Positions 1-64,000 of a stretch of 64,000 nucleotides of DNA are shown here, piece by piece. How positions within the stretch are numbered: the first letter of the stretch is position 1; each line of letters starts with the position of its first letter. Below the pieces are notes generated by a model that was not told where the DNA came from, did not search any database, and worked only from the letters and a program-made list of their open reading frames with translations. The translations under genes and the position numbers were made by a program. This stretch comes from Natronohydrobacter sp. GTDB lineage: Bacteria > Pseudomonadota > Alphaproteobacteria > Rhodobacterales > Rhodobacteraceae. Location: the NCBI GenBank assembly GCA_020832555.1, contig JAFIEM010000005.1, positions 1-64,000 on the forward strand. Reading direction: 5' to 3'.

Positions 1-577
1 TACCGGGCAGGATGATCGGCACCGTGACCCGCCAGAACACCCACCAGCCGTTTTCTCCCAGATCGGCGGCAGCCTCTTCCATCGCGGCGTCATAACCCTC
101 GAAGCGGGGCAGCAGCGTGGCAATGGCGAAGGGCAGGCAGATGATGATATGTCCCGCCGCGATGGTATAGAGCGACAGCGGAATGCTCAACCAGCTGACC
201 ATCAGCAGCAGCGCCACCCCGAAGATGATCGGTGGCACCACCAGCGGCAGCAGGATGAACCCAAGGATCGGGCCGCGTCCGGGGATGCGATAGCGCGCCA
301 GTGCCTTGGCGGCGAAGATCCCCAGCACGGTCGAGATGATGGCCACGGACACGGCCACCCGAACGCTGTTTTCCAGTGCCCTCAGCACGGCGGTGCGCTG
401 GAACAACTCGCCATACCAACGCAGGGTGAATTCCTCGATCGGAAAGCGGATATACAGCCCGCCACTGAACGAGAACAGCGGGATGAACAGGATCGGCACA
501 TAGAGCATGGCCATGAACAGACCCGCATAGACCTGCAAGGCGCGGTTGGGTTTGTGGAATTCGAACCGCTTGCTCAT
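1..577 (-). CDS. ABC transporter permease, polyamine type (3' end outside window)
   Basis: Inner-membrane permease of a spermidine/putrescine-type ABC importer (PotC/YdcV family). The visible part starts MSKRFEFHKPNRAL and has a first membrane segment, a periplasmic loop, further hydrophobic segments and an EAA-type loop (EEAAADLGENGWWVFW) that would contact the ATPase. The C-terminus lies beyond position 1. Its ATG overlaps the stop of the preceding permease gene (ATGA), so the two are translationally coupled. The ATPase gene is not in the window and may follow to the left. The exact polyamine substrate cannot be read from sequence. Confidence 0.88.
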   Translation of the reverse strand, partial: MSKRFEFHKPNRALQVYAGLFMAMLYVPILFIPLFSFSGGLYIRFPIEEFTLRWYGELFQRTAVLRALENSVRVAVSVAIISTVLGIFAAKALARYRIPGRGPILGFILLPLVVPPIIFGVALLLMVSWLSIPLSLYTIAAGHIIICLPFAIATLLPRFEGYDAAMEEAAADLGENGWWVFWRVTVPIILPG

Positions 578-1500
578 CGCGCCCACCTCCGCAGTCCATA
601 CATCAGGGCAAGGAACATCAGCCCGACCAGCGTGATGGCGACAATCATGGTGATGGCCAGTGCAGCCCCCATCGGCCAGTTGTTCACGGTCCCGAACTGA
701 AGCTGGATCAGGTTCCCGATCATCGCCGCATCCGGCCCGCCGACCAGCGCGGGCGTCACATAATCGCCCACGGTCGGAATGAACATCAGGAAGGTGCCAG
801 CGATCACGCCGGGCATGGACAGCGGCAGCACCACGCGGAAAAACCGCATCAGCGGGGGTTCCCCCAGATCGGCCGAGGCTTCGAGCACGGATTTGTCGAT
901 CTTTTCCAGCGACACATAGATCGGCAGAAAGGCGAAGGCTGCCCAGGCATGGGCCAGCGTGATGATGACGGCTGTCCTGCTGTAGAGCAGGAATTGCAGC
1001 GGCTCTCCGATCAGTCCCAGTTCCATCAGACCCGAATTGATCACCCCTTCATAGCCAAGGATCACCCGCCACGCGAACACCCGCAACAGATAGCTGGTCC
1101 AGAACGGCAGGGTTATGATGATCAGCCAGATCAGCTTGTTGCTACGGACATGGAAGGCCAGAAAATAGGCCATTGGATAGGCAAGAACCACAGTGACAAA
1201 GGTTGCCGCTACCGCCATTCCGAGCGAACGCAACAGCAGCGTCGTATAGAGTGGCTCTGTCAGGATGGCGGTGAAATTGCGCAGCGACCAGTCATCCGCA
1301 TAGTCAAAGCCGATCTGCGTCCACAGACTCATCGCGCCCATGAACAGGAAGGGCACGGCAACCGTGACCCCGAGGATCACCAGTGCAGGCGTCAGCAGCA
1401 GAAGTCCGCGCAGGCTTTCATGCCGCATCAGCACTCCACGCAGCCCCCGCCGGAGGGGCATCCGGGCAGCGCTTGCACTGTCTTGCAACGTCGCGACCAC
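574..1500 (-). CDS. ABC transporter permease, polyamine type
   Basis: Second permease (PotB/YdcU family, 308 aa) of the same importer. A hydrophobic first helix near residues 33-55 is followed by further membrane segments, and an EAA loop (EASADLGEPPLMRFFRVVLP) sits around residues 205-225. The start is a GTG with an AAAGG-like ribosome site 8 nt upstream. The gene lies 57 bp after the binding-protein gene and overlaps the next permease by 4 bp, so it belongs to one operon with the oxidase, binding protein and second permease. The family transports spermidine, putrescine or related amines; the specific ligand is inferred only from the neighbouring amine oxidase. Confidence 0.9.
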   Translation of the reverse strand: MVATLQDSASAARMPLRRGLRGVLMRHESLRGLLLLTPALVILGVTVAVPFLFMGAMSLWTQIGFDYADDWSLRNFTAILTEPLYTTLLLRSLGMAVAATFVTVVLAYPMAYFLAFHVRSNKLIWLIIITLPFWTSYLLRVFAWRVILGYEGVINSGLMELGLIGEPLQFLLYSRTAVIITLAHAWAAFAFLPIYVSLEKIDKSVLEASADLGEPPLMRFFRVVLPLSMPGVIAGTFLMFIPTVGDYVTPALVGGPDAAMIGNLIQLQFGTVNNWPMGAALAITMIVAITLVGLMFLALMYGLRRWAR

Positions 1501-1556
1501 GCTCTCAACCTTTCGTCCGTGCCTGTGCGGACAGTCCGTCAGTCAAAGGACTCATA

Positions 1557-2684
1557 TCAGAACCCGGCCTTGATCTGCTCGTAAAGCGTGTTCATGCGCG
1601 CATTCCATTCCGCGGACTGGGGAATGCTGCGATGGCCCGCATCCAGAATATCCGCCGGGTCACGCGAAAGGGTCAGTGCCGCCAGATCCTCATCATCGAA
1701 CAGGTCCAGCACGCGGGCATTGCTATGACCATAGCCATAATCCCCGGTCAGGAATTCCCCGGCAGAGACACTCAGCAATGCATCAAGCACATCATAGGCA
1801 CTGTCGGGGTTTGGAGCGTCGCGTGTCATCATGAAGCCGCAAACCCATGTCAGCGCACCTTCCCTGGGCTGGGCAAACCGCACTGGCACCTCTTCGAAGG
1901 TCAGCTCCACCGCCGAGCTGTTCCAGGTCATCGCCGCAACCATTTCGCCCGAAGCCAGCGCCTGATTGAGCGAGGTGGTGTCATCGGTATAGGTGCGCAC
2001 CAGCGGGCGCTGTGCGCGCAGGACTGCCGCAATGGCCTCGAAAGCTTCGTCGGTGTCGATCTGATCGAAAGGCACACCCGCCTTGATTGCAGCACACCAC
2101 CACGCGTCATCGCCCGTGGCCAGCATGCCGATCCGCCCGGCATAGCGTTCGTCCCACAGGATATCCCAGCTTTCCTCACCCTCCAGATCATAGAGATCGG
2201 TGCGATAGGTGATCGAGGTCTGCCCCCAGTCAAACGGCACCTGCCACACCCCGCCATCCGCGTCCTCAAGGTTATGCGGCTCCTGATACAGGTCTGGGAT
2301 CACATCCGCCCAGTTCGACAGCCGCGAGGTGTCGATCGGCTGAAACAGACCCGTCGAGCGCCAGCGCGGAATATCGCCCATGCAGGGATGGATCAGATCC
2401 GCGGCAAAGCCCGACCGCAACCGGGTCAGCCCGTCTTCAGGCGCACCAAAGATCGCAAAATCCGGCAACTCACCATGCTTTTCAACATAGTCCTGATAAA
2501 GTTCCGGCACATCGAAACCACCCCATGTAAAGACCGTGGCATGACCCGTGCCCGATGCGCGCGCGCGCTGTGGCGCGACCTGACTGATCACCGGAACAAT
2601 CCCAACCGCCAGAAGTGATTGCGTAAACGCCCTGCGGCTGAGAGTGCCCCGCTTCGCAGCCGAGATCATGGAGGGAATTTTCAT
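1557..2684 (-). CDS. Periplasmic polyamine-binding protein with Tat-type signal
   Basis: Extracytoplasmic solute-binding protein (PotD/PotF-like, about 375 aa) that would deliver polyamines to the two downstream permeases. The N-terminus has a twin-arginine signal (LSRRAFTQSLLAVG followed by a hydrophobic stretch ending near RARA-S), suggesting export in folded form. FTWGGFDVPELYQDY at the start of the mature protein and the aromatic/acidic residues in WQVPFDWGQTSITY resemble the family ligand pocket. The chosen ATG has an AGAGGAG ribosome site; an in-frame extension upstream lacks one. It follows the oxidase gene by 76 bp in the same direction. Confidence 0.88.
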   Translation of the reverse strand: MKIPSMISAAKRGTLSRRAFTQSLLAVGIVPVISQVAPQRARASGTGHATVFTWGGFDVPELYQDYVEKHGELPDFAIFGAPEDGLTRLRSGFAADLIHPCMGDIPRWRSTGLFQPIDTSRLSNWADVIPDLYQEPHNLEDADGGVWQVPFDWGQTSITYRTDLYDLEGEESWDILWDERYAGRIGMLATGDDAWWCAAIKAGVPFDQIDTDEAFEAIAAVLRAQRPLVRTYTDDTTSLNQALASGEMVAAMTWNSSAVELTFEEVPVRFAQPREGALTWVCGFMMTRDAPNPDSAYDVLDALLSVSAGEFLTGDYGYGHSNARVLDLFDDEDLAALTLSRDPADILDAGHRSIPQSAEWNARMNTLYEQIKAGF

Positions 2685-2760
2685 GGCAAGTGCTCCTCTG
2701 TCAGGATGATGGGATTCCCGGCGCGCGCCTCTTGCGGGCGGCTTCTGCCGGTCGGATCGG

Positions 2761-4128
2761 TCAGATTTTCCTCTCGATCGGATCTTGAGCGATGACGGGC
2801 CGGGACAGCGCAGCGGCACGGCGCTTCGCATGCTGTCGTCGGAGTTTCACGATGTCCTTTGCCGCCGATTGCCCGGACAGGATCGCGCCATGCGCGGTGC
2901 CGAAATACCTTGGCGATGCAGCTTCGCCCGCAAAAACCAGCGCACCGTCCCAATCGGTTCCGGCCAGTTTTTCGCGAGTGCGCCCGCGGGTTCCCACGCC
3001 ATTGTAGGAATAGCTTCCAAAGGCAAGCCTGTCCTGCCCCCAGCGCGTGATCTGCGCGCCAACCGGCGCCGGAAAATCCGACCCGAACATCCCGCGCAAG
3101 GCCGCCGTGGCCGCCGCAACGGTCTCGCGGTCGTCGAGCTTTTCGATCTCCCGCGCCTCGGGTCCGGCATTGAACCCGATCAACACTGGCAACCCGGCAC
3201 ATTGCGCCAGACTGGTCCATTCTGCCCAGACACCTTCCTGCGGGCTGAACCATTGCAGCCAGTCCACATCATCCGGCCAGGCGATCCGGTCGAAACGCAG
3301 CACGCATTTGTTCAACAACCCCATCTGCAGCGTCTTGATCGCCTTCTGGCGCTTCTTGTTCAACGGCGCGCCGAAACGGATCACGCCTTGCTGCAACACC
3401 CCCAGCGGCACGGTCACAACGACATGATCGGCCTGTATCGCGGTCCCGTCCGTCAGATGCACCAGCGCCCCGGCCCCAGCGGGTGAAATCGCCTGCACCT
3501 CGGCCCCCAGCGTGATGTCCAGCCCCTGCGCCATTGTCGGTATGATCTGGTCAAATCCACCCGGAAACAGCACATCTTCGCCGGGATAATCCTTGTCATC
3601 GTCAAAATACCAGGTCGAGACTTTGGACCAGTCCGCACCATATTCATGCTCGACCGAAGTATTGATCCATTTCCTGAGCAACCGCCGCTGATCCACATCC
3701 CCTTGCGCCCAATATGAGGATGCACGCACCGCCTGCGCCAGCGACATGTCGCGATCCGCATCATCCACCTGGTCACGGATCTGCTCAAGTGCCGCATCCA
3801 CCTCGTCCAGCGCCGACATCAGATGCAGCTTGCGGCCATCCTCGGACAACCAGATTGCACTGTCATAGCGTGTGGCCACGCGCGCGGCACCGACCTTGTT
3901 GGCGAGAACCGTGACGGGATTGTTTTTCGCCCCATGCACCCAGGTCGCGCCCAGATCCATCGGCAAATCGGGCCATTGTCGCGATGTCCAGACACGCCCT
4001 CCGACGCGTTGACTTGCCTCCAGCACGCGGACACGCAGCCCTGCCGACATCAACGCTCCGGCCGCAGCAAGGCCCGCAAGCCCCGCACCGACGACAAGCA
4101 CTTCTACCCTATCTGATCGCTCACGCAT
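2761..4128 (-). CDS. Flavin amine oxidase, probable polyamine oxidase
   Basis: FAD-dependent amine oxidase (455 aa) of the monoamine/polyamine oxidase superfamily, which oxidises amines to aldehyde or imine with H2O2 release. The N-terminal dinucleotide fold [15 protein letters not shown], the arginine-rich motif QRVGGRVWT and the C-terminal FAD-contacting motif [21 protein letters not shown] are all present; an ERKI tail ends the protein. No signal peptide is seen, so it is probably cytoplasmic. As first gene of the transporter operon it suggests coupled uptake and catabolism of polyamines. Substrate preference (spermidine, putrescine, other amines) is inferred from context. Confidence 0.85.
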
Positions 4129-4201
4129 TTAACTGGTTCTCTACCCTATTCATACGGATGGCGGATGCCATGCCCTGCACTCCGCCCGATTTCGGGCAAT
4201 G

Positions 4202-4873
4202 TCAGAAAGAATAGGACAGACCCAGAACGACATTGCTGCTTTTCACCGGAGAGTTGGAATTATGGAAATCCAGACTCGCCGTCACGGAGTCGGTGAAATA
4301 GTAGTCTATCCCGACATTTGCATAAGTGACCCGCGTATCGAACAAGCCGGACTTGTTGCGCCCCACCAGGGCGCGCAACCCGATCTGCTCCGTCGGATAG
4401 ACCGCCATTGTGGCACGGAAATTGGTATTGCCGGACTGCGGATCCCATGTCGCGCGACCGCCGATTTCAAACTGGTCGGTGAGATAGGAACTCACACCAA
4501 GATAGAAATTGCCGCAGCATTCGCCGGTGTCATACCAGTAGCGCTCATATCCGACATCCAGCGCGATCCCGTTCTCGAACTCGTACTCCCAACCCAGAAA
4601 CAGACCCAACTCGACCCGTTCCGCGTCAGGATACGGTCCGAATGGCCCCCTGAAATCGACATTCGACAGGAAAATACCCACATAAAAGCCGTCCGGCACA
4701 TAGGCAAACCCCGTGAATTGCAACGCCGGACGACCGCTTGATTGCGTCTCACCCGATGCGATGTAGTCGGAAACGATTTCGAGACTGCCCCCGAAGCCAA
4801 TCTCCTGCGCTTGCGCAACGCCCCCTGCAAGGCCAAGCGACATCACCCCTGCGCGTATCATTCCCTTTGCCAT
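4202..4873 (-). CDS. TorF-family putative outer-membrane porin
   Basis: Small outer-membrane beta-barrel protein (about 223 aa) like the TorF/Gcw_chp putative porins. A signal peptide (MAKGMIRAGVMSLGLAGGVAQAQ) precedes alternating beta strands, with the family hallmark EIVSDYIASGETQSSGRPALQ and a C-terminal strand ending LGLSYSF with terminal Phe, as expected for barrel assembly. The start at the MAKG codon is preferred because it begins directly at the signal peptide and has a GAGGGAC ribosome site; an upstream in-frame ATG would add a non-signal extension overlapping the operator. It lies 73 bp before the amine-oxidase gene on the same strand and could share its transcript. Confidence 0.8.
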   Translation of the reverse strand: MAKGMIRAGVMSLGLAGGVAQAQEIGFGGSLEIVSDYIASGETQSSGRPALQFTGFAYVPDGFYVGIFLSNVDFRGPFGPYPDAERVELGLFLGWEYEFENGIALDVGYERYWYDTGECCGNFYLGVSSYLTDQFEIGGRATWDPQSGNTNFRATMAVYPTEQIGLRALVGRNKSGLFDTRVTYANVGIDYYFTDSVTASLDFHNSNSPVKSSNVVLGLSYSF

Positions 4874-4902
4874 TTCCCTGTCCCTCACGCTCGCTTCATT
4901 TA

Positions 4903-4922
4903 CTGAATGTTCATTCATTCAG
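4903..4922 (-). promoter_or_regulatory. TetR-type operator and possible promoter of the porin gene
   Basis: A perfect inverted repeat with 7-bp arms CTGAATG and CATTCAG separated by 6 bp lies 30-50 bp upstream of the porin start. Its form (TGAATG...CATTCA) is typical of operators bound by TetR/AcrR repressors. A TTGACT at 4945-4940 with a weak CTGAAT 17 bp downstream could be a sigma70 promoter whose -10 overlaps the operator, which would fit repression. No tetR gene is in the window. Confidence 0.5.
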
Positions 4923-5755
4923 AATGAAGAACTGCCCTGAGTCAATGATAATCTGAAAATTCGCAGGAAAACTTGCCGATTGCGCATCATTTGCGCAATC
5001 CGCCAGTGTCTGCTGTGCTCATGTCCCGGCACTCTGCCCGACACCATCTGTGCAATTCGCCGCCAGACGACTGCAGGTCATGCGGCGTCTTTCCGGACAC
5101 CCCGCGCGATCACCAGCAAGACCCCGATCACATTCATGGGGCAGTTTCGCCCCGCGTTCTTGCGCGTAAGGGCTCTCAGAATTCTTCCGCAACCATCAGC
5201 GCGGAAGCGGTCAAAGCAGAAATCCGCCACCTATCTGATTTATATTGAATTAGTGACAAAAATTGAGGGGGCAGAGACAGTGAAACGCGAAGCAACGCTT
5301 CGATAGGTTTCCCTGCCGCCCATAGACTTGCAGCATCGCAGAAACCACCGTGGACGCTCCGCGCGGCAAAGCTCCGGGCGTCGATCATTCGCGCGGTCGT
5401 TGGCTTGTCCCGCATACCATAGGTGAGGGGCAACAAAGCTCATCCGATCGGAATGTTCAGGAATGATGCAGGCAACTGCCTCACGCTTGCATCGAAATCG
5501 CCCGGCGTGATCATCCTCTGTCACGTTGCGACCAAGGTGATTTCGCGATTTTCGTCCTTTCAACGCCTGGCGGAAACTCTGCGCACATACGCGTGCCTGT
5601 CACATTATCGGACCCGTTAACTTCAACGGGGCCTTCCATGTCGCTGAATATTGAACCAGAGACTCTCAGGTAAATCCGGGACGGTTCACTGTCATCCCTG
5701 CTGCCGACATGGTCGGCGGCATGCCCTGAGCAGAGTCCGCCCACTCGATATCGCC
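4923..5755. other. Gene-poor stretch between porin and CtrA-like regulator
   Basis: About 830 bp with no convincing protein-coding gene on either strand. The open frames here are short, lack ribosome sites and show no recognisable domains. The only clear structure is the hairpin at 4978-5000. A weak resemblance to a decayed transposase is discussed under rejected items. The stretch marks the left border of the flagellar island and could be a scar of insertion or an untranslated region. Confidence 0.5.
4978..5000. repeat. Perfect hairpin, 9-bp arms
   Basis: GATTGCGCA at 4978-4986 and TGCGCAATC at 4992-5000 are perfect reverse complements around a 5-nt loop (TCATT). No T-run follows on either strand, so it is not a standard intrinsic terminator. 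A protein-binding palindrome or RNA stem is possible. Confidence 0.6.
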
Positions 5756-6427
5756 TTACATCCGGAAAGAATATCCGACCCCGTAAACGGTTCCGATCGG
5801 CGACACGCCATTCAGGGCGTCTGACAGCTTCTTTCTGAGCTTGCAGACGAAAACATCAATGATCTTTGAATTTGGTTCATCAATGCCCCCATAGAGCAAA
5901 CTCAGAATCATGTCCTTGCTGAGCGTACGGCCAGAGCGCAGGATCAACGCTTCGAGCAACTCGTATTCCTTGCGTGTCAGGTTGAGCGGAATTCCGTTGG
6001 CATAGGCGAGCTTCTGTTCGAGGTTCAGCGCCAACGGGCCATGTTCAATACAGGTTGAAACATATCCATTTGTCCGCCGGACCACGACCAGAATTCTGGC
6101 AGCCAGTTCTTCCACCTTGAAGGGCTTGGTCACATAGTCATCAGCACCCGCACGCAGTGCGGCAACTTTGCTCTCGGTATCCAGATCGCCCGACAGAACG
6201 ACGAATGGCGTCCTGATCTCCTTTGCGCGCGCAGCAGACAGCACATCGAGCCCGGACTCACCCCGCAAGCGCAAATCAAGGACAACAGCATCATATGCGA
6301 AAACTTCCAGATTCTCGAGTGCTTCCGCCTTTGTGTGGACGGTCGTAACCTGAAAGTCCTTTTTCACGAGCAGCGCCGAAATCATTTGCGCCATCAATTT
6401 GTCATCTTCCACAAGAAGCAGTCTCAT
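5756..6427 (-). CDS. CtrA-like OmpR-family response regulator
   Basis: Two-component response regulator (223 aa): receiver domain with MRLLLVEDD acidic pocket, phospho-acceptor Asp at about residue 51 (AVVLDLRL) and Lys in VTKPF, then an OmpR winged helix. The DNA-binding half is very CtrA-like (RKEYELLEAL, KDMILSLLYGGIDEP, KIIDVFVCKLRKKL), yet the receiver diverges from true CtrA, so this is probably a paralogue rather than the cell-cycle master regulator. ATG codons at 6427 and 6430 are alternatives. The gene is divergent from fliS across a 230-bp region that carries the AAGTATGTAT inverted pair. CtrA controls the Fla2 system in R. sphaeroides; a link to this cluster is inference. Confidence 0.85.
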   Translation of the reverse strand: MRLLLVEDDKLMAQMISALLVKKDFQVTTVHTKAEALENLEVFAYDAVVLDLRLRGESGLDVLSAARAKEIRTPFVVLSGDLDTESKVAALRAGADDYVTKPFKVEELAARILVVVRRTNGYVSTCIEHGPLALNLEQKLAYANGIPLNLTRKEYELLEALILRSGRTLSKDMILSLLYGGIDEPNSKIIDVFVCKLRKKLSDALNGVSPIGTVYGVGYSFRM

Positions 6428-6460
6428 CATATCCATCCACACTGAAGTTCATCTTGGATT

Positions 6461-6538
6461 AAGTATGTATTCTCGCTGATCCTTGTTCAAACCGGCAATA
6501 GCATACAGAAACACGCCATAGTGCTATCATACATACTT
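6461..6538. repeat. Inverted pair of AAGTATGTAT motifs between CtrA-like regulator and fliS
   Basis: AAGTATGTAT at 6461-6470 and its exact reverse complement ATACATACTT at 6529-6538 flank 58 bp of AT-richer sequence in the divergent regulator/fliS region. The same 10-11-mer recurs at 28587-28597, so it looks like a binding site for a specific regulator. Identity of the protein is unknown. Confidence 0.55.
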
Positions 6539-6656
6539 TCGGATGCGTTCTGCGCGATACCGCCACGCTGTGCAGGTTTTCCCTGACGGCCTGTATACTT
6601 TTCTTGCTGCCGTCCGTTCTGGCTATTCAGAAGTGACAAAACCACAAGGACGCGTC

Positions 6657-7082
6657 ATGAATCTCAATGTCGCAAGACAGCACTACCGTCGCATTGGCCA
6701 GTCGGAGCCAAACATTCCGGACGATGCACATGCATTGATCGTTATGGTGATGTCAGAGTTGCACGGCGCACTCGAACGGCTGCAGATCGCAGGCAAGAAG
6801 GGCACGCCGCTTCCGCCGGATGCGATGGTCAAGGCCATGTCGGCGCTCTATGTCTTGCAAAGCAGCCTCGACATGGACAGCAAACAAGATATCGCGGTTC
6901 CGCTGTTTCAGGTTTATGAATATTGCCGCCAACAGGTCATGGCTGGATTCCGCAAGGAACCCGGACATGCCGAAGGACTTGAGAAAGCGCGCGGCTTCAT
7001 CGCCAGCCTGAAAGATGCCTGGATCGGGATGGAACGACAGGCGAGACCTAGCCCAGATAGTCAAACAGTGACCGTCCGGTGA
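6657..7082 (+). CDS. fliS: Flagellin export chaperone FliS
   Basis: Cytosolic chaperone (141 aa) that binds the C-terminus of flagellin and prevents premature polymerisation before export. FliS character is seen in HALIVMVMSELHGALERL near residues 23-40, the helix with LQSSLDMD around residues 68-75 and the C-terminal AWIGM helix. The ATG at 6657 has an AAGGA ribosome site 6 nt upstream; the upstream in-frame extension lacks one. It is convergent with flgL, overlapping its 3' end by 35 bp, and is separated from fliD and fliC by some 40 kb, unlike the usual fliD-fliS pairing. No clear sigma28 or sigma54 promoter was found upstream. Confidence 0.88.
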   Translation: MNLNVARQHYRRIGQSEPNIPDDAHALIVMVMSELHGALERLQIAGKKGTPLPPDAMVKAMSALYVLQSSLDMDSKQDIAVPLFQVYEYCRQQVMAGFRKEPGHAEGLEKARGFIASLKDAWIGMERQARPSPDSQTVTVR

Positions 7083-8307
7083 TCTTGATGAAACTCTGCT
7101 GCCCTGCCTGCTGGTTCAGCAGCAGGGTCTGCAGCCGAGTGATGGTTTCCGCCACATTCACGTCCTGCAATCGCGAAACAGCCTGATCGAGAGCCAGGCG
7201 CGTTTCGGCCAGACGTTCGAGCCGGTTTTCCACCGCGCGCGCCAATGCTCCGGTTGCTGCGCGCATCTCCGCCAGATGCTCGACCTTTCCGGAACTGCGC
7301 GCGATCAGCGTCTGGCTGGACATATGGGCTGGCCGCAACGCTTGCGCAGTGCCTGCCGGATGCTCCGTGGTCTGGAGTTGCGAAAGCCGCAACAAGGGCT
7401 GAGGGACAGGTCCATCTGCGGGGCTATCCGCGGGGCCTTGCTGGTCGGACAGCGCTATCGGACCGCTCGCGCGCAGATGGATGCCGCTCCCATCGGACGG
7501 CAAGAACGCCTCAATGCCGGTCTGGGCGCTCGCCGCATTGATTGCCGCGACCTGATCGGCTTGCATGTCGCTTCCCAGCATCAACGACACCTGCGCCGAG
7601 CCGAGCGGTCCCTTCAGCGTCAAGGTAATCTTGCCTTCCGGTTTCTCGGCAAGATCAAGCTGTGCGCGCCCAACGGCTTGCACAGTGTCTCTTGCGGAAA
7701 TCATAGGCTCGGAGAGGCTGGACACAATATCATCCAGCAGCGCAAAGACGCTCTCGCGGTCCTCGCCAAAAACCTGCGCACCGGTCAGACCGGTTTCCAG
7801 CCGAGTGCTGCGCCCCATCTGCACTGCGGGGGCAGTCGCGTCGCCCTGATAGGCAACGCCCTGCGCAGCTGCAACGAAGGCTGGACCCGGTGATGTACCC
7901 GAGAACAACGGACGACCCTGTTGATCTGAACTGTTGGCTGCCGCGAGCAACGTGTTGCGCAAGGTCTCTGCCTTGACGCGCAGCGCCATATGCGCTTCGC
8001 TGGTCAGAGTGTCGTTTCCCGCCTGCAACGTGATCAGATATAGTTCTCGCACTCCCTCGGACACTTCGGCCAGCGCGGCATCCGAGAACGCCAATCGATC
8101 CGCCACAATGCGCCCGATCTGCGTCTGCGTTGCAAGATCAGACGACACGTCGCGCAGGGCGGACAATTCCATTGCGCGGGCCGGGTCGGATGACACGCGC
8201 GGGTCATTTACGCCGCTCGAAAGCTGCTGCTGAAGCTGCGCGATGTCTTGGTCCTGACGGGTGAAACCGCGAATGGCCTGTTGGACGAATAGAGCGTCGG
8301 AAATCAT
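7048..8307 (-). CDS. flgL: Hook-filament junction protein FlgL (HAP3)
   Basis: Extracellular junction protein (419 aa) between hook and filament, exported by the flagellar type III system. The flagellin-like N-terminus (QLQQQLSSGVNDPRVSSDPARAMEL) and C-terminal heptad region (ALDQAVSRLQDVNVAETITRLQ, ending in RSLFDYLG) form the expected coiled-coil ends around a variable centre. It is the last gene of flgBCDEFGHIJKL and starts 11 bp after flgK with a GGAG ribosome site. Its 3' end overlaps that of fliS on the opposite strand. Confidence 0.93.
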   Translation of the reverse strand: MISDALFVQQAIRGFTRQDQDIAQLQQQLSSGVNDPRVSSDPARAMELSALRDVSSDLATQTQIGRIVADRLAFSDAALAEVSEGVRELYLITLQAGNDTLTSEAHMALRVKAETLRNTLLAAANSSDQQGRPLFSGTSPGPAFVAAAQGVAYQGDATAPAVQMGRSTRLETGLTGAQVFGEDRESVFALLDDIVSSLSEPMISARDTVQAVGRAQLDLAEKPEGKITLTLKGPLGSAQVSLMLGSDMQADQVAAINAASAQTGIEAFLPSDGSGIHLRASGPIALSDQQGPADSPADGPVPQPLLRLSQLQTTEHPAGTAQALRPAHMSSQTLIARSSGKVEHLAEMRAATGALARAVENRLERLAETRLALDQAVSRLQDVNVAETITRLQTLLLNQQAGQQSFIKITGRSLFDYLG

Positions 8308-8318
8308 CTGTGTCTCCG

Positions 8319-10190
8319 TCAGATCATGCGCAAAAGCGTTTCAAAAAGACTTCGGGCAACTGACATCGCCTGAGCCGAGGCCTGATAGGCTTGCTGCAGT
8401 TCCACCATCCGGGCGGCCTCGACATCCAGATTCACGCCTCCCAGCGCGGATTCTTCGCGTTGCGCGCTCTCTAGACGCGCCTGTGCTGTGTCACTGTTTC
8501 GCTGAGCGGCGGCAGTACGGATGCCAAGATCGCCCTGAAATCTGGATACCTGCTCCAGCAATCCCGTGCCGGATTCGGAGCGGCGCAAGGCGGCCATTGC
8601 CTGCGCAACATCGCCATTTCCCGAAAATGCACTGGTCGCGCGCAGCGTGTAACTGTCACCTGTCTGAGGGCTCCCGGCGAGGTGGAACGTAAAACCCCCA
8701 AGCAAAACCTGTCCATCTGCTCCAACTTGGCCTTCATCCAGCGTTGCGCCGGTCTGCACGTCGCGCAAAACCAGAACGCCTGCCGCCGCATCCGTCACGA
8801 TCAGATCGACCGCGCCGGGAAATGCCACCTCGCTGGGCAAAGAGGCCTGCAGTCGGGCCGCACCGGAATTGGACGCGGCCGGTGCCACATTGAATTGTGA
8901 TGCAGCAGCAAGCGTGCGTGGGTCACTCAGCGCCAGGCGCAGATCCACCGCGCGACCAGAGACAGGGTGCAGGCTCAGTCTGTCACCATCACGCGCCGCG
9001 CCCGCAAGCGCGATGGTGACTCCCGGCAAGATGACCTGATCACGCCCGGAAGCAAGGACTGCACTGTTCTGGTCTCGCGCCTGCCATTCCTGCGTCAGCC
9101 CGTCAAAGACCAGTTCCAGAGGTTGGTTGAGCGTTTGGGGCGGGCTGAGCGTGACCTGAACATGCACACGATCTGCCGTTGCGTCAGGAAAAGTGGTTAG
9201 CCAGCCGTCAATGTGGAACAGGTCTTGTCCCGCCTGCCCCGTCAGATCGATGCCACTGCGATGCAGCTGGTTCAGGGAATCAACAGCATTGCGAGTCAGT
9301 TGATCGAATTCCGCGCGCGCCATGTCGATCGCGCCCAAACCCAGCGACAGGCCGCCCAACTGGCCCCCCCCAAGCATCCGGGTCTCACGCTCTTCGCCGG
9401 TGGGTGTCGCGATATGCAGGGTCAACCGGTCCGCAGCATTCACTGAAAGCCGCGCGGGTCCCTGACGGTCCAACAGCGCAGGACCCGCTTCAGACCCCAG
9501 TCGGATGAATGCGCGACCATCGGCCTGCAGCGCGACAGAGATCGGCAATTTCCCGGCAAGCTCGGACAAAAGCGCATCACGTCTGTCGGCAAGCGGGTGC
9601 TGGCCTGCAGTCTGGATTTCCCCGATTTGTGCCATCTGGTTGTTTAACTGTTCCAGGCTTTCAAGAAGACCCTGTGCCTGCCCGGCAACCAATCCGGCCT
9701 GCGCGAAGGTATCGCGGCGCAATTGCACCAGATCACCGGCAATATCGGTGATATCCTGCGCCAGAGACGCCGCACTGGACAGCGCAAGGCTGCGCGTGGT
9801 CATGTCGGCGGGACTTGCGGCCAGTCGCGACAGGCTGTCCAGGAAATCGCGCATCCGCCCGTCAAGACCAGTCTCACCCGGGATCAATCGTGTCTCCAGG
9901 GCGGCGGCGACGCCCAGATGTGCAGCACTCGACGCCTGCGCCGTGACGGCCGCCCTGCTCCGCTCTGCAATCAGATGATCAAAGGCACGACGCACTTCGG
10001 TCACGCTGACGCCCTGCCCCCCCGTCGGACGTGTCTGAGGCGTCGTCTGCCCCCCGGACGCGGCGACGCTCGTGACCTGCCGCCGCCGGTAGCCCTCGGT
10101 GCCGACATTGGCGACATTTTCGGCCGTGACAGCAAGCGCCGTCCGGCTGGCCAGGATGCCACCGCGCGCGATATGAAGCATATCGCTCAT
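8319..10190 (-). CDS. flgK: Hook-filament junction protein FlgK (HAP1)
   Basis: First hook-associated protein (623 aa), forming the hook-proximal ring of the junction. The N-terminal rod/hook family signature (GILASRTALAVTAENVANVGTEGYRRRQV) and the C-terminal block (NLDVEAARMVELQQAYQASAQAMSV) are both present. Its ATG overlaps the flgJ stop by 4 bp (ATGA), so translation is coupled. It is exported without a cleavable signal. Length is within the usual 450-650 aa. Confidence 0.95.
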   Translation of the reverse strand: MSDMLHIARGGILASRTALAVTAENVANVGTEGYRRRQVTSVAASGGQTTPQTRPTGGQGVSVTEVRRAFDHLIAERSRAAVTAQASSAAHLGVAAALETRLIPGETGLDGRMRDFLDSLSRLAASPADMTTRSLALSSAASLAQDITDIAGDLVQLRRDTFAQAGLVAGQAQGLLESLEQLNNQMAQIGEIQTAGQHPLADRRDALLSELAGKLPISVALQADGRAFIRLGSEAGPALLDRQGPARLSVNAADRLTLHIATPTGEERETRMLGGGQLGGLSLGLGAIDMARAEFDQLTRNAVDSLNQLHRSGIDLTGQAGQDLFHIDGWLTTFPDATADRVHVQVTLSPPQTLNQPLELVFDGLTQEWQARDQNSAVLASGRDQVILPGVTIALAGAARDGDRLSLHPVSGRAVDLRLALSDPRTLAAASQFNVAPAASNSGAARLQASLPSEVAFPGAVDLIVTDAAAGVLVLRDVQTGATLDEGQVGADGQVLLGGFTFHLAGSPQTGDSYTLRATSAFSGNGDVAQAMAALRRSESGTGLLEQVSRFQGDLGIRTAAAQRNSDTAQARLESAQREESALGGVNLDVEAARMVELQQAYQASAQAMSVARSLFETLLRMI

Positions 10191-10474
10191 GGGTTGTCGC
10201 CTTTCGGAGCAAACTGACGCACGATGGCATCCGCGACACCAAGTCGTGCCTGACCTGCAGAATGCTGCGCAAGATGCAGGTCCAGCATGTCCTGCGCCAT
10301 GCGCACGCCGTGAGAACTCGTGAGATCGTCGCCCGGTAGACTGGCGCGACCGCGCTTGAGCAATTCCGTCAGAAAAAGCGATTCAAACCCTTCCGCAGCA
10401 GCACGCAAATCTGACGGGTTCGGGCGATGCATGTCTTGCGCGACGCGCAATCCCGAGAGCGGAGGCAGTTCCAT
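10187..10474 (-). CDS. flgJ: Rod-binding protein FlgJ, short form
   Basis: Rod-capping/rod-binding protein of only 95 aa. The conserved core (AAAEGFESLFLTELLKRG... MAQDMLDLHLAQ) matches the FlgJ N-terminal domain. The C-terminal muramidase domain of enteric FlgJ (about 310 aa) is absent. In R. sphaeroides the same architecture is known and a separate lytic transglycosylase, SltF, opens the wall; no sltF is recognisable in this window. The gene lies between flgI and flgK and overlaps flgK by 4 bp. Confidence 0.9.
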   Translation of the reverse strand: MELPPLSGLRVAQDMHRPNPSDLRAAAEGFESLFLTELLKRGRASLPGDDLTSSHGVRMAQDMLDLHLAQHSAGQARLGVADAIVRQFAPKGDNP

Positions 10475-10488
10475 GACGATCTTCCCTG

Positions 10489-11607
10489 TCAGATGACCAT
10501 TAATTCGGCCCGCAAGGCCCCGGCCTGCCGCAAGGCTTCCAGGATTGCGACAAGGTCAGAGGGGCTGGCACCAACTGCATTGATGGCATCCACAAGCGAG
10601 GCAAGCGATACGCCGGGATCAAAGACAAAGGCGCGGGCGGGTTCCTGCGTGACATCAATCTGCGTGTCAGGGGTCACGACCGCTTCGCCCGGCACGACAA
10701 CCTGACCGTTGCCGCCTGCAACGACAGTGGCGGCCTGATCGACGTTGAAACTCTCGGAGACCCGTACAGTTAGTGACCCGTGCGTGACCGCCGCAGGCGT
10801 CACACGCACATTGCCACCGATCACGACTGTACCCGTGCGCGAATTGACGACAACACGGGCCGGAGGTGCATCCGGCGTGACCTCGATATTCTCCAGCAAC
10901 CCCAGAAAACCGACTCTCGCACCCGCATCGGAAGGCGCGCGCACTCTGAGGGATGACCCGTCAATGGCCATGGCCGTCCCGGCACCAAACGTGGCATTGA
11001 TCGCCTGTTCGGCAGCCGCCGCAGTCGAGAAATCCGCCCGATGCAAATTGAGCAGCACATACTCGCTGTCCATGAGCGGCGTATCGACGACCCTTTCGAC
11101 TGTCGCACCGCCCGGAATACGCCCGACAGTCGGGATGTTCACAGTCAGCGAGGAACCATCATTTCCTGACACACCCAGACCACCAACGATCAGATTGCCT
11201 TGTGCAATCGCATAGATTTCGCCATCGGCACCGAGCAGCGGCGCCATCAGCAGGGTTCCGCCCTGCAGCGATTTTGCGCTGCCGACAGTCGAAACCGTCA
11301 CGTCCAATGTCTGGCCCTCTTTCATGAACGGACCCAGTTCGGCAGTGATCATCACAGCAGCCGCATTGCGCGCGTTCAGATCGCGCGCGCTGACCTGCAG
11401 ACCAAGCCGCGAGATCAGGGACTCGAGCGATTGCAAGGTCAGTCCGCTGTTGCCATCACCACTGCCCGACAGACCGACAACAACGCCATATCCCACAAGC
11501 TGATTGATCCGCACACCATAGACCGAAGTCAGGTCCTTCAGCCGGTCCGCAAAAACCAATCCGGGTAAAAGGGAGAAACAGAACACAAGAAGCAGACGCA
11601 CGATCAT
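10489..11607 (-). CDS. flgI: Flagellar P-ring protein FlgI
   Basis: Periplasmic P-ring subunit (372 aa) surrounding the rod in the peptidoglycan layer. A Sec signal peptide ([20 protein letters not shown]) precedes the mature start [21 protein letters not shown], a family hallmark, and the C-terminus ([35 protein letters not shown]) is typical. The ATG at 11607 overlaps the flgH stop and begins exactly at the signal peptide. FlgA, its presumed assembly chaperone, is encoded at 56.3-57.0 kb. Confidence 0.95.
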
Positions 11608-12251
11608 AGCGGGTTCGCCATGGAGATAATGCGGGTCAGCCAACCCTTGCGGGCTGTATCAGCGACATCACCCGCTCCGATATAACGGATATCGGCATGC
11701 GCCAGACGGTCAGATGTCACCACATTGTCAGAGCTGATATCTTCAGGCCTCACAACCCCGGTCAGACGAACATACTCTGCACCATTGTTGAGCATGAGCC
11801 GCTTCTGGCCGACCACTTCCAGATGGCCGTTGGGCAATACGCGGCTGACCGATACACTCAAGCGCCCGGTCAATGTATTTGATTGCGAGGCGGCACCGCG
11901 CCCCGAAAAATCCTGGCGTGTCGAATGGGTCAGTCCTGCCGAGTCAAACCCTCCGATGATCGCAGCCGGCAGATCCATCCGGAAGCTCGAACTGCGCCCG
12001 GAACTTACAGATTGTGATTTGTTGGCCTGAAAGCGCTCGACGAACTGCACCGTCAGTACATCGCCCACCGCATTCGCGCGGCGGTCGCTCACGAACAATC
12101 CGCGCGCGTCCTGATGGAAGATGCTGCCGGTCGCGCGCATCGCGGATGGCACTGTTTCGTGATAGATCGGCGCATAATCAAGGCTGGCCTTGTCTTCCAG
12201 ATATGTGGAACAGGCCGCAAGAGGGAGTGCAAGTAGCAAAGGGCGAAGCAT
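11604..12251 (-). CDS. flgH: Flagellar L-ring lipoprotein FlgH
   Basis: Outer-membrane L-ring lipoprotein (215 aa). A signal with lipobox (ALPLAAC, lipidated Cys at about residue 14) is followed by the conserved [27 protein letters not shown] block and C-terminal [17 protein letters not shown]. It ends in a 4-bp overlap with flgI. Together with FlgP and FlgT in this window it would form the outer-membrane bushing and its accessory ring. Confidence 0.95.
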
Positions 12252-12257
12252 GGCACC

Positions 12258-13046
12258 TCACAAACGGTTGGAGAGGAAACGCAGCATCTCATCTGATGCA
12301 GAGATGGAGCGCGAATTGATTTCGTAGGCGCGCTGGGTTTCGATCATGTCGACAAGTTCCTGCACGACATTCACGTTCGACGCTTCAAGTGCACCCTGAA
12401 CGAGCTTGCCCATGCCATCGGCCATGGGCGCACCGATGATGGCTTCGCCCGACGCTGCTGTTTCGGTCAGAAGGTTCTCGCCAATCGGCGCAAGGCCGCG
12501 CGGATTGGTGAAACTCGCCAGTTCCAGCTGCCCGACTTCCTGGCTTTCCACCTCGCCGGGAAGCTGAACGGTTACGATCCCGTCATTGGAAATGCTGATG
12601 GACAGGGCATCAGGGGGAATATTGATTTCCGGCTGTATGGGATAGCCGCTCGTTGTGGTCAGCAATCCCTCCGGATTGCGTGAAAAGCCACCGTCGCGGC
12701 TATATCCCATGCGGCCATCGGGCATCAGCACCTGAAAAAAACCCTGCCCGTCGATTGCCAGATCAAGCGCGTTTCCGGTCGTCGTCAGCGCACCTTGCGT
12801 GTGGATCTTTTCGGTGGCGACAACACGCACGCCTGTTCCAACGGCCAGCGGCCCGGTAAGTGCCGTCTGATCCGAGGTCGGTGCACCGGCCGCACGTTGG
12901 GTCTGGTACAGAAGCGTCTCGAAATTTGCACGATCACGCTTGAACCCGGTCGTATTCACATTGGCCAGATTGTTCGAGATCACCTGCATCCGGGTCTGTT
13001 GCGCATCAAGCCCGGTGCGGGCAACATGCATCGCATTGGTCGACAT
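12258..13046 (-). CDS. flgG: Distal rod protein FlgG
   Basis: Distal rod subunit (262 aa). The N-terminal ARTGLDAQQTRMQVISNNLANVNTTGFKRDR is the canonical FlgG signature and the C-terminus (VQGALEASNVNVVQELVDMIETQRAYEINSR) matches the rod/hook family. It lies 6 bp before flgH. Length equals the family norm (about 260 aa). Confidence 0.96.
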   Translation of the reverse strand: MSTNAMHVARTGLDAQQTRMQVISNNLANVNTTGFKRDRANFETLLYQTQRAAGAPTSDQTALTGPLAVGTGVRVVATEKIHTQGALTTTGNALDLAIDGQGFFQVLMPDGRMGYSRDGGFSRNPEGLLTTTSGYPIQPEINIPPDALSISISNDGIVTVQLPGEVESQEVGQLELASFTNPRGLAPIGENLLTETAASGEAIIGAPMADGMGKLVQGALEASNVNVVQELVDMIETQRAYEINSRSISASDEMLRFLSNRL

Positions 13047-13098
13047 GGGCGTGTCCTTTCAGGCTGCGTTTCCCATGTCATGCAAGACCCGTGCCGGA

Positions 13099-13866
13099 TC
13101 ACCCGCTCGGCGGGCGTAAAAGTGAAGCCCCTGCTTCATCCACCTCGCGCGCAGTCTGGATCATGCGCAGGTTGATTTCGAAGCGGCGCTGCAGCTCGAT
13201 CGAAGCAATCAGCTCTGCTGTCGCATTGACATTGCTGCCTTCGCGCATGCCCTGAACAATCCGCGCCTGTTGGTCTGGCGGGGGAAGCGCTTCGCCATCC
13301 ATCCGCCGGATATGCCCGTCCAGCGATTTGCGCAATTGAAGATCGGCGGACGGGTTGACCGTTCCGAGCATGGCAATCAGATCACGTTGCCCCGGCTCAC
13401 CCTCGACCGGGGTGATGAAAACCTGCCCCAGATCGTCGATCACCAACTCGCGAAACGGAGGCAGCACAACAGGCTCCAGCGCATTGTTCAGGAACTGATC
13501 ACCCGCACCATTGCGCAAGCTGCCATCGGGATCGATCCGAAGGTCGCCGCGTCGTGACAGGGTCGGTTCGCCGCCGGTGGCCGGTGCGATCAGGAAGAAC
13601 CCCTCATCCGAAATCGCAATGTCCATCGGATCGCCCGTCTGTTCCAGCGGTCCGGGCGCACGAGAAAACCCGTGAACCCCGTTTTCCAGTTGGAAGGCGC
13701 GCGAGGTTTGCTTGCCCAGAGCTTCGAGAAACCGCGCGGCACCATCATTGGGCAAGTCGCGCCGAAAACCCGGCACAGACATATTTGCAAGGTTCTGCGC
13801 CGAAACCACCCTGTCGTCGCGCAAATTGGCCAGCGAGTTCAGCGCTGTATAGATCATCCGATCCAT
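13099..13866 (-). CDS. flgF: Proximal rod protein FlgF
   Basis: Proximal rod subunit (255 aa) exported by the flagellar type III apparatus. The N-terminus has a derived rod signature (LANLRDDRVVSAQNLANMSVPGFRRD) and the C-terminus the family helix (VQGMREGSNVNATAELIASIELQRRFEINLRM). It sits between flgE and flgG, spaced 11 and 52 bp, as in fla1-type operons. A second ATG three codons in is also possible as start. Confidence 0.92.
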   Translation of the reverse strand: MDRMIYTALNSLANLRDDRVVSAQNLANMSVPGFRRDLPNDGAARFLEALGKQTSRAFQLENGVHGFSRAPGPLEQTGDPMDIAISDEGFFLIAPATGGEPTLSRRGDLRIDPDGSLRNGAGDQFLNNALEPVVLPPFRELVIDDLGQVFITPVEGEPGQRDLIAMLGTVNPSADLQLRKSLDGHIRRMDGEALPPPDQQARIVQGMREGSNVNATAELIASIELQRRFEINLRMIQTAREVDEAGASLLRPPSG

Positions 13867-13877
13867 TTCAGAACCCG

Positions 13878-15146
13878 TCAGCTACGCAGGTTCATGATGG
13901 TTTGCATCATCTGCGAGCTGGTTTCCATGGCCTTGGCATTGGCCTGGTAGTTTCGTTGAGCGGTGATCAAACCGACCAATTGCTCGGTCAGATCGACATT
14001 GGCCATCTCCAGTGCCCCCGAGCGCAACCGCCCGAAGCCCGTGCCGCCAGGTGACCCGGCCAGCGGCTCGCCTGCGTCGGTGGTGGCTCCGAAAGCAGCG
14101 GCCCCCATTGGCCGCAAAGCACCGGGATTGGGGAAATTGACCAGCAGAAGCTTGCCGTGCGCCACTCGTGCATCTGCGCCATATGTTGCCCAGACTGTAC
14201 CCTCGGCGTCGATATCAAGACTGGTCAACTGGCTCATGGTTTTGCCATCCTGAGCGACCGAGGATACCGCAAATGGTGTGTCACCAAGCCGAGACCCTGC
14301 CAGATCTACCCTCAGCGGCCCGTCTGCATTGCCAAATGCAAAGGAAGAGAGGCCAGTCAGCTGCCCATCGACATCAAATCTGACAATGTTTGTCCCATCC
14401 GCAGCCAGAGGCACACCGTCGCGCAGGATATGCACGGCATATTCTGTTTCCGGGTTGTCCGTGGTCGGATCGTTCAGGCGCACGAGATAGACCTCGCCTT
14501 CGATGGCGCGACCTGCGGCATCAAAAACAGGCGCCTGTGTCCGGTGCGCCCAGGTCGATGGGTCTGAAGGATCAAATGCAGTTGTCGGCGGAAAAGACGC
14601 CTGGGCACCGGCCATCGCCTGGTCCCTGGGCAGGTTCAGCGCCATCGTGATCGCCGATGTTGCCATCGGTTCGCCCATGGCAAGCGGTATCCTCATGTCA
14701 ACGGCCGAGGGAAGCGCTTCAGACAGAACCTGACCATTCTGAGCCACTGGCCAGCCCAGCAATCGCTGGCCCGCCGCGTTGGTGATATATCCATCCGCAG
14801 ACATGCCAAACGCACCGGCGCGCGAATAGACAGTTTCATTTGGCGCACCGGGCGTTTCGTTCGCCGCGCGCAGCGCGAAGAAGCCGGGCCCCTCAATGGC
14901 GAGATCCAGCCGGTTGCCTGTTCCCATCACGCTGCCTTGCTGGAAATTCTGGGCAATCCGCGAGATCTGCGTGCCCGAACCCGCTGTCGTGCGCGCTACC
15001 GACAATGGGGATTGCGTGAAGATATCGGCGAATTCTGCACGTGCACCCCTGAATCCGACGGTATTGACATTCGCGATGTTATGCGACGTGACCGAGATAT
15101 CCTTCTGGGCAGCAGACAGACCAGAGAGTGCTGTATTCATGGACAT
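13878..15146 (-). CDS. flgE: Flagellar hook protein FlgE
   Basis: Hook subunit (422 aa). The N-terminus SALS-type ALSGLSAAQKDISVTSHNIANVNTVGFRGARAEF and the C-terminus (LRSGALEMANVDLTEQLVGLITAQRNYQANAKAMETS) are diagnostic. The ATG at 15146 has a GGAGC ribosome site; an ATG two codons downstream is an alternative. Assembly requires the FlgD cap encoded immediately upstream, and length is set by FliK (35.6 kb). Confidence 0.95.
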   Translation of the reverse strand: MSMNTALSGLSAAQKDISVTSHNIANVNTVGFRGARAEFADIFTQSPLSVARTTAGSGTQISRIAQNFQQGSVMGTGNRLDLAIEGPGFFALRAANETPGAPNETVYSRAGAFGMSADGYITNAAGQRLLGWPVAQNGQVLSEALPSAVDMRIPLAMGEPMATSAITMALNLPRDQAMAGAQASFPPTTAFDPSDPSTWAHRTQAPVFDAAGRAIEGEVYLVRLNDPTTDNPETEYAVHILRDGVPLAADGTNIVRFDVDGQLTGLSSFAFGNADGPLRVDLAGSRLGDTPFAVSSVAQDGKTMSQLTSLDIDAEGTVWATYGADARVAHGKLLLVNFPNPGALRPMGAAAFGATTDAGEPLAGSPGGTGFGRLRSGALEMANVDLTEQLVGLITAQRNYQANAKAMETSSQMMQTIMNLRS

Positions 15147-15169
15147 GTGAAGCTCCGTTTATTCCTGAG

Positions 15170-15844
15170 TTAGCGAATGGTTTCGATTTCAAGGCCAAGC
15201 ATCTGGCCGTAACCTTCAACGTCGAAGATCAAGTCCTGGGAGCGATTGCCGACCGTGACGGATTGCACCTGGGCATAGACACTTATCGGCGACATCGTGA
15301 TCTCTTCATCGCCTGCAAAAGCTGTTACCGTCACACGCAGCGCCTGCCTGTCTGCCAACAGCTCGGTCGGAGCAGAATCCCATTTGAAATCCATCTGCCC
15401 CGAGGACTGCGCACCATAGATCTGGCGATGCACAAATGCCCCCGTTTGCGCATTGGTGAAGGTGATCTCCACCTCAGAGACCGGGCGATCCAGACTGACG
15501 ACCCCGCGATACACTCCGTCGCGATCCGGCATTGCAACAGCCCCCGGAACCAACGCGGATTGACCGACCATTTGTGACGCCATGCCAAGTCGCAAGTCAC
15601 GAAACCCGTCCCCAAGCGCCTGGACACTCGCATCTAGACGCTCAATTCCGGATACGGTCGAGAATTGTGCCATCTGCCCCAGAAACTCGGTATTCTGCAT
15701 GGGATTGAGAGGATCCTGATTGCGCAACTGCGTGGTCAGCAGAGTCAGAAAATCCTGTTGACCCAAGGCATTCGGCGCCCGCGACTGCTGTGCCGGACTG
15801 AGGGGGGGGAGTGCGGATTCGGTCACAGAGCGGATCATCGTCAT
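15170..15844 (-). CDS. flgD: Hook-capping protein FlgD
   Basis: Hook assembly scaffold (224 aa). The N-terminal motif QQDFLTLLTTQLRNQDPLNPMQNTEFLGQMAQFSTVSGIE is the FlgD signature, followed by the FlgD Tudor-like and Ig-like region. It overlaps flgC by 4 bp (ATGA). The product is transient at the growing hook tip and is replaced by FlgK. Confidence 0.95.
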   Translation of the reverse strand: MTMIRSVTESALPPLSPAQQSRAPNALGQQDFLTLLTTQLRNQDPLNPMQNTEFLGQMAQFSTVSGIERLDASVQALGDGFRDLRLGMASQMVGQSALVPGAVAMPDRDGVYRGVVSLDRPVSEVEITFTNAQTGAFVHRQIYGAQSSGQMDFKWDSAPTELLADRQALRVTVTAFAGDEEITMSPISVYAQVQSVTVGNRSQDLIFDVEGYGQMLGLEIETIR

Positions 15845-16251
15845 TCTCCCATCGACAAGGTGCGGGTCATAAGCAACCGCAGAGTGGACATCGCTTCCAG
15901 GGTGTTCTGATAGTTGCGGCTGGCTTCGAGCATCTCGACCATTTCTTCCTCAACGTGGACGGGCGCCTCGAAAACAAAACCCTCGGGATCGGCAAGCGGG
16001 TGTTCGGGCCGGAACATGCGCACAGGCTCTCGATCAAGGGCCACAACGCGATCAGCCCGCGGGGCTGCCAAACCGGAGCCGGGCTGCGCTTCGTCAACGA
16101 CAAATACCGCGCGCATCGGGCGGAACGCGCTTTCCGAACTGCCTGACACCGTACCGGCATTCGCAAGGTTGGAGACCGTCGCGTTCAGCCGTTGCATTTG
16201 TGCAGACATGGCGCGTGTGCCCAGATCAAAGATGTTGCGTATTTCGGTCAT
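15841..16251 (-). CDS. flgC: Proximal rod protein FlgC
   Basis: Proximal rod subunit (136 aa). The N-terminus (GTRAMSAQMQRLNATVSNLANAGTVSG) and C-terminus (VEEEMVEMLEASRNYQNTLEAMSTLRLLMTRTLSM) match the family. One nucleotide separates it from flgB and it overlaps flgD by 4 bp, so it is part of a tightly packed operon starting at flgB. Confidence 0.94.
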   Translation of the reverse strand: MTEIRNIFDLGTRAMSAQMQRLNATVSNLANAGTVSGSSESAFRPMRAVFVVDEAQPGSGLAAPRADRVVALDREPVRMFRPEHPLADPEGFVFEAPVHVEEEMVEMLEASRNYQNTLEAMSTLRLLMTRTLSMGE

Positions 16252-16252
16252 G

Positions 16253-16639
16253 TCACTCTCCCCTGATGGCGGACATCAGCCCGCTGATACGCCGGTTCAG
16301 AAAGGTCAGGCTGGCCTGCTGGCGCAAAGCGTTCTCCGCAAATTGCACCTGTTCGACCGCGCTTTCGACAGTGTTGCCATCAAGACTTGCCGTGGTTGGC
16401 ACACGGTAGCCCGGATTGCCCAGATGCGCGGTCGGTTGGGCGATATGGCGTGTGTTCGTGGCCAACAGAGTACCCTGCCCGTGAATACGCTGCGCCAACT
16501 CGGCTCGAAAATCCATATCACGCGCCTTGTAACCCGGTGTTGCGGCATTCGCGATGTTGGATGCCAGGATCGCGCCGCGCCTCTCGGCAATCCTCAGCGC
16601 ATCGGTGTGGACTGAAAGATGATCGCGCAAAACGCTCAT
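16253..16639 (-). CDS. flgB: Proximal rod protein FlgB
   Basis: First gene of the flgBCDEFGHIJKL operon, encoding a proximal rod subunit (128 aa). [29 protein letters not shown] is the family signature. The ATG at 16639 is chosen because it gives the usual FlgB length and lies about 32 nt after the predicted transcription start of the sigma54 promoter; an upstream extension would run into the promoter. Confidence 0.94.
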
Positions 16640-16670
16640 TCTGCGGTTCCTCGGACAAGTGACAAACACT

Positions 16671-16684
16671 GGCCCGGTATTTGC
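16671..16684 (+). promoter_or_regulatory. Sigma54 promoter, divergent, overlapping the flgB promoter
   Basis: Plus-strand TGGCCCGGTATTTGCA has GG at 16671-16672 and GC at 16683-16684 with a ten-base spacer. It points to the small gene at 16722. The -24 is slightly off consensus (GGCCC for GGCAC). It shares its -12 element, the palindrome TTGCAA, with the flgB promoter. Confidence 0.75.
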
Positions 16685-16696
16685 AAGAAGAGTGCC
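16683..16696 (-). promoter_or_regulatory. Sigma54 promoter of the flgB operon
   Basis: Minus-strand TGGCACTCTTCTTGCA has GG at 16696-16695, ten bases, then GC at 16684-16683, an exact match to the -24/-12 consensus. The predicted start is about 12 nt on, 30 nt before the flgB ATG. The -12 GC is physically the same dinucleotide used by the plus-strand promoter at 16671-16684. Confidence 0.88.
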
Positions 16697-16721
16697 AACA
16701 CCCCCAGAGAAGAGTCGTCAC

Positions 16722-17144
16722 ATGCCAAACAACATCAGAAACTGGATTTCGCGACTGTCTGAAACTTGCGGAGCGTTCTCGGAAGCCGAGCGTGCAGCAC
16801 TCGTCAGCCTTGCAGTGCCGACAGAGAGTTCGGAACGGGTCCGACTGGCGCTGAGGATTGTTGCACTGAGATCCCGATTGGACGACCTAGCGAAGCGATC
16901 TGAATGCACCTCAGACACGACGATGACCGAGATCGCGATGACTGCTGTACAAGACATTGCCGCGCCTGAACCTGAACCCGAGCCAAAAACCCTGCCCATC
17001 CGTCAGATCAAGACCAGGAAAGCAAGCTTTTCAGCTGTTTCTCTGGATGATGCAGCGGGTTTGCTGAGCGCTTTCGGAAGCCTTGCAGGCCCACCGTCTC
17101 AGGAACCGGCCACCGACGAGAGCCCACGGAAAGAAGCCACCTGA
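16722..17144 (+). CDS. Unknown small protein divergent from flgB
   Basis: A 140-aa protein starting MPNNIRNWISRLSE, not assigned to a family. Residues 1-60 are predicted helical and charged (EAERAALVSLAVPTESSERVRLALRIVALRSRLDDLAKR). A Pro/Glu repeat linker (PEPEPEPK) follows near residue 85, then a short conserved-looking helix (SLDDAAGLLSAFGSLAG) and a polar tail. There is no signal peptide or membrane segment. The ATG at 16722 lies 38 nt after the -12 of the plus-strand sigma54 promoter. Co-regulation with flgB suggests a flagellar role such as a chaperone or assembly factor (the position where flgN might be expected), but no FlgN similarity is evident by eye. Confidence 0.7.
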   Translation: MPNNIRNWISRLSETCGAFSEAERAALVSLAVPTESSERVRLALRIVALRSRLDDLAKRSECTSDTTMTEIAMTAVQDIAAPEPEPEPKTLPIRQIKTRKASFSAVSLDDAAGLLSAFGSLAGPPSQEPATDESPRKEAT

Positions 17145-17214
17145 AAGATTGCCAAAAATTCGCCGCAAATGTAATTTAAGCGGAGCTTCATCATGTTGTG
17201 AAAGATGTCCCTTG

Positions 17215-17862
17215 ATGACTTCTCGAGATTTTGAAAGACCTGACCGGATCCGGGTCCTGCTGGCAGATGATCATCGTATGGTGGTCGACATGTTCCAGCT
17301 TTTCCTGACAGACTCTGCGCATATGGACGTAGAGGTTGCCGAAAGCCTGGATGAAGCGGCGCAGATGCTGCAATCCGGTGGCAGTTTCGATGTCGTGCTG
17401 CTTGATCTGAACATGCCGGGGATGAATGGTGTCGCTGGGTTGAAACGGGCGATGCGCCTTAATGAAGGCAAACCAGTTGCCATACTTACAGGAAATGCCT
17501 CTCCGCGCATGTTGCAAGAGATCATGGCCACAGGCGCTGCCGGCATAATCCTGAAAACAACGCCACTGCGCTCGCTGGCGAACGCAATCCGTTTCATGCA
17601 GGCAGGTGAGCGCTACCTTCCGCTGGAGCTGATCCAGATGAGTCAGGCCAATTCTGGCAGCAACGGTCGGGGTGACCTGAGCGGCAAGGAAATGGACGTT
17701 CTGTCGCATCTTGCAGAGGGCTTGTCGAACAAGGAAATCGCCAACGAGCTTCAGATTGCTGAAGCGACAGTCAAAATGCATGTGACAAGCATTTGTCGCA
17801 AGATCAGCGCAAACAATCGCACGCGCGCGGTCATCGTGGCAAAGGAAATGGGCCTCGTCTGA
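17215..17862 (+). CDS. LuxR/NarL-type response regulator
   Basis: Response regulator of about 215 aa: receiver with acidic pair (LLADDH), phospho-acceptor Asp near residue 64 (VVLLDLNMPGMNG) and Lys in ILKTT, then a LuxR helix-turn-helix (LSNKEIANELQIAEATVKMHVTSICRKI) at about residues 165-200. The ATG at 17215 gives a normal length; the ribosome site is weak. It is convergent with cheA3 (31 bp gap) and has no adjacent kinase; the hybrid kinase at 53-55 kb or an unlinked one could be partner. Target genes unknown. Confidence 0.85.
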   Translation: MTSRDFERPDRIRVLLADDHRMVVDMFQLFLTDSAHMDVEVAESLDEAAQMLQSGGSFDVVLLDLNMPGMNGVAGLKRAMRLNEGKPVAILTGNASPRMLQEIMATGAAGIILKTTPLRSLANAIRFMQAGERYLPLELIQMSQANSGSNGRGDLSGKEMDVLSHLAEGLSNKEIANELQIAEATVKMHVTSICRKISANNRTRAVIVAKEMGLV

Positions 17863-17893
17863 TCGGCTCATGCGCTGCTGCAGCAAAGTCATG

Positions 17894-20800
17894 TCAGTGT
17901 CTCATCAGGTTTGCGCCTGTGTTTGATACGCAGAAACTGTCTGGCGAGAGCACCATCGCAACATCTCCACGCGACAAGAGAGCGACACCGGACACACGCC
18001 GCAAACCTGTCATCACGCCACGCAGCGGCCGCGAAAGCACGAGTTGTTGGCCCAGCAATTCATCGACTGGCAATGCGACACAATTCTCTTCCAGAGAAAG
18101 GATGACATATATCTGCTTGAGGTCCGGATTGCATTGGCAGGCAGGTGACGGCGCCCGGCCTGCGGAAATCTCCTGAACAGGGATCAGTTCTTCCTTGTTC
18201 AGACGCAACCACCAGCCTGTTCCGTCAGGACCGGAAACAGAGACCAAGGCCGCCGGGTCTGGCTGAAGGATGCTTCTGATGGCGCTGACCGGCACCACAT
18301 ATTTTGTCTGCCGCGCTTCGACGACCATGCCCTCAAGCACCACAAGATTGATGGGAACGAACAAATGAAGCCGGAACCCTCCTTCAGGCCTGCGGATCAT
18401 GCGCACACTTCCACCCTGTTGCAGGATTTCGGCCTCCATGCGAGCGACCATCTCGGGCGCAGGCGGTATGGCACCATCATCGTCAAGGATGATCGAAACC
18501 TGATCATCCTGTTTCCGAATGGCCATATGCAGGCGCCGGGGCGCCTGTACCGGCTGCGCAAGGCGTTGTTGAAGGAACGGCTGCAGGGTGTTTCGCAAAC
18601 AGTGCAGCATCGTGACATCAAGGGCTTCCTCTGAACCCGTCGTCGTTAATACGGCCTCGAAGCCATTGTTTCGCGCCTGTGTCGACACCATGGCCGCCAA
18701 TGGGCGCAGTATGGTTGCTGCAGCGCGTGTCCGCAGGTTTGCGGTCAGTTGCTGCAATTCCGACAGATGCCCGAGAATCTGGGTTCCGAGCTGCGTGATT
18801 TCGCGAAGCTGTTCGGTCAGTTGATCCCCGACAGCGCGAAGGGCTTGTCGGGCAGCGCGCATGTCATCAGGGTTCTGACGTAGAATGGTATCCAGTGTTT
18901 CCGACAGGTCTGAGTTGCTGAGATCTCCGAGCATGTTCTGAAGCATCGCCTGCCCGGCAGCAACTTCGCCAAGCTGTTCGAGAATGTCCTTTGAAACCTC
19001 CATGCTCGACTGGGGATCAGGCGCAGGGCCGCCTTCGGGCGCGTCGCGTGAACCCTCTGACTGTATCTGCGAAACTGGGGCCAGTCGTTTCAACAAAACG
19101 AGATGTCTGCCTTCAGGATCGAGAACCGCGATCGTTTCGGTCAACTCAACCTCATCGAGCGCAGAGGCGAGAAGGAAGTCAAAAATCGTTTTGTCACCCT
19201 CGAAGACCGTGACATTGGTCAAGGCCTGCACTTTTCCGGACCCGATGAGATCGAAGAGTCTTCCGGCAAGGACATCGTCCGAATTGATATCGGCGCGAAG
19301 AATATAGAAGTTCATCCCCTGATCGAGCGCAATGCTAGCTGCGCGCGTGCTTTCGGGTGACAGAACCTTGTGAAACTCCGCCGGCAGACCTAGGCGGCGT
19401 TCAATCGCTGATGCCGAGACGGTCCCTGCACCGATGAAGCCCGCATCGGCAGCTTCGCGAAACAGCTCTTCGAGGCGCTCGGTATTTGGTTCTTCGCCCT
19501 CGCGCACCGCGTCGAAGACCAAAACCAGAGTATCGGTGAACCCGCGCGCGATCTGTAGCAAGATCGCATCCGGGCGTTCCCCGCGCATATGGGTCCGGCT
19601 GAACAGATCCAGAATGGACATCGCCAGATCGGATGCGATTTCCAGTCTGAAATGACCGCAGGCATAGTGTACCAGGCGGATCAGCTGTTCCAGCTTTCGA
19701 TGATCGGCTTTTTCGGTCTTTCCAGCACGGAGTTTTTCCAGCGTCTGATCAAGATCATCGAGCGTGTCCAGAACGTGATCCGCGCTCCATTTCTGCAGCA
19801 GCTTTCTGGGACTGATAGAATCCGAGAGTGACTCGTCGGAAACCGTCGCTTCGACGCTCGCGAGTTCTTCATAAAGGCGCAGTTCGGTGTGGCGAAAGGC
19901 CACCGCATCTTCTGCCGCCGTAAGGCTGCGCACAGCCGATGCAACCCTGACATATCCTTGTTGTCCCGAGACCTTGTGCAGCGTGGAAGCTGCCTCTTCC
20001 AGGGTCGCGCGGTCTGGGGTTGTGCCCAGAGTGTATTCCAGCCCAAGGCGCGACACCGTGGCAAGGGCTTCCGAGATCTGCTGAAAGAAGTCAGGTGCCA
20101 TTTCAGGACCGACCGCGGCGATGTCAGAGCAGGAGGATGCGAGCCCCGCAATCGCCTCGATGATTTCGTCCAGATCACCGATTTGCGGTTCGGCAGGCAA
20201 GGCCGAAAGGACATCGCGCCAGAGTTCCAGTCCAAGCTGCCGTGCAGCATGGTCAAGGCGCGCGAGCGCTTTGCCGACTCCATCGATCGAGCGCGCCTGT
20301 TCTGCCGTCCGCAGCTTGGCCAAGGCTTCCTGAACCATGTCGTTGAAGATGGCCAGATAGGCCGCATCTTCCGAGAGCTTCGGACCCGAGACTTGTGGCT
20401 CACGGTTATCTGCTGACGATGGATTCTCCGCTACCGAAAGCTTCGGCTCGCTCGACGGTGTTTCCGAGATTTCGGCTGTGGCCGGATGTGTCTCGACCGC
20501 ATCGGAAGGGTCTGGGACGGGTGATGAAACCTGCAGTTCATCCTCCTCGTCAAGCGTGACAGCCTGCTCGTCAGCGTCGGTTTCTGACGCTGACGCCTCG
20601 GCGTTGTCCTTTTCTCCCAATGCTTGCGAGCAACGCGCGATCTTGTCTTTCAGGCGCTCCAGCAGTCCCTCGGTGCTTGCAGGATCAACATCAGCCCGGT
20701 TTCTGGCCGTTTCATCAAGCATCTCGCGAAACCGATCGCTGGTTTCCAGCAGCAGAGCGAGGATCTCGTCATCAAGGGTCACACCCTGATCCCGGACCAA

Positions 20801-21028
20801 GCCTATCAGATCTTCCGCCAGATGCGCCCGGCTCTCGACGGTTTCGAGGCCAAGGACACGCGAGTTGCCCTTGAAGGTGTGCACAGCACGGAACAAAGCC
20901 GCCACCAGCGCAGGCGCATCTTCTGGCGGGCAGTCCTGCAAAGACAACAGGGCTGTTTCCATTGCATCCATAGCCTGAGCGCCATCATCAGCATATAGTA
21001 CCCAGATTTCGTCCATCTCGTCCGACAT
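17894..21028 (-). CDS. cheA3: Atypical chemotaxis protein CheA3 (P1 and P5 with long central region)
   Basis: A 1044-aa CheA-like protein. P1/Hpt is N-terminal, with phosphorylatable His at about residue 50 (AVHTFKGNSRVLG). A CheW-like P5 occupies about residues 895-1035. The 800-residue middle lacks a working kinase core; a degenerate stretch at about 805-860 (MLHCLRNTLQPF, then LDDDGAIPP) looks like lost N and G1 boxes. In R. sphaeroides, CheA3 is phosphorylated by CheA4 and its central region dephosphorylates CheY6-P, and the same division of labour is expected here. The ATG at 21028 was chosen over a TTG six codons upstream. It is last in the operon after cheY6. Confidence 0.88.
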   Translation of the reverse strand: MSDEMDEIWVLYADDGAQAMDAMETALLSLQDCPPEDAPALVAALFRAVHTFKGNSRVLGLETVESRAHLAEDLIGLVRDQGVTLDDEILALLLETSDRFREMLDETARNRADVDPASTEGLLERLKDKIARCSQALGEKDNAEASASETDADEQAVTLDEEDELQVSSPVPDPSDAVETHPATAEISETPSSEPKLSVAENPSSADNREPQVSGPKLSEDAAYLAIFNDMVQEALAKLRTAEQARSIDGVGKALARLDHAARQLGLELWRDVLSALPAEPQIGDLDEIIEAIAGLASSCSDIAAVGPEMAPDFFQQISEALATVSRLGLEYTLGTTPDRATLEEAASTLHKVSGQQGYVRVASAVRSLTAAEDAVAFRHTELRLYEELASVEATVSDESLSDSISPRKLLQKWSADHVLDTLDDLDQTLEKLRAGKTEKADHRKLEQLIRLVHYACGHFRLEIASDLAMSILDLFSRTHMRGERPDAILLQIARGFTDTLVLVFDAVREGEEPNTERLEELFREAADAGFIGAGTVSASAIERRLGLPAEFHKVLSPESTRAASIALDQGMNFYILRADINSDDVLAGRLFDLIGSGKVQALTNVTVFEGDKTIFDFLLASALDEVELTETIAVLDPEGRHLVLLKRLAPVSQIQSEGSRDAPEGGPAPDPQSSMEVSKDILEQLGEVAAGQAMLQNMLGDLSNSDLSETLDTILRQNPDDMRAARQALRAVGDQLTEQLREITQLGTQILGHLSELQQLTANLRTRAAATILRPLAAMVSTQARNNGFEAVLTTTGSEEALDVTMLHCLRNTLQPFLQQRLAQPVQAPRRLHMAIRKQDDQVSIILDDDGAIPPAPEMVARMEAEILQQGGSVRMIRRPEGGFRLHLFVPINLVVLEGMVVEARQTKYVVPVSAIRSILQPDPAALVSVSGPDGTGWWLRLNKEELIPVQEISAGRAPSPACQCNPDLKQIYVILSLEENCVALPVDELLGQQLVLSRPLRGVMTGLRRVSGVALLSRGDVAMVLSPDSFCVSNTGANLMRH

Positions 21029-21062
21029 TGCACGGCTCTCCGTCAAGAAGGGGGCTGCGGGG

Positions 21063-21467
21063 TCACGCTGCCATCAGGGCGCGCATGGTCTTGGTCAGTT
21101 CGTCGCCTGTTTTTTCCTGAAGATCGTGCGAAACAGTGCCCGAAGGTTTGGCAACGACGGCATCAGCACCCAGTTCGCGCGCTTTGGCTGCATGGGGGGA
21201 GCCGGACACCACCACCGAAGAAAGCATGCAAACCTTGGCTTGCGTCTTCAGCTTCGCATGGCGCAGAAACTCCAGCCCGTCCATGACCGGCATTTCGATA
21301 TCCAACAGGATCAGGTCTACCTCGGCCCCATTGGCCAGCTTGTCCAGGGCTTCTTGTCCGTTGGCGGCCTGCGCCACGACTTTGAAATCAGGTAAGGTCT
21401 TGATAAAGCTGGCAATATAAAGCCGCATCATGGCAGCGTCATCCACAATCATCACGTTGTGAGGCAT
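21063..21467 (-). CDS. cheY6: Chemotaxis response regulator CheY6
   Basis: Single-domain receiver (134 aa) that would bind FliM and stop or slow the Fla1 motor. The phospho-acceptor Asp lies near residue 56 (LILLDIEMPVMDG), with DD in MIVDDAA and Lys in VVAKPSG. An insertion after the Lys (SGTVSHDLQEKTGDEL) before the last helix makes it longer than enteric CheY and resembles the CheY6/CheB-receiver type. It lies between tlpT and cheA3, the order of cheOp3, which is the basis for the symbol. Confidence 0.87.
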   Translation of the reverse strand: MPHNVMIVDDAAMMRLYIASFIKTLPDFKVVAQAANGQEALDKLANGAEVDLILLDIEMPVMDGLEFLRHAKLKTQAKVCMLSSVVVSGSPHAAKARELGADAVVAKPSGTVSHDLQEKTGDELTKTMRALMAA

Positions 21468-21519
21468 GGTCGTTCTCCGAAAGTTGGCGCGACCGGTGCC
21501 GCCGGTCGCGCATTTATGC

Positions 21520-23751
21520 TCAGAAGCTTGCGAAGCCCCGCTCGTCGCGGTCCAGATTTGTGCGTACCGCCGTGGCCGTGCCTGCTGTGGTCACGGCACC
21601 ATTCTGCCCGTTCGCATGGGCAGGTGTCCCTGCAACCAGCATCGCGCGCAGCTGTGCCATCATTTCAGGCGTCAGGTCATTCAGATTGAAGCCGTTTTCC
21701 TTCATCGCGGTGATCTTGCGCAGATTGAAGCGTGCAAAATCGCGGCGCATGATTTCGGTCGCCGATTGCATCTGCGCCGCACCTGCCGCCAGTTCGTCGG
21801 CCTGCTGGCTTGTGGCCAGCGCGGCCTTGGCAACCTCGCCGATGGCCTCGTTGATCTGCGTCACACCCCGCGATTGTTCGGCGCTGGCCGTGGCGATCTC
21901 ACGCACGAGGGTCTGCACTTCCTGAATGTCGCTGGAGATCTTGGTGAAGGACTCGCGCGCTTCGCCCGCGATGCGAACCCCCGATTGCACGCGCGTCGCA
22001 GCATCCTCGATCAGTTCCGATGTTTCGCGAGCCGCCTTGGCCGAGCGCCCGGCGAGATTTCGGACTTCCTGCGCCACGACAGCAAAGCCGCGCCCATGCT
22101 GGCCTGCGCGCGCCGCCTCGACTGCGGCATTAAGCGCCAGCAGGTTGGTCTGGAAGGCGATTTCGTCGATGACTTTGATGATCTTGGCGATATCCTGCGA
22201 CGAGACGCGGATACCTTCCATCGCGGCAACCATGTCGGTGATCTTCTGATTGCCCTCTGCAGCCACTTCGGCCGTGCTGCCCACCAGCTTCGCGGCGCTG
22301 TCGGCCGATGTCGCATTGGCGCGGACCTGCGCGTTGGTTTCTTCGGTCGACGAGGATACTTCGTCCACGGAAGAGGACGCGATCTGCGAGTTTGTCGCAA
22401 GTGACTGGCTGGATTTGGTGATCTCTTCGACAGTGACCGAGACCTGCTGCACCTGCTTGCTGGCAGAAGCCACAGTCTCGTTCAGCGAGATCAGCGCGGT
22501 TTCCATTCCGTCAACGATCTGACGATAGGCACCCGTGAAACCGTCGCGATTCACGGTCATATCTAGATTTCCTTCATCGAGTGCCTGACAGAAGCGACCG
22601 ATCTCTTCGGTGACTTTCTTGAACGATGCGCGGATATCCTCGATCGTGTCATTGATGAAGAAGCGCTCGCCCGAGAATCGCTCGATGGGCGCGTCGAAAT
22701 TCCCTTTCGCGAATTCACCCACACAGGCAAGGATTTTCTTCTTGGTCTCGATATGCTGCTGGACCATGGAATTGGTGCCTTTGGCAACAGAGGCAAATTC
22801 GGGCGCCATGTCTGATGTTTCGATGTAATGGCTGATGATGCCATCGGCATGAGCCTCGGACATGGCACGCGTGCGGTCGGTGAGCTTGTCCACTTCGGCC
22901 TTGACCGATTTCATCGCGCTGCGGATGGCTTCAACCGTATCATTGATGAAGAAGCGTTCGCCCGAGAACTGCTCGATGGGCGCTTCAAGATTGCCTTCGG
23001 CCAGTTCGGTCATGCAGGCGAGGATTTTCTTCTTGGTTGCGATATGGCCCGCCACCATTTCATTGGCACCTTCGGCAACTGCTCGGATATCGCCGGTGAT
23101 CTCATCAAGCGGAATGAAATGGCTGATGATCCCGTTCTTGTGCGCTTGTGCCATCGCGGAAATCTCGCGCAGCAGATTTGCGATCTGGTTCTGCTCTGCG
23201 AGGGCAGAGGTCCTGTCCTGCCATTCCACAAAGACACAGGTCATGTTGTTATTGTTGTCGAGCATGGGTGTGGCCCGGAACGCAAGCGATTTGCCGCCAA
23301 CAGTGAACTTGCCATCGTGCGGGGCGATCATGTTATCCATGATCCGGCGCTGATAGGCCGGGTTCTTGTGAAACACGTCAATCGATTTGCCGAGGACATC
23401 GCGCGCTCTGAAATGCGGCAGGTCCGTTTGGATATCGGCCTCGATGGTCTCGAACATCTTGTAGCCGGCTTCATTGACGAATCTGATAACGCACTCCGCA
23501 TCTGCGATCATGATTGGATTGGAAAGACTGTTCAAAGCGTCTGGGGTCTGGATGTCTTGCCATGTGGGTCTCGCCACAGTTTGCTGTTCTGAATTTGTCA
23601 TTATTCTCTTCCTCGCTGGTTGTGCGGTGGCTTCGGGGGTGTTTTCAGGAATGATCTGTTGAGCGATCCGGTCGAGAGGATCACTTCCCAGTCTGGTCGG
23701 TGATGATTTGCGACGAGATCTGGCAGAGGGTCTTGCGGGCTTGTCGGTCAT
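21520..23751 (-). CDS. tlpT: Cytoplasmic chemoreceptor TlpT
   Basis: Soluble methyl-accepting receptor (743 aa) without membrane segments. An Arg/Lys-rich N-terminus ([11 protein letters not shown], residues 10-20) precedes a PAS-like domain (about 72-180), two tandem 97-residue repeats (about 203-280 and 300-377, both with GERFFINDT), and the signalling hairpin ([20 protein letters not shown]). In R. sphaeroides TlpT nucleates the cytoplasmic cluster and its N-terminus acts like ParB on PpfA; the basic start here fits that role. It overlaps the ppfA stop by 4 bp. Confidence 0.88.
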
Positions 23752-24476
23752 GCGACGCTCCTCTCCGGCTCAGGTGGGGGCGACCCTGCCAGAAGGCGGG
23801 CAAGGGCAAGAAACTCGGACGCGCAAGCGCCTTCGGGGGCATGGGCGATGATGCTGCGCCCGAAACCGGCAGATTCAGAAATACGCACCGAATTGCTGAT
23901 GGTGACAGGCAAGAGCTGCGTGCTGCCGAAACGCTCCATCAGCCGCGCCTGCACATCGCGGTGCAGGTTCAGCCTTGCAGAATGACGGCACAGCAGGAAG
24001 CGCAGCTTGTCGAGTGCAAGCCCATGTTCGGCAAATCGTTCGCACAGCCGCGCGACCCCGGACAGGCCCAGAAAATCGGGTTCGAGCGGGCAAAGCACCA
24101 GATCTGCCCAGCCGCATAATGTCACTGTCAGGTCAGACCAGCCCGGTGCCGTATCAACGATCACCCAGTCTGCGCCGACCGGCATGACTGGTCCGATTGA
24201 TGAAGGTGCAACCTGCGCACCGCCCCGCAGCAGACGCAGACCCGGCTCGCCCTTGACCTGCGCGGCATGCACGACCTTGCCCGACAGCCAGTCCGCGACG
24301 TCTGCGCCAGACGAAGGCTCAATCTCGGGCAGCATCTGCGTCAGATGTGCTTGCGGATCGAGATCAGCCAGCACGACCGAACGCGCGAGGGACTGATGGA
24401 GCAGCGCACTTGCGAGATTGCGCGCCGTCGTGGTCTTGCCGACGCCCCCTTTCTGGTTTTGCACGACGATCCGCAT
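23748..24476 (-). CDS. ppfA: ParA-like chemotaxis cluster-positioning ATPase PpfA
   Basis: ParA/MinD-family ATPase (242 aa) with deviant Walker [16 protein letters not shown] at the N-terminus, Walker A' [11 protein letters not shown] and Walker B VIVDTAPG. In R. sphaeroides the homologue (Slp/PpfA) uses nonspecific DNA binding to segregate the cytoplasmic chemoreceptor cluster, and it too lies between cheW4 and tlpT. The ATG at 24476 shares a base with the cheW stop (TGATG), and it overlaps tlpT, so cluster positioning and receptor are co-translated. Confidence 0.88.
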
Positions 24477-25000
24477 CACACTTCGCCTTTTTCCTGCATA
24501 AGGCGGATTTCATCATCAGAAAGCAGAATTGCCGGGTTCAGCAGGATGATCACGCTGTCTTCAAGACGACCAAGCCCGGCGATCACCTGGCGCTTGCCGC
24601 CTTTGCCCAGTTGGGCATGCCGGTCAATGTGTGTATCGGGGATTTCGCGCACCTCGCGCACCCCGTCCACGATCAGGCCGATCAGTGCGTCCTCGACTTC
24701 CATGACAATGATCACGGTCCGGTCATCATAGTCGCGCGCTGGCATATCGAACCGCAGGCGGATATCCATCAGCGGGATCACCTTGCCGCGCAGATTGATC
24801 ACACCTTTCAGAAAGTCGGGCAGATCGGGGATCGGCATGATGCGTTGCATCCCCACGATCTCGATGACATCCGAAATGGCCACACCATATTCCTCGGACC
24901 CGATATCAAAGGTCAGAAACATATTGGCCAGACTGTCTGCCTGCGCGTCGTCCACGAGTTTGACAGCCTGCGCCTGCGCGTCGAGTGCGAGCGATGTCAT
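24476..25000 (-). CDS. cheW4: Chemotaxis adaptor CheW4
   Basis: CheW adaptor (174 aa) linking receptors to CheA. A CheW fold begins at FLTFDIGSEEYGVAISDVIEIV, followed by the conserved PDLPDFLKGVINLRGKVIPLMDIR, which forms the receptor/CheA interface. It overlaps cheB by 4 bp and ppfA by one base. Numbering follows cheOp3 synteny. Confidence 0.92.
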   Translation of the reverse strand: MTSLALDAQAQAVKLVDDAQADSLANMFLTFDIGSEEYGVAISDVIEIVGMQRIMPIPDLPDFLKGVINLRGKVIPLMDIRLRFDMPARDYDDRTVIIVMEVEDALIGLIVDGVREVREIPDTHIDRHAQLGKGGKRQVIAGLGRLEDSVIILLNPAILLSDDEIRLMQEKGEV

Positions 25001-26088
25001 AAGCGGTTTCCTTTTTCTATGTGATGGAGCGGCAAGCGCGCCGCGGGAGGGTCCAGAAGAGCAGCGGCGATATATGCCAGTGGAAGGATCTGTTCGGCTG
25101 CGTCGATCTGTACGGCATGTCCCGGCATGCCCCAGACAACTGAACTGTTTTCATCCTGTGCGATCGTGCGACCGCCCGCGCGGCGTATCTGCAACAGACC
25201 TTCTGCCCCATCCTTGCCCATTCCCGTCAGCAAGGCGGCTGCACAATTCATGCCAACTGGCCGTACTGCGCTGCGAAACAGTACATCGACTGACGGAACC
25301 GAAAAGCACACAGGCGGGCCTTCCTGTAATGCAACCCGCACACAGGGCCTTTGTCCCTGCAAGGTCAGGTGACGCTTGCCACCGGGTGCGATCAGCGCAG
25401 TCCCTGTCGTCAGCATCTCGCCATCCTGGGCTTCGCGCACGGAAATGGCGCAGTTCGCATTCAGGCGCCGTGCGAATTGTGCCGTGAATCCTTCGGGCAT
25501 GTGTTGAACGATCACGATCGGCGGCGCATCGCTGGGCATGAGTGGAAGAAGCTCCGAGAGGGCCTGCACGCCACCGGTCGACGCCCCCAGAAGAATGTAG
25601 TGATCATAGGGCCTTGGCCTGAACGGCAGGTTTCGTCGCAGGTTCCGTTGCTGCCGACCGATGACCGGTTTCGAAAAAGCCGCACTGCGCACGCGACCGC
25701 AGATATCCGCCATGATCTGTGGCAGGCCCTGAGCAACTCCCAGCGACGGCTTGGCAATGACATCGACAGCGCCCGCTTCAAGCGCGCGCAAGGTGACATC
25801 TGCCCCTTCCTGGGTGACGCCGGAAATGACGACCGTAGGGATCGGGCGCAGAGGCATCAGTCTTTGAAGGAACGTCACGCCATCGATATGTGGCATTTCA
25901 ATATCGAGCGTCAGCACATCGGGATTAAGTTCCTGCACCATGCTCAGGGCCATTTCGCCATCCGAGGCAGTGCCAACGACTTCGATGCCCGGATCGCTGC
26001 CAAGCCCAAGCGAAAGCACTTTTCGGATCATGGCGGAATCGTCGATGATCAGCACCCGAACGGGTTTCTTCAGGGCAGGATGCGCCAT
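24997..26088 (-). CDS. cheB2: Chemotaxis methylesterase CheB2
   Basis: Receptor glutamate methylesterase/deamidase (363 aa). The receiver domain has Asp near residue 62 (LTLDIEMPHIDG) and is joined by a basic linker (about 135-165) to the catalytic domain with the Ser motif GASTGGVQAL, His in QHMPEGFT and Asp in GMGKDGAEGL, so the catalytic triad is complete. One-base overlap with cheR (TGATG) and 4 bp with cheW. Confidence 0.94.
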   Translation of the reverse strand: MAHPALKKPVRVLIIDDSAMIRKVLSLGLGSDPGIEVVGTASDGEMALSMVQELNPDVLTLDIEMPHIDGVTFLQRLMPLRPIPTVVISGVTQEGADVTLRALEAGAVDVIAKPSLGVAQGLPQIMADICGRVRSAAFSKPVIGRQQRNLRRNLPFRPRPYDHYILLGASTGGVQALSELLPLMPSDAPPIVIVQHMPEGFTAQFARRLNANCAISVREAQDGEMLTTGTALIAPGGKRHLTLQGQRPCVRVALQEGPPVCFSVPSVDVLFRSAVRPVGMNCAAALLTGMGKDGAEGLLQIRRAGGRTIAQDENSSVVWGMPGHAVQIDAAEQILPLAYIAAALLDPPAARLPLHHIEKGNRL

Positions 26089-26912
26089 CAGTTCACGCTT
26101 TCGGATTTGCGGGAAATCCCGCTTGTCAGGGGCCGCCAGCGCGAGGACAGCTCCCTGACATTTTCGGTAACGCTGGTGAAAAGGAAGCCACCTTCCTCGG
26201 TTGCATCTGCGATGGCCTCAACCACCGCGATCTGATCTGCGGGCGTGAAGTAATAAAGCACGTTGCGACAGAAAACGGCCTGAAATGGGCGCTGGAACGG
26301 GTATGGCGCTTTCTTGAGGTTCAGGCGCCGGAATGTGCACGCAGCGCGGATTTCGTCATTCACGCGGAACTGATCGATCCCGACCGGGTGCATGTAGCGC
26401 CGCACGATCTCGGACGGTACCTGTTGAAGCTGGCGTAGTGGAAAAACCCCGCTCTCGGCGGCTTCAATGACCGGTGCGCTGATGTCCGTACCCAGGATAT
26501 GCGCGCGACGCAGCGTATCGATCCCAAGCGTTTCGGCGATCATGATGGCAAGGGTGTAAACTTCATCGCCTGTCGAGCAGGCTGCGCTCCATAGCCTGAT
26601 CTCGGAGCGATCTGCGAGACGCGGCAGAACCTCTGAGCGGAAATAGCCAAGGACCTCTTTCTCCCGAAAGAAGAACGTATGATTGGTCGAGGCGGCGTGC
26701 ATGATCGCAAGCTGCACATCCTGCGCATCGGAACGCTGCAGAGCTTCAGCCAGTTCGGAAAGGGTGGTCATACCCAGTTTGCGTTGCGCCCGGCTCAGGC
26801 GTTGTTCCAGCAAGGCACGCTTCTGCGGCGGATAATGAATCGCGCAGGTTCGCTCCAGCCAGACGCGGATTTTCTCGAAGCCATTGGTCTCGGACAGGGC
26901 GAAATCTATCAC
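26088..26912 (-). CDS. cheR3: Chemoreceptor methyltransferase CheR3
   Basis: SAM-dependent glutamate methyltransferase (274 aa). The N-terminal helical domain holds the RLSRAQRKLG motif; the catalytic domain has SAACSTGDEVYTLAI (SAM-binding), GTDIS and VFCRNVLYYF. The GTG at 26912 forms a GTGA overlap with the cheA4 stop and gives a normal length, and is preferred to an upstream TTG. Substrates likely include the cytoplasmic receptor TlpT encoded four genes on. Confidence 0.92.
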   Translation of the reverse strand: MIDFALSETNGFEKIRVWLERTCAIHYPPQKRALLEQRLSRAQRKLGMTTLSELAEALQRSDAQDVQLAIMHAASTNHTFFFREKEVLGYFRSEVLPRLADRSEIRLWSAACSTGDEVYTLAIMIAETLGIDTLRRAHILGTDISAPVIEAAESGVFPLRQLQQVPSEIVRRYMHPVGIDQFRVNDEIRAACTFRRLNLKKAPYPFQRPFQAVFCRNVLYYFTPADQIAVVEAIADATEEGGFLFTSVTENVRELSSRWRPLTSGISRKSESVN

Positions 26913-28111
26913 GTTCTGCCCTCGGCCTGTGTCAGTCGCTCGCAATCAAGGACGAGCGCGACATCTCCGTTGTCCAGAAGCGCGCACCCATAGCTTGCCC
27001 GAACGCGTGTCAGTTGTCCGGAAAGGGGCTTCATGACGACCTGCTGGCGGTCCAGAATTTCATCGACCGGAACAGCCAATGGTCCCGCCGCTGTCTGAAA
27101 CACAACGATGATCTGGGTCTCTGCGTGGGTCTCTGCCTGCATGCCATCAAAGAAGTCGGTCAGACGGCAGACAGGAATATTGCCGTCTCGCCAGCGATAG
27201 ACTTCTGCGCCGCGCAAAGCTGAAATCGCGGCAAGATTGCTTGCATCCGGCCGCAGGATTTCCGAAACGACATCTATGGGGGCTGCAAACAGTCGCCCGG
27301 CAAGTCGCAGGATGATGCAGTCCAGAAATGCCAGCGACACCGGGATGTGCAGGCTTACGCGTGTACCCTTGCCTTCGGTGCTGTCCACGACGATCCTGCC
27401 ACGCAGTTCCAACATCGTGGTATTGAGAACATCCATCCCCACACCACGGCCCGACAAATTCGAGACCGTTTCTGCGGTGGAGAAACCGTCCTTGAAGATC
27501 ACCTTCCACAAGGCTGCCGGTTCGGGCTCTTCATCCGGGCCGAAGAAGCCACGCTCCCGTGCCTTGGCCAGAATCCTGGTCCGATTGAGCCCGCGTCCAT
27601 CATCCTCAATGACGATACGGACCTCGGAACCGACCTGGGCTGCGCTGAGCGTGATCAACCCGCGCTCGGGCTTGCCCGCCGCCGCGCGTTCTTCGGGTGG
27701 TTCAAGCCCGTGATCGGCCGCGTTTCTCACAACATGCAAAAGCGGATCATACAGTCGGTCCGCAACCAGTTTGTCGATCTGCGTCTCGGCTCCGATCAAC
27801 TGGATGTCGATCGATTTCCCGGTCTGGCGCTCCAACTCGCGCCCCATCCGCCGCAGTCGCTTGAACACTTCGTCAATCGCGACCATGCGCATATCGGTGG
27901 CCGCGTCCTGCACTTCATGCACGATCATCATCAACCTGTGCACAGCGGTTTCGAAATGTGAAAGCTCCAGCCCCCGCAAATCAGGAGAGCGAACGGTTTC
28001 TGAAACAGAGAGGGACAACTCTGCAACAAGGTCCATCAACCGGCCGATGCGCTCGGAGGGCACACGCATCAGGCCGGTGTCTGTCGCTGCTTCAGAGCGG
28101 GATTGGGTCAT
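26909..28111 (-). CDS. cheA4: Chemotaxis kinase CheA4 lacking P1 and P2
   Basis: A 400-aa CheA with only dimerisation (P3), kinase (P4) and CheW-like (P5) domains. The N box HVVRNAADHGLEPPEER, G1 IEDDGRGLN, and G2 LSGRGVGMDV are intact, so it should bind ATP, but no Hpt histidine domain precedes P3 (protein starts MTQSRSEAATDTGLMRVPSERIGRLMDLV). It must phosphorylate another protein, as R. sphaeroides CheA4 does with CheA3. It heads the eight-gene operon behind its own sigma54 promoter. Confidence 0.93.
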   Translation of the reverse strand: MTQSRSEAATDTGLMRVPSERIGRLMDLVAELSLSVSETVRSPDLRGLELSHFETAVHRLMMIVHEVQDAATDMRMVAIDEVFKRLRRMGRELERQTGKSIDIQLIGAETQIDKLVADRLYDPLLHVVRNAADHGLEPPEERAAAGKPERGLITLSAAQVGSEVRIVIEDDGRGLNRTRILAKARERGFFGPDEEPEPAALWKVIFKDGFSTAETVSNLSGRGVGMDVLNTTMLELRGRIVVDSTEGKGTRVSLHIPVSLAFLDCIILRLAGRLFAAPIDVVSEILRPDASNLAAISALRGAEVYRWRDGNIPVCRLTDFFDGMQAETHAETQIIVVFQTAAGPLAVPVDEILDRQQVVMKPLSGQLTRVRASYGCALLDNGDVALVLDCERLTQAEGRT

Positions 28112-28189
28112 TGGTCATCTCTGCGAAGTGAGGGAACGGGGCAGGCAAGTCAAAATGCAGGCGCTGGTCAGCGCACTGTGATAGCTGCT

Positions 28190-28203
28190 GCAAGAACTGC
28201 GCC
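28190..28203 (-). promoter_or_regulatory. Sigma54 promoter of the cheA4 operon
   Basis: Minus-strand TGGCGCAGTTCTTGCA has GG at 28203-28202 and GC at 28191-28190, spacing ten. The only departure from consensus is GGCGC at -24. It lies just after the stop of the small gene at 28212, with about 65 nt of leader to cheA4. Sigma54 control of cheOp3 has been reported in R. sphaeroides. Confidence 0.78.
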
Positions 28204-28211
28204 AAAGTCGA

Positions 28212-28517
28212 TCAGGCCGCGTCCTCGTCAGCGTCATAATTGAAGATGCAGACCCCTTCGAAGCCGTTGGACTTGAACAGGAATGTTCTCTTCATCGTGT
28301 CCAGAAATCCGCCGTGTTTCTTTTCGAACGACTTCAGGTCGTTGATATTGTTGAAAAAGACATTGATTGACACATCTCCTTCCTTGGAAATCAGGACATT
28401 GAGCCCGACAAGATTGCAGTCGGGAATGGCGTTGCCCATCGTCTCGACCACAAAGGGCGCGGCGATCTGGGCCGCATCAAGGCTTGGGAATTTCAGGTGA
28501 TAGGTTTTCGAGAGCAT
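28212..28517 (-). CDS. Unknown 101-aa protein upstream of cheA4
   Basis: Small cytosolic protein (starts MLSKTYHLKFPSLDAAQ) without recognised family. It has an alternating beta/helix pattern, with a compact C-terminal part (KKHGGFLDTMKRTFLFKSNGFEGVCIFNYDADEDAA), reminiscent of ferredoxin-fold ABM-type or small sensory modules, but this is only a shape impression. AGGA lies 6-9 nt before the ATG. Upstream are a sigma28-like element (28576-28551) and AAAGTATGTAT copies. The gene runs in the same direction as the che operon and its end abuts the cheA4 promoter, suggesting dual control of che expression. Confidence 0.7.
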   Translation of the reverse strand: MLSKTYHLKFPSLDAAQIAAPFVVETMGNAIPDCNLVGLNVLISKEGDVSINVFFNNINDLKSFEKKHGGFLDTMKRTFLFKSNGFEGVCIFNYDADEDAA

Positions 28518-28550
28518 ATTCCTGCGTCCTGTCGTTCATGAACACTGTTT

Positions 28551-28576
28551 GAAACGGTCGGAACCGGAATAGTTTG
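28551..28576 (-). promoter_or_regulatory. Sigma28-like promoter upstream of the 28212-28517 gene
   Basis: Minus-strand CAAACTAT (28576-28569), ten bases, then ACCGTTTC (28558-28551). The spacing (CAAA-N14-ACCG) is identical to that in the fliC promoter (TAAA-N14-GCCG), with one mismatch in each core. It is 34 nt before the ATG. Weak by itself. Confidence 0.4.
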
Positions 28577-28586
28577 AGCCATCCAA

Positions 28587-28689
28587 AAGTATGTATCTGA
28601 GCAGAAGGTCCGGAATGTTGCGGCTTCCGGGCAGACTCGCATCGGCGAAGCCTGCGAAAGATTGGGTTCGTTTCACCTAAAGTCTGTAT
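28587..28689. repeat. AAAGTATGTAT motif copies in the fleT/che intergenic region
   Basis: AAAGTATGTAT at 28587-28597 (also found twice at 6.46-6.54 kb) and a one-mismatch copy AAAGTCTGTAT at 28679-28689 in the same orientation. The 338-bp intergenic stretch 28518-28856 otherwise holds the sigma28-like element, the palindrome GTCGG-N4-CCGAC at 28725-28738 and the fleT sigma54 promoter. Confidence 0.5.
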
Positions 28690-28807
28690 GGGTCGTCGGC
28701 ACATTCCGAACTGGCGGCCCGCACGTCGGGTTTCCGACATGAGGATGTTTGCCTGAAAAGCCAGCTTGCAAGTGTGTCAGCTGCTTTTCTGGCAGATTTC
28801 AGCATTT

Positions 28808-28821
28808 GGCATGAAACATGC
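28808..28821 (+). promoter_or_regulatory. Sigma54 promoter of fleT-fliEFGHIJ
   Basis: TGGCATGAAACATGCA with GG at 28808-28809 and GC at 28820-28821. The predicted start is about 24 nt before the fleT ATG. The activator is expected to be FleQ alone or FleQ/FleT, as in R. sphaeroides. Confidence 0.85.
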
Positions 28822-28856
28822 AGTGACTGTCACATAGCATCGAGGTGACAGCTAGC

Positions 28857-30032
28857 ATGGCAAATCTGCATTTCTTCGGAACGGACTCTCTGTTTCTTGA
28901 CCGTTTGGCCGAATTGATGGCGCGGCGCAGGATTGGCGTTACGCGCGGTGACATCGAACACGCTTCCGGGGCCGTGGCGCTCGTCGGAATAGCTCGGACC
29001 GCAGCGGACGAGCAGGAACTCCTGCAAGCCACACGCAGCCTGAAGCTGCGCAACCTCGTGGTCATTTCCCTCGGAGCAGAGAGATTGCAGATCGATACCG
29101 CGCTTGGTGGAAGCCTGTTGCGGGTCGCCTTGCCGATGGAAGAGGCCGACAGCTCGGACCCGCATGGTCGCTTGCTGCTTGCCTATCTGGCCGAGATGAT
29201 CGCAGCGCCGATCCGCCCCATGGTGGCAAACGACCCGGCGACCGGAGGGTTGATCGATCTCGCGATGCGGGTTGCCGCGGCGAGAGTATCGGTGCTGATC
29301 AATGGGCCGACAGGTAGCGGAAAGGAGGTTCTGTCTCGCGCCATCCATGATGCCAGCCCGCGCGCAGCAAAGCCGTTCATCGCGATCAACTGCGCCGCCA
29401 TTCCGGAAAACATGCTCGAAGCCATGTTGTTCGGCCATGTGAAAGGCGCCTTCACCGGGGCTGTGGCGTCCGGCCAAGGGCTGATCCGTGCGGCGGATGG
29501 CGGGACACTGCTTCTTGACGAAATTTCTGAAATGCCGCTTGGCTTGCAGGCGAAGCTCTTGCGTGTCCTGCAGGAACGCAAGGTCACACCGCTTGGCTCG
29601 TCAGGCGAAATCGAGGTCGATATTCGCGTGATCTCAACCACAAACCGCAACATGCGGGACGAGATTACGGCCGGTCGTTTCCGCGAGGATCTCTATTATC
29701 GCCTGAACGTGTTTCCGTTGCAGACCCTCGCTTTGCAGGACAGACCAGAAGATATTGTGCCCCTTGCGGTGGCCTTCCTGCGTCGCCACTGGACAGCCGG
29801 TCCTGTCCCGCTTTTCACACCGACAGCGCTGGATGTGCTGCAGTTCCACACCTGGCCCGGCAATGTCCGCGAACTTGAGAATGTGGTGCAACGTGCGCTG
29901 GTGCTGTGTGACGGAATGTCGATCGACGTCGATGATCTGCTCTTCGATCCACCTGCGCGCGGGTCGGCCCCCTCTCCCGAAACCACGGTTGCACCTGCGC
30001 CGTTCCGCAGATCTCTTTCGGCAGCAGTTTAA
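28857..30032 (+). CDS. fleT: Sigma54 enhancer-binding-protein-like activator FleT, no DNA-binding domain
   Basis: AAA+ activator (391 aa) of flagellar sigma54 promoters. An N-terminal domain of about 120 aa without receiver Asp precedes the AAA+ core with Walker A GPTGSGKEV, the sigma54-contact loop GAFTGA, Walker B GGTLLLDE and the R-finger region RFREDLYYRLNVFPL. The protein ends soon after the core with a Pro-rich tail and has no Fis-type helix-turn-helix. R. sphaeroides FleT also lacks DNA binding and works with FleQ. ATG at 28857 follows GAGG; an in-frame GTG four codons upstream lacks a ribosome site. First gene before fliE, same order as fla1. Confidence 0.9.
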   Translation: MANLHFFGTDSLFLDRLAELMARRRIGVTRGDIEHASGAVALVGIARTAADEQELLQATRSLKLRNLVVISLGAERLQIDTALGGSLLRVALPMEEADSSDPHGRLLLAYLAEMIAAPIRPMVANDPATGGLIDLAMRVAAARVSVLINGPTGSGKEVLSRAIHDASPRAAKPFIAINCAAIPENMLEAMLFGHVKGAFTGAVASGQGLIRAADGGTLLLDEISEMPLGLQAKLLRVLQERKVTPLGSSGEIEVDIRVISTTNRNMRDEITAGRFREDLYYRLNVFPLQTLALQDRPEDIVPLAVAFLRRHWTAGPVPLFTPTALDVLQFHTWPGNVRELENVVQRALVLCDGMSIDVDDLLFDPPARGSAPSPETTVAPAPFRRSLSAAV

Positions 30033-30044
30033 GGATATAGCGCC

Positions 30045-30344
30045 ATGTCGATCGGTCCCGTCGGCAAGCCGATTGCCCCGTTTCCTGTCCAGACCATCCA
30101 GCCAACCCGCGCCAGTGAAGCGACACAGAATTTCGGGACCCGGATGGAAGCGGCCTTGTCACAGGTCAATGATGCCCAACAGCGTGCCACGCAATCGGCA
30201 AAGGCTTGGGAAATGGGAACCGAGAATGATCTCGCTGCCGTCATGGTCGAACAGCAAGTTGCCTCGCTGGGGTTCCAGCTCACACTGAATGTCCGCAATA
30301 AGGCGCTGGGCGCCTATCGCGACATCATGAACATGCCAGTATGA
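30045..30344 (+). CDS. fliE: MS-ring/rod junction protein FliE
   Basis: Basal-body adaptor (99 aa) between MS ring and proximal rod, and an early substrate of the export gate. The C-terminal half (ENDLAAVMVEQQVASLGFQLTLNVRNKALGAYRDIMNMPV) is the FliE signature. It lies 12 bp after fleT and 22 bp before fliF. Confidence 0.93.
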   Translation: MSIGPVGKPIAPFPVQTIQPTRASEATQNFGTRMEAALSQVNDAQQRATQSAKAWEMGTENDLAAVMVEQQVASLGFQLTLNVRNKALGAYRDIMNMPV

Positions 30345-30366
30345 TCTCTGGCAAGGGTTAGTAAAC

Positions 30367-32073
30367 ATGGCGCTTTCTCCTGTCCCGCAATCTGGTGGTG
30401 CAAATATGTCCGCTGCTGGCGCTGTGGTCGGGCGTCTTCAGGGGCTTCCCGCAATCGCTGTCACAGTCATGGGACAACCTGCGATACGTCGCGCCCTGCC
30501 CTCGATCATTGTTGTCGTAATTGCAGTGCTTGCACTTGGGGTCTGGCTGATCCTGCGCGATGCACCGCGCTCGGTGCTATATCCCGGTCTCGCCGAGGCC
30601 GAGAAAGCCCGTGTCATCGAGGCGCTCTCAAGCACCGGAATAGATGCGCGCATCGAACGGGCCAATGGCGAAATATCCGTGCCGACAATGGACTATCACC
30701 GCGCCCGGCTCGCACTTGCTGCCCAGAACCTGCCACAGGCCGTGCCCGACGGTGATCGGCCCTTGACGGAAATTCCGCTTGGGGCCAGCCGGTCGCTGGA
30801 AACGGCGCGCCTGCGACAAAGCCATGAGCTTGATCTTGCGCGCTCGGTTGCCGAGATCGGTGCCGTGCATGCCGCGCGCGTGCATCTGGCATTGCCCGAA
30901 CGATCCGCTTTTCTGCGCGACAATCACCCGCCAAGCGCGTCAGTCTTTCTGACATTGCTGCCGGGCAGAGCGCTGGATCAGGGACAGGTCGAGGCGATTG
31001 TGCATCTGGTATCATCTTCTGTGCCGGGCATGGCGCGGGCAGATGTCAGCGTTGTGGATCAGACCGGGCGCTTGCTGTCGCGCGGGGATGAGGATGATAT
31101 GTCGCGCATGGCCGAACGGCATCTGCGCCACCGGGTCGAACTGGAAACCCTGTTGCGACGTCGTATCGAGACCTTGCTAACCCCGATTGTCGGTTTTGGA
31201 AACTTCTCGGTCGAGGTCACTGCCGAAATGGATTTCACCCGCCGCGACATTCGCGAGGAACGTGTCGATCCCGATGGAAATGCCCTGCGCAGCGAACAGC
31301 GGACCGAGTCCGAGACACGCGACACCAGTGCAGGTGGTATCCCGGGCGCCGTGGCCAACACGCCGCCGACCGAGGCGGAACTTGTCGAGACACCACCGGA
31401 TGGCGAAAACACCCAGACGGCAGTGCGCAACCGTGCAATCGGGACGACCCGCAACTACGAGGTCAGTCGCACGGTTTCCAGCACCCAGTCGGAAACCGGA
31501 CAGTTGCAACGCCTTTCTACTGCAATTGTGTTGCGCTCTCCTGACAGCGGGGATCCGACACTCGACCCTTCAGAAGCCCAGGCCAGACTGGTGGAATCAT
31601 TGCAGCGACTTGTGGAAAGTGCGATTGCCCATGATGCCTCGCGCGGGGATGTCGTGACCATTCTTGTCCACCCCTTCGCTATGCCTGTCCCCGCAGAGCC
31701 CGTACAGGACAGTTTCGAGATTCCCTATCTGCCTGACATCCTTCGCACCATTGTCATACTCGCTGTGGTTCTGGTTGTCGGGCTGGGCATTCTGCGTCCC
31801 TTGCTGCAACGCCAGCTGCAAGCATTGGATGCAAATGCGACTGCGCTGGGTTACGCGCCCGGCATGGTTGAAGTGGCGGAAGGTGACAGTCTCGATGATG
31901 TGGAAGCAAAGCTGAACCAGCGCCACCGCGATCTGGCACAAAGCGTGCTCGGCAAGAATGCGAGCCGCGCGGACAAGCAAGCCGTCTTGCGTCAATTGGC
32001 CAAGGATGACCCTGCGCGGGTCGCGGCAGTATTGCACCGCATGATCCGCCCGGAACTCGACAGCACAGGATAA
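30367..32073 (+). CDS. fliF: MS-ring protein FliF
   Basis: Inner-membrane ring scaffold (568 aa). Transmembrane helix 1 lies near residues 46-64 (IIVVVIAVLALGVWLIL), followed by the YscJ-like ring-building domain (SVLYPGLAEAEKARVIEAL), the periplasmic region, and transmembrane helix 2 near residues 458-477. The cytoplasmic C-terminus (KQAVLRQLAKDDPARVAAVLHRMI) binds FliG. Gene order fliE-fliF-fliG is conserved. Confidence 0.95.
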   Translation: MALSPVPQSGGANMSAAGAVVGRLQGLPAIAVTVMGQPAIRRALPSIIVVVIAVLALGVWLILRDAPRSVLYPGLAEAEKARVIEALSSTGIDARIERANGEISVPTMDYHRARLALAAQNLPQAVPDGDRPLTEIPLGASRSLETARLRQSHELDLARSVAEIGAVHAARVHLALPERSAFLRDNHPPSASVFLTLLPGRALDQGQVEAIVHLVSSSVPGMARADVSVVDQTGRLLSRGDEDDMSRMAERHLRHRVELETLLRRRIETLLTPIVGFGNFSVEVTAEMDFTRRDIREERVDPDGNALRSEQRTESETRDTSAGGIPGAVANTPPTEAELVETPPDGENTQTAVRNRAIGTTRNYEVSRTVSSTQSETGQLQRLSTAIVLRSPDSGDPTLDPSEAQARLVESLQRLVESAIAHDASRGDVVTILVHPFAMPVPAEPVQDSFEIPYLPDILRTIVILAVVLVVGLGILRPLLQRQLQALDANATALGYAPGMVEVAEGDSLDDVEAKLNQRHRDLAQSVLGKNASRADKQAVLRQLAKDDPARVAAVLHRMIRPELDSTG

Positions 32074-32079
32074 GGCGTG

Positions 32080-33093
32080 ATGACGAAACCCAGAGCCGCT
32101 TTTGGACCCGCCACACAGGATGCCGCCGTCCTGATGCTGATGTTCGGCGAGGATCTCGCTGCGGATATCCTGCGCAACCTCTCACCTGCCGAAGTCCAGC
32201 ATCTGAGTGCGGCGGCCTATTCGGTAGAGGATGTTCATGAAGCAGATGCCGAGCGCGTGCTGGAGGACTTCCTGACACGTCTGGCAGATGAAACCGGACT
32301 TGCCTATCATGCAACCGGTTACATGCGCACAGTGCTTTCCGACGCGCTCGGACCCGACCGCGCGCAATCGGTGCTGGCCCGGATCAACCCACTCAGTCTG
32401 GAACGCCCGATAGAGGTTCTGGACTGGATGGACCCGCAAGCAATCATCGAGGCTATCACGGATGAGCATCCGCAAATCATGGCATTGGTGATTGCCTGCC
32501 TCGATTCCGCTCGGGGCTCGGTTGTCTTGAACAGTCTGGAAGAAGAATTGCAGCCGGAAATCTTGCGCCGGATCGCAACCCTCGGTTCCGTCACACCAGA
32601 GGCCCTGTTCGATCTGGAACAGGTTCTGCAACGGAAATTCAAGGAATCAAGCAGTTCCAGTGCCTCGCAGATCGGGGGGGTACGTGCAGCGGCGCGGATC
32701 ATGAATTTCATGCGTTCGGACACCGAGGCCCGCATCCTCAAGGATATCCGCAAGGACGACAAGGATCTGATGACAGCTATTCAGGACAGCATGTTTGTCT
32801 TTGACAGTCTCGGCAAGTCGGATGATCGCTCTCTGCAGACATTGCTGCGCTCCATCGAGCCGGAACTTCTGGTTCTCGCCCTCAAGGGTGCGGACGACAC
32901 GCTGAAGGAACGCTTGCTGTCTTGCATGTCGGTGCGTGCGGCCGCAGGCATTCGTGACGAAATGCAGGCGCTCGGTCCGATCCGCCTGTCAGACGTACAG
33001 GACGCGCAAAAGCGCATTGTCGCCACCGCGCGCGAAATGGCAGACGCTGGCACCATCGTTCTGGCCGGCCGTGGTGGCGAGGAAATGGTATGA
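32080..33093 (+). CDS. fliG: Flagellar switch protein FliG
   Basis: Rotor protein (337 aa) that couples to the stator. The N-terminal domain binds FliF (AVLMLMFGEDLAADILRNLSPAEVQHLS), the middle domain carries the FliM-contacting region (GGVRAAARIMNFMR), and the C-terminal domain has the charged torque helix (LALKGADDTLKERLLSCMSVRAA) that faces MotA. ATG at 32080 is used; an in-frame GTG directly upstream is possible. It overlaps fliH by 4 bp. Confidence 0.95.
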   Translation: MTKPRAAFGPATQDAAVLMLMFGEDLAADILRNLSPAEVQHLSAAAYSVEDVHEADAERVLEDFLTRLADETGLAYHATGYMRTVLSDALGPDRAQSVLARINPLSLERPIEVLDWMDPQAIIEAITDEHPQIMALVIACLDSARGSVVLNSLEEELQPEILRRIATLGSVTPEALFDLEQVLQRKFKESSSSSASQIGGVRAAARIMNFMRSDTEARILKDIRKDDKDLMTAIQDSMFVFDSLGKSDDRSLQTLLRSIEPELLVLALKGADDTLKERLLSCMSVRAAAGIRDEMQALGPIRLSDVQDAQKRIVATAREMADAGTIVLAGRGGEEMV

Positions 33094-33815
33094 CAGAGTT
33101 AGGGTTTCATCCACGGCACCATGTTGCAGAGCCTGCAGATTTCCTGCCACTGATCACGGCGCGCGCATCCGCCAAAGGCTTTGTTCGGCACGCTCCGAGC
33201 GACTTGCTGAGCAAACCGGTCCTTCCCGATGAAGAACCTCAAGAAACCGATGTGGCCTCCGAACAGGCCGATGCTCCTCAATGTCCCGGCACTGTCGCAA
33301 AAACGCTTGAAATCGCAGCGCCGGACACGGCCGCGCTGGAAGCCGAATTCAGGCGCGGGCTTGCGCAAGGTCGTGCAGAGGTCGAGGCGGTCATGGGTGC
33401 GAAGCAGGCGCAGCTCGAAGCGGCAGCATCTGCCTTGTCAGATTCATTAAGCCAGATCGGCATGGCCCTGGAAGAAGAAACCGTGACACTCGCTGGTGTT
33501 CTGCAGGATGCGGTCCTTGCGCTTGCGTCTGAACGCGCCGGAGCGGCGATCCAGAAGACGCCGACAAGTTTCGCGCAGCGCATCACAGCGCTTGCAGAGC
33601 GCATATCCGACAGTTTCGCGCAGCTTTCGGTGCGGTTGAACCCTGACGATCTGGAGCAGTTGCGCGCCTTGCGTGACCCAGAGGGCCTGCCGGAACTGGA
33701 ACGCCTCTTCACAGCAGAAATGCTCCCGGATCCCGCCCTGTCCCACGGCGATATCCGGCTGCGGACCGCCGCAATCGCTCTCGATGATCTGCTGCGGTCG
33801 GAGATCGGCCTATGA
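33090..33815 (+). CDS. fliH: Flagellar export ATPase regulator FliH
   Basis: Peripheral stalk protein (241 aa) that dimerises and holds the FliI ATPase at the export gate. It has an acidic/Pro-rich N-terminus, a coiled-coil centre with alanine-rich heptads (EAEFRRGLAQGRAEVEAVMGAKQAQLEAAA), and a C-terminal domain resembling the FliH/V-ATPase E subunit (LSVRLNPDDLEQLRALRD). Overlaps both fliG and fliI. Confidence 0.88.
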   Translation: MTELGFHPRHHVAEPADFLPLITARASAKGFVRHAPSDLLSKPVLPDEEPQETDVASEQADAPQCPGTVAKTLEIAAPDTAALEAEFRRGLAQGRAEVEAVMGAKQAQLEAAASALSDSLSQIGMALEEETVTLAGVLQDAVLALASERAGAAIQKTPTSFAQRITALAERISDSFAQLSVRLNPDDLEQLRALRDPEGLPELERLFTAEMLPDPALSHGDIRLRTAAIALDDLLRSEIGL

Positions 33816-35173
33816 CAACAGCCACGCGCCCTGTGCCTTTCCTGACCGCGTGCATTCGCGCAATGCCTCGCCCGCGCCCGGTCCTGGCCGGACGGGTCCT
33901 GCGCTATGACGGGTTGCATCTGGAGACAACTGGTTTTCCCGCAGAACCTGGCGCGGTTGCTTTGGTCGAAGGGGTTGCAGGACGCAACACACTGGCCGAA
34001 GTGGTCGGGTTCAAGGATGGCCGCAACAAGCTCGTGATGACCGAACCGGGCACGCCTGTAGTCGCGGGGGCGTGGGTTCGTCTGCGCCCGGATCGGCAGG
34101 AGGTTGCGGTGGGTGATGCGCTCTTGGGGCGCGTTATCGATGCGCAAGGAACTCCCTTGGATGATCGCCCTGCCCCGCTGCTTGCCGAAACCTGGCCGCT
34201 GGCAGGCCGTCCCTTGAACCCGCTGGCGCGGTGCCCGGTCGACAGACCCTTCGACTGCGGAGTGCGCGTGGTGAATGCGGCGCTGACAATGGGCGAAGGG
34301 CAGCGCGTCGGGATCATCGCCGGGTCTGGTGTCGGAAAATCCGTCCTTATCGAGATGATGGCGCGCAATGCACAGGCAGATGTCGTCGTCCTGGCCCTGA
34401 TCGGTGAGCGCGCACGCGAGGTCGGACATATGGCATCGCGGCTCATGCAGGGCGCGGCGGCAGAACGCTGTTGCATGGTCGCCGTGCCCGCTGACCGCTC
34501 GCCACTGCTGCGGCTGCGCGGCGTACGCCGAGCGCTCGCGATTGCAGAATGGTTCCGCCATACCGGCCGCAGGGTGCTGCTGATCATCGACAGTCTGACC
34601 CGCGTGGGCCATGCACAGCGGGAAATCGGTCTGGCGATGGGAGAACAGCCGACCGCCAAGGGATACCCGCCATCAGTGATTGCCCTGATCCCAAGCCTGC
34701 TGGAACGCGCCGGGCCGGGTCTGCAAGGTGAAGGAACGATCACGGCCATCTGTACTGTGCTGGCAGATGGTGACGACACTTTGGCTGATCCGGTTGTGGA
34801 TTCCGCCCGTGCTATTCTTGACGGCCATATGGTGCTGTCGCGTGATCAGGCGCAGATGGGGATCTATCCGGCAATCGACGTGACGCAATCGATAAGCCGC
34901 GTCATGGCGGATGTAACAGATCGGGCGCACCAGACGGCAGCGCAACGTTTCAGGAAACTGATCGCGGCCTATCAGGCCAATCAAGACCTGATGCTCATGG
35001 GGGCTTACTCGCCGGGTCAGGACAAGGATCTTGATGATTCCATCCGCCTGTGGCCGCAACTGCGCGCGTTCATAGCACAAGACCCGTGGGAACCTGTCGG
35101 ACTGGTGGCCAGCCGTGAAGCTCTTGTCACCCTTTGTGGTGATCCGCAAACCTTGTCTGACGGTGTTTCGTGA
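33812..35173 (+). CDS. fliI: Flagellum-specific export ATPase FliI
   Basis: F1-beta-like ATPase (453 aa) of the flagellar type III secretion system. Walker A is in VGIIAGSGVGKSVLIEMMARN, Walker B in RRVLLIIDSLTRVGHAQRE, and the family signature GYPPSVIALIPSLLERAG follows. Length matches the family (about 440-457 aa). Translationally coupled to fliH and fliJ. Confidence 0.96.
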   Translation: MTTATRPVPFLTACIRAMPRPRPVLAGRVLRYDGLHLETTGFPAEPGAVALVEGVAGRNTLAEVVGFKDGRNKLVMTEPGTPVVAGAWVRLRPDRQEVAVGDALLGRVIDAQGTPLDDRPAPLLAETWPLAGRPLNPLARCPVDRPFDCGVRVVNAALTMGEGQRVGIIAGSGVGKSVLIEMMARNAQADVVVLALIGERAREVGHMASRLMQGAAAERCCMVAVPADRSPLLRLRGVRRALAIAEWFRHTGRRVLLIIDSLTRVGHAQREIGLAMGEQPTAKGYPPSVIALIPSLLERAGPGLQGEGTITAICTVLADGDDTLADPVVDSARAILDGHMVLSRDQAQMGIYPAIDVTQSISRVMADVTDRAHQTAAQRFRKLIAAYQANQDLMLMGAYSPGQDKDLDDSIRLWPQLRAFIAQDPWEPVGLVASREALVTLCGDPQTLSDGVS

Positions 35174-35583
35174 TGCCAAAGAGCAGGCTTTTCGCACTCA
35201 AGGCACAGCGCGCGGCGGTCGAGGCGCAGGCACTGGCCCGTGACATGCTCGGCCTTGCGCAACAAGCGGAAAAGAACCGCGAGATGCAGGGGCGCATAGA
35301 TGTATTTCTGGAAAGTCTCCTGGCCCCCGTAATGCCCCTTACGGTAGCGGATCTTCGGGCACGCGCCGAGCTTGCGGCCTCGCTGGTATCAGAGCAAGAG
35401 CGCCAACAGCGACTTGAAACCGAAGCACGCACGGGCGCCCAGGACCTAATATCCGACCTGCAATACGCGCTGCGCCAGAAACGCCACGCGGCGCAAGCTG
35501 CAGAGCAATTGCAAAGGCAGGAAGCCGCAACGCGCCTTAAGCGTCATGAACTCAGCACGACGGCACCCGGAAACAACCTGTGA
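35173..35583 (+). CDS. fliJ: Flagellar export chaperone/stalk FliJ
   Basis: Small coiled-coil protein (136 aa), mostly alpha helical and charged, in the standard position after fliI. It would form the central stalk of the FliHI ring and escort export chaperones. The start ATG shares a base with the fliI stop (TGATG). Family sequence is poorly conserved, so the call leans on size, coiled coil and position. Confidence 0.78.
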   Translation: MPKSRLFALKAQRAAVEAQALARDMLGLAQQAEKNREMQGRIDVFLESLLAPVMPLTVADLRARAELAASLVSEQERQQRLETEARTGAQDLISDLQYALRQKRHAAQAAEQLQRQEAATRLKRHELSTTAPGNNL

Positions 35584-35592
35584 GCGTGTTCT

Positions 35593-35606
35593 GGCACCAC
35601 TTTTGC
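35593..35606 (+). promoter_or_regulatory. Sigma54 promoter of fliK
   Basis: TGGCACCACTTTTGCA with GG at 35593-35594 and GC at 35605-35606, a perfect consensus -24. It begins 10 bp after the fliJ stop and leads to the fliK ATG at 35642. Confidence 0.87.
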
Positions 35607-35641
35607 ATCGAGAGTCGGGAACCTGTGTCAGGGTAAGGGCA

Positions 35642-36955
35642 ATGATCGACATTTCGGGCAACCCGGAAACGCGTGCGTTTGGCCAAAAGGTGGGAGCACC
35701 CGGCCAGAGCGCACCAGAAAACACATCGCCGCTATCGCCCTTCGGATCGGTTCTGGATGGGCTGATTAAGGATCACCTTGCCCCTCGGTCTGCCACACAT
35801 ATGGCAGGGCGCTTGCCCATATCGGCATCGATATCGGGGGCAGAGGCGCTGGCGAACGACATCGTCTGTGTCCTGGATGCGCAGACCCTTTACCACAGCG
35901 AACAGCAGTCCATCAGGCCCTCGCCAGTTGGATTTGTGCGGCCTGATGCATGGAAGCCAGAGGTCGATCCTGCTCTTGCAGCAATGGACACAGTGTCAGA
36001 GCAACTGGAAGGGATGCCTCAATTGGCTGACATGATCGAGACAGATGGCGTGCAGACAGGTCTTGCCGATGCCGGTGCGGTCGCAATGCAGGAAACCGCC
36101 TCTGGGCCACAACGCGCGAAGCCGGCAAGAAGCGCATCACTCGATGATGTATCTGATCCACAAAGCACAGTGGCCACGCCCGCCGACCCACTCAAACCGC
36201 ATGCGAGCCCGGTACTGTCGGCGCATGAAGCAACCGACGGCGAAGAGACAGCCCTGATCGGGACAATCTCGAAGAAGCCTGTTCTGTCGGTGCAACCCGC
36301 AGTCGTGAAACCGCAGGCAACGCCAAACCAACCTTCTGCATCTGTCACAATGCAAATGTTCGGCCCTGCACCGAGCACCGCTCAGGTCGATCCGCCCCAA
36401 GGCGTGCAACACGCTGTGCAATATACAGGTCATACTCCGGGCTCAATTCAGGTCGGAACCGACAATCTGCAAACCAACGCGCTCGGTATTGCCGCTCCGA
36501 CAACACCGCAGCAAGGCATTGCAGGTGCGGCGCAGATTGTCCAGGGTCCCAATTCGGCGATCCCGATGCACGGACCGAACTGGGTCATGCCGATGGTTTC
36601 GGGGCCGGTTGTGTCGCTTCTTGACGCTGCAGGTGGGCGCATGGTGATCGACATTGCCCCCGAAGAGCTCGGACGTCTGACCATCTCGCTTACGGTACAG
36701 GGCGATACGGCCATTGTCCGCTTTCAGACAGATACGCCTGAAGCCGCGCGGATCCTCGCAGATGCTGAGCGGCACCTCTCGTCGGAACTGGCGCGGTTTG
36801 GCATGACGCTTGCAGGACATGATGCAACAGCTGACCGGAAGCAGTCCGGCGGTCGTTCCGCCCATCCCTCTGATCAGCCGGGTTTGTCGGATGACCTGTC
36901 GGGACATTCTGCAAATCCTGCCGTTGCGACGGCGCTTGTCAACATCATTGCCTGA
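35642..36955 (+). CDS. fliK: Hook-length control protein FliK
   Basis: Molecular ruler (437 aa) that is secreted during hook growth and switches FlhB to late substrates. The long, low-complexity Pro/Gln/Ala-rich N-terminal part (to about residue 330) is followed by the globular C-terminal domain with the FliK core (RMVIDIAPEELGRLTISLTVQ and ILADAERHLSSELARFGM) and a polar tail. Start ATG has GGGTAAGGG directly upstream and lies 36 nt after the -12 of its promoter. Confidence 0.9.
   Translation: MIDISGNPETRAFGQKVGAPGQSAPENTSPLSPFGSVLDGLIKDHLAPRSATHMAGRLPISASISGAEALANDIVCVLDAQTLYHSEQQSIRPSPVGFVRPDAWKPEVDPALAAMDTVSEQLEGMPQLADMIETDGVQTGLADAGAVAMQETASGPQRAKPARSASLDDVSDPQSTVATPADPLKPHASPVLSAHEATDGEETALIGTISKKPVLSVQPAVVKPQATPNQPSASVTMQMFGPAPSTAQVDPPQGVQHAVQYTGHTPGSIQVGTDNLQTNALGIAAPTTPQQGIAGAAQIVQGPNSAIPMHGPNWVMPMVSGPVVSLLDAAGGRMVIDIAPEELGRLTISLTVQGDTAIVRFQTDTPEAARILADAERHLSSELARFGMTLAGHDATADRKQSGGRSAHPSDQPGLSDDLSGHSANPAVATALVNIIA
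36800..36813 (+). promoter_or_regulatory. Possible internal sigma54 promoter inside fliK
   Basis: TGGCATGACGCTTGCA, with GG at 36800-36801 and GC at 36812-36813, lies within the fliK coding region (codons for FGMTLAG) about 150 bp before fliL. The match is as good as that of the intergenic promoters. Because it is in conserved coding sequence it may be chance. Confidence 0.4.
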
Positions 36956-36965
36956 GATCAAACCA

Positions 36966-37553
36966 ATGCCCGATAAATCCGCTCCCCCGACGATTGACGA
37001 CACCACCGCCGAAACGCGCAGGCGCGGCGGCAAGCTGGTCATGCTGCTGGGGCTCACTCTGGGGGCCGCAGCTTTCACTGGGGCAGGGTTTGGCGCAGCC
37101 TGGTTTCTGTTTCACGAACGCAACTCGCCCGTGTCGCAAGCACTGCGCATGATTGAACGCCCTGTCCAGAGTGATGACCTGCGCCCAAGGGGCGGGATGC
37201 CCGGCCAAACGCGACCCACGCCGGCGGACGGGGCGTTTCAGACCACCTATTTCAGCTTTGACGAACCCCTGACCACCAACCCGCAAGGGTCGCGCCGGTT
37301 CATTCAGATCGGTGTAACCCTGTCCACACAATATGATGCCAAGGTGATGGATTTCGTGAAGAAGCACCAGGCCGCCCTGCGCTCAGATATGCTGGCAGTC
37401 ATTGGCGGTTTCTCCGAGGACGCCATGTCGGGGCGCGAGGGACGAGAGGCACTGGCGCTCGCCTTGCGCGAGGCGATCAACGAACGCCTTGAGATACTCG
37501 AAGGGTTTGGCGGGGTCGAAGGCGTATTCTTTCCCTCTTTCGTCCTGCAATAG
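36966..37553 (+). CDS. fliL: Flagellar basal-body protein FliL
   Basis: Membrane protein (195 aa) that surrounds and stabilises stators. A cytoplasmic N-terminus is followed by one membrane span near residues 20-44 (LVMLLGLTLGAAAFTGAGFGAAWFLF cluster) and a periplasmic stomatin-like domain (LTTNPQGSRRFIQIGVTLS). C-terminus VEGVFFPSFVLQ is typical. The ATG at 36966 lies 10 bp after the fliK stop; a longer upstream frame overlaps fliK and is rejected. Confidence 0.9.
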   Translation: MPDKSAPPTIDDTTAETRRRGGKLVMLLGLTLGAAAFTGAGFGAAWFLFHERNSPVSQALRMIERPVQSDDLRPRGGMPGQTRPTPADGAFQTTYFSFDEPLTTNPQGSRRFIQIGVTLSTQYDAKVMDFVKKHQAALRSDMLAVIGGFSEDAMSGREGREALALALREAINERLEILEGFGGVEGVFFPSFVLQ

Positions 37554-37560
37554 ACGCGCC

Positions 37561-38565
37561 ATGGCAAAACAACGCAAGCTTTCAGCAACCGAGGTCGCAG
37601 CTCTTGTCGGGGGGTTGAGCGATGATCTCGGGACCTCCGACGCGGTCGAGCTTGTCAACGGCAAGCCTGTGCGCCCCTTCTCCTTTGCAACCACCCTCGA
37701 TTCAAGTATCGGCGAATATCATGGATTGCGTATCATCCATGAAAGGTTCTGCCGGATCGCGCGGACCGCTTTTCTGCCGATGCTGCGCTTTCAGCCGCGC
37801 CTGTCCAGTTTCCTGCCCGAACTGATGACTTTTGAAGAGTATCGAAACGGACAGGAGAATTTCCTTTCCCTGACGATCAGTGCGTCCGAGGAATTGCGCG
37901 GCAATCAGTTGATGGTTCTGCCCCCGTCATTCGTAAGACTGCTGACAAATGCCTATTATGGCGGCGGTGTCGCTGTCCCGAAGGTGCAACGCACCGAATT
38001 CACGGCGACGGAACACCGGGTTATCGAACTCATCACAGATCGGCTGAACGCGGCTCTGCAACTTGCCTGGCGCGACATTTTCCCGGTGAGCTTCTCTGCG
38101 ACCAGCCGCGACGAGAACATGCAGTTTCTGGCATTTGCGGAGAACCAGGAAAAGATTGTGTCCTGTTCCTTCATGGTCGAGATTCCGGGGCACGAGGCTG
38201 CCAGTTTCGATATTCTCTATCCGCTGCAAATGTTCAAACCTATTGCCGGTGTCTTGCGGTCACGAATGCAATCCGACCAGTTGACCGAGGATCGTAGCTG
38301 GCGCGAAAAGCTGGAGGCCGCTGTCCTGAACATTCCGCTGACCATCTCGGCGCGTCTGTGTCAGCCGCAGGTTTCTGTCGCACGGCTGCTGCGTCTTGAA
38401 GATGCCGATGTGATCCCGGTTTCGCTTGGTCCATCGGTCGATCTGCTGATCGAAGGTGTGCCACTTCTTTCTGCGCAACCCGGTGAGCAGGGCGGCAAGA
38501 GTGCTGTCGCCATATTGCGCCCGCTTGGGGGCGCTGGTTTCCCGAAAGGACAGTCAAATGAATGA
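37561..38565 (+). CDS. fliM: Flagellar switch protein FliM
   Basis: C-ring protein (334 aa) that receives CheY-P. The N-terminal peptide KLSATEVAALVGGL resembles the CheY-binding motif LSQ-x-EIDALL. A CheC-like middle domain and a C-terminal SpoA domain (LTISARLCQPQVSVARLLRLEDADVIPV) follow. The likely ligands are phosphorylated CheY proteins such as CheY6 (21.1 kb). The ATG lies 7 bp after fliL, and the end overlaps fliN by 8 bp. Confidence 0.93.
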   Translation: MAKQRKLSATEVAALVGGLSDDLGTSDAVELVNGKPVRPFSFATTLDSSIGEYHGLRIIHERFCRIARTAFLPMLRFQPRLSSFLPELMTFEEYRNGQENFLSLTISASEELRGNQLMVLPPSFVRLLTNAYYGGGVAVPKVQRTEFTATEHRVIELITDRLNAALQLAWRDIFPVSFSATSRDENMQFLAFAENQEKIVSCSFMVEIPGHEAASFDILYPLQMFKPIAGVLRSRMQSDQLTEDRSWREKLEAAVLNIPLTISARLCQPQVSVARLLRLEDADVIPVSLGPSVDLLIEGVPLLSAQPGEQGGKSAVAILRPLGGAGFPKGQSNE

Positions 38566-38842
38566 TGAACCAAAGCAGAGCACACCAGAACATTTGCGCC
38601 TTCTGGAAAGCATTGATGTCATGCTGACGGTCGAGGTCGGTCGGACCCAGATGACCATTCGCGACTTGCTGCGCCTGTCTGAAGGATCGGTGATCGAACT
38701 GAACCGGCTGGCTGGTGATCCGCTCGATGTGCTGGTCAATGGCACCCCGATCGCGAAGGGTGAGGTTGTCATGGTCGGTGATCGCTTCGGTATTCGGTTT
38801 GGCCAGATCATCACCCCCGAAGAGCGCGCCGATATCGTCTGA
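38558..38842 (+). CDS. fliN: Flagellar switch protein FliN
   Basis: C-ring base protein (94 aa) consisting of one SpoA domain: LTVEVGRTQMTIRDLLRLSEGSVIELNRLAGDPLDVLVNG, the hallmark of FliN. It lacks the longer N-terminal extension of some homologues. Overlaps the end of fliM and so is translationally coupled. Confidence 0.95.
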   Translation: MNDEPKQSTPEHLRLLESIDVMLTVEVGRTQMTIRDLLRLSEGSVIELNRLAGDPLDVLVNGTPIAKGEVVMVGDRFGIRFGQIITPEERADIV

Positions 38843-38916
38843 TCCGCACGCGATGGCACGATCCTTGCAGCCTGTCCGTGACTGCGGGGCGCGACCCCGC
38901 GCTTCCGGGGGCGTCC

Positions 38917-39198
38917 ATGGAAATCGTGCGGTTCGACCAGTTCCTTGTTCTGTTGCTGTTCATGGCGGCTCTCGGCCTGCTGTGGTGGTATGCAATGCGC
39001 AACAGGAAAGAGCTGTCGCAGAAACTCCGACGCGGGCGGCGGATGCAGCTTGTGGAAAGCCTGCATCTGGGCGGGCACGCGCGCGCCACATTGCTTGTGA
39101 TCGATCAGCGCGAGTTTCTGTTGGTGCATGGCAAAACGGGCACCCCTGCCCTTCATCTTCTGGGTGAAGGCGCGGTCGAGAGCGAGGCCTTGTCATGA
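38917..39198 (+). CDS. fliO: Flagellar export gate assembly protein FliO
   Basis: Single-span membrane protein (93 aa) that helps assemble the FliPQR core. Membrane helix near residues 7-25 (FLVLLLFMAALGLLWWYAM) is followed by a basic stretch and the FliO beta motif (MQLVESLHLGGHARATLLVIDQREFLLVHG). ATG at 38917 is chosen; an upstream GTG would add 13 residues. Overlaps fliP by 4 bp. Confidence 0.87.
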   Translation: MEIVRFDQFLVLLLFMAALGLLWWYAMRNRKELSQKLRRGRRMQLVESLHLGGHARATLLVIDQREFLLVHGKTGTPALHLLGEGAVESEALS

Positions 39199-39932
39199 TC
39201 CGTCCGGCGCTTGTCATACTATTCTTGCTTGCGCCAGCCTGCGCTGCCGCGCAGGGTCTGCCTGCCCTGACCATAACGGAAAGCGATCAGGGAACGAGTT
39301 GGTCGCTTTCCTTGCAGATCCTTGCATTGATGACAGCACTGACTGTTCTGCCGTCGCTGCTGCTGGGCATGACGGCTTTCACGCGGATCATCATTGTCCT
39401 GTCAATCCTGCGTCAGGCACTGGGCACCCAGCAGACCCCTCCCAATCAGGTTCTGATCGCGCTGGCCCTGTTTCTGACCTTCTTCGTCATGCAGCCGGTC
39501 CTTCAGCAAATCTACGATCTGGCACTCGCGCCCATGCTCGATGACCAGATGCCGCAGAGTGAAGCGCTCGCACTGGCCAGCGACATTATCAAAGGGTTCA
39601 TGGTCGAGCACACCCGCCAGAATGATCTGCTGATGTTTGCCGACATGGCGGGCGCAGGGCCATTTGCGACGCCCGAAGAGGTGCCTTTTCATGTCCTGTT
39701 GCCCGCGTTTCTGACTTCTGAACTCAAGACCGCCTTCCAGATCGGATTTCTGTTGTTCCTGCCCTTTCTCGTGATCGACATCGTTATCGCTTCGATCCTT
39801 ATGGCGCTGGGGATGATGATGGTCTCCCCGGTGATGGTGGCGCTGCCCTTCAAGTTGCTTCTCTTCGTCCTTGTGGATGGCTGGGCGCTGACAGTCGGAT
39901 CGCTTGTCGCAGGCTACGGTCTGGGGGGCTAG
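39195..39932 (+). CDS. fliP: Flagellar export gate protein FliP
   Basis: Core export-gate protein (245 aa). A cleavable signal peptide (MIRPALVILFLLAPACAAAQ) precedes four membrane segments with signatures FTRIIIVLSILRQALGTQQTPPNQVL and LPAFLTSELKTAFQIGFLLFLPFLVIDIVIAS. It forms the gate with FliQ and FliR. Confidence 0.96.
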   Translation: MIRPALVILFLLAPACAAAQGLPALTITESDQGTSWSLSLQILALMTALTVLPSLLLGMTAFTRIIIVLSILRQALGTQQTPPNQVLIALALFLTFFVMQPVLQQIYDLALAPMLDDQMPQSEALALASDIIKGFMVEHTRQNDLLMFADMAGAGPFATPEEVPFHVLLPAFLTSELKTAFQIGFLLFLPFLVIDIVIASILMALGMMMVSPVMVALPFKLLLFVLVDGWALTVGSLVAGYGLGG

Positions 39933-39935
39933 GGC

Positions 39936-40202
39936 ATGGAGTTCAGCGACGCCACCGACCAGTTGCAGCTTGCCTACTTCACCATCCTGAAAGTTGCAGG
40001 CCCAATTCTGGCGGTCGCTCTCGGCATAGGGCTGCTGATCGGCATTCTTCAGGCCGCGACGTCGATCAATGAAAACACGCTCAGCTTCGTTCCCAAACTG
40101 GTTGTGGTCTTCCTCACCATGGCGCTCGGATCGGCGCTGATGCTGGGGGCGCTGTCGGACTACTTCCTGTTTGTTTTCGATCAGGTTCAGGGCATTCGAT
40201 AG
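39936..40202 (+). CDS. fliQ: Flagellar export gate protein FliQ
   Basis: Two-span export-gate protein (88 aa), with family motif VALGIGLLIGILQAATSINENTLSFVPKLVVV. It lies 3 bp after fliP and 11 bp before fliR. Confidence 0.95.
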   Translation: MEFSDATDQLQLAYFTILKVAGPILAVALGIGLLIGILQAATSINENTLSFVPKLVVVFLTMALGSALMLGALSDYFLFVFDQVQGIR

Positions 40203-40213
40203 GGGCACATGGC

Positions 40214-41014
40214 ATGGAGGGCGGTTTTGTTACCTTGCCGGGCCTGGAACTTGCCCGGTTTGCCGATGCGCTTGCGGCACTGCTTTTCGCGGCGCTGCGG
40301 ATCGGCGCCTTCCTGATCGCCGCGCCGGTTTTTGGCGGGCGTTTCGTCCCTCTGCCCATTCGGATTGTGGCCGCGATCTGCCTGTCGCTCTTCGTGGCTC
40401 AACATCATCCCATGCCGGATGCGCATAGTCTTGCCACATTGTCAGCCGTTCCGATCATTCTGGCCGAAATCGCACTGGGCGTCACTGCCGGGCTTGTCCT
40501 GACGATCCTTTTCGGAGCAGCGAGCCTGGCCGGGGACAGGGTGGCAAACGCGGCCGGTCTGGGCTTTGCCATGCAGGTCGATCCGACGGCGACAGGACAG
40601 ACGCCTGTTCTGGCGCAGCTTTTCAGCCTGACCCTGATGATGGTCTTTCTCGGCATGGATGGACATCTGCTTGCGCTGCGGATCGTGTTTGACAGTTATG
40701 CGGCTTTTCCGCCGGGCGCATCGCTGGATGTGGTTGCCCTTGCTACCGCCGGGATTGCGGCGGGGGCTGCCATGTTCGCGCTGGGGGCATCGTTGATGCT
40801 ACCTGTCGTGGCGGGGCTGCTGGTGCTGAATCTCTCGGTTGGGGTGCTCACGCGCTCGGCACCGCAGCTTAACCTGTTTTCCGTGGGGTTTCCGATCACG
40901 ATCCTGATGATGTTCGTGCTGCTCTGGCTCAGTGCGCCCAATCTGCTGCTGGGGCTCTCCGGACTGGTCAGCGATGCGCTGCGGGACATGCAGGCCCTGC
41001 TTTCCCCATCCTGA
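40214..41014 (+). CDS. fliR: Flagellar export gate protein FliR
   Basis: Multi-span export-gate protein (266 aa). Motifs include FAALRIGAFLIAAPVFGGRFVPLPIRI at the first helix and GFAMQVDPTATGQTPVLAQLFSL in the middle. C-terminal hydrophobic helices and position between fliQ and flhB agree. Confidence 0.94.
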   Translation: MEGGFVTLPGLELARFADALAALLFAALRIGAFLIAAPVFGGRFVPLPIRIVAAICLSLFVAQHHPMPDAHSLATLSAVPIILAEIALGVTAGLVLTILFGAASLAGDRVANAAGLGFAMQVDPTATGQTPVLAQLFSLTLMMVFLGMDGHLLALRIVFDSYAAFPPGASLDVVALATAGIAAGAAMFALGASLMLPVVAGLLVLNLSVGVLTRSAPQLNLFSVGFPITILMMFVLLWLSAPNLLLGLSGLVSDALRDMQALLSPS

Positions 41015-41023
41015 GAGGACAGA

Positions 41024-42187
41024 ATGGCCGCGCCTGACGACAGCGCCGAACGAACCGAAGAACCCACCCCGCGCAAGCTGGAGGAAGCCCGGCGCGAGGG
41101 GCAGGTCCTGACCTCGAAAGAAATGATGGTCTTTGTCGCGATTTCCGCAGCGACTGTTCTCATGCTTGCGCTGCCCGTGCTCGGTGCCAGCGTGCTCGCG
41201 CGCTGGCAAAGCTATCTGCTGACGCCGCAGCGACTGGATGAGGATGTCCTGCTGCACGCGTTGCGGATGGGCGGACGGGATGTGCTGACTGTGGCAGGGC
41301 TCGTTGGTCTACCAGTGATGCTGGTCATGATAGGCACCCAGATTTCAATCGGCGGGCTGAACTGGACCGCCAAGGGCTTTGCCTTCAAGCCCGAAAAGAT
41401 CGACCCGCTAAAAGGCCTGAAGCGTATGGTTTCGATGACATCGCTGGTGGAACTGGGCAAGGCAGTGGGCAAGGTCGGCTTGCTGGGCTGTGTGGTGCTG
41501 GGCGGCATGTATCTCGGACTTGAGATGCTGATCATCCTCGGGCTGGTGCCACTCACAGATGCCATGGGGCTGATCTTTCAACTCGCCATGGGCATTTTCG
41601 GAGGACTGACACTGGTGCTGGGGCTTGTTGCGCTGGTTGATCTGCTCTGGCAGGCACACAAGCATCGCAAACAGTTGCGCATGACCTTGAGCGAAGTGAA
41701 ACGCGAAAGCCGCGAGGACAACGGATCGCCCGAGGTCAAGGGCAAGCTGCGCCGGTTGCAGATGGAAGCCAGCCAGCGCAGCGCCCGCGAGCGCGGCGCA
41801 TTGGCGCATGTGCCCGAAGCGACAGCTTTGATCGTCAACCCGACGCATTTCGCGGTGGCCTTGCGCTATGTGCCGGGACAGGATGACGTGCCCATGATCA
41901 TTGCGACCGGACAGGATGCGCTGGCCGCGCAGGTGATCGCGCGGGCGCGGGCAGTCAACATCCCGATCCTGCGCTTGCCGCCTCTGGCGCGCGCGCTCTA
42001 CTTCAGTGGCGATATCGGCCAACCCGTTCAGGAAGAACTGTTCGGCGCAGTTGCTGCGGTCCTGGCGCATATCTGGCGGATTGAGCGCGGACTGCATGAG
42101 GATCTGCCCGAAATCGACGTCCCGCGCGAGATGCGGTTCGATGCATTCGGGCGCAGGCCGGGGGATGCCGGTTTTGCCGAAAGCTGA
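41024..42187 (+). CDS. flhB: Export substrate-specificity switch FlhB
   Basis: Autocleaving export-apparatus protein (387 aa). The N-terminus DDSAERTEEPTPRKLEEARREGQV is diagnostic, four membrane helices follow, and the cytoplasmic domain carries the N-P-T-H self-cleavage site at about residues 272-275. Cleavage after Asn with FliK contact would switch export from hook to filament proteins. The gene follows fliR by 9 bp and closes the fliK-flhB run. Confidence 0.96.
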   Translation: MAAPDDSAERTEEPTPRKLEEARREGQVLTSKEMMVFVAISAATVLMLALPVLGASVLARWQSYLLTPQRLDEDVLLHALRMGGRDVLTVAGLVGLPVMLVMIGTQISIGGLNWTAKGFAFKPEKIDPLKGLKRMVSMTSLVELGKAVGKVGLLGCVVLGGMYLGLEMLIILGLVPLTDAMGLIFQLAMGIFGGLTLVLGLVALVDLLWQAHKHRKQLRMTLSEVKRESREDNGSPEVKGKLRRLQMEASQRSARERGALAHVPEATALIVNPTHFAVALRYVPGQDDVPMIIATGQDALAAQVIARARAVNIPILRLPPLARALYFSGDIGQPVQEELFGAVAAVLAHIWRIERGLHEDLPEIDVPREMRFDAFGRRPGDAGFAES

Positions 42188-42259
42188 TCAGGTCGAGCCG
42201 GTCTCGAATCCCGTCCGCCCTGTTGAAGAACTGTAGAAATCACGGATCGCGCGCACTCT

Positions 42260-42273
42260 GGCATGGGTCTTGC
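42260..42273 (+). promoter_or_regulatory. Sigma54 promoter of the 42.3-44.0 kb operon
   Basis: TGGCATGGGTCTTGCA with GG at 42260-42261 and GC at 42272-42273, located 72 bp after flhB. The next gene starts at 42320 with an AGGAAAGGG ribosome site, so the leader is about 35 nt. Confidence 0.85.
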
Positions 42274-42319
42274 AGACTCGTTGGGAATGGTTTGCCAAAG
42301 TCAGGAAAGGGTCGTCATC

Positions 42320-42565
42320 ATGTCCGGTTCGCTCTCGGGGTGCCGCCGTTGTCAACAGGCACGCCGCTTCGCCAGCTTCTGTTTTGCCGCTTTCGCGGTC
42401 GCGCTGGTATTGTCAGCGTCAGACCCGGTCTTTGATGCCTGGCAACAAGGCGTTCTGTTGCTTTGTGGCCTTCTCGCGGCACTTGCGTTCTTCCGCCATC
42501 CGATCGCGCGCCTGAGCACGGCGCTCGCCAGCAAGCTCCAGGGTAGAGGATGGAGACATGACTGA
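42320..42565 (+). CDS. Unknown small membrane protein, first gene of sigma54 operon
   Basis: An 81-aa protein with a Cys pair near the N-terminus (GCRRCQQ, C8 and C11) and two predicted membrane segments (about 20-35 and 43-60), ending in a basic amphipathic stretch. No family is recognised. The ATG at 42320 has a strong ribosome site. It overlaps the next gene by 8 bp. Its promoter type and position between flhB and rpoN suggest a flagellar role, not shown by homology. Confidence 0.68.
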   Translation: MSGSLSGCRRCQQARRFASFCFAAFAVALVLSASDPVFDAWQQGVLLLCGLLAALAFFRHPIARLSTALASKLQGRGWRHD

Positions 42566-43262
42566 TCCCGTCACGGAAAGCCACCTGCAAGAGATCGCGC
42601 GCAAAGCGGTTGACGCCGCCCAACTGGCCACCGAAGCCGCGCATGAAGCCGAGGCAGCGATTGCTGCGCGAAGCGAAGCAGCCCAAGCCCTCGGCAAGAC
42701 CGCACGCCAGACGCAATGGCTGTCTTTGGGCGCAGTCGCAGGGTCCATCTTGATCTTGGCGGCAGGTGGCCTGTTCTGGGCGCGCGCCTCCAGTCATCTT
42801 GGACAGGCTGCCGAAGTGCAGGCAGCAGCCACAGCTGGCTTCATCGAGAACCTGGTGCAAATGAACACGGCGCTGGATCAGATGCAGCAGGTCATCGATG
42901 CCTCGACCGATGCAATGAATCGCAGCGAGCAGGAAGTGGCTGTTCTGATCGCGCGGCTTGATCAGCGCTTGGGCGATGTCGCACAGGATTTCGCCGGAAG
43001 GCGCGACCTGACCGAAGCGGCGTCACCAGCGCCTGCAGAAGTCCTGATCGCCCTCGCAGAGCTGGAAATGCGCCTGAGCAGACAAATCTCCGATCTGGTT
43101 GTCCCGGCTCCAGCGGCGGTCGCTTCTGCTGTAAGACCCCAACAATCGGCAGACTCGGCATCACCGGCGCCTTCTCAACAAGCGCGCAACAGCAGAGCTG
43201 TATCGCGCCCTGCCCCGCGACCAGCACCACCTCCGCAGCCCAATCCTTTCAGCTTCCCTTGA
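42558..43262 (+). CDS. Unknown bitopic membrane protein with coiled coil, MotF candidate
   Basis: A 234-aa protein. An alanine-rich helical cytoplasmic N-terminus (residues 1-50) precedes one membrane span (about 54-74, LSLGAVAGSILILAAGGLFWA), a periplasmic helical region with coiled-coil potential (about 85-175) and a Pro-rich C-terminus (PAPRPAPPPQPNPFSFP). R. sphaeroides fla1 encodes MotF, a bitopic membrane protein needed for motor rotation; this gene agrees in topology and neighbourhood, but I could not confirm sequence identity. Stator or rotor accessory function is therefore only a candidate. Confidence 0.72.
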   Translation: MTDPVTESHLQEIARKAVDAAQLATEAAHEAEAAIAARSEAAQALGKTARQTQWLSLGAVAGSILILAAGGLFWARASSHLGQAAEVQAAATAGFIENLVQMNTALDQMQQVIDASTDAMNRSEQEVAVLIARLDQRLGDVAQDFAGRRDLTEAASPAPAEVLIALAELEMRLSRQISDLVVPAPAAVASAVRPQQSADSASPAPSQQARNSRAVSRPAPRPAPPPQPNPFSFP

Positions 43263-43288
43263 TCCGCAAAGCAAAAGAGACTTCGCCG

Positions 43289-43981
43289 ATGACTGAGAGC
43301 CATGAAAACACCTCTCTCGTTCTCAAACGATGCCGCGCCGACGACGCGGGCTATCCGTTCGGCCTTCATGCCGGAGACAGATTGATCGCAGTCAACGGTG
43401 CAACCTGGCACGGGTCCGCGTCGGCCTTGCAGAAAATCGTCGCAACCCATGGTCAGCCAAGCCTGCTGACATTCATGCGAGATGGCATCGTCTTTTCGAT
43501 ACTGACGCCGCGCGCCGACCTTGGGTGCTGGGACGCGAAGCCAGCGCTGAATGAGCCGTCTGAACTGCCAGCATTGGACAGCCCCGTGCGCAACTGGGAG
43601 ATAATGGCGGACAAGAACGGTAATCACGACCTGTTTACTGTCGATGCGTCGCTGCTTGCCCTCGTAGCGCCACCTATCTGGCTGGCGAAGTCGCGCCTAT
43701 GGTCGGGGCTTGCGGTGTTTTTCACGGTCATTGCGCTCAGCCTGCCTGTTGGGACTGCGCTGTTATTTGTTGTCTGGATCGTTGCCGGTGTCCATCTTTG
43801 GCGCGACGGAGCAGAACACCTGCGCATCGCGCTGCAAATGCGGGGCTATGTGCGTCGTGGCATCGTGGCTGCGACCAGCGAAGCCGAGGCTGTCGCATTG
43901 TGGTCTCGCTTGGTCCCGCAGGCGCGCTTCCGCTTCGCACATCCGCAATCAGTTGGACAGCTCCAGTCATCACTGGGCTGA
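43289..43981 (+). CDS. Unknown PDZ-like protein with membrane segment
   Basis: About 230 aa. Residues 8-80 look like a PDZ-type fold (GYPFGLHAGDRLIAVNG, then LQKIVATHGQPSLLTFMRDG). A hydrophobic region at about 135-168 could form one or two membrane segments, followed by a basic/amphipathic tail. No catalytic protease domain is present. The ATG at 43289 follows AAGAGA; a TTG ten codons upstream is an alternative. It ends convergent with rpoN (12 bp overlap). It is third in the sigma54-driven operon and of unknown function. Confidence 0.68.
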   Translation: MTESHENTSLVLKRCRADDAGYPFGLHAGDRLIAVNGATWHGSASALQKIVATHGQPSLLTFMRDGIVFSILTPRADLGCWDAKPALNEPSELPALDSPVRNWEIMADKNGNHDLFTVDASLLALVAPPIWLAKSRLWSGLAVFFTVIALSLPVGTALLFVVWIVAGVHLWRDGAEHLRIALQMRGYVRRGIVAATSEAEAVALWSRLVPQARFRFAHPQSVGQLQSSLG

Positions 43982-45292
43982 GAGAATAGCCTGACGGCGG
44001 CGCAGCGCTGATGTCGGGATCCGCAATTGCTCACGGTATTTGGCGACCGTGCGACGTGCAACAGAGACACCTTCTTTCCCGAGCATATGCACCAGTGTCT
44101 CATCGCTGAAGGGTCGCCCGACCGGTTCCGACTGGATCATCCTTTTGATGCGCGCACGGATCGCTTCGGCAGAATCTGCCTCGCCATCCTGTCCGGGCAA
44201 GGCCGCGGAAAAAAACCTCTTGAGTGCCATGACCCCGAAGGGTGTGGCCATTGTGACTGCATTGCTGACGCGACTGACGGTGCTTTCGTGAACTTCTACG
44301 GCTTCGGCAACATCCTTCAGGATCATCGGCCGCAGATGATCAGGACCGTTCTTGAAGAATGCACTCTGGCTGCGCAGGATTTCTGCGCCGATACGCAGAA
44401 CTGTCTGGTTTCGATACTGCACGGCCCGTGACAGCCAGCGTGCGACAGACAGTCGTTCCGCGATATAGTCGGCGGACGCGGCCTTCGGCTTTCTGCCCAT
44501 GTCAGTTTCACGCACGGTGATTGCAGGCAGGGTGGAGTTGTTCAGTTCAAGACGCCAGCCCCCCTGCGCAAGGGCATCCACCAGCAGATCCGGCGCGCGA
44601 AGTGGCAGCTCACCCTGTTCGAACTCGGCACCCGGTTTGGGATTGAAGGACCGCAGCTCTCGCAACATGCCGCGCAGCCCGTCCATATCTGTGCCACAGA
44701 CGCGGCACAGTGCCGGCAACTCGGCGGCGGCAAGCATGGGAAGGTTCTTGAGCAGCTTTTCAAAAGCGGGTGACAAGAGACCACGTTCCGCAGCCTGAAG
44801 CCGCAGGCATTCAGACAGATCCCGCGCAAATACACCTGTCGGCTCGAATTTCTGCAGTCGCAGGAGCATGGCTTCAGCGATGCAAGGGTCCACACCGGCG
44901 CGCAGCGCGATTTCCGTCAAAGAGGCATCCAGCCAACCAGAGGGCGCGAGGGATTCCAGAAAAACTTCGGCAAGCACATATTCGCGGCCATCCAGATCAA
45001 GGGCAGCGATCTGTGCGGCGATATGCGCGTAGAGAGAGGGCCCAGACGTATCCGCAAGCGCGCCGATCCGGTCCCAGTCCTGGCCGCTTGCAGAACGCAC
45101 GCCGCGCGGGTGCCCTGCGACAGGATCGCTGTGGCGCTTCAGGTGGATGAAAGGGTTTTCATCGGCCTGGCTTTCCATGAATGCCTGAAGCTCAGAGTTG
45201 CTCATCTGCAAAAAGGTGATGGCCTGCTGCAATTGCTGGTTTACGATCAACGACTGGCGCGGAGCGGCAAGAATCGACGGGCTGAAATGCAT
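43970..45292 (-). CDS. rpoN: Sigma54 factor, flagellar RpoN2 type
   Basis: RNA polymerase sigma54 (440 aa). Region I is Gln/Leu-rich (QQLQQAITFLQMSNSELQAFMESQADENPF), the core-binding centre follows, and the C-terminus carries the RpoN box ARRTVAKYRE with the preceding HTH (VEVHESTVSRVSNAV). It is placed within the flagellar cluster, as R. sphaeroides rpoN2, and would specifically transcribe the sigma54 promoters listed here. ATG at 45292 has a perfect AGGAGG 5 nt upstream, which decides the start; a longer frame upstream is rejected. Confidence 0.93.
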   Translation of the reverse strand: MHFSPSILAAPRQSLIVNQQLQQAITFLQMSNSELQAFMESQADENPFIHLKRHSDPVAGHPRGVRSASGQDWDRIGALADTSGPSLYAHIAAQIAALDLDGREYVLAEVFLESLAPSGWLDASLTEIALRAGVDPCIAEAMLLRLQKFEPTGVFARDLSECLRLQAAERGLLSPAFEKLLKNLPMLAAAELPALCRVCGTDMDGLRGMLRELRSFNPKPGAEFEQGELPLRAPDLLVDALAQGGWRLELNNSTLPAITVRETDMGRKPKAASADYIAERLSVARWLSRAVQYRNQTVLRIGAEILRSQSAFFKNGPDHLRPMILKDVAEAVEVHESTVSRVSNAVTMATPFGVMALKRFFSAALPGQDGEADSAEAIRARIKRMIQSEPVGRPFSDETLVHMLGKEGVSVARRTVAKYREQLRIPTSALRRRQAILSAQ

Positions 45293-45411
45293 GGATACCT
45301 CCTGTTCCATGCCAGTTTTTCCAAATGAACCAAGAATGCAAAAAATCTGTTTGACAGTGCTAAAATGACGGTTTGCCGACAGTTCGCCAGATTTTTCTGC
45401 GTTTAAGTTAT

Positions 45412-45448
45412 TGAAAATAATAAGCCCCCGGCAAAGCATCTGCCGGGG
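45412..45448 (-). terminator. Intrinsic terminator after fliC
   Basis: On the minus strand, CCCCGGCA (45448-45441) pairs with TGCCGGGG (45433-45426) around a 7-nt loop and is followed by the T-rich CTTATTATTTTC. It lies 26 bp after the fliC stop and would separate it from rpoN, which runs in the same direction. Confidence 0.85.
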
Positions 45449-45473
45449 ACTCTGCAAGTGTGTCGAAAAACCG

Positions 45474-46955
45474 TCAGCCGCGCAGAAGCTGCATCACGTT
45501 CTGCTTGGACGCATTGGCCTGCGCCAGCATGGCGGTCGCCGCCTGGCTGAGAATCTGACCACGTGCGAGATTGGTCGATTCGGCAGCGAAATCGGCATCC
45601 ATGATCTGCGACCGAGCAGCTTCGACCGAGGTCGTGATATTGGTCAGGTTCGAGATGGTCGAGTCCAGACGGTTCGACACGGCACCAAGGTTCGAGCGCG
45701 CTTCGCTGACTTTCGACAAGGCCATGTCGATCACATTGATGGCCTTGGCAGCGCCTTCAGCGGTGGACAAGTCGATCTCGGCCAGTTGCTCCAGCACTGC
45801 AGGCGAGTTGGAGTTCGAGAAGAAGGCTTCGTCAACTTCGACATCCGAAGAATGCACCGAGAAGACATTGGTAGAGGACAGCGTGACCTGGCCTGTCACG
45901 GTTGCATCCTCGCCGTCGGTCAACTCATGCGTGGTCGTGAAGCCCGTCCCGGCATCTGCTTCGCTGCCATCGGCATTGAGTACATCCACGTCGATCGTCA
46001 GATCATCACCATCGCCATTGTCCGAATCGAAGTTGGAAAAGACAATGTTTGCACCGGTGGTATCGGTCAGGATGATCTCGCTGTTATCGTCACCCATCTT
46101 TGCCGTCACGCCAGTACGTGTGGTCTGGGCATTGATCGCGTCACGCAGCGAACGCAGGTCATTGGCATCTGAAATCGCAACCGGGCCAATCTCGCGGCCA
46201 TTGATCTCGAATGACAGCTGACCTGCTTCGCTCAGCCCCGAGAGTTTGGCAACCGTCTGCGCCGTGGCCGAAACGCCCGTCGAGGATGACACGCCGTTGA
46301 TCGCAGCCGCGAGCCCTCGTGCGGACATCCCCGCAGTTTGTTCAATCTCGGCGGAACCTGCATGGCCAGAGATGATGATATTCGTGCCACCGGCGATGGC
46401 AGAGGTATTGGCATCGGCAACATTCACGTCCGAACGCAGCGTAAAGGCGCCGATATCTGTGGCACGGGTGCTGTCCACGCTGATGGACACGGTAATGTTG
46501 GCATCGGCGCCGATCTGGAACTGCTTGCCCGAATAGCTGCCGTCCATGATGTTCATGCCGTTGAACGTGGTGGTTTCCGACACACGATTGATCTCGGCGA
46601 TCAACTGACGGCTTTCGGCCACGATGTTGCCGCGATCCGACGAGGTGTTGGTATCGTTCGAGGACTGGACCGCAAGCTCGCGCAGACGCTGCATCATGTT
46701 CGAGACCTCGACATGCGCGGATTCGGTCGTGTCGATCAGGTTCTTGCCGTCAGTCGCATTGCGAACGGCCTGATTGAGGCCCATGATCTGTGCGGTCATC
46801 TTTTCGCCGATCGCCATGCCGGCAGCGTCGTCCTTGGCAGCGTTGATGCGCAAACCCGTCGAAAGGCGCGTCATCGCGGTGTTCAACTGATCATTCACAC
46901 GCGTCATGTTCGCCTGTGCTGCAAGCGCGCCGATATTGGTATTGATGCTGGTCAT
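45474..46955 (-). CDS. fliC: Flagellin FliC
   Basis: Filament subunit (493 aa). The D0/D1 N-terminus (MTSINTNIGALAAQANMTRVNDQLNTAMTRLSTGLRINAAKDDAAGMAIGEKM region) and C-terminus (SNLTNITTSVEAARSQIMDADFAAESTNLARGQILSQAATAMLAQANASKQNVMQLL region) are classic; the centre (about 150-400) is variable and markedly acidic. It is expressed from a sigma28 promoter and exported by FliS-assisted secretion. It ends at an intrinsic terminator. Only one flagellin gene is present in the window. Confidence 0.96.
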   Translation of the reverse strand: MTSINTNIGALAAQANMTRVNDQLNTAMTRLSTGLRINAAKDDAAGMAIGEKMTAQIMGLNQAVRNATDGKNLIDTTESAHVEVSNMMQRLRELAVQSSNDTNTSSDRGNIVAESRQLIAEINRVSETTTFNGMNIMDGSYSGKQFQIGADANITVSISVDSTRATDIGAFTLRSDVNVADANTSAIAGGTNIIISGHAGSAEIEQTAGMSARGLAAAINGVSSSTGVSATAQTVAKLSGLSEAGQLSFEINGREIGPVAISDANDLRSLRDAINAQTTRTGVTAKMGDDNSEIILTDTTGANIVFSNFDSDNGDGDDLTIDVDVLNADGSEADAGTGFTTTHELTDGEDATVTGQVTLSSTNVFSVHSSDVEVDEAFFSNSNSPAVLEQLAEIDLSTAEGAAKAINVIDMALSKVSEARSNLGAVSNRLDSTISNLTNITTSVEAARSQIMDADFAAESTNLARGQILSQAATAMLAQANASKQNVMQLLRG

Positions 46956-47002
46956 TCTCTTGCTCCTTGAGGAAGGCCTGCGCCTTGCAGCGCCTGTCCA
47001 TC

Positions 47003-47028
47003 AGAACGGCACTGCCGGAAAAAGTTTA
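47003..47028 (-). promoter_or_regulatory. Sigma28 (FliA) promoter of fliC
   Basis: Minus-strand TAAACTTT (47028-47021), ten bases, GCCGTTCT (47010-47003). This matches TAAA...GCCGATAA with 14 rather than 15 bases between TAAA and GCCG. It lies 48 nt before the fliC ATG. Confidence 0.75.
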
Positions 47029-47043
47029 GTCGACGCCATCTCT

Positions 47044-47057
47044 GGCATGTTCCTTGC
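47044..47057 (+). promoter_or_regulatory. Sigma54 promoter of motAB
   Basis: TGGCATGTTCCTTGCA with GG at 47044-47045 and GC at 47056-47057. It starts only 16 bp from the -35 of the opposing fliC promoter. The motA ATG is 39 nt after the -12. Confidence 0.87.
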
Positions 47058-47095
47058 AGACCTGATCGCAGCAGAACCGAAAGAATGAGGGCAAG

Positions 47096-47860
47096 ATGGA
47101 TCTGGCGACGATTATCGGTTATGTCGGCGCAATCGGGATGGTCATCGGCGCGATGATCGTGGCAGGCGGATTGGGTCCGTTCATCGACATCCCCTCTATC
47201 CTGATCGTCTTCGGCGGGACGGCTTTCGCTGTACTCGCAACCACATCGCTCGGGATTTACGGGCGCAGTTTCAAGGCCATGATGCTCATGGTCAAACCGT
47301 TTGCCCTGAAGATTGACGATCTGGTTCCACGCATGGTCGAACTGGCCGCGCTGGCCCGCAAGGACGGGATGATGGCACTCGAAGGGCAGCAGGTGCCCGA
47401 CAAGTTTTTCGAACGCGGGCTTCAGATGCTGGTTGACGGTGCGGACGAAGGTAAACTGGTCAAGCAACTGAAGCAGGACATAAAGGCAATGAAGGCGCGT
47501 CACTACGCGACGCAGCGTGCGGTCAAGGCCTGGGTCGATATCGGACCGGCCTTCGGCATGATCGGAACACTGATCGGGCTGGTGCTGATGCTCAAGAACA
47601 TGTCGGATGTCTCTGCCATCGGGCCCGCCATGGCGATCGCTCTGCTGACCACACTTTATGGTGCGTTTATCGCAAATGTCCTGTTCGGCCCTGTCCTGAC
47701 AAAAATGGAGCTGCGTTCAGAAGCCGAGACCGAGTACCGGATGCTGGTGATCGAAGGTCTGCGCGGGATTGTGCGCGGCGAAAGCCCGCGACTGGTCGAG
47801 GACCAGTTGTCGGCAGCCCTTGATCCTGTAGCGCAAGAAAAACTGCGCGCCGCAGCCTGA
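47096..47860 (+). CDS. motA: Flagellar stator protein MotA
   Basis: Stator subunit (254 aa) with four membrane segments, cytoplasmic loop between helices 2 and 3 with charged residues (KQLKQDIKAMKARHYATQRA) and the conserved helix 3/4 core (VDIGPAFGMIGTLIGLVLMLKNM... AIALLTTLYGAFIANVLFGPV). The length and LATTSLGIYGRSFK-type N-terminal half resemble the PomA group. GAGGG lies before the ATG. Partner motB follows by 16 bp. Confidence 0.94.
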   Translation: MDLATIIGYVGAIGMVIGAMIVAGGLGPFIDIPSILIVFGGTAFAVLATTSLGIYGRSFKAMMLMVKPFALKIDDLVPRMVELAALARKDGMMALEGQQVPDKFFERGLQMLVDGADEGKLVKQLKQDIKAMKARHYATQRAVKAWVDIGPAFGMIGTLIGLVLMLKNMSDVSAIGPAMAIALLTTLYGAFIANVLFGPVLTKMELRSEAETEYRMLVIEGLRGIVRGESPRLVEDQLSAALDPVAQEKLRAAA

Positions 47861-47876
47861 TTGACAGGACACGCAG

Positions 47877-48968
47877 ATGGCAGCCAAACCCAAGCCGCGC
47901 AAGGTTATTCCGATCTTCGTCGAGGATGACGAAGGCGATGACGCGGATTGCCCGCGCTGCCCGCCAGTTGGTGCACCCGCCTGGATGGCGACCTTTGCGG
48001 ATTTGGCCATCCTGTTGATGGCCTTCTTCGTCCTGATCATCGCCTTTGCGAATTTTGATGAAGTGTCCTTCAAGAAGATGACCGGAGCCTTGCGAGAGCA
48101 TTTCGGCACGAAAGTCGTCGATGCGTTGCCATATCCCGACAGTTCGACCATCATTCCGATGGACTTTCGCCCGGCCTCTGCACCACCTTCGCCACATGAC
48201 TCGCCCGATGCACAGGATCATCCGGGGGCGCAGTCGGAAATTCTGGAGCAGATCGCGGAAATCCTGTCTCAGGCCATGGCACAGGGCGAAATGACGCTCT
48301 CCAACACAGATGGTCTGGTCTCCGTACGACTGCCCGATGGCGCGGGGCTTGAAGAACTTGCGCAAGCCTTGTCGCGTTCAGTGGATGAATTTGCGGGTCG
48401 ATCATCATCCGATACGGCAGATGACCGGCACGACGAAGCAGAACCGGGGCCTGACTCCGCGGAAAATGCGGCACCGGGGGACGCTGGCAGTCAAGCGCAG
48501 GCCCGCGCCGCAATTGCGGATGCAAGGCTGCGCGTCGCCTTGCGCGAGTTGCAGGATCAGGGTCTTGTCGATATCGAACAGCGCGAGGACCGTGTGATCG
48601 TCACGGTTGGAGCTGGCGGCGCATTCCGTTCAGGTTCCGCAGATCTGACACAAGAAGCGCAGGACATCATGGCGCGCATCGCCCAGACCGGAGTCGGCTT
48701 GGAGGCGCAGGTCACGGTTACAGGACACACCGATTCCGTCCCCCTGTCCGGAGGACCGTTCACAGACAACTGGGGGCTGGCTGCCGCGCGCGCGTCATCG
48801 GTCGTTCGGGAACTGGGCGCAAGCGGGCTGGTTGATCCAACGCGGTTGAACGCTGTCAGCCGAGGGGAAACCGTTCCAGTGGCATCGAATGACACCGAGA
48901 TTGGCCGCGCAGCCAATCGGCGCATCGAAATCGAGATCGATTTCGGAAGTTCAGAGCGGACCCGCTAA
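47877..48968 (+). CDS. motB: Flagellar stator protein MotB
   Basis: Stator subunit (363 aa), anchoring the motor to peptidoglycan. An acidic N-terminus with CPRC is followed by one membrane helix with ion-binding Asp at about residue 42 (PAWMATFADLAILLMAFFVLIIAF), a plug-like segment, a long linker, and an OmpA-like domain (VTGHTDSVPLSGGPFTDNWGLAAARA). The transmembrane sequence is PomB-like, but H+ or Na+ use cannot be decided from it. Confidence 0.94.
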   Translation: MAAKPKPRKVIPIFVEDDEGDDADCPRCPPVGAPAWMATFADLAILLMAFFVLIIAFANFDEVSFKKMTGALREHFGTKVVDALPYPDSSTIIPMDFRPASAPPSPHDSPDAQDHPGAQSEILEQIAEILSQAMAQGEMTLSNTDGLVSVRLPDGAGLEELAQALSRSVDEFAGRSSSDTADDRHDEAEPGPDSAENAAPGDAGSQAQARAAIADARLRVALRELQDQGLVDIEQREDRVIVTVGAGGAFRSGSADLTQEAQDIMARIAQTGVGLEAQVTVTGHTDSVPLSGGPFTDNWGLAAARASSVVRELGASGLVDPTRLNAVSRGETVPVASNDTEIGRAANRRIEIEIDFGSSERTR

Positions 48969-49012
48969 CATTCTACGCGCGTTGGCCGTTTCCCTCGCTG
49001 AAGGAGAGCGCT

Positions 49013-50641
49013 ATGAAACCAGATCTGTTGAGCACATTGAACAAATCCGGTTCCGGCCTGAATCTTCGCGATCTGGCCCAGACCCTCGCAACCGCTGAGA
49101 CGGCGCCGCAGATCAATCGCCTGCAGCGCGCGCAGAGCGAAGATGAATTGCGCCTTTCGGGCTTGTCGGCATTGCGTGCTCAACTGGACGCTCTTGGCGC
49201 CAATCTAGTCCGTGCGGCAGGGAACCCCGGCCTCAGCGTCGAGACCAGCACGCCCGCGCTTTCGCCCAAAGTCACTGATCGCAACGCCGTGATACCGGGC
49301 ACAGTCGCGATTGACGTCCTCGCCCTGGCGCGACCGCAGGTTCTGGAATTCACAGGGTTCCAGTCACCATTGCAGGCGCTTTCAACGGGTGTCCTGACAG
49401 TCGATTTCGGCGCCTGGAGTGATGTCGGCTTCACACCCTCCCCCGAACGCCCTTCACTGGACCTGACGCTGGCCGACGGCACGACATTACAGGGCTTGGC
49501 CGACACGCTGAACCGCTTGCCGGGCGTGATGGCGCAAATCCTCGACAAGGGCGACGGCACCTTTTCACTGGGCATCCTTAGCGATACCGGGACTCAGAGT
49601 GCGATCAGGTTGCGCGCGACAGATGGCGGCACGGATGGCGTGTCATTGATGGCTTTTGACACGCAGACCTCCAATGACACCCACCAGATTCAAGCAGCAC
49701 AGGACGCGGTGGTTTCAGTTAACGGGATTGCCCTGACCAGGCAGAGCAATGTCCTGACCGACGTTATTCCAGGCGTCGAGATCGCCTTGCAAGGAACGGT
49801 CAGCGGAGCAATCAAGATTGATCGCAGCGCCGACGCCACGCGCGAAAATGTCCAGCTGCTGATTTCGGGTCTGAACGAAACCCTGGCTTTGCTGCGCGAT
49901 CTGACCACCAGTGACGCAGGGACAGGAAGCAAGGGTTCATTGGCAGGTGATCGCAACCTGCTGACGCTCGAGTCTGCGCTCAGACGCTTGATATCACAGC
50001 CTCTGAGCGGGTATGCCGACCGCCCGGTTACAATGGCGGATCTTGGTATAGCAACCGAGCGCAGCGGAATGTTGCGATTTGATCCGCCTGCATTTGACCG
50101 GACATTCGCGCAGAATGCGAGCCATTTCGATGCGCTTTTCGAGAACAAGCTACGCGCCCTCTCGGGCCGGGCCGACATCGCGGGCACCCCTGCATCCGGC
50201 CTGCGCCCGGGCGATCTGCGCTTCGAGCGCTCGGCAGACGGCACGGCCACGCTCGACGGGTTCTCGATGAGCGCGGCCACCTTGCCAGACGGCAGATCGC
50301 GCTATCTGGTGACTGCCGGACCCGCGCGCGGATTGTCGATGACGGTCCCGGCCGATCTGAACAGCGATACAATCCGCTTCGGGCGCAGCTTCGCCGAGCA
50401 ACTGGCGATCCTTCTGGATGATGCTGTCTCGCGAACCGGTCTGATCGGACGGAAGGAAACCGAAATCGACCGCCAGAACACGCAACGCAGCGCGCGTGTG
50501 GAGATGCTCGAAGCGCGCGCTGCGATCGTGGAGAAACGCTACCTTTCGCGCTTTGCAGCCATGGAACAGGCCGTGTCGCAAATGAATGCAACATCAAACT
50601 ATCTGAAGAACCTCGTCGATATGTGGTCAAGCAAAAGGTAA
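49013..50641 (+). CDS. fliD: Filament cap protein FliD (HAP2)
   Basis: Filament cap (542 aa). FliD_N lies at about 12-110 and the C-terminal coiled coil at about 470-540 (RQNTQRSARVEMLEARAAIVEKRYLSRFAAMEQAVSQMNATSNYL), with FliD_C motifs (GSKGSLAGDRNLLTLESALRRLI, MADLGIATERSGMLRFD) between. A strong AAGGAGAG ribosome site is present. No separate promoter was found in the 44-bp gap after motB, so it may be read from motA. Confidence 0.93.
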   Translation: MKPDLLSTLNKSGSGLNLRDLAQTLATAETAPQINRLQRAQSEDELRLSGLSALRAQLDALGANLVRAAGNPGLSVETSTPALSPKVTDRNAVIPGTVAIDVLALARPQVLEFTGFQSPLQALSTGVLTVDFGAWSDVGFTPSPERPSLDLTLADGTTLQGLADTLNRLPGVMAQILDKGDGTFSLGILSDTGTQSAIRLRATDGGTDGVSLMAFDTQTSNDTHQIQAAQDAVVSVNGIALTRQSNVLTDVIPGVEIALQGTVSGAIKIDRSADATRENVQLLISGLNETLALLRDLTTSDAGTGSKGSLAGDRNLLTLESALRRLISQPLSGYADRPVTMADLGIATERSGMLRFDPPAFDRTFAQNASHFDALFENKLRALSGRADIAGTPASGLRPGDLRFERSADGTATLDGFSMSAATLPDGRSRYLVTAGPARGLSMTVPADLNSDTIRFGRSFAEQLAILLDDAVSRTGLIGRKETEIDRQNTQRSARVEMLEARAAIVEKRYLSRFAAMEQAVSQMNATSNYLKNLVDMWSSKR

Positions 50642-50684
50642 GAAACAGCGGTCGGCTCGCTCAGAGACCCTTTGCGCCCGTGCT

Positions 50685-51809
50685 TCAGTGCTTTTCCCGC
50701 GCCACATTGACACCGTATTTACGCATTTTCTCGATAAGTGTCGTGCGATGCAGCCCAAGTACCATCGCAGCACGGCTGACACAGTCCTGCTGCTCTTCCA
50801 GAGCCGCCGTGATCATGAGGATTTCGATATCGCGAAGATAGCTTCGCAAGTCGATACGCCCGGTGCCTCTGCGAAACACATCTGCCAGACGGGCGGGATT
50901 ATCCTGCGCCAATTCCTGTGGGGATGGCGGTTCCGGCCAGTCGGGCGCCTGCACCCGAGGGCAGGCGAAATTCACCAGATTCTCGTTGATCTCGCGCGCA
51001 GTCACTTTCCGCCCCGGAAAAAGCAGCAAAGCCCGTTGAATCAGGGTTTTCAATTCACGCACATTTCCCGCCCAGTCGCGGGCGCACAGTGCCCGCAATG
51101 CCGAAGCGTCAAAAACGGGGTGCTCTGCGGTGCGTTGTCCCCGCGTTTCCGCGTGCAGCAGGGTCTCAATAAGCAGTGGAAGGTCGTCGAGCCTGTCGCG
51201 AAGTGCAGGCACCTGGACCGGAAAGACCGACAGCCGGAAAAACAGATCCTCACGAAAACTGCCGCTCGCAACCATCTTCTCCAGATCGCGATGTGTAGCT
51301 GCGACCAAACGGAAATCCAACTGAACGCTCGCGGTGCCCCCCAGCCTGCGCAGGCTTCGTGTTTCAAGGACACGCAGCAGTTTCGCCTGCATTGCAAGCG
51401 GAAGATCACCGATTTCATCCAGAAACAGCGTGCCACCTTGCGCCTGCTCGAACAAACCCTCGCGGCTCCGGTCTGCACCGGTATAAGCTCCTCGTTCTGC
51501 CCCGAACAGTTCTCCTTCAAGAAGATCGGCGGGTATTGCCGCGCAGTTCACGGCGACGATCTGGCCTTTGCGCCCGGAAAGACTGTGCAACGCCTGTGCG
51601 ACAAGCTCCTTGCCTGACCCGCTTGCCCCCTGGATCAGAACAGGCGCGCCAGCAGGCGCCAGCAATGTGATCAACTGTTTCAAATTCCTCATCGGCGCGG
51701 AATTTCCGGGAACCATCTGATCAAGCCTGGACATGCTCAGCTCGCCGCGTGACGGCTGTAGCGCGAGGTCGGCAGTTTCCAGATCGATGGGCGTAAAGTG
51801 CTTGACCAT
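50685..51809 (-). CDS. fleQ: Flagellar sigma54 activator FleQ
   Basis: Enhancer-binding protein (374 aa) with a short N-terminus (about 37 aa, no receiver), AAA+ core with Walker A QGASGSGKELV, sigma54 loop GAYTGA (Tyr variant of GAFTGA), Walker B GGTLFLDE, and a C-terminal Fis-type helix-turn-helix (DCVSRAAMVLGLHRTTLIEKMRKYGV). It should supply the DNA-binding function that FleT lacks. Convergent with fliD (43 bp apart) and divergent from the NHLP-like operon. No sigma54 promoter precedes it, fitting a master regulator. Confidence 0.9.
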   Translation of the reverse strand: MVKHFTPIDLETADLALQPSRGELSMSRLDQMVPGNSAPMRNLKQLITLLAPAGAPVLIQGASGSGKELVAQALHSLSGRKGQIVAVNCAAIPADLLEGELFGAERGAYTGADRSREGLFEQAQGGTLFLDEIGDLPLAMQAKLLRVLETRSLRRLGGTASVQLDFRLVAATHRDLEKMVASGSFREDLFFRLSVFPVQVPALRDRLDDLPLLIETLLHAETRGQRTAEHPVFDASALRALCARDWAGNVRELKTLIQRALLLFPGRKVTAREINENLVNFACPRVQAPDWPEPPSPQELAQDNPARLADVFRRGTGRIDLRSYLRDIEILMITAALEEQQDCVSRAAMVLGLHRTTLIEKMRKYGVNVAREKH

Positions 51810-51945
51810 TGAGGACCTTCAAATGTCTGTTGGCCCCATTATTCACTCTAAATATCGGATCAGTAACTCCTCCAGATGGCTAACGACCTGGACATCGGTC
51901 TGTCAGCTTCCAAAGGGGGTATATCCGCAGACTTTCGGATGGGTC

Positions 51946-51972
51946 TAAACTGCACGCCATCGCAGCCGTTGC
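51946..51972 (+). promoter_or_regulatory. Sigma28 (FliA) promoter of the 52.0-53.0 kb operon
   Basis: TAAA at 51946-51949, fifteen bases, then GCCGTTGC at 51965-51972, the exact TAAA-N15-GCCG spacing of sigma28 promoters and sharing CTAAACT and GCCGTT with the fliC promoter. It is 36 nt before the ATG at 52008. Confidence 0.68.
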
Positions 51973-52007
51973 TATTGGTACGACGCTGTTGCCCGATCGG
52001 AGCCATC

Positions 52008-52415
52008 ATGCAACCATTGACCAACACAGCCCCGGTACCTTTCGCACGCTATTTGCCTGCGCGCGCCAACAGGCGCATAGGCGCTGATCACGCGCAGACC
52101 GGTCGCGATGCCTTCGCTCTTGCCGCCGGTGCGACACGACTTGAAAACAGCGCCGAGGTAGAGCGCTTTCTGCCCGATATATTGGGCCGCGCCCTCGCGC
52201 GATGCTGGATTGATGCCGAGTTTCGCCATCGCTTCTGCTCCGATCCTCGCACAACACTGGCCAGTCACAAGATTGAACTCCCCGCGATTATCGATATCGA
52301 AGTGGTTCATCATGGTCAGAAACGCCCGATGGTCGTCGTTTCAGAACGTCAAGGCGGAGGCTTGGCGCGACGTCGCTTGCTCTATCTTCAGCTTGTGATG
52401 GTCGCGGGAAAATGA
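52008..52415 (+). CDS. NHLP-leader/nitrile-hydratase-alpha-like protein of unknown role
   Basis: A 135-aa protein. Residues about 60-108 contain ALARCWIDAEFRHRFCSDP, then TTLASHKIELPAIIDIEVV, then KRPMVVVSER. This pattern (W-x-D-x-x-F-R, D-P-x-x-x-L, I-x-L-P, VVV) is that of nitrile hydratase alpha subunits and NHLP-type RiPP leader peptides. The metal-binding Cys cluster of nitrile hydratase is absent, and the C-terminal tail (about 26 aa, Arg/Leu-rich) does not look like a typical core peptide. It has a sigma28 promoter and is coupled (ATGA) to the Sel1 gene, so a late flagellar function is inferred. No maturation enzyme was seen in the window. Confidence 0.72.
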   Translation: MQPLTNTAPVPFARYLPARANRRIGADHAQTGRDAFALAAGATRLENSAEVERFLPDILGRALARCWIDAEFRHRFCSDPRTTLASHKIELPAIIDIEVVHHGQKRPMVVVSERQGGGLARRRLLYLQLVMVAGK

Positions 52416-53041
52416 AGCCGCTGCTCCTGACTGTCCTTCTCTTTCTGTCAGGCCCGGTCATGGCAGAGCAGTTCGAACAGGCGCTCTCGCATGTCGCTTC
52501 AGGAGAGTATTCCAAAGCTGCGGCCGCGTTTCATGCCCTTGCGGAAGAGGGCGATCTTGCTGCCGCGCATAATCTTGCAGTTCTGTTTTCGCTTGGACAG
52601 GGAGTGCCGCGCAGTTTCCCTGACGCTGGCTTTTGGGCATGGCGCGCATTGCTAGACGGGCTGGACCAGACCGCACCGCTTGCCGGGCAGCTGTTGTCAG
52701 AACTGTCGGACCCCGAACGCGCCAAGATAAGCGACCGGCTTGAACAGCATTTTGCTCCGCAAGCCGAAACCGGTGTAGCGCGCGCAATGCTCGCGCTGGC
52801 CGTCATTCAGATCGTCCTTCGCCCCGAGCCCGACTATCTGGCCGCATATGCCTGGCAGAGCATTGCGGCGGCACTCGACCATCACAGCGCGGCCCAGGCG
52901 CGCGAAATGACCCGCAATATGATGCCAGCGGGGTTGCGTTCTGGCGCATCGGAATTTGCATTGGCAGCTTTTCGCGACTGGTGCGCGCGACAGGGCGAAA
53001 CCGCCCCCGTCTCCTGTGCTGTCGTCATGGCAAGCCACTGA
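52412..53041 (+). CDS. Periplasmic Sel1/TPR-repeat protein, MotX-like candidate
   Basis: A 209-aa protein with a signal peptide (MKPLLLTVLLFLSGPVMAEQ) and Sel1-type helical repeats (ALSHVASGEYSKAAAAFHALAEEGDLAAAHNLAVLFSLGQGVPRSFPDAGFWAWRAL region, then MLALAVIQIVLRPEPDYLAAYAWQSIAAALDHHSA). C-terminal Cys residues could form a disulphide. In Vibrio, MotX is a Sel1-repeat protein of the T ring needed for stator docking; with a sigma28 promoter beside flagellar genes an analogous motor role is plausible. Sequence orthology to MotX was not established. Confidence 0.75.
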   Translation: MKPLLLTVLLFLSGPVMAEQFEQALSHVASGEYSKAAAAFHALAEEGDLAAAHNLAVLFSLGQGVPRSFPDAGFWAWRALLDGLDQTAPLAGQLLSELSDPERAKISDRLEQHFAPQAETGVARAMLALAVIQIVLRPEPDYLAAYAWQSIAAALDHHSAAQAREMTRNMMPAGLRSGASEFALAAFRDWCARQGETAPVSCAVVMASH

Positions 53042-53064
53042 CCGTATGCAGCCTCACGAAGCGC

Positions 53065-55323
53065 TCATACGATCTGACCAATGGTTTCCAGCAGTTTCTG
53101 AGAGGTGAAGGGTTTGCCAAGACAGCCGTTGAAGCCTGCGCGCAAATAATCGCGCACCTGATCTGGCATGGCATTCGCTGTCACGGCCAAAGCCGGTACG
53201 GGTCGGTGATTAGAGCTCGCCTCGCGCATCCTGATCTCGCGGATCAGGTCTGTGCCCGCCATCCGAGGCATATTGATATCAAGCAACAGCAGATCGAAAT
53301 TCTGATCTGCGAGGGTTTTCAACGCAGTCTCACCGTCTTCACATAGGGTGACCTGCGCATTCAATTTACGCAACATGAGTTGGAGAAGCCGTCTGTTGGT
53401 GGCGCTATCGTCCGTGACCAGAATCGAGCGCCCGCTCAAGTCAATCCCTTTGTGGCTCGTCGAAACCGCAGGTGCGATTGCAAGTGGCAGGCTCAGGATT
53501 GCGGTCGTTCCGCAGCCCTTTTCCGAAGCGAGATCCAGATCTCCCTGCATGGACCTGGCCAGCCAACGCGCAATGCTCAGCCCCACGCCCTGCCCACCGT
53601 AGCGACGCGATAGGCTCTCGTCAATCTGTCGAAAGGGCTCGAATGCCAGAGCAACCTGCTCTTCGGACATACCAATTCCGCTGTCAATTATCGTGATCAC
53701 GACCCGCTCGGCGCGCGAGATGTCAACCTCGACCCGGATCTCGCCAGTTTCGGTGAACTTCACAGCATTCGACAGAAGATGGCGCAAAATCTGTGCAAGG
53801 CGCGCGGCGTCACCCAGGCGATTGTCCTCCACCTCTCCGAGATAGGCAAAGCGCAGCGCAAGACCCCGTTCGACTGCCTTGCGCGAAAACGATCCTACGG
53901 CCTGATCACAGACGGCCCGCAGATCAAACGGCACGAGGTTCAATTGCAATGGGCCATCTTCCAGTCTGGCGACGTCCAGTACATCGCTCAGCACCTGATT
54001 CAGCTCGTTTGCAGCAACGCTTATCTGTGCGAGTTGTTCCTTGTCATCACCCAGTCGATCTGACTGCCCGAGCACATCGGCCATGCCGAGAATCGCCGTC
54101 AATGGCGTGCGCATCTCGTGGCTCATGGTTGCGAGAAAGGCTGATTTCGCCCGGCTTGCCATTTGCGCCTGATCGCGCGCTTCAGCCAATGCACTGACAT
54201 CCCCGGCATAGCCCCGAAAACCGGCAAAGGCACCTTCGCTGTCTTTAAACGGAACCATGGATACCTGAACCGCGCGCAGGCTGCCATCCGAGAGCTTGAA
54301 ACTGAGCAATTCGTGCAAGGCGCGTGTCTGGTTCTGTGCAAGGACAGCGCTGAGCGGCACCCGCTTGTAGGCTTCATCTTTCAGCCGGACCCCCAAATCA
54401 TCGATATGGGAACCAAGAATGCTTTCAGGGGCGATATCGAAAGCAGATGCCATCCCTTCGGAAACATAGGAAAGACGTAGCTGCGCATCGATTTCGAAGA
54501 ACCAAGCGCGACTCATCTTGGCGATGTCTGACAAGCGCCCCTCGACACGGGTCAGATCGGCGCGCATCTCCTTTACGGTACTGACATCCTTGTAGCTGAT
54601 CACGATGAAGCGCGCGTCCTGTCCGGGCGCGGGCACCGGTTGCAGAGTGACTTCCGTCCAGCTTGCTACGCCATTGTCATGTGGGATCTGGAATTCGAAC
54701 TGCCCCGCGTTGCGACCTTCCAGCGCCTGCCTGTATCGCACATGCTCCTGCGATTGCGGGTCTGCGGTCGCTGGTATGTCGAATGCGCTGCGAAGCGACG
54801 CAGTCTTGCCTTCGCTCCCAGACGCGCGGTTGAGCGCTGCGCTGACATAGAGCAGAGGTCGCGCCGGAAGCGACGCGTCTGCGACAGCAATCGCTGCATC
54901 TGCGCCGGAGATCAGCATTTCCAGCAAATCGCCGCGATCACGTGCCGCTTTCTGTGCCTGATGCAGGTTCAGCAAATTGCGCACGCGCAGTTTGAACTCT
55001 TCTATGTTGACAGGTTTGGTCAGAAACTCGGTCGCGCCTGCCCTGATGGCTGCCATGCGCGTTGTTGCATCATGTTCGCCTGTGACCACGATAATTGGCA
55101 GATGGGCGGTTCTGCGATCGAGGCGCAGCCTCCGGATGGCCTCGACCCCGGTCAGGTCAGGCAAGCGGTGGTCAAACACGGCAAGATCCGCCCCGTCGAA
55201 ACAGGCGGATATACCGTCTTCTGCTGTGGAATAACCTTCAACTTCATACTGCGTGCCATTGCGCAGCGACATGATCAGAATATCCCGTATCACGGGATGA
55301 TCCTCAACAATTACCACACGCAT
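53065..55323 (-). CDS. Hybrid histidine kinase, REC-PAS-PAS-HisKA-HATPase-REC
   Basis: A soluble hybrid kinase of 752 aa with no membrane segments. The N-terminal receiver (MRVVIVEDHPVIRDIL; Asp in DLAVFDHRLPDLTG) is followed by two PAS-like regions (about 150-260 and 270-385), an H box FLATMSHEMRTPLTAILG (His near 400), an ATPase with N box LSNAVKFTETG and IIDSGIGMSEEQ and GVGLSIARWL, and a C-terminal receiver (LLLLDINMPRMAG). ATG at 55323 starts the receiver. It is convergent with the Sel1 gene (23 bp). The two receivers imply phosphorelay input and output; partner not identified. The LuxR-type and CtrA-like regulators of this window are candidates by proximity only. Confidence 0.88.
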   Translation of the reverse strand: MRVVIVEDHPVIRDILIMSLRNGTQYEVEGYSTAEDGISACFDGADLAVFDHRLPDLTGVEAIRRLRLDRRTAHLPIIVVTGEHDATTRMAAIRAGATEFLTKPVNIEEFKLRVRNLLNLHQAQKAARDRGDLLEMLISGADAAIAVADASLPARPLLYVSAALNRASGSEGKTASLRSAFDIPATADPQSQEHVRYRQALEGRNAGQFEFQIPHDNGVASWTEVTLQPVPAPGQDARFIVISYKDVSTVKEMRADLTRVEGRLSDIAKMSRAWFFEIDAQLRLSYVSEGMASAFDIAPESILGSHIDDLGVRLKDEAYKRVPLSAVLAQNQTRALHELLSFKLSDGSLRAVQVSMVPFKDSEGAFAGFRGYAGDVSALAEARDQAQMASRAKSAFLATMSHEMRTPLTAILGMADVLGQSDRLGDDKEQLAQISVAANELNQVLSDVLDVARLEDGPLQLNLVPFDLRAVCDQAVGSFSRKAVERGLALRFAYLGEVEDNRLGDAARLAQILRHLLSNAVKFTETGEIRVEVDISRAERVVITIIDSGIGMSEEQVALAFEPFRQIDESLSRRYGGQGVGLSIARWLARSMQGDLDLASEKGCGTTAILSLPLAIAPAVSTSHKGIDLSGRSILVTDDSATNRRLLQLMLRKLNAQVTLCEDGETALKTLADQNFDLLLLDINMPRMAGTDLIREIRMREASSNHRPVPALAVTANAMPDQVRDYLRAGFNGCLGKPFTSQKLLETIGQIV

Positions 55324-55504
55324 CAACTCGCCCGATCAAGAAATGTACCCCCTTGATTTCATATGTTTCAGAAGGTTTAGATAATCTGAACGGCAAGTTT
55401 TTTTCTGCTGTCTCGGTTATGTCCAACAGCCTCCATGAACGTCATGACAACGGCGCCTGTCATGGGCACCGTTCTTGTGGTGCAAACCGAAGCCATGCCG
55501 GGAT

Positions 55505-55909
55505 TCAGTGTGTGCGAAATGTCGCCAGTGTTGTGATCTTCTCGTGGCTCAGCCCCGTCTCCCGGCTGATCTGCGAGACCGGCATGTTCTCTCGCACCAG
55601 GGTCATGACCTGCTCGATCATCTTTTCGCCCGCTATCCATTCGACGTCGGATTGTATGGTTTCGACATGTCGCGAGATCTCTTCATGCTCTGCAATTCTG
55701 GCTTCGGCCTCGCGCAGGAGCAAAGCCTCGGTCCTCGCCTGACTTTCACTCAATTCGCCATGCAAGCAGGCAAGGGCGGCCTCAAGATCAGAGCGTTGCT
55801 GGCGCCGCAACTCGCGCCAACTCAGCATCAACCCTGCTGCCAGCGCCATGATCGCGATGACCAGCACAGAGATCAGAGTCGGAAAAATCAACGGAATACC
55901 ATTTTCCAT
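55505..55909 (-). CDS. Membrane-anchored small protein with coiled coil and HTH-like end (DUF2802/DUF6115-like)
   Basis: A 134-aa protein: one N-terminal membrane span (about 8-30, FPTLISVLVIAIMALAAGLML), a helical coiled-coil part (35-95) and a C-terminal helix-turn-helix-like segment (MPVSQISRETGLSHEKITTLATF). This layout resembles DUF2802 proteins found near flagellar and chemotaxis genes. It lies 11 bp after flgM in the same operon, where flgN occurs in other systems, but it does not look like FlgN. Its role is unknown. Confidence 0.7.
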   Translation of the reverse strand: MENGIPLIFPTLISVLVIAIMALAAGLMLSWRELRRQQRSDLEAALACLHGELSESQARTEALLLREAEARIAEHEEISRHVETIQSDVEWIAGEKMIEQVMTLVRENMPVSQISRETGLSHEKITTLATFRTH

Positions 55910-55920
55910 TTAGAGGCCTT

Positions 55921-56226
55921 TCAATCTGCGATCAGCGAAACCTGCGCGGCAAGTGCATCTGCAATTCTTGCGGGGTTCAACGGGTAGCGACCCGCTGCAA
56001 TTTCGGCACTCAGATGTGCCACGACATCTGCATCGATAGGTGGGCCCTTGCTCATTTCCAAAGGCAGACTGCGCGCGGAAACCGAAAGGGACACATCATC
56101 CCCGGTTTCGCCGCCACGCGCTGGCGGGTTGCTCAGGGAAGAACTCTGCGCCTTGCCTGTCTGGGCCTGGCCGGTTTCACCGATCGCGCGCAATTGGGTG
56201 ATGTTTGATGTGATCTGATTGACCAT
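55921..56226 (-). CDS. flgM: Anti-sigma28 factor FlgM
   Basis: Anti-sigma factor (101 aa) that holds FliA until hook completion and is then exported. The C-terminal sigma-binding half (IDADVVAHLSAEIAAGRYPLNPARIADALAAQ) has the FlgM pattern (V-x-x-L-x-x-x-I-x-x-G-x-Y), and the N-terminus is polar and disordered. It belongs to the flgP-flgT-flgA-flgM operon, whose sigma54 promoter is back-to-back with that of flhA-flhF-fliA, so sigma factor and antagonist are co-induced. Confidence 0.88.
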   Translation of the reverse strand: MVNQITSNITQLRAIGETGQAQTGKAQSSSLSNPPARGGETGDDVSLSVSARSLPLEMSKGPPIDADVVAHLSAEIAAGRYPLNPARIADALAAQVSLIAD

Positions 56227-56258
56227 GACAGCCTCCGGTTTCTCCTAGTAACGGCCAG

Positions 56259-56963
56259 TCACGGCAGGATGTTAGGGCGCACGCGGGCTTGGCCGGGCGC
56301 GATGATTTCAGCTTTCACAACACGCTCCGAATTCCACGGGCGCACTCGGATGCGGTCCCCCAGCCAACCGTTTTCAAGGGCGATGGCCGCTATCCCGATC
56401 TCGATTTCTCCCTGTGACAGATGGAGTGTGATTTTCTCTCCATCCGAAACAGGATGATCGGGTTCCAGATGGCGTTCCAGAACGGGCTGATCCGGCACCA
56501 GGGAAACCCGGACACGGCGGCCAATGACGCTTTCCGGCTCATGTATCATTCCCAGTCGGCTGGGTGTCGGCTGCATCGCGAGATCGTCGGCGGAAACGCG
56601 CTGACCTCGTGTCAAAGGTCGGGTCACAACGACGGCCAGTCTCGATCCGGCGGTGCGCGCTGCTGGTTCTCTCTGCGTGGCAGGCAGATCAAATGCACTC
56701 AGCCGAAGAACGCGACGCCATGGCGCAGGAGCATCACATCGAAGCTCAGCCTGCGACCACTGCCCGTTCACAGGAGAGACGACAGGCGCGTGAACACATG
56801 GCGGAAAGGCGCGGATCGGGGCCAAGATTTCGGGCGCGGGCTGATTGTCCTGCTGCATTGCAATCTCGACCAGTGACAAGATCTCCTGCCCTGTAATCAT
56901 TTCAGGCCGCACCGTGCCGGGAAAGAGCACGATACAGGAAATCAAGATCGAAGCCCGTTTCAT
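56259..56963 (-). CDS. flgA: P-ring assembly chaperone FlgA
   Basis: Periplasmic chaperone for FlgI polymerisation (234 aa). A signal peptide (MKRASILISCIVLFPGTVRP) precedes an N-terminal domain and the SAF-type domain (VTRPLTRGQRVSADDLAMQP, IGRRVRVSLVPDQPVLERHLEP, WLGDRIRVRPWNSERVVKAEIIAPGQARV). It overlaps flgT by 4 bp. Confidence 0.93.
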   Translation of the reverse strand: MKRASILISCIVLFPGTVRPEMITGQEILSLVEIAMQQDNQPAPEILAPIRAFPPCVHAPVVSPVNGQWSQAELRCDAPAPWRRVLRLSAFDLPATQREPAARTAGSRLAVVVTRPLTRGQRVSADDLAMQPTPSRLGMIHEPESVIGRRVRVSLVPDQPVLERHLEPDHPVSDGEKITLHLSQGEIEIGIAAIALENGWLGDRIRVRPWNSERVVKAEIIAPGQARVRPNILP

Positions 56964-58060
56964 CCCAAGCCTGTGCCTGTGTCCATAAATCGCACGGCCC
57001 GTCCCGCGAAACTGGCAACAGGTCGCGTCGCATCAAGCGGGGCAAGTTGTGCCCTGCGCTCAGAAAGCTGCTTTATTTCCAGCATCTCCACGGACTGATC
57101 GCGATCAATGGTAAAGGCGAGCGATGCGCGGGTCAGCCCGTGCACACGCCCCGAAGCGACTTCAAGGCGCCCGGCGGCGTGCGTAATCAATGCGCGAACC
57201 GGCTGACACCCCGCCTGCCGAAACAGCGCCTGCAATGCGGGAACGGCACCGCGCCCGAGATCATGGGCCAGTTGCGCCTGATCACGCTGCGCAAGAGGCG
57301 CCGCACGACCCAAGGCCGAGGGCCCCGCCCGCCGGATTTCGGCATCATGGGTCTGCACCATCCGTTCGCCTGCCGGCCCATCGAGTCGCAGTCGCAACTG
57401 CAGATTCAATCTCTTGTTGGCGGGCGCAATCTCCAGCCGGACATGCAATCCGTGACCGCCCGCAGCAACGCGCCCCGAGCCCTGTGTCAGCGCGCGCCAA
57501 TCGGTTGAATCGCGAGACGGATCTTGACCAGGCAAGAACCGCGCAAGGGTGATATCAGCGACTTCCTGGCGTTGCTGGGTCTGACGCACCAGTTCCGCTG
57601 CGATCTGATGCGCCAGAGCTTCGGCCCAGGCCGGGGCCGAGGGCGAAACCCGCACCTCTGGCGGATAGACTGTCAGGACCAGCGCGCGCCGGTCGTGGCA
57701 TTCCCCCGCGACAGGCTGCCCGACCTGCGCCCGGATGGTGACATGCAAATGCCCCCCCGATTGCTGCTGCCCCAGAAGCTGATAGCTCAGCACACGTCCG
57801 ACGGGCCGCACGATCAGCATATCTGATGTCATGCGCCCCAGGGACATCGCAGAATGCCCCTGAACGGCTGCGCCCCCGGCGAAGGCCGCCGAAAGCAGTG
57901 CATCCGCAAGCGCGCGACGTCTGGCTGCATCCAGATCGGACGCCCCTTGAACAAGCGCGCTGCCCGTGACTTCAACCCATACACCGGCCTGCACAGGTCT
58001 CGGCAACAGGCCAAGAGCCAGTGCGCCCAGTGCAAAATCGCGGCGGCCAAGCTGCATCAT
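56960..58060 (-). CDS. flgT: Flagellar H-ring-type protein FlgT
   Basis: Periplasmic basal-body protein (366 aa). FlgT of Vibrio builds the H ring around the LP ring and FlgT of R. sphaeroides is needed for motility. The N-terminal domain (VWVEVTGSALVQGASDLDAARRRALADAL) is the FlgT/LPP20-like hallmark. The signal has two arginines and a hydrophobic core (QLGRRDFALGALALGLL... VQA-G), so Tat export is possible. Flanked by flgP and flgA with 4-bp overlaps on both sides. Confidence 0.85.
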   Translation of the reverse strand: MMQLGRRDFALGALALGLLPRPVQAGVWVEVTGSALVQGASDLDAARRRALADALLSAAFAGGAAVQGHSAMSLGRMTSDMLIVRPVGRVLSYQLLGQQQSGGHLHVTIRAQVGQPVAGECHDRRALVLTVYPPEVRVSPSAPAWAEALAHQIAAELVRQTQQRQEVADITLARFLPGQDPSRDSTDWRALTQGSGRVAAGGHGLHVRLEIAPANKRLNLQLRLRLDGPAGERMVQTHDAEIRRAGPSALGRAAPLAQRDQAQLAHDLGRGAVPALQALFRQAGCQPVRALITHAAGRLEVASGRVHGLTRASLAFTIDRDQSVEMLEIKQLSERRAQLAPLDATRPVASFAGRAVRFMDTGTGLG

Positions 58061-58605
58061 CGGCCTGTCCCCACGGCGCGCAGCACATAGGCCACAGTAT
58101 CTGCGTCGATCTGCATGGTGACTGCATAGCCATCCTCGCCGCGCGGCTCGATAGCGACAGTGCGTGCACCGCGCAGGCTGCCTTCCACCCGCGCGGCAAG
58201 TCGGTCATCACGCAATATGGCATCGCGCAGCAGGCTGTCAGAGGTCAGCCGAACACCATGCACTTGTTCGGTCAGATCGCGCAGCGCCTCCAGACGGGCG
58301 GCACGCATGGCCAACAGGCGACGCTGGTTGAGCGACTCGCCGGGCTGCCGTGCGACCTGCGCAAAACCTCGCCCGATCAATGGGGCAGGCATCAGAGCAT
58401 CACGCTTGATTTCAACCCTTGGCTCCAGCGTGTCAATCATGTCCTTGACCTGCGCATATTGCCGCGTCGTTGCGCTGGCGTGATCGGGAAGCGCATCCAT
58501 GGCGCTGCGCGGCCCGGTGCTGCACCCTGCCAGGATCAACGCAAGGAAAGTGGCCTGCGTCACGATACCGCTTCGGAAGGGGATAGGACGACGGGAAATG
58601 GACAT
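58057..58605 (-). CDS. flgP: LPP20-family outer-membrane lipoprotein FlgP
   Basis: Lipoprotein (182 aa) with signal and lipobox ALILAGC (Cys about residue 26). The mature part has the LPP20 pattern (RRLLAMRAARLEALRDLTEQVHGVRLTSDS... LRGARTVAIEPRGEDGYAVTMQI). FlgP in other bacteria forms a basal-disk or outer-membrane ring at the flagellum. The ATG at 58605 is chosen because it leads directly into the signal; a longer frame would run through the divergent promoters. First gene of the flgPTAM operon. Confidence 0.88.
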   Translation of the reverse strand: MSISRRPIPFRSGIVTQATFLALILAGCSTGPRSAMDALPDHASATTRQYAQVKDMIDTLEPRVEIKRDALMPAPLIGRGFAQVARQPGESLNQRRLLAMRAARLEALRDLTEQVHGVRLTSDSLLRDAILRDDRLAARVEGSLRGARTVAIEPRGEDGYAVTMQIDADTVAYVLRAVGTGR

Positions 58606-58644
58606 CTGGACCTCGACAGACTGACTCTTGACTGACAGCGCTGT

Positions 58645-58658
58645 GCAAGTGCCGTGCC
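58645..58658 (-). promoter_or_regulatory. Sigma54 promoter of flgP-flgT-flgA-flgM
   Basis: Minus-strand TGGCACGGCACTTGCA with GG at 58658-58657 and GC at 58646-58645. The leader to flgP is about 30 nt. It faces away from the flhA promoter, 39 bp between the two -24 elements. Confidence 0.87.
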
Positions 58659-58697
58659 ATTCCATCTGCCGATCAATCCAAATTCCGGGATCGTTCT

Positions 58698-58711
58698 GGC
58701 ATGAGACTTGC
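58698..58711 (+). promoter_or_regulatory. Sigma54 promoter of flhA-flhF-fliA
   Basis: TGGCATGAGACTTGCA with GG at 58698-58699 and GC at 58710-58711. The transcript would have a leader of about 80 nt to the flhA ATG at 58802. Confidence 0.87.
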
Positions 58712-58801
58712 AGGTGTTTGCGGAATTCAGCCAGCTTCCGGATTGCCGCATGCCCGTCTCCTTCCTTGTGTCGCCGCGCCCGCCCTGCCCCGGACACGAC
58801 C

Positions 58802-60937
58802 ATGAATAGTCTGGCGACCGCGCCCAAGGGATCAGGCCTGTCGCTGGGTGTCGTTGCGCTGCCAGTGGGCGTGCTCGTCATCATGGCGATGATGATCGTT
58901 CCCCTGCCCGCAGCCATGCTGGACGTGTTCTTTGTCACGAATATCCTGCTGTCATTGCTGGTGCTGATGGTCGCCATTCACGCACACAGGCCACTGGATT
59001 TTTCGAGTTTTCCGTCCATCCTGCTGATTGCCACCACCCTGCGCCTTGCGCTCAACGTGGCCTCGACCCGTGTCGTTCTGGCCGAAGGCCATACCGGCGC
59101 AGGCGCGGCAGGCAGTGTCATCGAAGCCTTTGCGGATTTCGTGATTGGCGGAAACTTCTTCGTGGGCATTCTCGTGTTCACGATCCTTGTGATCATCAAT
59201 CTGGTTGTGATCGCCAAGGGGGCCGGGCGCGTTTCCGAGGTTTCCGCGCGCTTTACCCTCGATGCCATGCCGGGCAAGCAGATGGCGATCGATGCGGATC
59301 TGAATGCCGGATTGCTGACCGCCGAGGAAGCCAAGGCCCGGCGCGCGGAAGTGGCGGCAGAGGCGGATTTCTATGGTGCGATGGATGGCGCGTCGAAATT
59401 CGTCAAGGGCGATGCCATTGCAGGGTTGATCATTCTGGCGATCAACCTTCTGGGCGGGATCGTTGTCGGGATGCTCCAGCACGGGCTGGATTTTTCGTCT
59501 GCGGCGGATGCCTATGTGCGTCTGTCGGTCGGTGATGGGCTTGTCGCGCAGGTGCCGGGTCTGTTGCTGTCGCTTGCTGCGGCCATCATCGTGACGCGCA
59601 GCTCTACCACCGCCACGATGAGTGCCGAAATCGGGCGCCAGATGAATATGGCACAGGCCTGGGCACCTGCCGCAGTGGTGTTGCTTATGGTCGGCCTTGT
59701 GCCGGGCATGCCGAATCTCATTTTTCTGATCGCTGCAGGACTGGCAGGCGCAGCAGCCTTTCTCGCCCGGCGCGATGATCGTTCGGCGTCGCAGGACGAG
59801 GCCAAGTCTGAAAGCACGGACAAGCAAGCGGCAAATGCGCTGGCGGATGGACAGGACACGCCGCTGATCGCCCCCGAGGATGTCACCGACATCGCCCCCG
59901 TCTCCTTGCAGATCGGGTATGGACTCATCCCGCTGGCCAGCGCCGAAAGTGGCAATGCCTTGGTATCGCGGGTCACGGCGATGCGGCGAGAGCTTTCGAA
60001 GGTGCTCGGGATCATCGTGCCGGGAATTCGTATCCGCGATGACCTGACACTTTCCCCGAATGCCTATCGCCTGCGTATCGGACAGACAATTGTCGCCGAG
60101 GATTCGGCCTATGCAGATCGTCTGCTCGCGATTCCGGGCCACAACACGCAGCGCAAGCTGACCGGGATCGAGGTGAAAGACCCCTCCTTCGGCCTCGACG
60201 CCATCTGGGTGCAGCCGCATCAGCGCGCCGAAGCCGAAGCGGATGACTATACCATCGTCGAACCAGAGGCCGTCATTGCCACCCACATTGGCCAGGTGCT
60301 GCAACGCCATGCTGGCGATCTGATTGGTCCTGATGGCGTACAGGATCTGCTCGATATTCTGGCCAAGGGCGCACCTACCCTGGTCCAGACAGTGGTTCCC
60401 AAACTGGTGCCCCTGCATGTGCTGACAGCAGTCATCCGCCAGTTGCTGTCTGATCGCCTGCCGGTTTCGGACATGCGCAGGATCCTCGAAGGCCTGGCGC
60501 AAATCTCGGGCGCAGACAGAAGCATCGCTCAGCAGGCCGAATTTCTGCGCCCTGCGCTGGTGCCGCTGCTACTGCAGCAGATTGCGCCGCTGTCGTCCAA
60601 TCTGCCTGTTGTGACGCTCTCGCCGGCACTCGAACAACTGTTGCTGCGCACCCGGCGCGAAAGTGACGAAGGCCTGCTGCTCGACCCCGGCTTTGCCCAG
60701 CGTCTGCTGCAGGAAATCGCTGCCGCTCAGGATGCCGCGCAGGTGCGCGAACAGGTGCTTGTGATCATCGTATCGAATGTCCTGCGCCGTGCCTTCGCGA
60801 GCTTCCTGAGACCGCATCTGTCAGATGCTCTTGTCCTGGGGCTGAATGACTTGCCGGAAACGCGCCGCGTCGAGATCACACGCAGCATTGATCTGCCGGA
60901 AGCGCTTGCCGCGCCTTCTGGCGTAGAAGGAGGATAA
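58802..60937 (+). CDS. flhA: Flagellar export gate protein FlhA
   Basis: Large export-gate protein (711 aa) with about eight membrane helices at the N-terminus and a cytoplasmic substrate-docking domain. The FHIPEP signature region is recognisable (RLALNVASTRVVLAEGHTGAGAAGSVIEAF, KGAGRVSEVSARFTLDAMPGKQMAIDADLNAGL). The ATG at 58802 precedes the first helix; upstream in-frame codons lie in the promoter region. It leads flhF and fliA. Confidence 0.95.
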   Translation: MNSLATAPKGSGLSLGVVALPVGVLVIMAMMIVPLPAAMLDVFFVTNILLSLLVLMVAIHAHRPLDFSSFPSILLIATTLRLALNVASTRVVLAEGHTGAGAAGSVIEAFADFVIGGNFFVGILVFTILVIINLVVIAKGAGRVSEVSARFTLDAMPGKQMAIDADLNAGLLTAEEAKARRAEVAAEADFYGAMDGASKFVKGDAIAGLIILAINLLGGIVVGMLQHGLDFSSAADAYVRLSVGDGLVAQVPGLLLSLAAAIIVTRSSTTATMSAEIGRQMNMAQAWAPAAVVLLMVGLVPGMPNLIFLIAAGLAGAAAFLARRDDRSASQDEAKSESTDKQAANALADGQDTPLIAPEDVTDIAPVSLQIGYGLIPLASAESGNALVSRVTAMRRELSKVLGIIVPGIRIRDDLTLSPNAYRLRIGQTIVAEDSAYADRLLAIPGHNTQRKLTGIEVKDPSFGLDAIWVQPHQRAEAEADDYTIVEPEAVIATHIGQVLQRHAGDLIGPDGVQDLLDILAKGAPTLVQTVVPKLVPLHVLTAVIRQLLSDRLPVSDMRRILEGLAQISGADRSIAQQAEFLRPALVPLLLQQIAPLSSNLPVVTLSPALEQLLLRTRRESDEGLLLDPGFAQRLLQEIAAAQDAAQVREQVLVIIVSNVLRRAFASFLRPHLSDALVLGLNDLPETRRVEITRSIDLPEALAAPSGVEGG

Positions 60938-60940
60938 TCC

Positions 60941-61747
60941 ATGTCCTTGATCAGAATACGCGCGGCGGACACTGCAAAGGCTCTCGCAGAGGTCGAGCGC
61001 AGATTTGGCGAGGACGCGATGATCGTCTCGACAAGCCGCGATAACGGCGAGGTTGAAATAGTCATCACACAATCCGCCGAGCTTGCGCAGGCGCCCCTGT
61101 CCACCGAAATGTCACAACCAGACGCTCACGCGCTGCCCCTGCCGTCGCGCCTTGTGCTGATTGGACCACCGGGTGCAGGCGTCTCCATGCTGGCGGCACG
61201 CCTTGCCGCATATTGGATGCGACACGAACCTTCAGTCAATGTGCAGTTGATCGCGCCGCGCCCCGACCCGCTTGCTCCGGTCTCACCGCTCGTTGCGCAT
61301 GCGCGGTTGCTCGGGCTGAGCATCGAGACGCCAAACTGGACGACCGGGCAACCCGGGCAGATTGCGGATACGAACGGGCATCGGCCTCAGATCGTCGATC
61401 TGTCCGGGCTTGGCCAGGACGGGCCCTTCCATGTGGCGCCCTTGCTGGGCGGGGCTTCCACCGCCTGCTGGCTTGTTCTGCCAACCGGTCTACACAGGCA
61501 GGCGCAGGACACCATTCTTGCGGTCTACCGTCCGCTCTGCAGCGCTCTGGCACTCACGCGCGCGGATTTATGCCCGCTCACTCTGGAAGATCGCGCTCTT
61601 CCATACCGATTTGGCCTGCCGATTGCATTGGTTGCTCAAGGTGTCGGCCTGCTCGACGCCTGTCGAATGCAGAATCCCACGCGGCCCATGTCCGCCCAAT
61701 ACAAACAAAAGGATAACCCGCATGTTGCCGCGCGCCTATCCGGATAA
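60941..61747 (+). CDS. flhF: FlhF-like protein with degenerate GTPase site
   Basis: An SRP-GTPase-related protein (268 aa) in the normal flhF position. The N-domain fits FlhF (MSLIRIRAADTAKALAEVERRFGEDAMIVSTSRDNGEVEIV). The P-loop at residues 75-82 reads GPPGAGVS instead of GPTGVGKT, so the catalytic Lys is replaced by Val; the G3 DTAGR motif is IVDLSGLGQ and the TKLD motif is TRADL. It is shorter than typical FlhF (over 350 aa). GTP binding is probably lost. In polar flagellates FlhF places the flagellum with FlhG, but no flhG is present in this locus. Its 3' end overlaps fliA. Confidence 0.82.
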   Translation: MSLIRIRAADTAKALAEVERRFGEDAMIVSTSRDNGEVEIVITQSAELAQAPLSTEMSQPDAHALPLPSRLVLIGPPGAGVSMLAARLAAYWMRHEPSVNVQLIAPRPDPLAPVSPLVAHARLLGLSIETPNWTTGQPGQIADTNGHRPQIVDLSGLGQDGPFHVAPLLGGASTACWLVLPTGLHRQAQDTILAVYRPLCSALALTRADLCPLTLEDRALPYRFGLPIALVAQGVGLLDACRMQNPTRPMSAQYKQKDNPHVAARLSG

Positions 61748-62441
61748 GGCCCTTTCACCCGAGAAGCTGGTGACAACGCATTATGATCTTGCCCGCAAGA
61801 TTGCATGGCATGTGCATGGTCGGGTCGGACGGCGGGTCGAGATCGACGATCTGTTGCAGGTTGCCTATCTCGGGCTACTTGACGCAGCGCAGCGCTACGA
61901 GCCCAAACCCGATACGCCGTTTTCTGCCTATGCCAGTATCCGCATCCGGGGGGCAGTTACCGACTACCTGCGTGGTCTGGCGGGCATGACGCGCAGTGCG
62001 CTCAAGATGCAGGCGCGTTTGCGACAGGCAGAGCAACGTCTCACTCAGAGCCTGATGCGCCAGCCCAATGATACCGAACTCGCGGCAGCGCTGAAAATCA
62101 CCGACCTTGAGCTTGGGCGGTGGCGCTCGGAGATAGACAATGCTTCCGTCACTTCAATCGAAGATATCTACAGCGATCATTCCATCCTGTTTCGCGATTC
62201 TGCTCCCGATGTCGAAGAGCGACTGACGCGCGCGACACACAAGCGCTTGCTGGCTGACGCGATCGGAAATCTGCCAGAGCGCGAGGCGATGGTCCTGCAA
62301 CTCTATTATGTCGAGGAGTTGAACGTCTACGAGGTCGCGGAAATTCTTGGGGTCACGACCGGTCGCGTATCCCAGATCAAGAAAGCCGCCATGCAAAGGT
62401 TGAGCACCCTCATCAACCTCGCCACCACGGAAAACTCTTGA
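61722..62441 (+). CDS. fliA: Flagellar sigma28 factor FliA
   Basis: Sigma factor (239 aa) for late genes. Region 2 (HYDLARKIAWHVHGRVGRRVEIDDLLQVAYLGLLDAAQRYEP... FSAYASIRIRGAVTDYLRG), region 3 (ALKMQARLRQAEQRL) and region 4 (LPEREAMVLQLYYVEELNVYEVAEILGVTTGRVSQIKKAAMQRL) are all clear. The ATG at 61722 follows AAAGGA and lies inside the end of flhF. Targets here are the promoters at fliC and 51.9 kb; it is antagonised by FlgM. Confidence 0.95.
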   Translation: MLPRAYPDKALSPEKLVTTHYDLARKIAWHVHGRVGRRVEIDDLLQVAYLGLLDAAQRYEPKPDTPFSAYASIRIRGAVTDYLRGLAGMTRSALKMQARLRQAEQRLTQSLMRQPNDTELAAALKITDLELGRWRSEIDNASVTSIEDIYSDHSILFRDSAPDVEERLTRATHKRLLADAIGNLPEREAMVLQLYYVEELNVYEVAEILGVTTGRVSQIKKAAMQRLSTLINLATTENS

Positions 62442-62498
62442 GCAAAGACCCGCGCAGCCTGTCAGGCAGCGCAGGTCATAAGGGTTGCGGCGATGGGA

Positions 62499-63731
62499 TT
62501 ACTCGGCAGCCATCTCGGAATACGGCGATACCTGGACAGCATGCGCCATGCGTTGCGCCCAGTCAGCAGCCGCTTTTTCAACGGCGATGGTCCTTGATCG
62601 CCCAAGGTGCAGGGCAACAACGCGGGCACGATCTTGCGGCGGCAAATCCGGGTCAACATCGATGCGGCTCCACTCCGCGTGCTCAAGCTTCAGCTCCCAT
62701 CCCGTTTCAACCCGGCGCAACCAGAATACCTGGCCGAGAAGCTCGAAGGCTTCGGCGATTTCGTCGGTGGGCAGGTCGCGCCGTCGGATCAGATGCATCT
62801 TCACAAACTCATATGGAACATCGATGTCAGCCTGAATGATCTCGGCGGCTACTTTCGTCCAGCCATCAGCGTTTGAATGCGACAAGGCAGACCAAGCGTT
62901 GTCGCTGACACAACTATAGTGAAGGATGTCGGTCATCGGGTGTGCCGCAATGAGATAGTCGCGCTCCATGATCCGCAATCTGGCATGGGGGCGCATTTCT
63001 GCCCCGACCGCCAAATCATCACCTTCGGTGCTCTCTTGGAGTGTCGTGCTGCACAAGATGTCAGTATCAGGCAAACTGCGCAGACCAGAACGCAGGATGA
63101 TCTCGCGACCGGTCGCCGTCAACGAGACGTCCATCGGTGGCGCCAGCATGTCATGGCCATCAACAAGGCCGGAAATCTGCAAAGCGATTACCTGGCTTCG
63201 GGTGGGTGGCCTGCCGGAAATCAGACGAAGAAAGCCAGTGAGCGTAGGCGTATTCACACCGGCGTCCAATTCGGCCAGCTCTTCCATCAGCGCCAGCATG
63301 CCAGAAGCAAGGATGCCCGGCCCTTCGCGCATCGCGAACAGCTGCTGGCTCAGAGTTCCGGCGAGCTGATCGAGACAGCGCTTGCGGTTCTTCGAGGGCC
63401 AGCTTCTGGGAGCGCCGGTAATGACGAGCCTTGCTCTGCTTTGCGAACCCTCGGCGAGCAGGTCGATATGCAGATCCACCAGATCAGAGACGAAAGACGT
63501 TTCCGACATGACCTCGACAGCGCTGAAATCACCCAGAGCAACACGCGAGTCTTCTGCCATCGGGGCGATCAGCGTGTGACGTTGCACATTCTGTACGACC
63601 GAAAACACTGCCCAAGGGTCAAGAGAGTCTGATATATGTAGCTGCGCGCTTTGTGCATCGACGGCAAGGCATGCCGTCTCGCACAGGGTCTGAACGCAGT
63701 TTTGCAGGATGGTGAGGATATTGCGGTCCAT
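62499..63731 (-). CDS. Unknown 410-aa cytosolic protein
   Basis: A 410-aa protein starting MDRNILTILQNCVQ, without signal or membrane segment. Residues 1-150 could be a GAF-like sensory region (LVDLHIDLLAEGSQSRARLVITG), the middle has helical segments and a C-terminal helical domain (VVALHLGRSRTIAVEKAAADWAQRMAHAV). I do not recognise the family. The ATG at 63731 is used since no ribosome site supports a longer form. Convergent with fliA (57 bp). No sigma54 or sigma28 promoter is clear upstream. Its link to motility is positional only. Confidence 0.7.
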   Translation of the reverse strand: MDRNILTILQNCVQTLCETACLAVDAQSAQLHISDSLDPWAVFSVVQNVQRHTLIAPMAEDSRVALGDFSAVEVMSETSFVSDLVDLHIDLLAEGSQSRARLVITGAPRSWPSKNRKRCLDQLAGTLSQQLFAMREGPGILASGMLALMEELAELDAGVNTPTLTGFLRLISGRPPTRSQVIALQISGLVDGHDMLAPPMDVSLTATGREIILRSGLRSLPDTDILCSTTLQESTEGDDLAVGAEMRPHARLRIMERDYLIAAHPMTDILHYSCVSDNAWSALSHSNADGWTKVAAEIIQADIDVPYEFVKMHLIRRRDLPTDEIAEAFELLGQVFWLRRVETGWELKLEHAEWSRIDVDPDLPPQDRARVVALHLGRSRTIAVEKAAADWAQRMAHAVQVSPYSEMAAE

Positions 63732-63854
63732 GCTCCAGGCTCCGGAATCGTCAATGGGGTTGACCCGGCGGTATCCGTTTTCACCAGCACCTCGTTGCGA
63801 GTTCAGCAACACTTTCCGATGCGACGCCCCCGGCCAACGAAGTTTTCACGTTGT

Positions 63855-63907
63855 CATGTCGCGCGATAGCGAGGCAACGCGACATGAGTATGGTGGCATG
63901 ACACCAT
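63855..63907. repeat. Two adjacent palindromes upstream of a sigma54 promoter
   Basis: CATGTCGCG (63855-63863) pairs with CGCGACATG (63878-63886) across 14 bp, and ATGGTG (63890-63895) with CACCAT (63902-63907) across 6 bp. Both lie 35-90 bp before the -24 of the promoter at 63942, where enhancer sites for FleQ-type activators could be. CGACATGAG here recurs at 28735-28743 upstream of the fleT promoter. Confidence 0.45.
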
Positions 63908-63941
63908 CGGGATGGGTCCAGTCCGAAGGTATGGGCGTCCT

Positions 63942-63955
63942 GGCACGCTCCATGC
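63942..63955 (+). promoter_or_regulatory. Sigma54 promoter at the right edge
   Basis: TGGCACGCTCCATGCA with GG at 63942-63943 and GC at 63954-63955. It points to a gene that begins at or just after the window edge. Confidence 0.82.
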
Positions 63956-63967
63956 AGTTGTTCTCGC

Positions 63968-64000
63968 ATGAGACATCTCTTTCTTGCTTTTCTGTTATGG
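63968..64000 (+). CDS. Start of a secreted or membrane protein (cut by window end)
   Basis: An ATG at 63968 opens MRHLFLAFLLW, which looks like the beginning of a signal peptide. The predicted transcription start from the sigma54 promoter is almost at this ATG, so the message would be nearly leaderless or the true start may be downstream. Too short to name; a secreted flagellar protein such as a lytic transglycosylase is only a possibility. Confidence 0.3.
   Translation, partial: MRHLFLAFLLW

Follow-up and report, generated by a model that had tools for sequence, protein, structure and literature searches.

A conserved gene pair with a sigma28-type promoter in alphaproteobacterial flagellar clusters encodes a protein remotely related to NHLP leaders and a Sel1-repeat protein

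Two overlapping genes of Natronohydrobacter sp., here denoted A and B, are a real, conserved flagellar gene pair of one flagellum type. Gene A (52008-52415, + strand; 135 aa, ATG at 52008, no signal peptide) is remotely related to NHLP leaders and to the nitrile hydratase alpha subunit, and gene B (52412-53041, + strand; 209 aa) encodes a Sel1/TPR protein with a signal peptide; all coordinates refer to the window, i.e. the whole 64,000-nucleotide stretch of DNA that was analyzed. To judge from its promoter, the pair appears to be switched on together with the filament genes of its flagellum, and it appears to be nameless in the libraries and papers that we searched. Taking together the common promoter motif, the conserved pairing, the distant relationship in fold and the joint occurrence with the flagellum, all of them derived from sequence, we tentatively favor a reading in which A would be a cytoplasmic filament-stage adaptor and B a periplasmic scaffold, encoded in a late sigma28 operon of one alphaproteobacterial flagellar type that comprises fla3-like clusters in Rhodobacterales as well as clusters in certain other families.

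The coordinates of the promoter and of both genes given in an earlier note on this DNA proved correct when the sequence was re-read, and all residues of the pattern that it described in the 135-aa protein were located (W67-x-D69-x-x-F72-R, D79-P80 and I89-x-L91-P92). The frame of gene A is open from 51876, a GGAG ends 5 bases ahead of its ATG, and gene B starts within the TGA stop codon of gene A in an ATGA overlap. The pair is flanked on the left by fliD (ORF 49013-50641, +) and a sigma54 activator (50685-51809, -) and on the right by a hybrid histidine kinase (53065-55326, -) and flgM (ORF 55921-56226, -), all four identified with Pfam. The right flank also includes flgA, together with flgM and flgT (H-ring protein, PF16548; 56960-58060, -), followed by flhA and a sigma28-type sigma factor (ORF 61362-62441, +). 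The latter, a fliA candidate named by family and position, contains Sigma70 regions r2, r3 and r4 from residue 136 on, and its true start is probably farther downstream than the ORF start. The fliC gene (ORF 45474-46955, -) is encoded in the same cluster, as are a MotF-like ORF near rpoN (42558-43262, +), called by position and size with no Pfam match, and a second unnamed ORF beside it (43259-43981); a FliS ORF (6543-7082, +) lies at the opposite end of the cluster from fliC, at a distance of about 38 kb.

The sigma28-type promoter that had been proposed ahead of the pair is borne out by a fuller motif, found by comparing the upstream regions of 27 window genes and present also at fliC, fliD and flgM. 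The loose motif TAAA-N14-16-GCCG, which ahead of gene A consists of TAAA (51946-51949), N15 and GCCG (51965-51968), was rejected as a promoter signal, being no rarer in the window than expected by chance (3 sites versus 2.0 expected, with at least 3 in 32 of 100 shuffles; not significant). The fuller motif CTAAM-N14-16-GCCGTT occurs 4 times in the 64 kb versus 0.07 expected, with none of 100 shuffles yielding 4 sites, a figure that is partly post hoc in that the motif was picked once the window sites were known. All four sites are directly upstream of fliC (47005-47029, -), fliD (48965-48990, +), gene A (CTAAA-N15-GCCGTT, 51945-51970, +) and flgM (56250-56275, -).

Because the fuller motif was picked with the window sites known, other genomes provide the better test; the support is partly post hoc for the loci L002-L011 as well, the upstream regions of which were also known beforehand. 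Among 62 loci, which partly overlap (L079 repeats L007, and L080 and L010 appear to be one contig), 60 exact sites were detected versus 2.3 expected from mononucleotide shuffling. The scripted assignment attributed 18 of these to FlgM, 11 to gene A (8 labeled A and 3 labeled A_NHLP), 11 to FliC, 9 to FliD, 3 to the FliS ORF, 1 to a ParB-like gene and 7 to none; judged by coordinates, two of these 7 (one in the window, one in L003) precede A, and the other five have no assignment. None of the 60 exact sites was assigned to MotA, FlgT or FlhA, which are annotated 20, 40 and 39 times, respectively, in the 62 loci. Upstream of A, all 8 bases of the core are matched in 10 of 36 loci versus 0.27 expected, and at least 7 of the 8 bases are present in 27 versus 6.98 expected (mononucleotide shuffling in both cases), with fewer than 7 in the other 9 regions; in the 62-locus scan, most of the more distantly related loci lack the exact motif at A. 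FliA directs the expression of fliC and fliD, both class IV genes, in R. sphaeroides (PMC7277832). Gene A shares the sigma28-type promoter with fliC and fliD, as a member of the FliA regulon should, and expression of A-B would, on the strength of this motif, depend on FliA.

The linkage of A-B to flagellar genes is conserved in several families. Gene B adjoins A in all 10 loci of a first set, all within flagellar clusters, in 25 of the 28 loci of a second set (the exceptions are L069, L083 and L076), and in 11 of 11 further loci from 9 of the 44 A-containing genomes of family f109, with at least two loci shared between the sets (L007 with L079, and L010 with L080). In 27 of 28 loci, the fetched sequence around A contained recognizable flagellar genes; the exception (L076) is a contig end. 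The distribution of A itself is patchy: it was detected in 20 of 394 genomes of the same family, in just 2 of 35 other genomes of the same genus, in 44 of 61 sampled genomes of family f109, in 9 of 385 genomes of a class-level sample at 59 bits or more (the other 24 matched genomes scored at most 39 bits), and, at E <= 1e-8, in its own genome only in a phylum sample of 398. A plasmid collection contained no match for A and one distant Sel1 match for B, and phage families gave no match for A and one weak, unknown family for B. The plasmid match, a B-like Sel1 protein (30% identity), is encoded in Octadecabacter arcticus 238 (NC_020909.1:18888-19412).

Within the same family, A co-occurs with a particular type of FliD. 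The window type of FliD was found in 22 of the 394 genomes, and 16 of the 20 A-containing genomes possess both (Fisher p = 2.9e-20), leaving four with A alone (G532, G614, G702 and G804) and six of the 22 with this FliD alone (G449, G638, G651, G652, G690 and G740). A B-like gene is present without A in four of these six (G690, G652, G740 and, partially, G449), and neither A nor B was detected at E <= 1e-10 in G638 and G651. In G690, which has no A match, the end of fliD and B overlap (L092:17388-19798); motAB were unrecognized in the approximately 40 kb fetched from this genome, as described for R. sphaeroides. G755 encodes A without B, and a histidine-kinase-like ORF of about 600 aa follows A in the place of B (L083:9749-12104). 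Two similar flagellar clusters, each with A-B, are present in G1181 (L131 and L132), an assembly rated 7% contaminated that possibly includes mixed strains. In two 1.4 Mb genomes (G043 and G357; L016 and L065), bactofilin-like and lytic transglycosylase-like ORFs, identified by eye, are located between A-B and rpoN.

The window cluster encodes RpoN, sigma54 activators, FliA/FlgM, FliD, FlgT and, by position, the MotF-like ORF. This content, together with the patchy distribution, appears to fit the fla3-type of Rhodobacterales, a label that we take from published descriptions of the type as horizontally moved and as including the R. sphaeroides cluster called Fla1 (PMC12363192, PMC7277832). FlaF was found in 13 of 34 genomes and in none of the 8 A-containing genomes outside the family of the window genome; A coexists with FlaF in some genomes, and the FlaF of the window genome, encoded on another contig, may serve a second flagellum. 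In families other than its own, A may overlap the role of FlaF.

According to the earlier note, a lack of matches to the NHLP and nitrile hydratase alpha profiles would refute its proposal; gene A does match both: TIGR03793 (leader_NHLP) at E = 2e-7 and 30.8 bits, below the curated cut-off of 50.9 bits for membership, and Pfam NHase_alpha, weakly, at E = 0.0059. Among the 32 members of the A family, 30 match TIGR03793 at E <= 0.01 (best 2.6e-8) and 11 match NHase_alpha at the same threshold. The best PDB match is the NHLP leader chimera 8tb1, a proteusin precursor (E = 2.1e-6, or 1.6e-7 with a profile). The AlphaFold2 model of A, built from 12 sequences, has a mean pLDDT of 71.6, with residues 1-32 below 50, and consists of helices 48-68, 70-78 and 80-86, followed by strands 95-100, 108-114 and 121-128. 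Its top Foldseek match is again 8tb1 (probability 1.00, rmsd 1.5 over 43 columns, E = 0.044), with nothing at E <= 0.001. Thus, a domain relationship to NHLP leaders and nitrile hydratase alpha is likely, with residues 48-86 forming the NHLP/NHase-alpha-like helices and a predicted three-stranded sheet forming the C-terminal half.

Three parts of A are conserved at 72% mean pairwise identity each in the 32 members: helix 51-69 (VERFLPDILGRALARCWID, codons 52158-52214, +), RPxVVVYE at residues 106-113, and the C-terminal stretch 122-135 (RRLLYLQLVMVAGK, codons 52371-52412, +). The rest of the NHLP-like part (residues 70-105) has 35% mean identity, the N-terminus 23% and the linker 21%. The tripeptide LVP is found within the first 20 residues in 18 of the 32 members, a count in which the start sites of some sequences were fixed by alignment.

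In the adaptor reading, FlgM would leave the cell once the hook is finished, and FliA would then turn on fliC, fliD, flgM and A-B together. A would be a soluble adaptor in the cytoplasm, built on the NHLP/NHase-alpha fold, the flexible N-terminus (often with LVP) and the conserved sheet of RPxVVVYE and the C-terminal LYLQLVMxAGK strand would bind a partner on the export side, and this partner would most likely be flagellin or another late substrate en route to the export gate. Because 26 of the 28 A-containing genomes also encode FliS, there is no FliS gap for A to fill; A as a FliS substitute was accordingly rejected, and A would act alongside FliS. B would be exported by Sec and, in a way comparable to that of MotX, would serve the rings or stators as a periplasmic Sel1 scaffold. 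That A works with flagellin is hinted at best by a single case, G338, in which a divergent A paralog directly follows a solitary flagellin (L069:8598-10134; Flagellin_N E = 3e-31, Flagellin_C E = 2e-19), and 20 kb of sequence contained no further recognizable flagellar gene; the extra A copies in G1181 and G1197 are not paired with flagellin, and the flagellin-plus-A pair occurs in one genome only. Several observations count against an adaptor. Linkage of A is much more frequent with B than with flagellin and could point to the motor, and A is dispensable, given the six genomes that have the window type of FliD without it. The scarcity of A within its own genus, the lack of the exact motif at A in most distant loci, and the modest Foldseek E-value and pLDDT of the A model also weigh against this reading. 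The fold and promoter calls of the earlier note are upheld; the chaperone, adaptor or motor accessory that it proposed as a "late flagellar task" is inferred.

The foremost alternative, possible but on balance doubtful, is that A-B are a motor accessory involved in rotation rather than filament assembly, with B as a MotX-like stator scaffold next to the FlgT H-ring and A as its cytoplasmic counterpart on stator or switch proteins. The prevalence of A-B linkage over A-flagellin linkage argues for this alternative, as do the architecture of B and the presence of FlgT in the clusters. The N-terminus of B resembles a signal peptide (with the cleavage site placed by eye, MKPLLLTVLLFLSGPVMA|EQ), which suggests a periplasmic location, and the description of B as a Sel1 protein holds: the single sequence matches Pfam weakly (TPR_16 E = 0.04, Sel1 E = 0.65), the family profile matches Sel1 structures strongly (6ok3, E = 1e-36), and the AlphaFold2 model is all helix with a mean pLDDT of 94.6. 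In Vibrio, motX belongs to the sigma28-dependent class IV genes (PMC6504787), and its product carries a SEL1 motif (PMC9093738). MotX chains appear in the profile searches with B at E = 0.44 and then, with a profile of 33 B proteins, at 0.007 to 0.013, and the B model matches the LPHT-ring chain 8z5n_C (Foldseek E = 0.55, probability 0.80).

Against a motor accessory stands the observation that B matches numerous unrelated Sel1 proteins with much better scores than MotX, and the repeat layouts differ, the matched repeats being in opposite halves (residues ~125-200 of 211 in MotX and ~40-112 of the profile in B). Furthermore, the window motA has, instead of a sigma28-type site, the sigma54-like TGGCATGTTCCTTGCA at -53. 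A search for MotY as a partner of B matched MotY_N in none of 34 genomes, and the controls gave no match either. Accordingly, the parallel to MotX drawn in the earlier note stands for promoter class, compartment and repeat type and fails for the specific sequence match and the repeat position: B may, by analogy, work like MotX, but MotX orthology is not supported.

It is unlikely that A is instead a late regulator that adjusts filament gene output through binding to flagellin, FliA, FlgM or a transcript, as FliW and FlbT do in other systems, with B merely co-transcribed. A is small and conserved, has the same class of promoter as the anti-sigma factor FlgM, and has the flagellin-linked paralog; nevertheless, it matched no DNA- or RNA-binding family in the profile libraries, and several genomes with the same FliD type lack it altogether. 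Finally, that A is a RiPP precursor, the conserved tail of which is modified and released, is very improbable: the NHLP-leader homology and a GGG ahead of the tail in the window sequence are compatible with such a product, but the tail is twice as conserved as residues 70-105, a GG or GA is present in only 4 of the 32 linkers, the NHLP exporter TIGR03796 was above cut-off in none of the 28 A-containing genomes (a search in which 14 controls, too, yielded only sub-threshold ABC transporters and no positive), and the recognized neighbors of A are mostly flagellar, many neighboring ORFs lying outside the search for maturation enzymes. The "RiPP-leader-type fold" of the earlier note therefore survives as remote homology and not as a RiPP precursor, A of the window being below the cut-off, free of a conserved GG and conserved at the C-terminus. 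A nitrile hydratase subunit was rejected on the weak profile matches (11 of 32) and the lack of conserved cysteines.

Returning to the adaptor and scaffold, a bolder version, which we consider rather speculative, is that Alphaproteobacteria, perhaps on a single occasion, recruited the leader-peptide/NHase-alpha fold as a permanent flagellar part, a filament-stage adaptor that would hold flagellin or another late substrate at the export gate via its conserved C-terminal strand, and that its partner B would be a second, independently evolved MotX-like scaffold. Few bacterial machines have been mapped as well as flagella, yet this strongly conserved late pair is apparently nameless: consistent with the claim in the earlier note that it had not been described, no description of A-B was found among the open-access papers searched, including searches for NHLP or nitrile hydratase with flagella or motility and for R. 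sphaeroides Sel1. A would put the leader fold to a use outside RiPPs, and B is a candidate periplasmic stator scaffold for flagella that are said, in an excerpt on R. sphaeroides, to be without MotX and MotY (PMC7277832).

Among known systems, the NHLP leaders (TIGR03793, e.g. 8tb1) resemble A in remote homology over the helical segment and in the local structural match. In leader peptides, the leader is the constant part and the core the variable one, whereas in A the tail is conserved; a conserved GG-type cleavage site ahead of a variable core, which we take to be a feature of NHLP leader peptides, was not found in the 32 members, and A differs further in its sub-cut-off score, the exporter result and the flagellar context. 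Nitrile hydratase alpha (PF02979) shares weak profile matches with A, but A covers just part of the domain and has no conserved cluster of cysteines (the best cysteine column is occupied in 9 of 32 members), presumably the metal-binding motif of that subunit. Vibrio MotX is similar to B in the signal peptide, the Sel1 repeats, sigma28-class expression (for B, by promoter) and the company of FlgT; unlike MotX, B carries its repeats in the other half, and the match between them (E = 0.007) is no better than those of other Sel1 proteins. The Vibrio flagellation protein SflA, according to the part of the source available (PMC7226244), has a periplasmic TPR/Sel1-like domain (6if6), to which B has weak matches, but also a transmembrane segment and a DnaJ domain, and it is encoded outside flagellar clusters, whereas B is encoded inside one and matched no DnaJ domain. 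FliS (PF02561) is, like A, a small late flagellar protein and is encoded near A in several genomes, but it is a separate gene, present in 32 of all 34 genomes searched, and A matched no FliS model. Finally, CP1-4 are, like A-B, uncharacterized conserved proteins of a Rhodobacterales flagellar cluster, in their case motility proteins that an excerpt of PMC12363192 confines to fla1-type clusters, so that they are set apart by cluster type from A-B and the cluster tentatively matched here to fla3.
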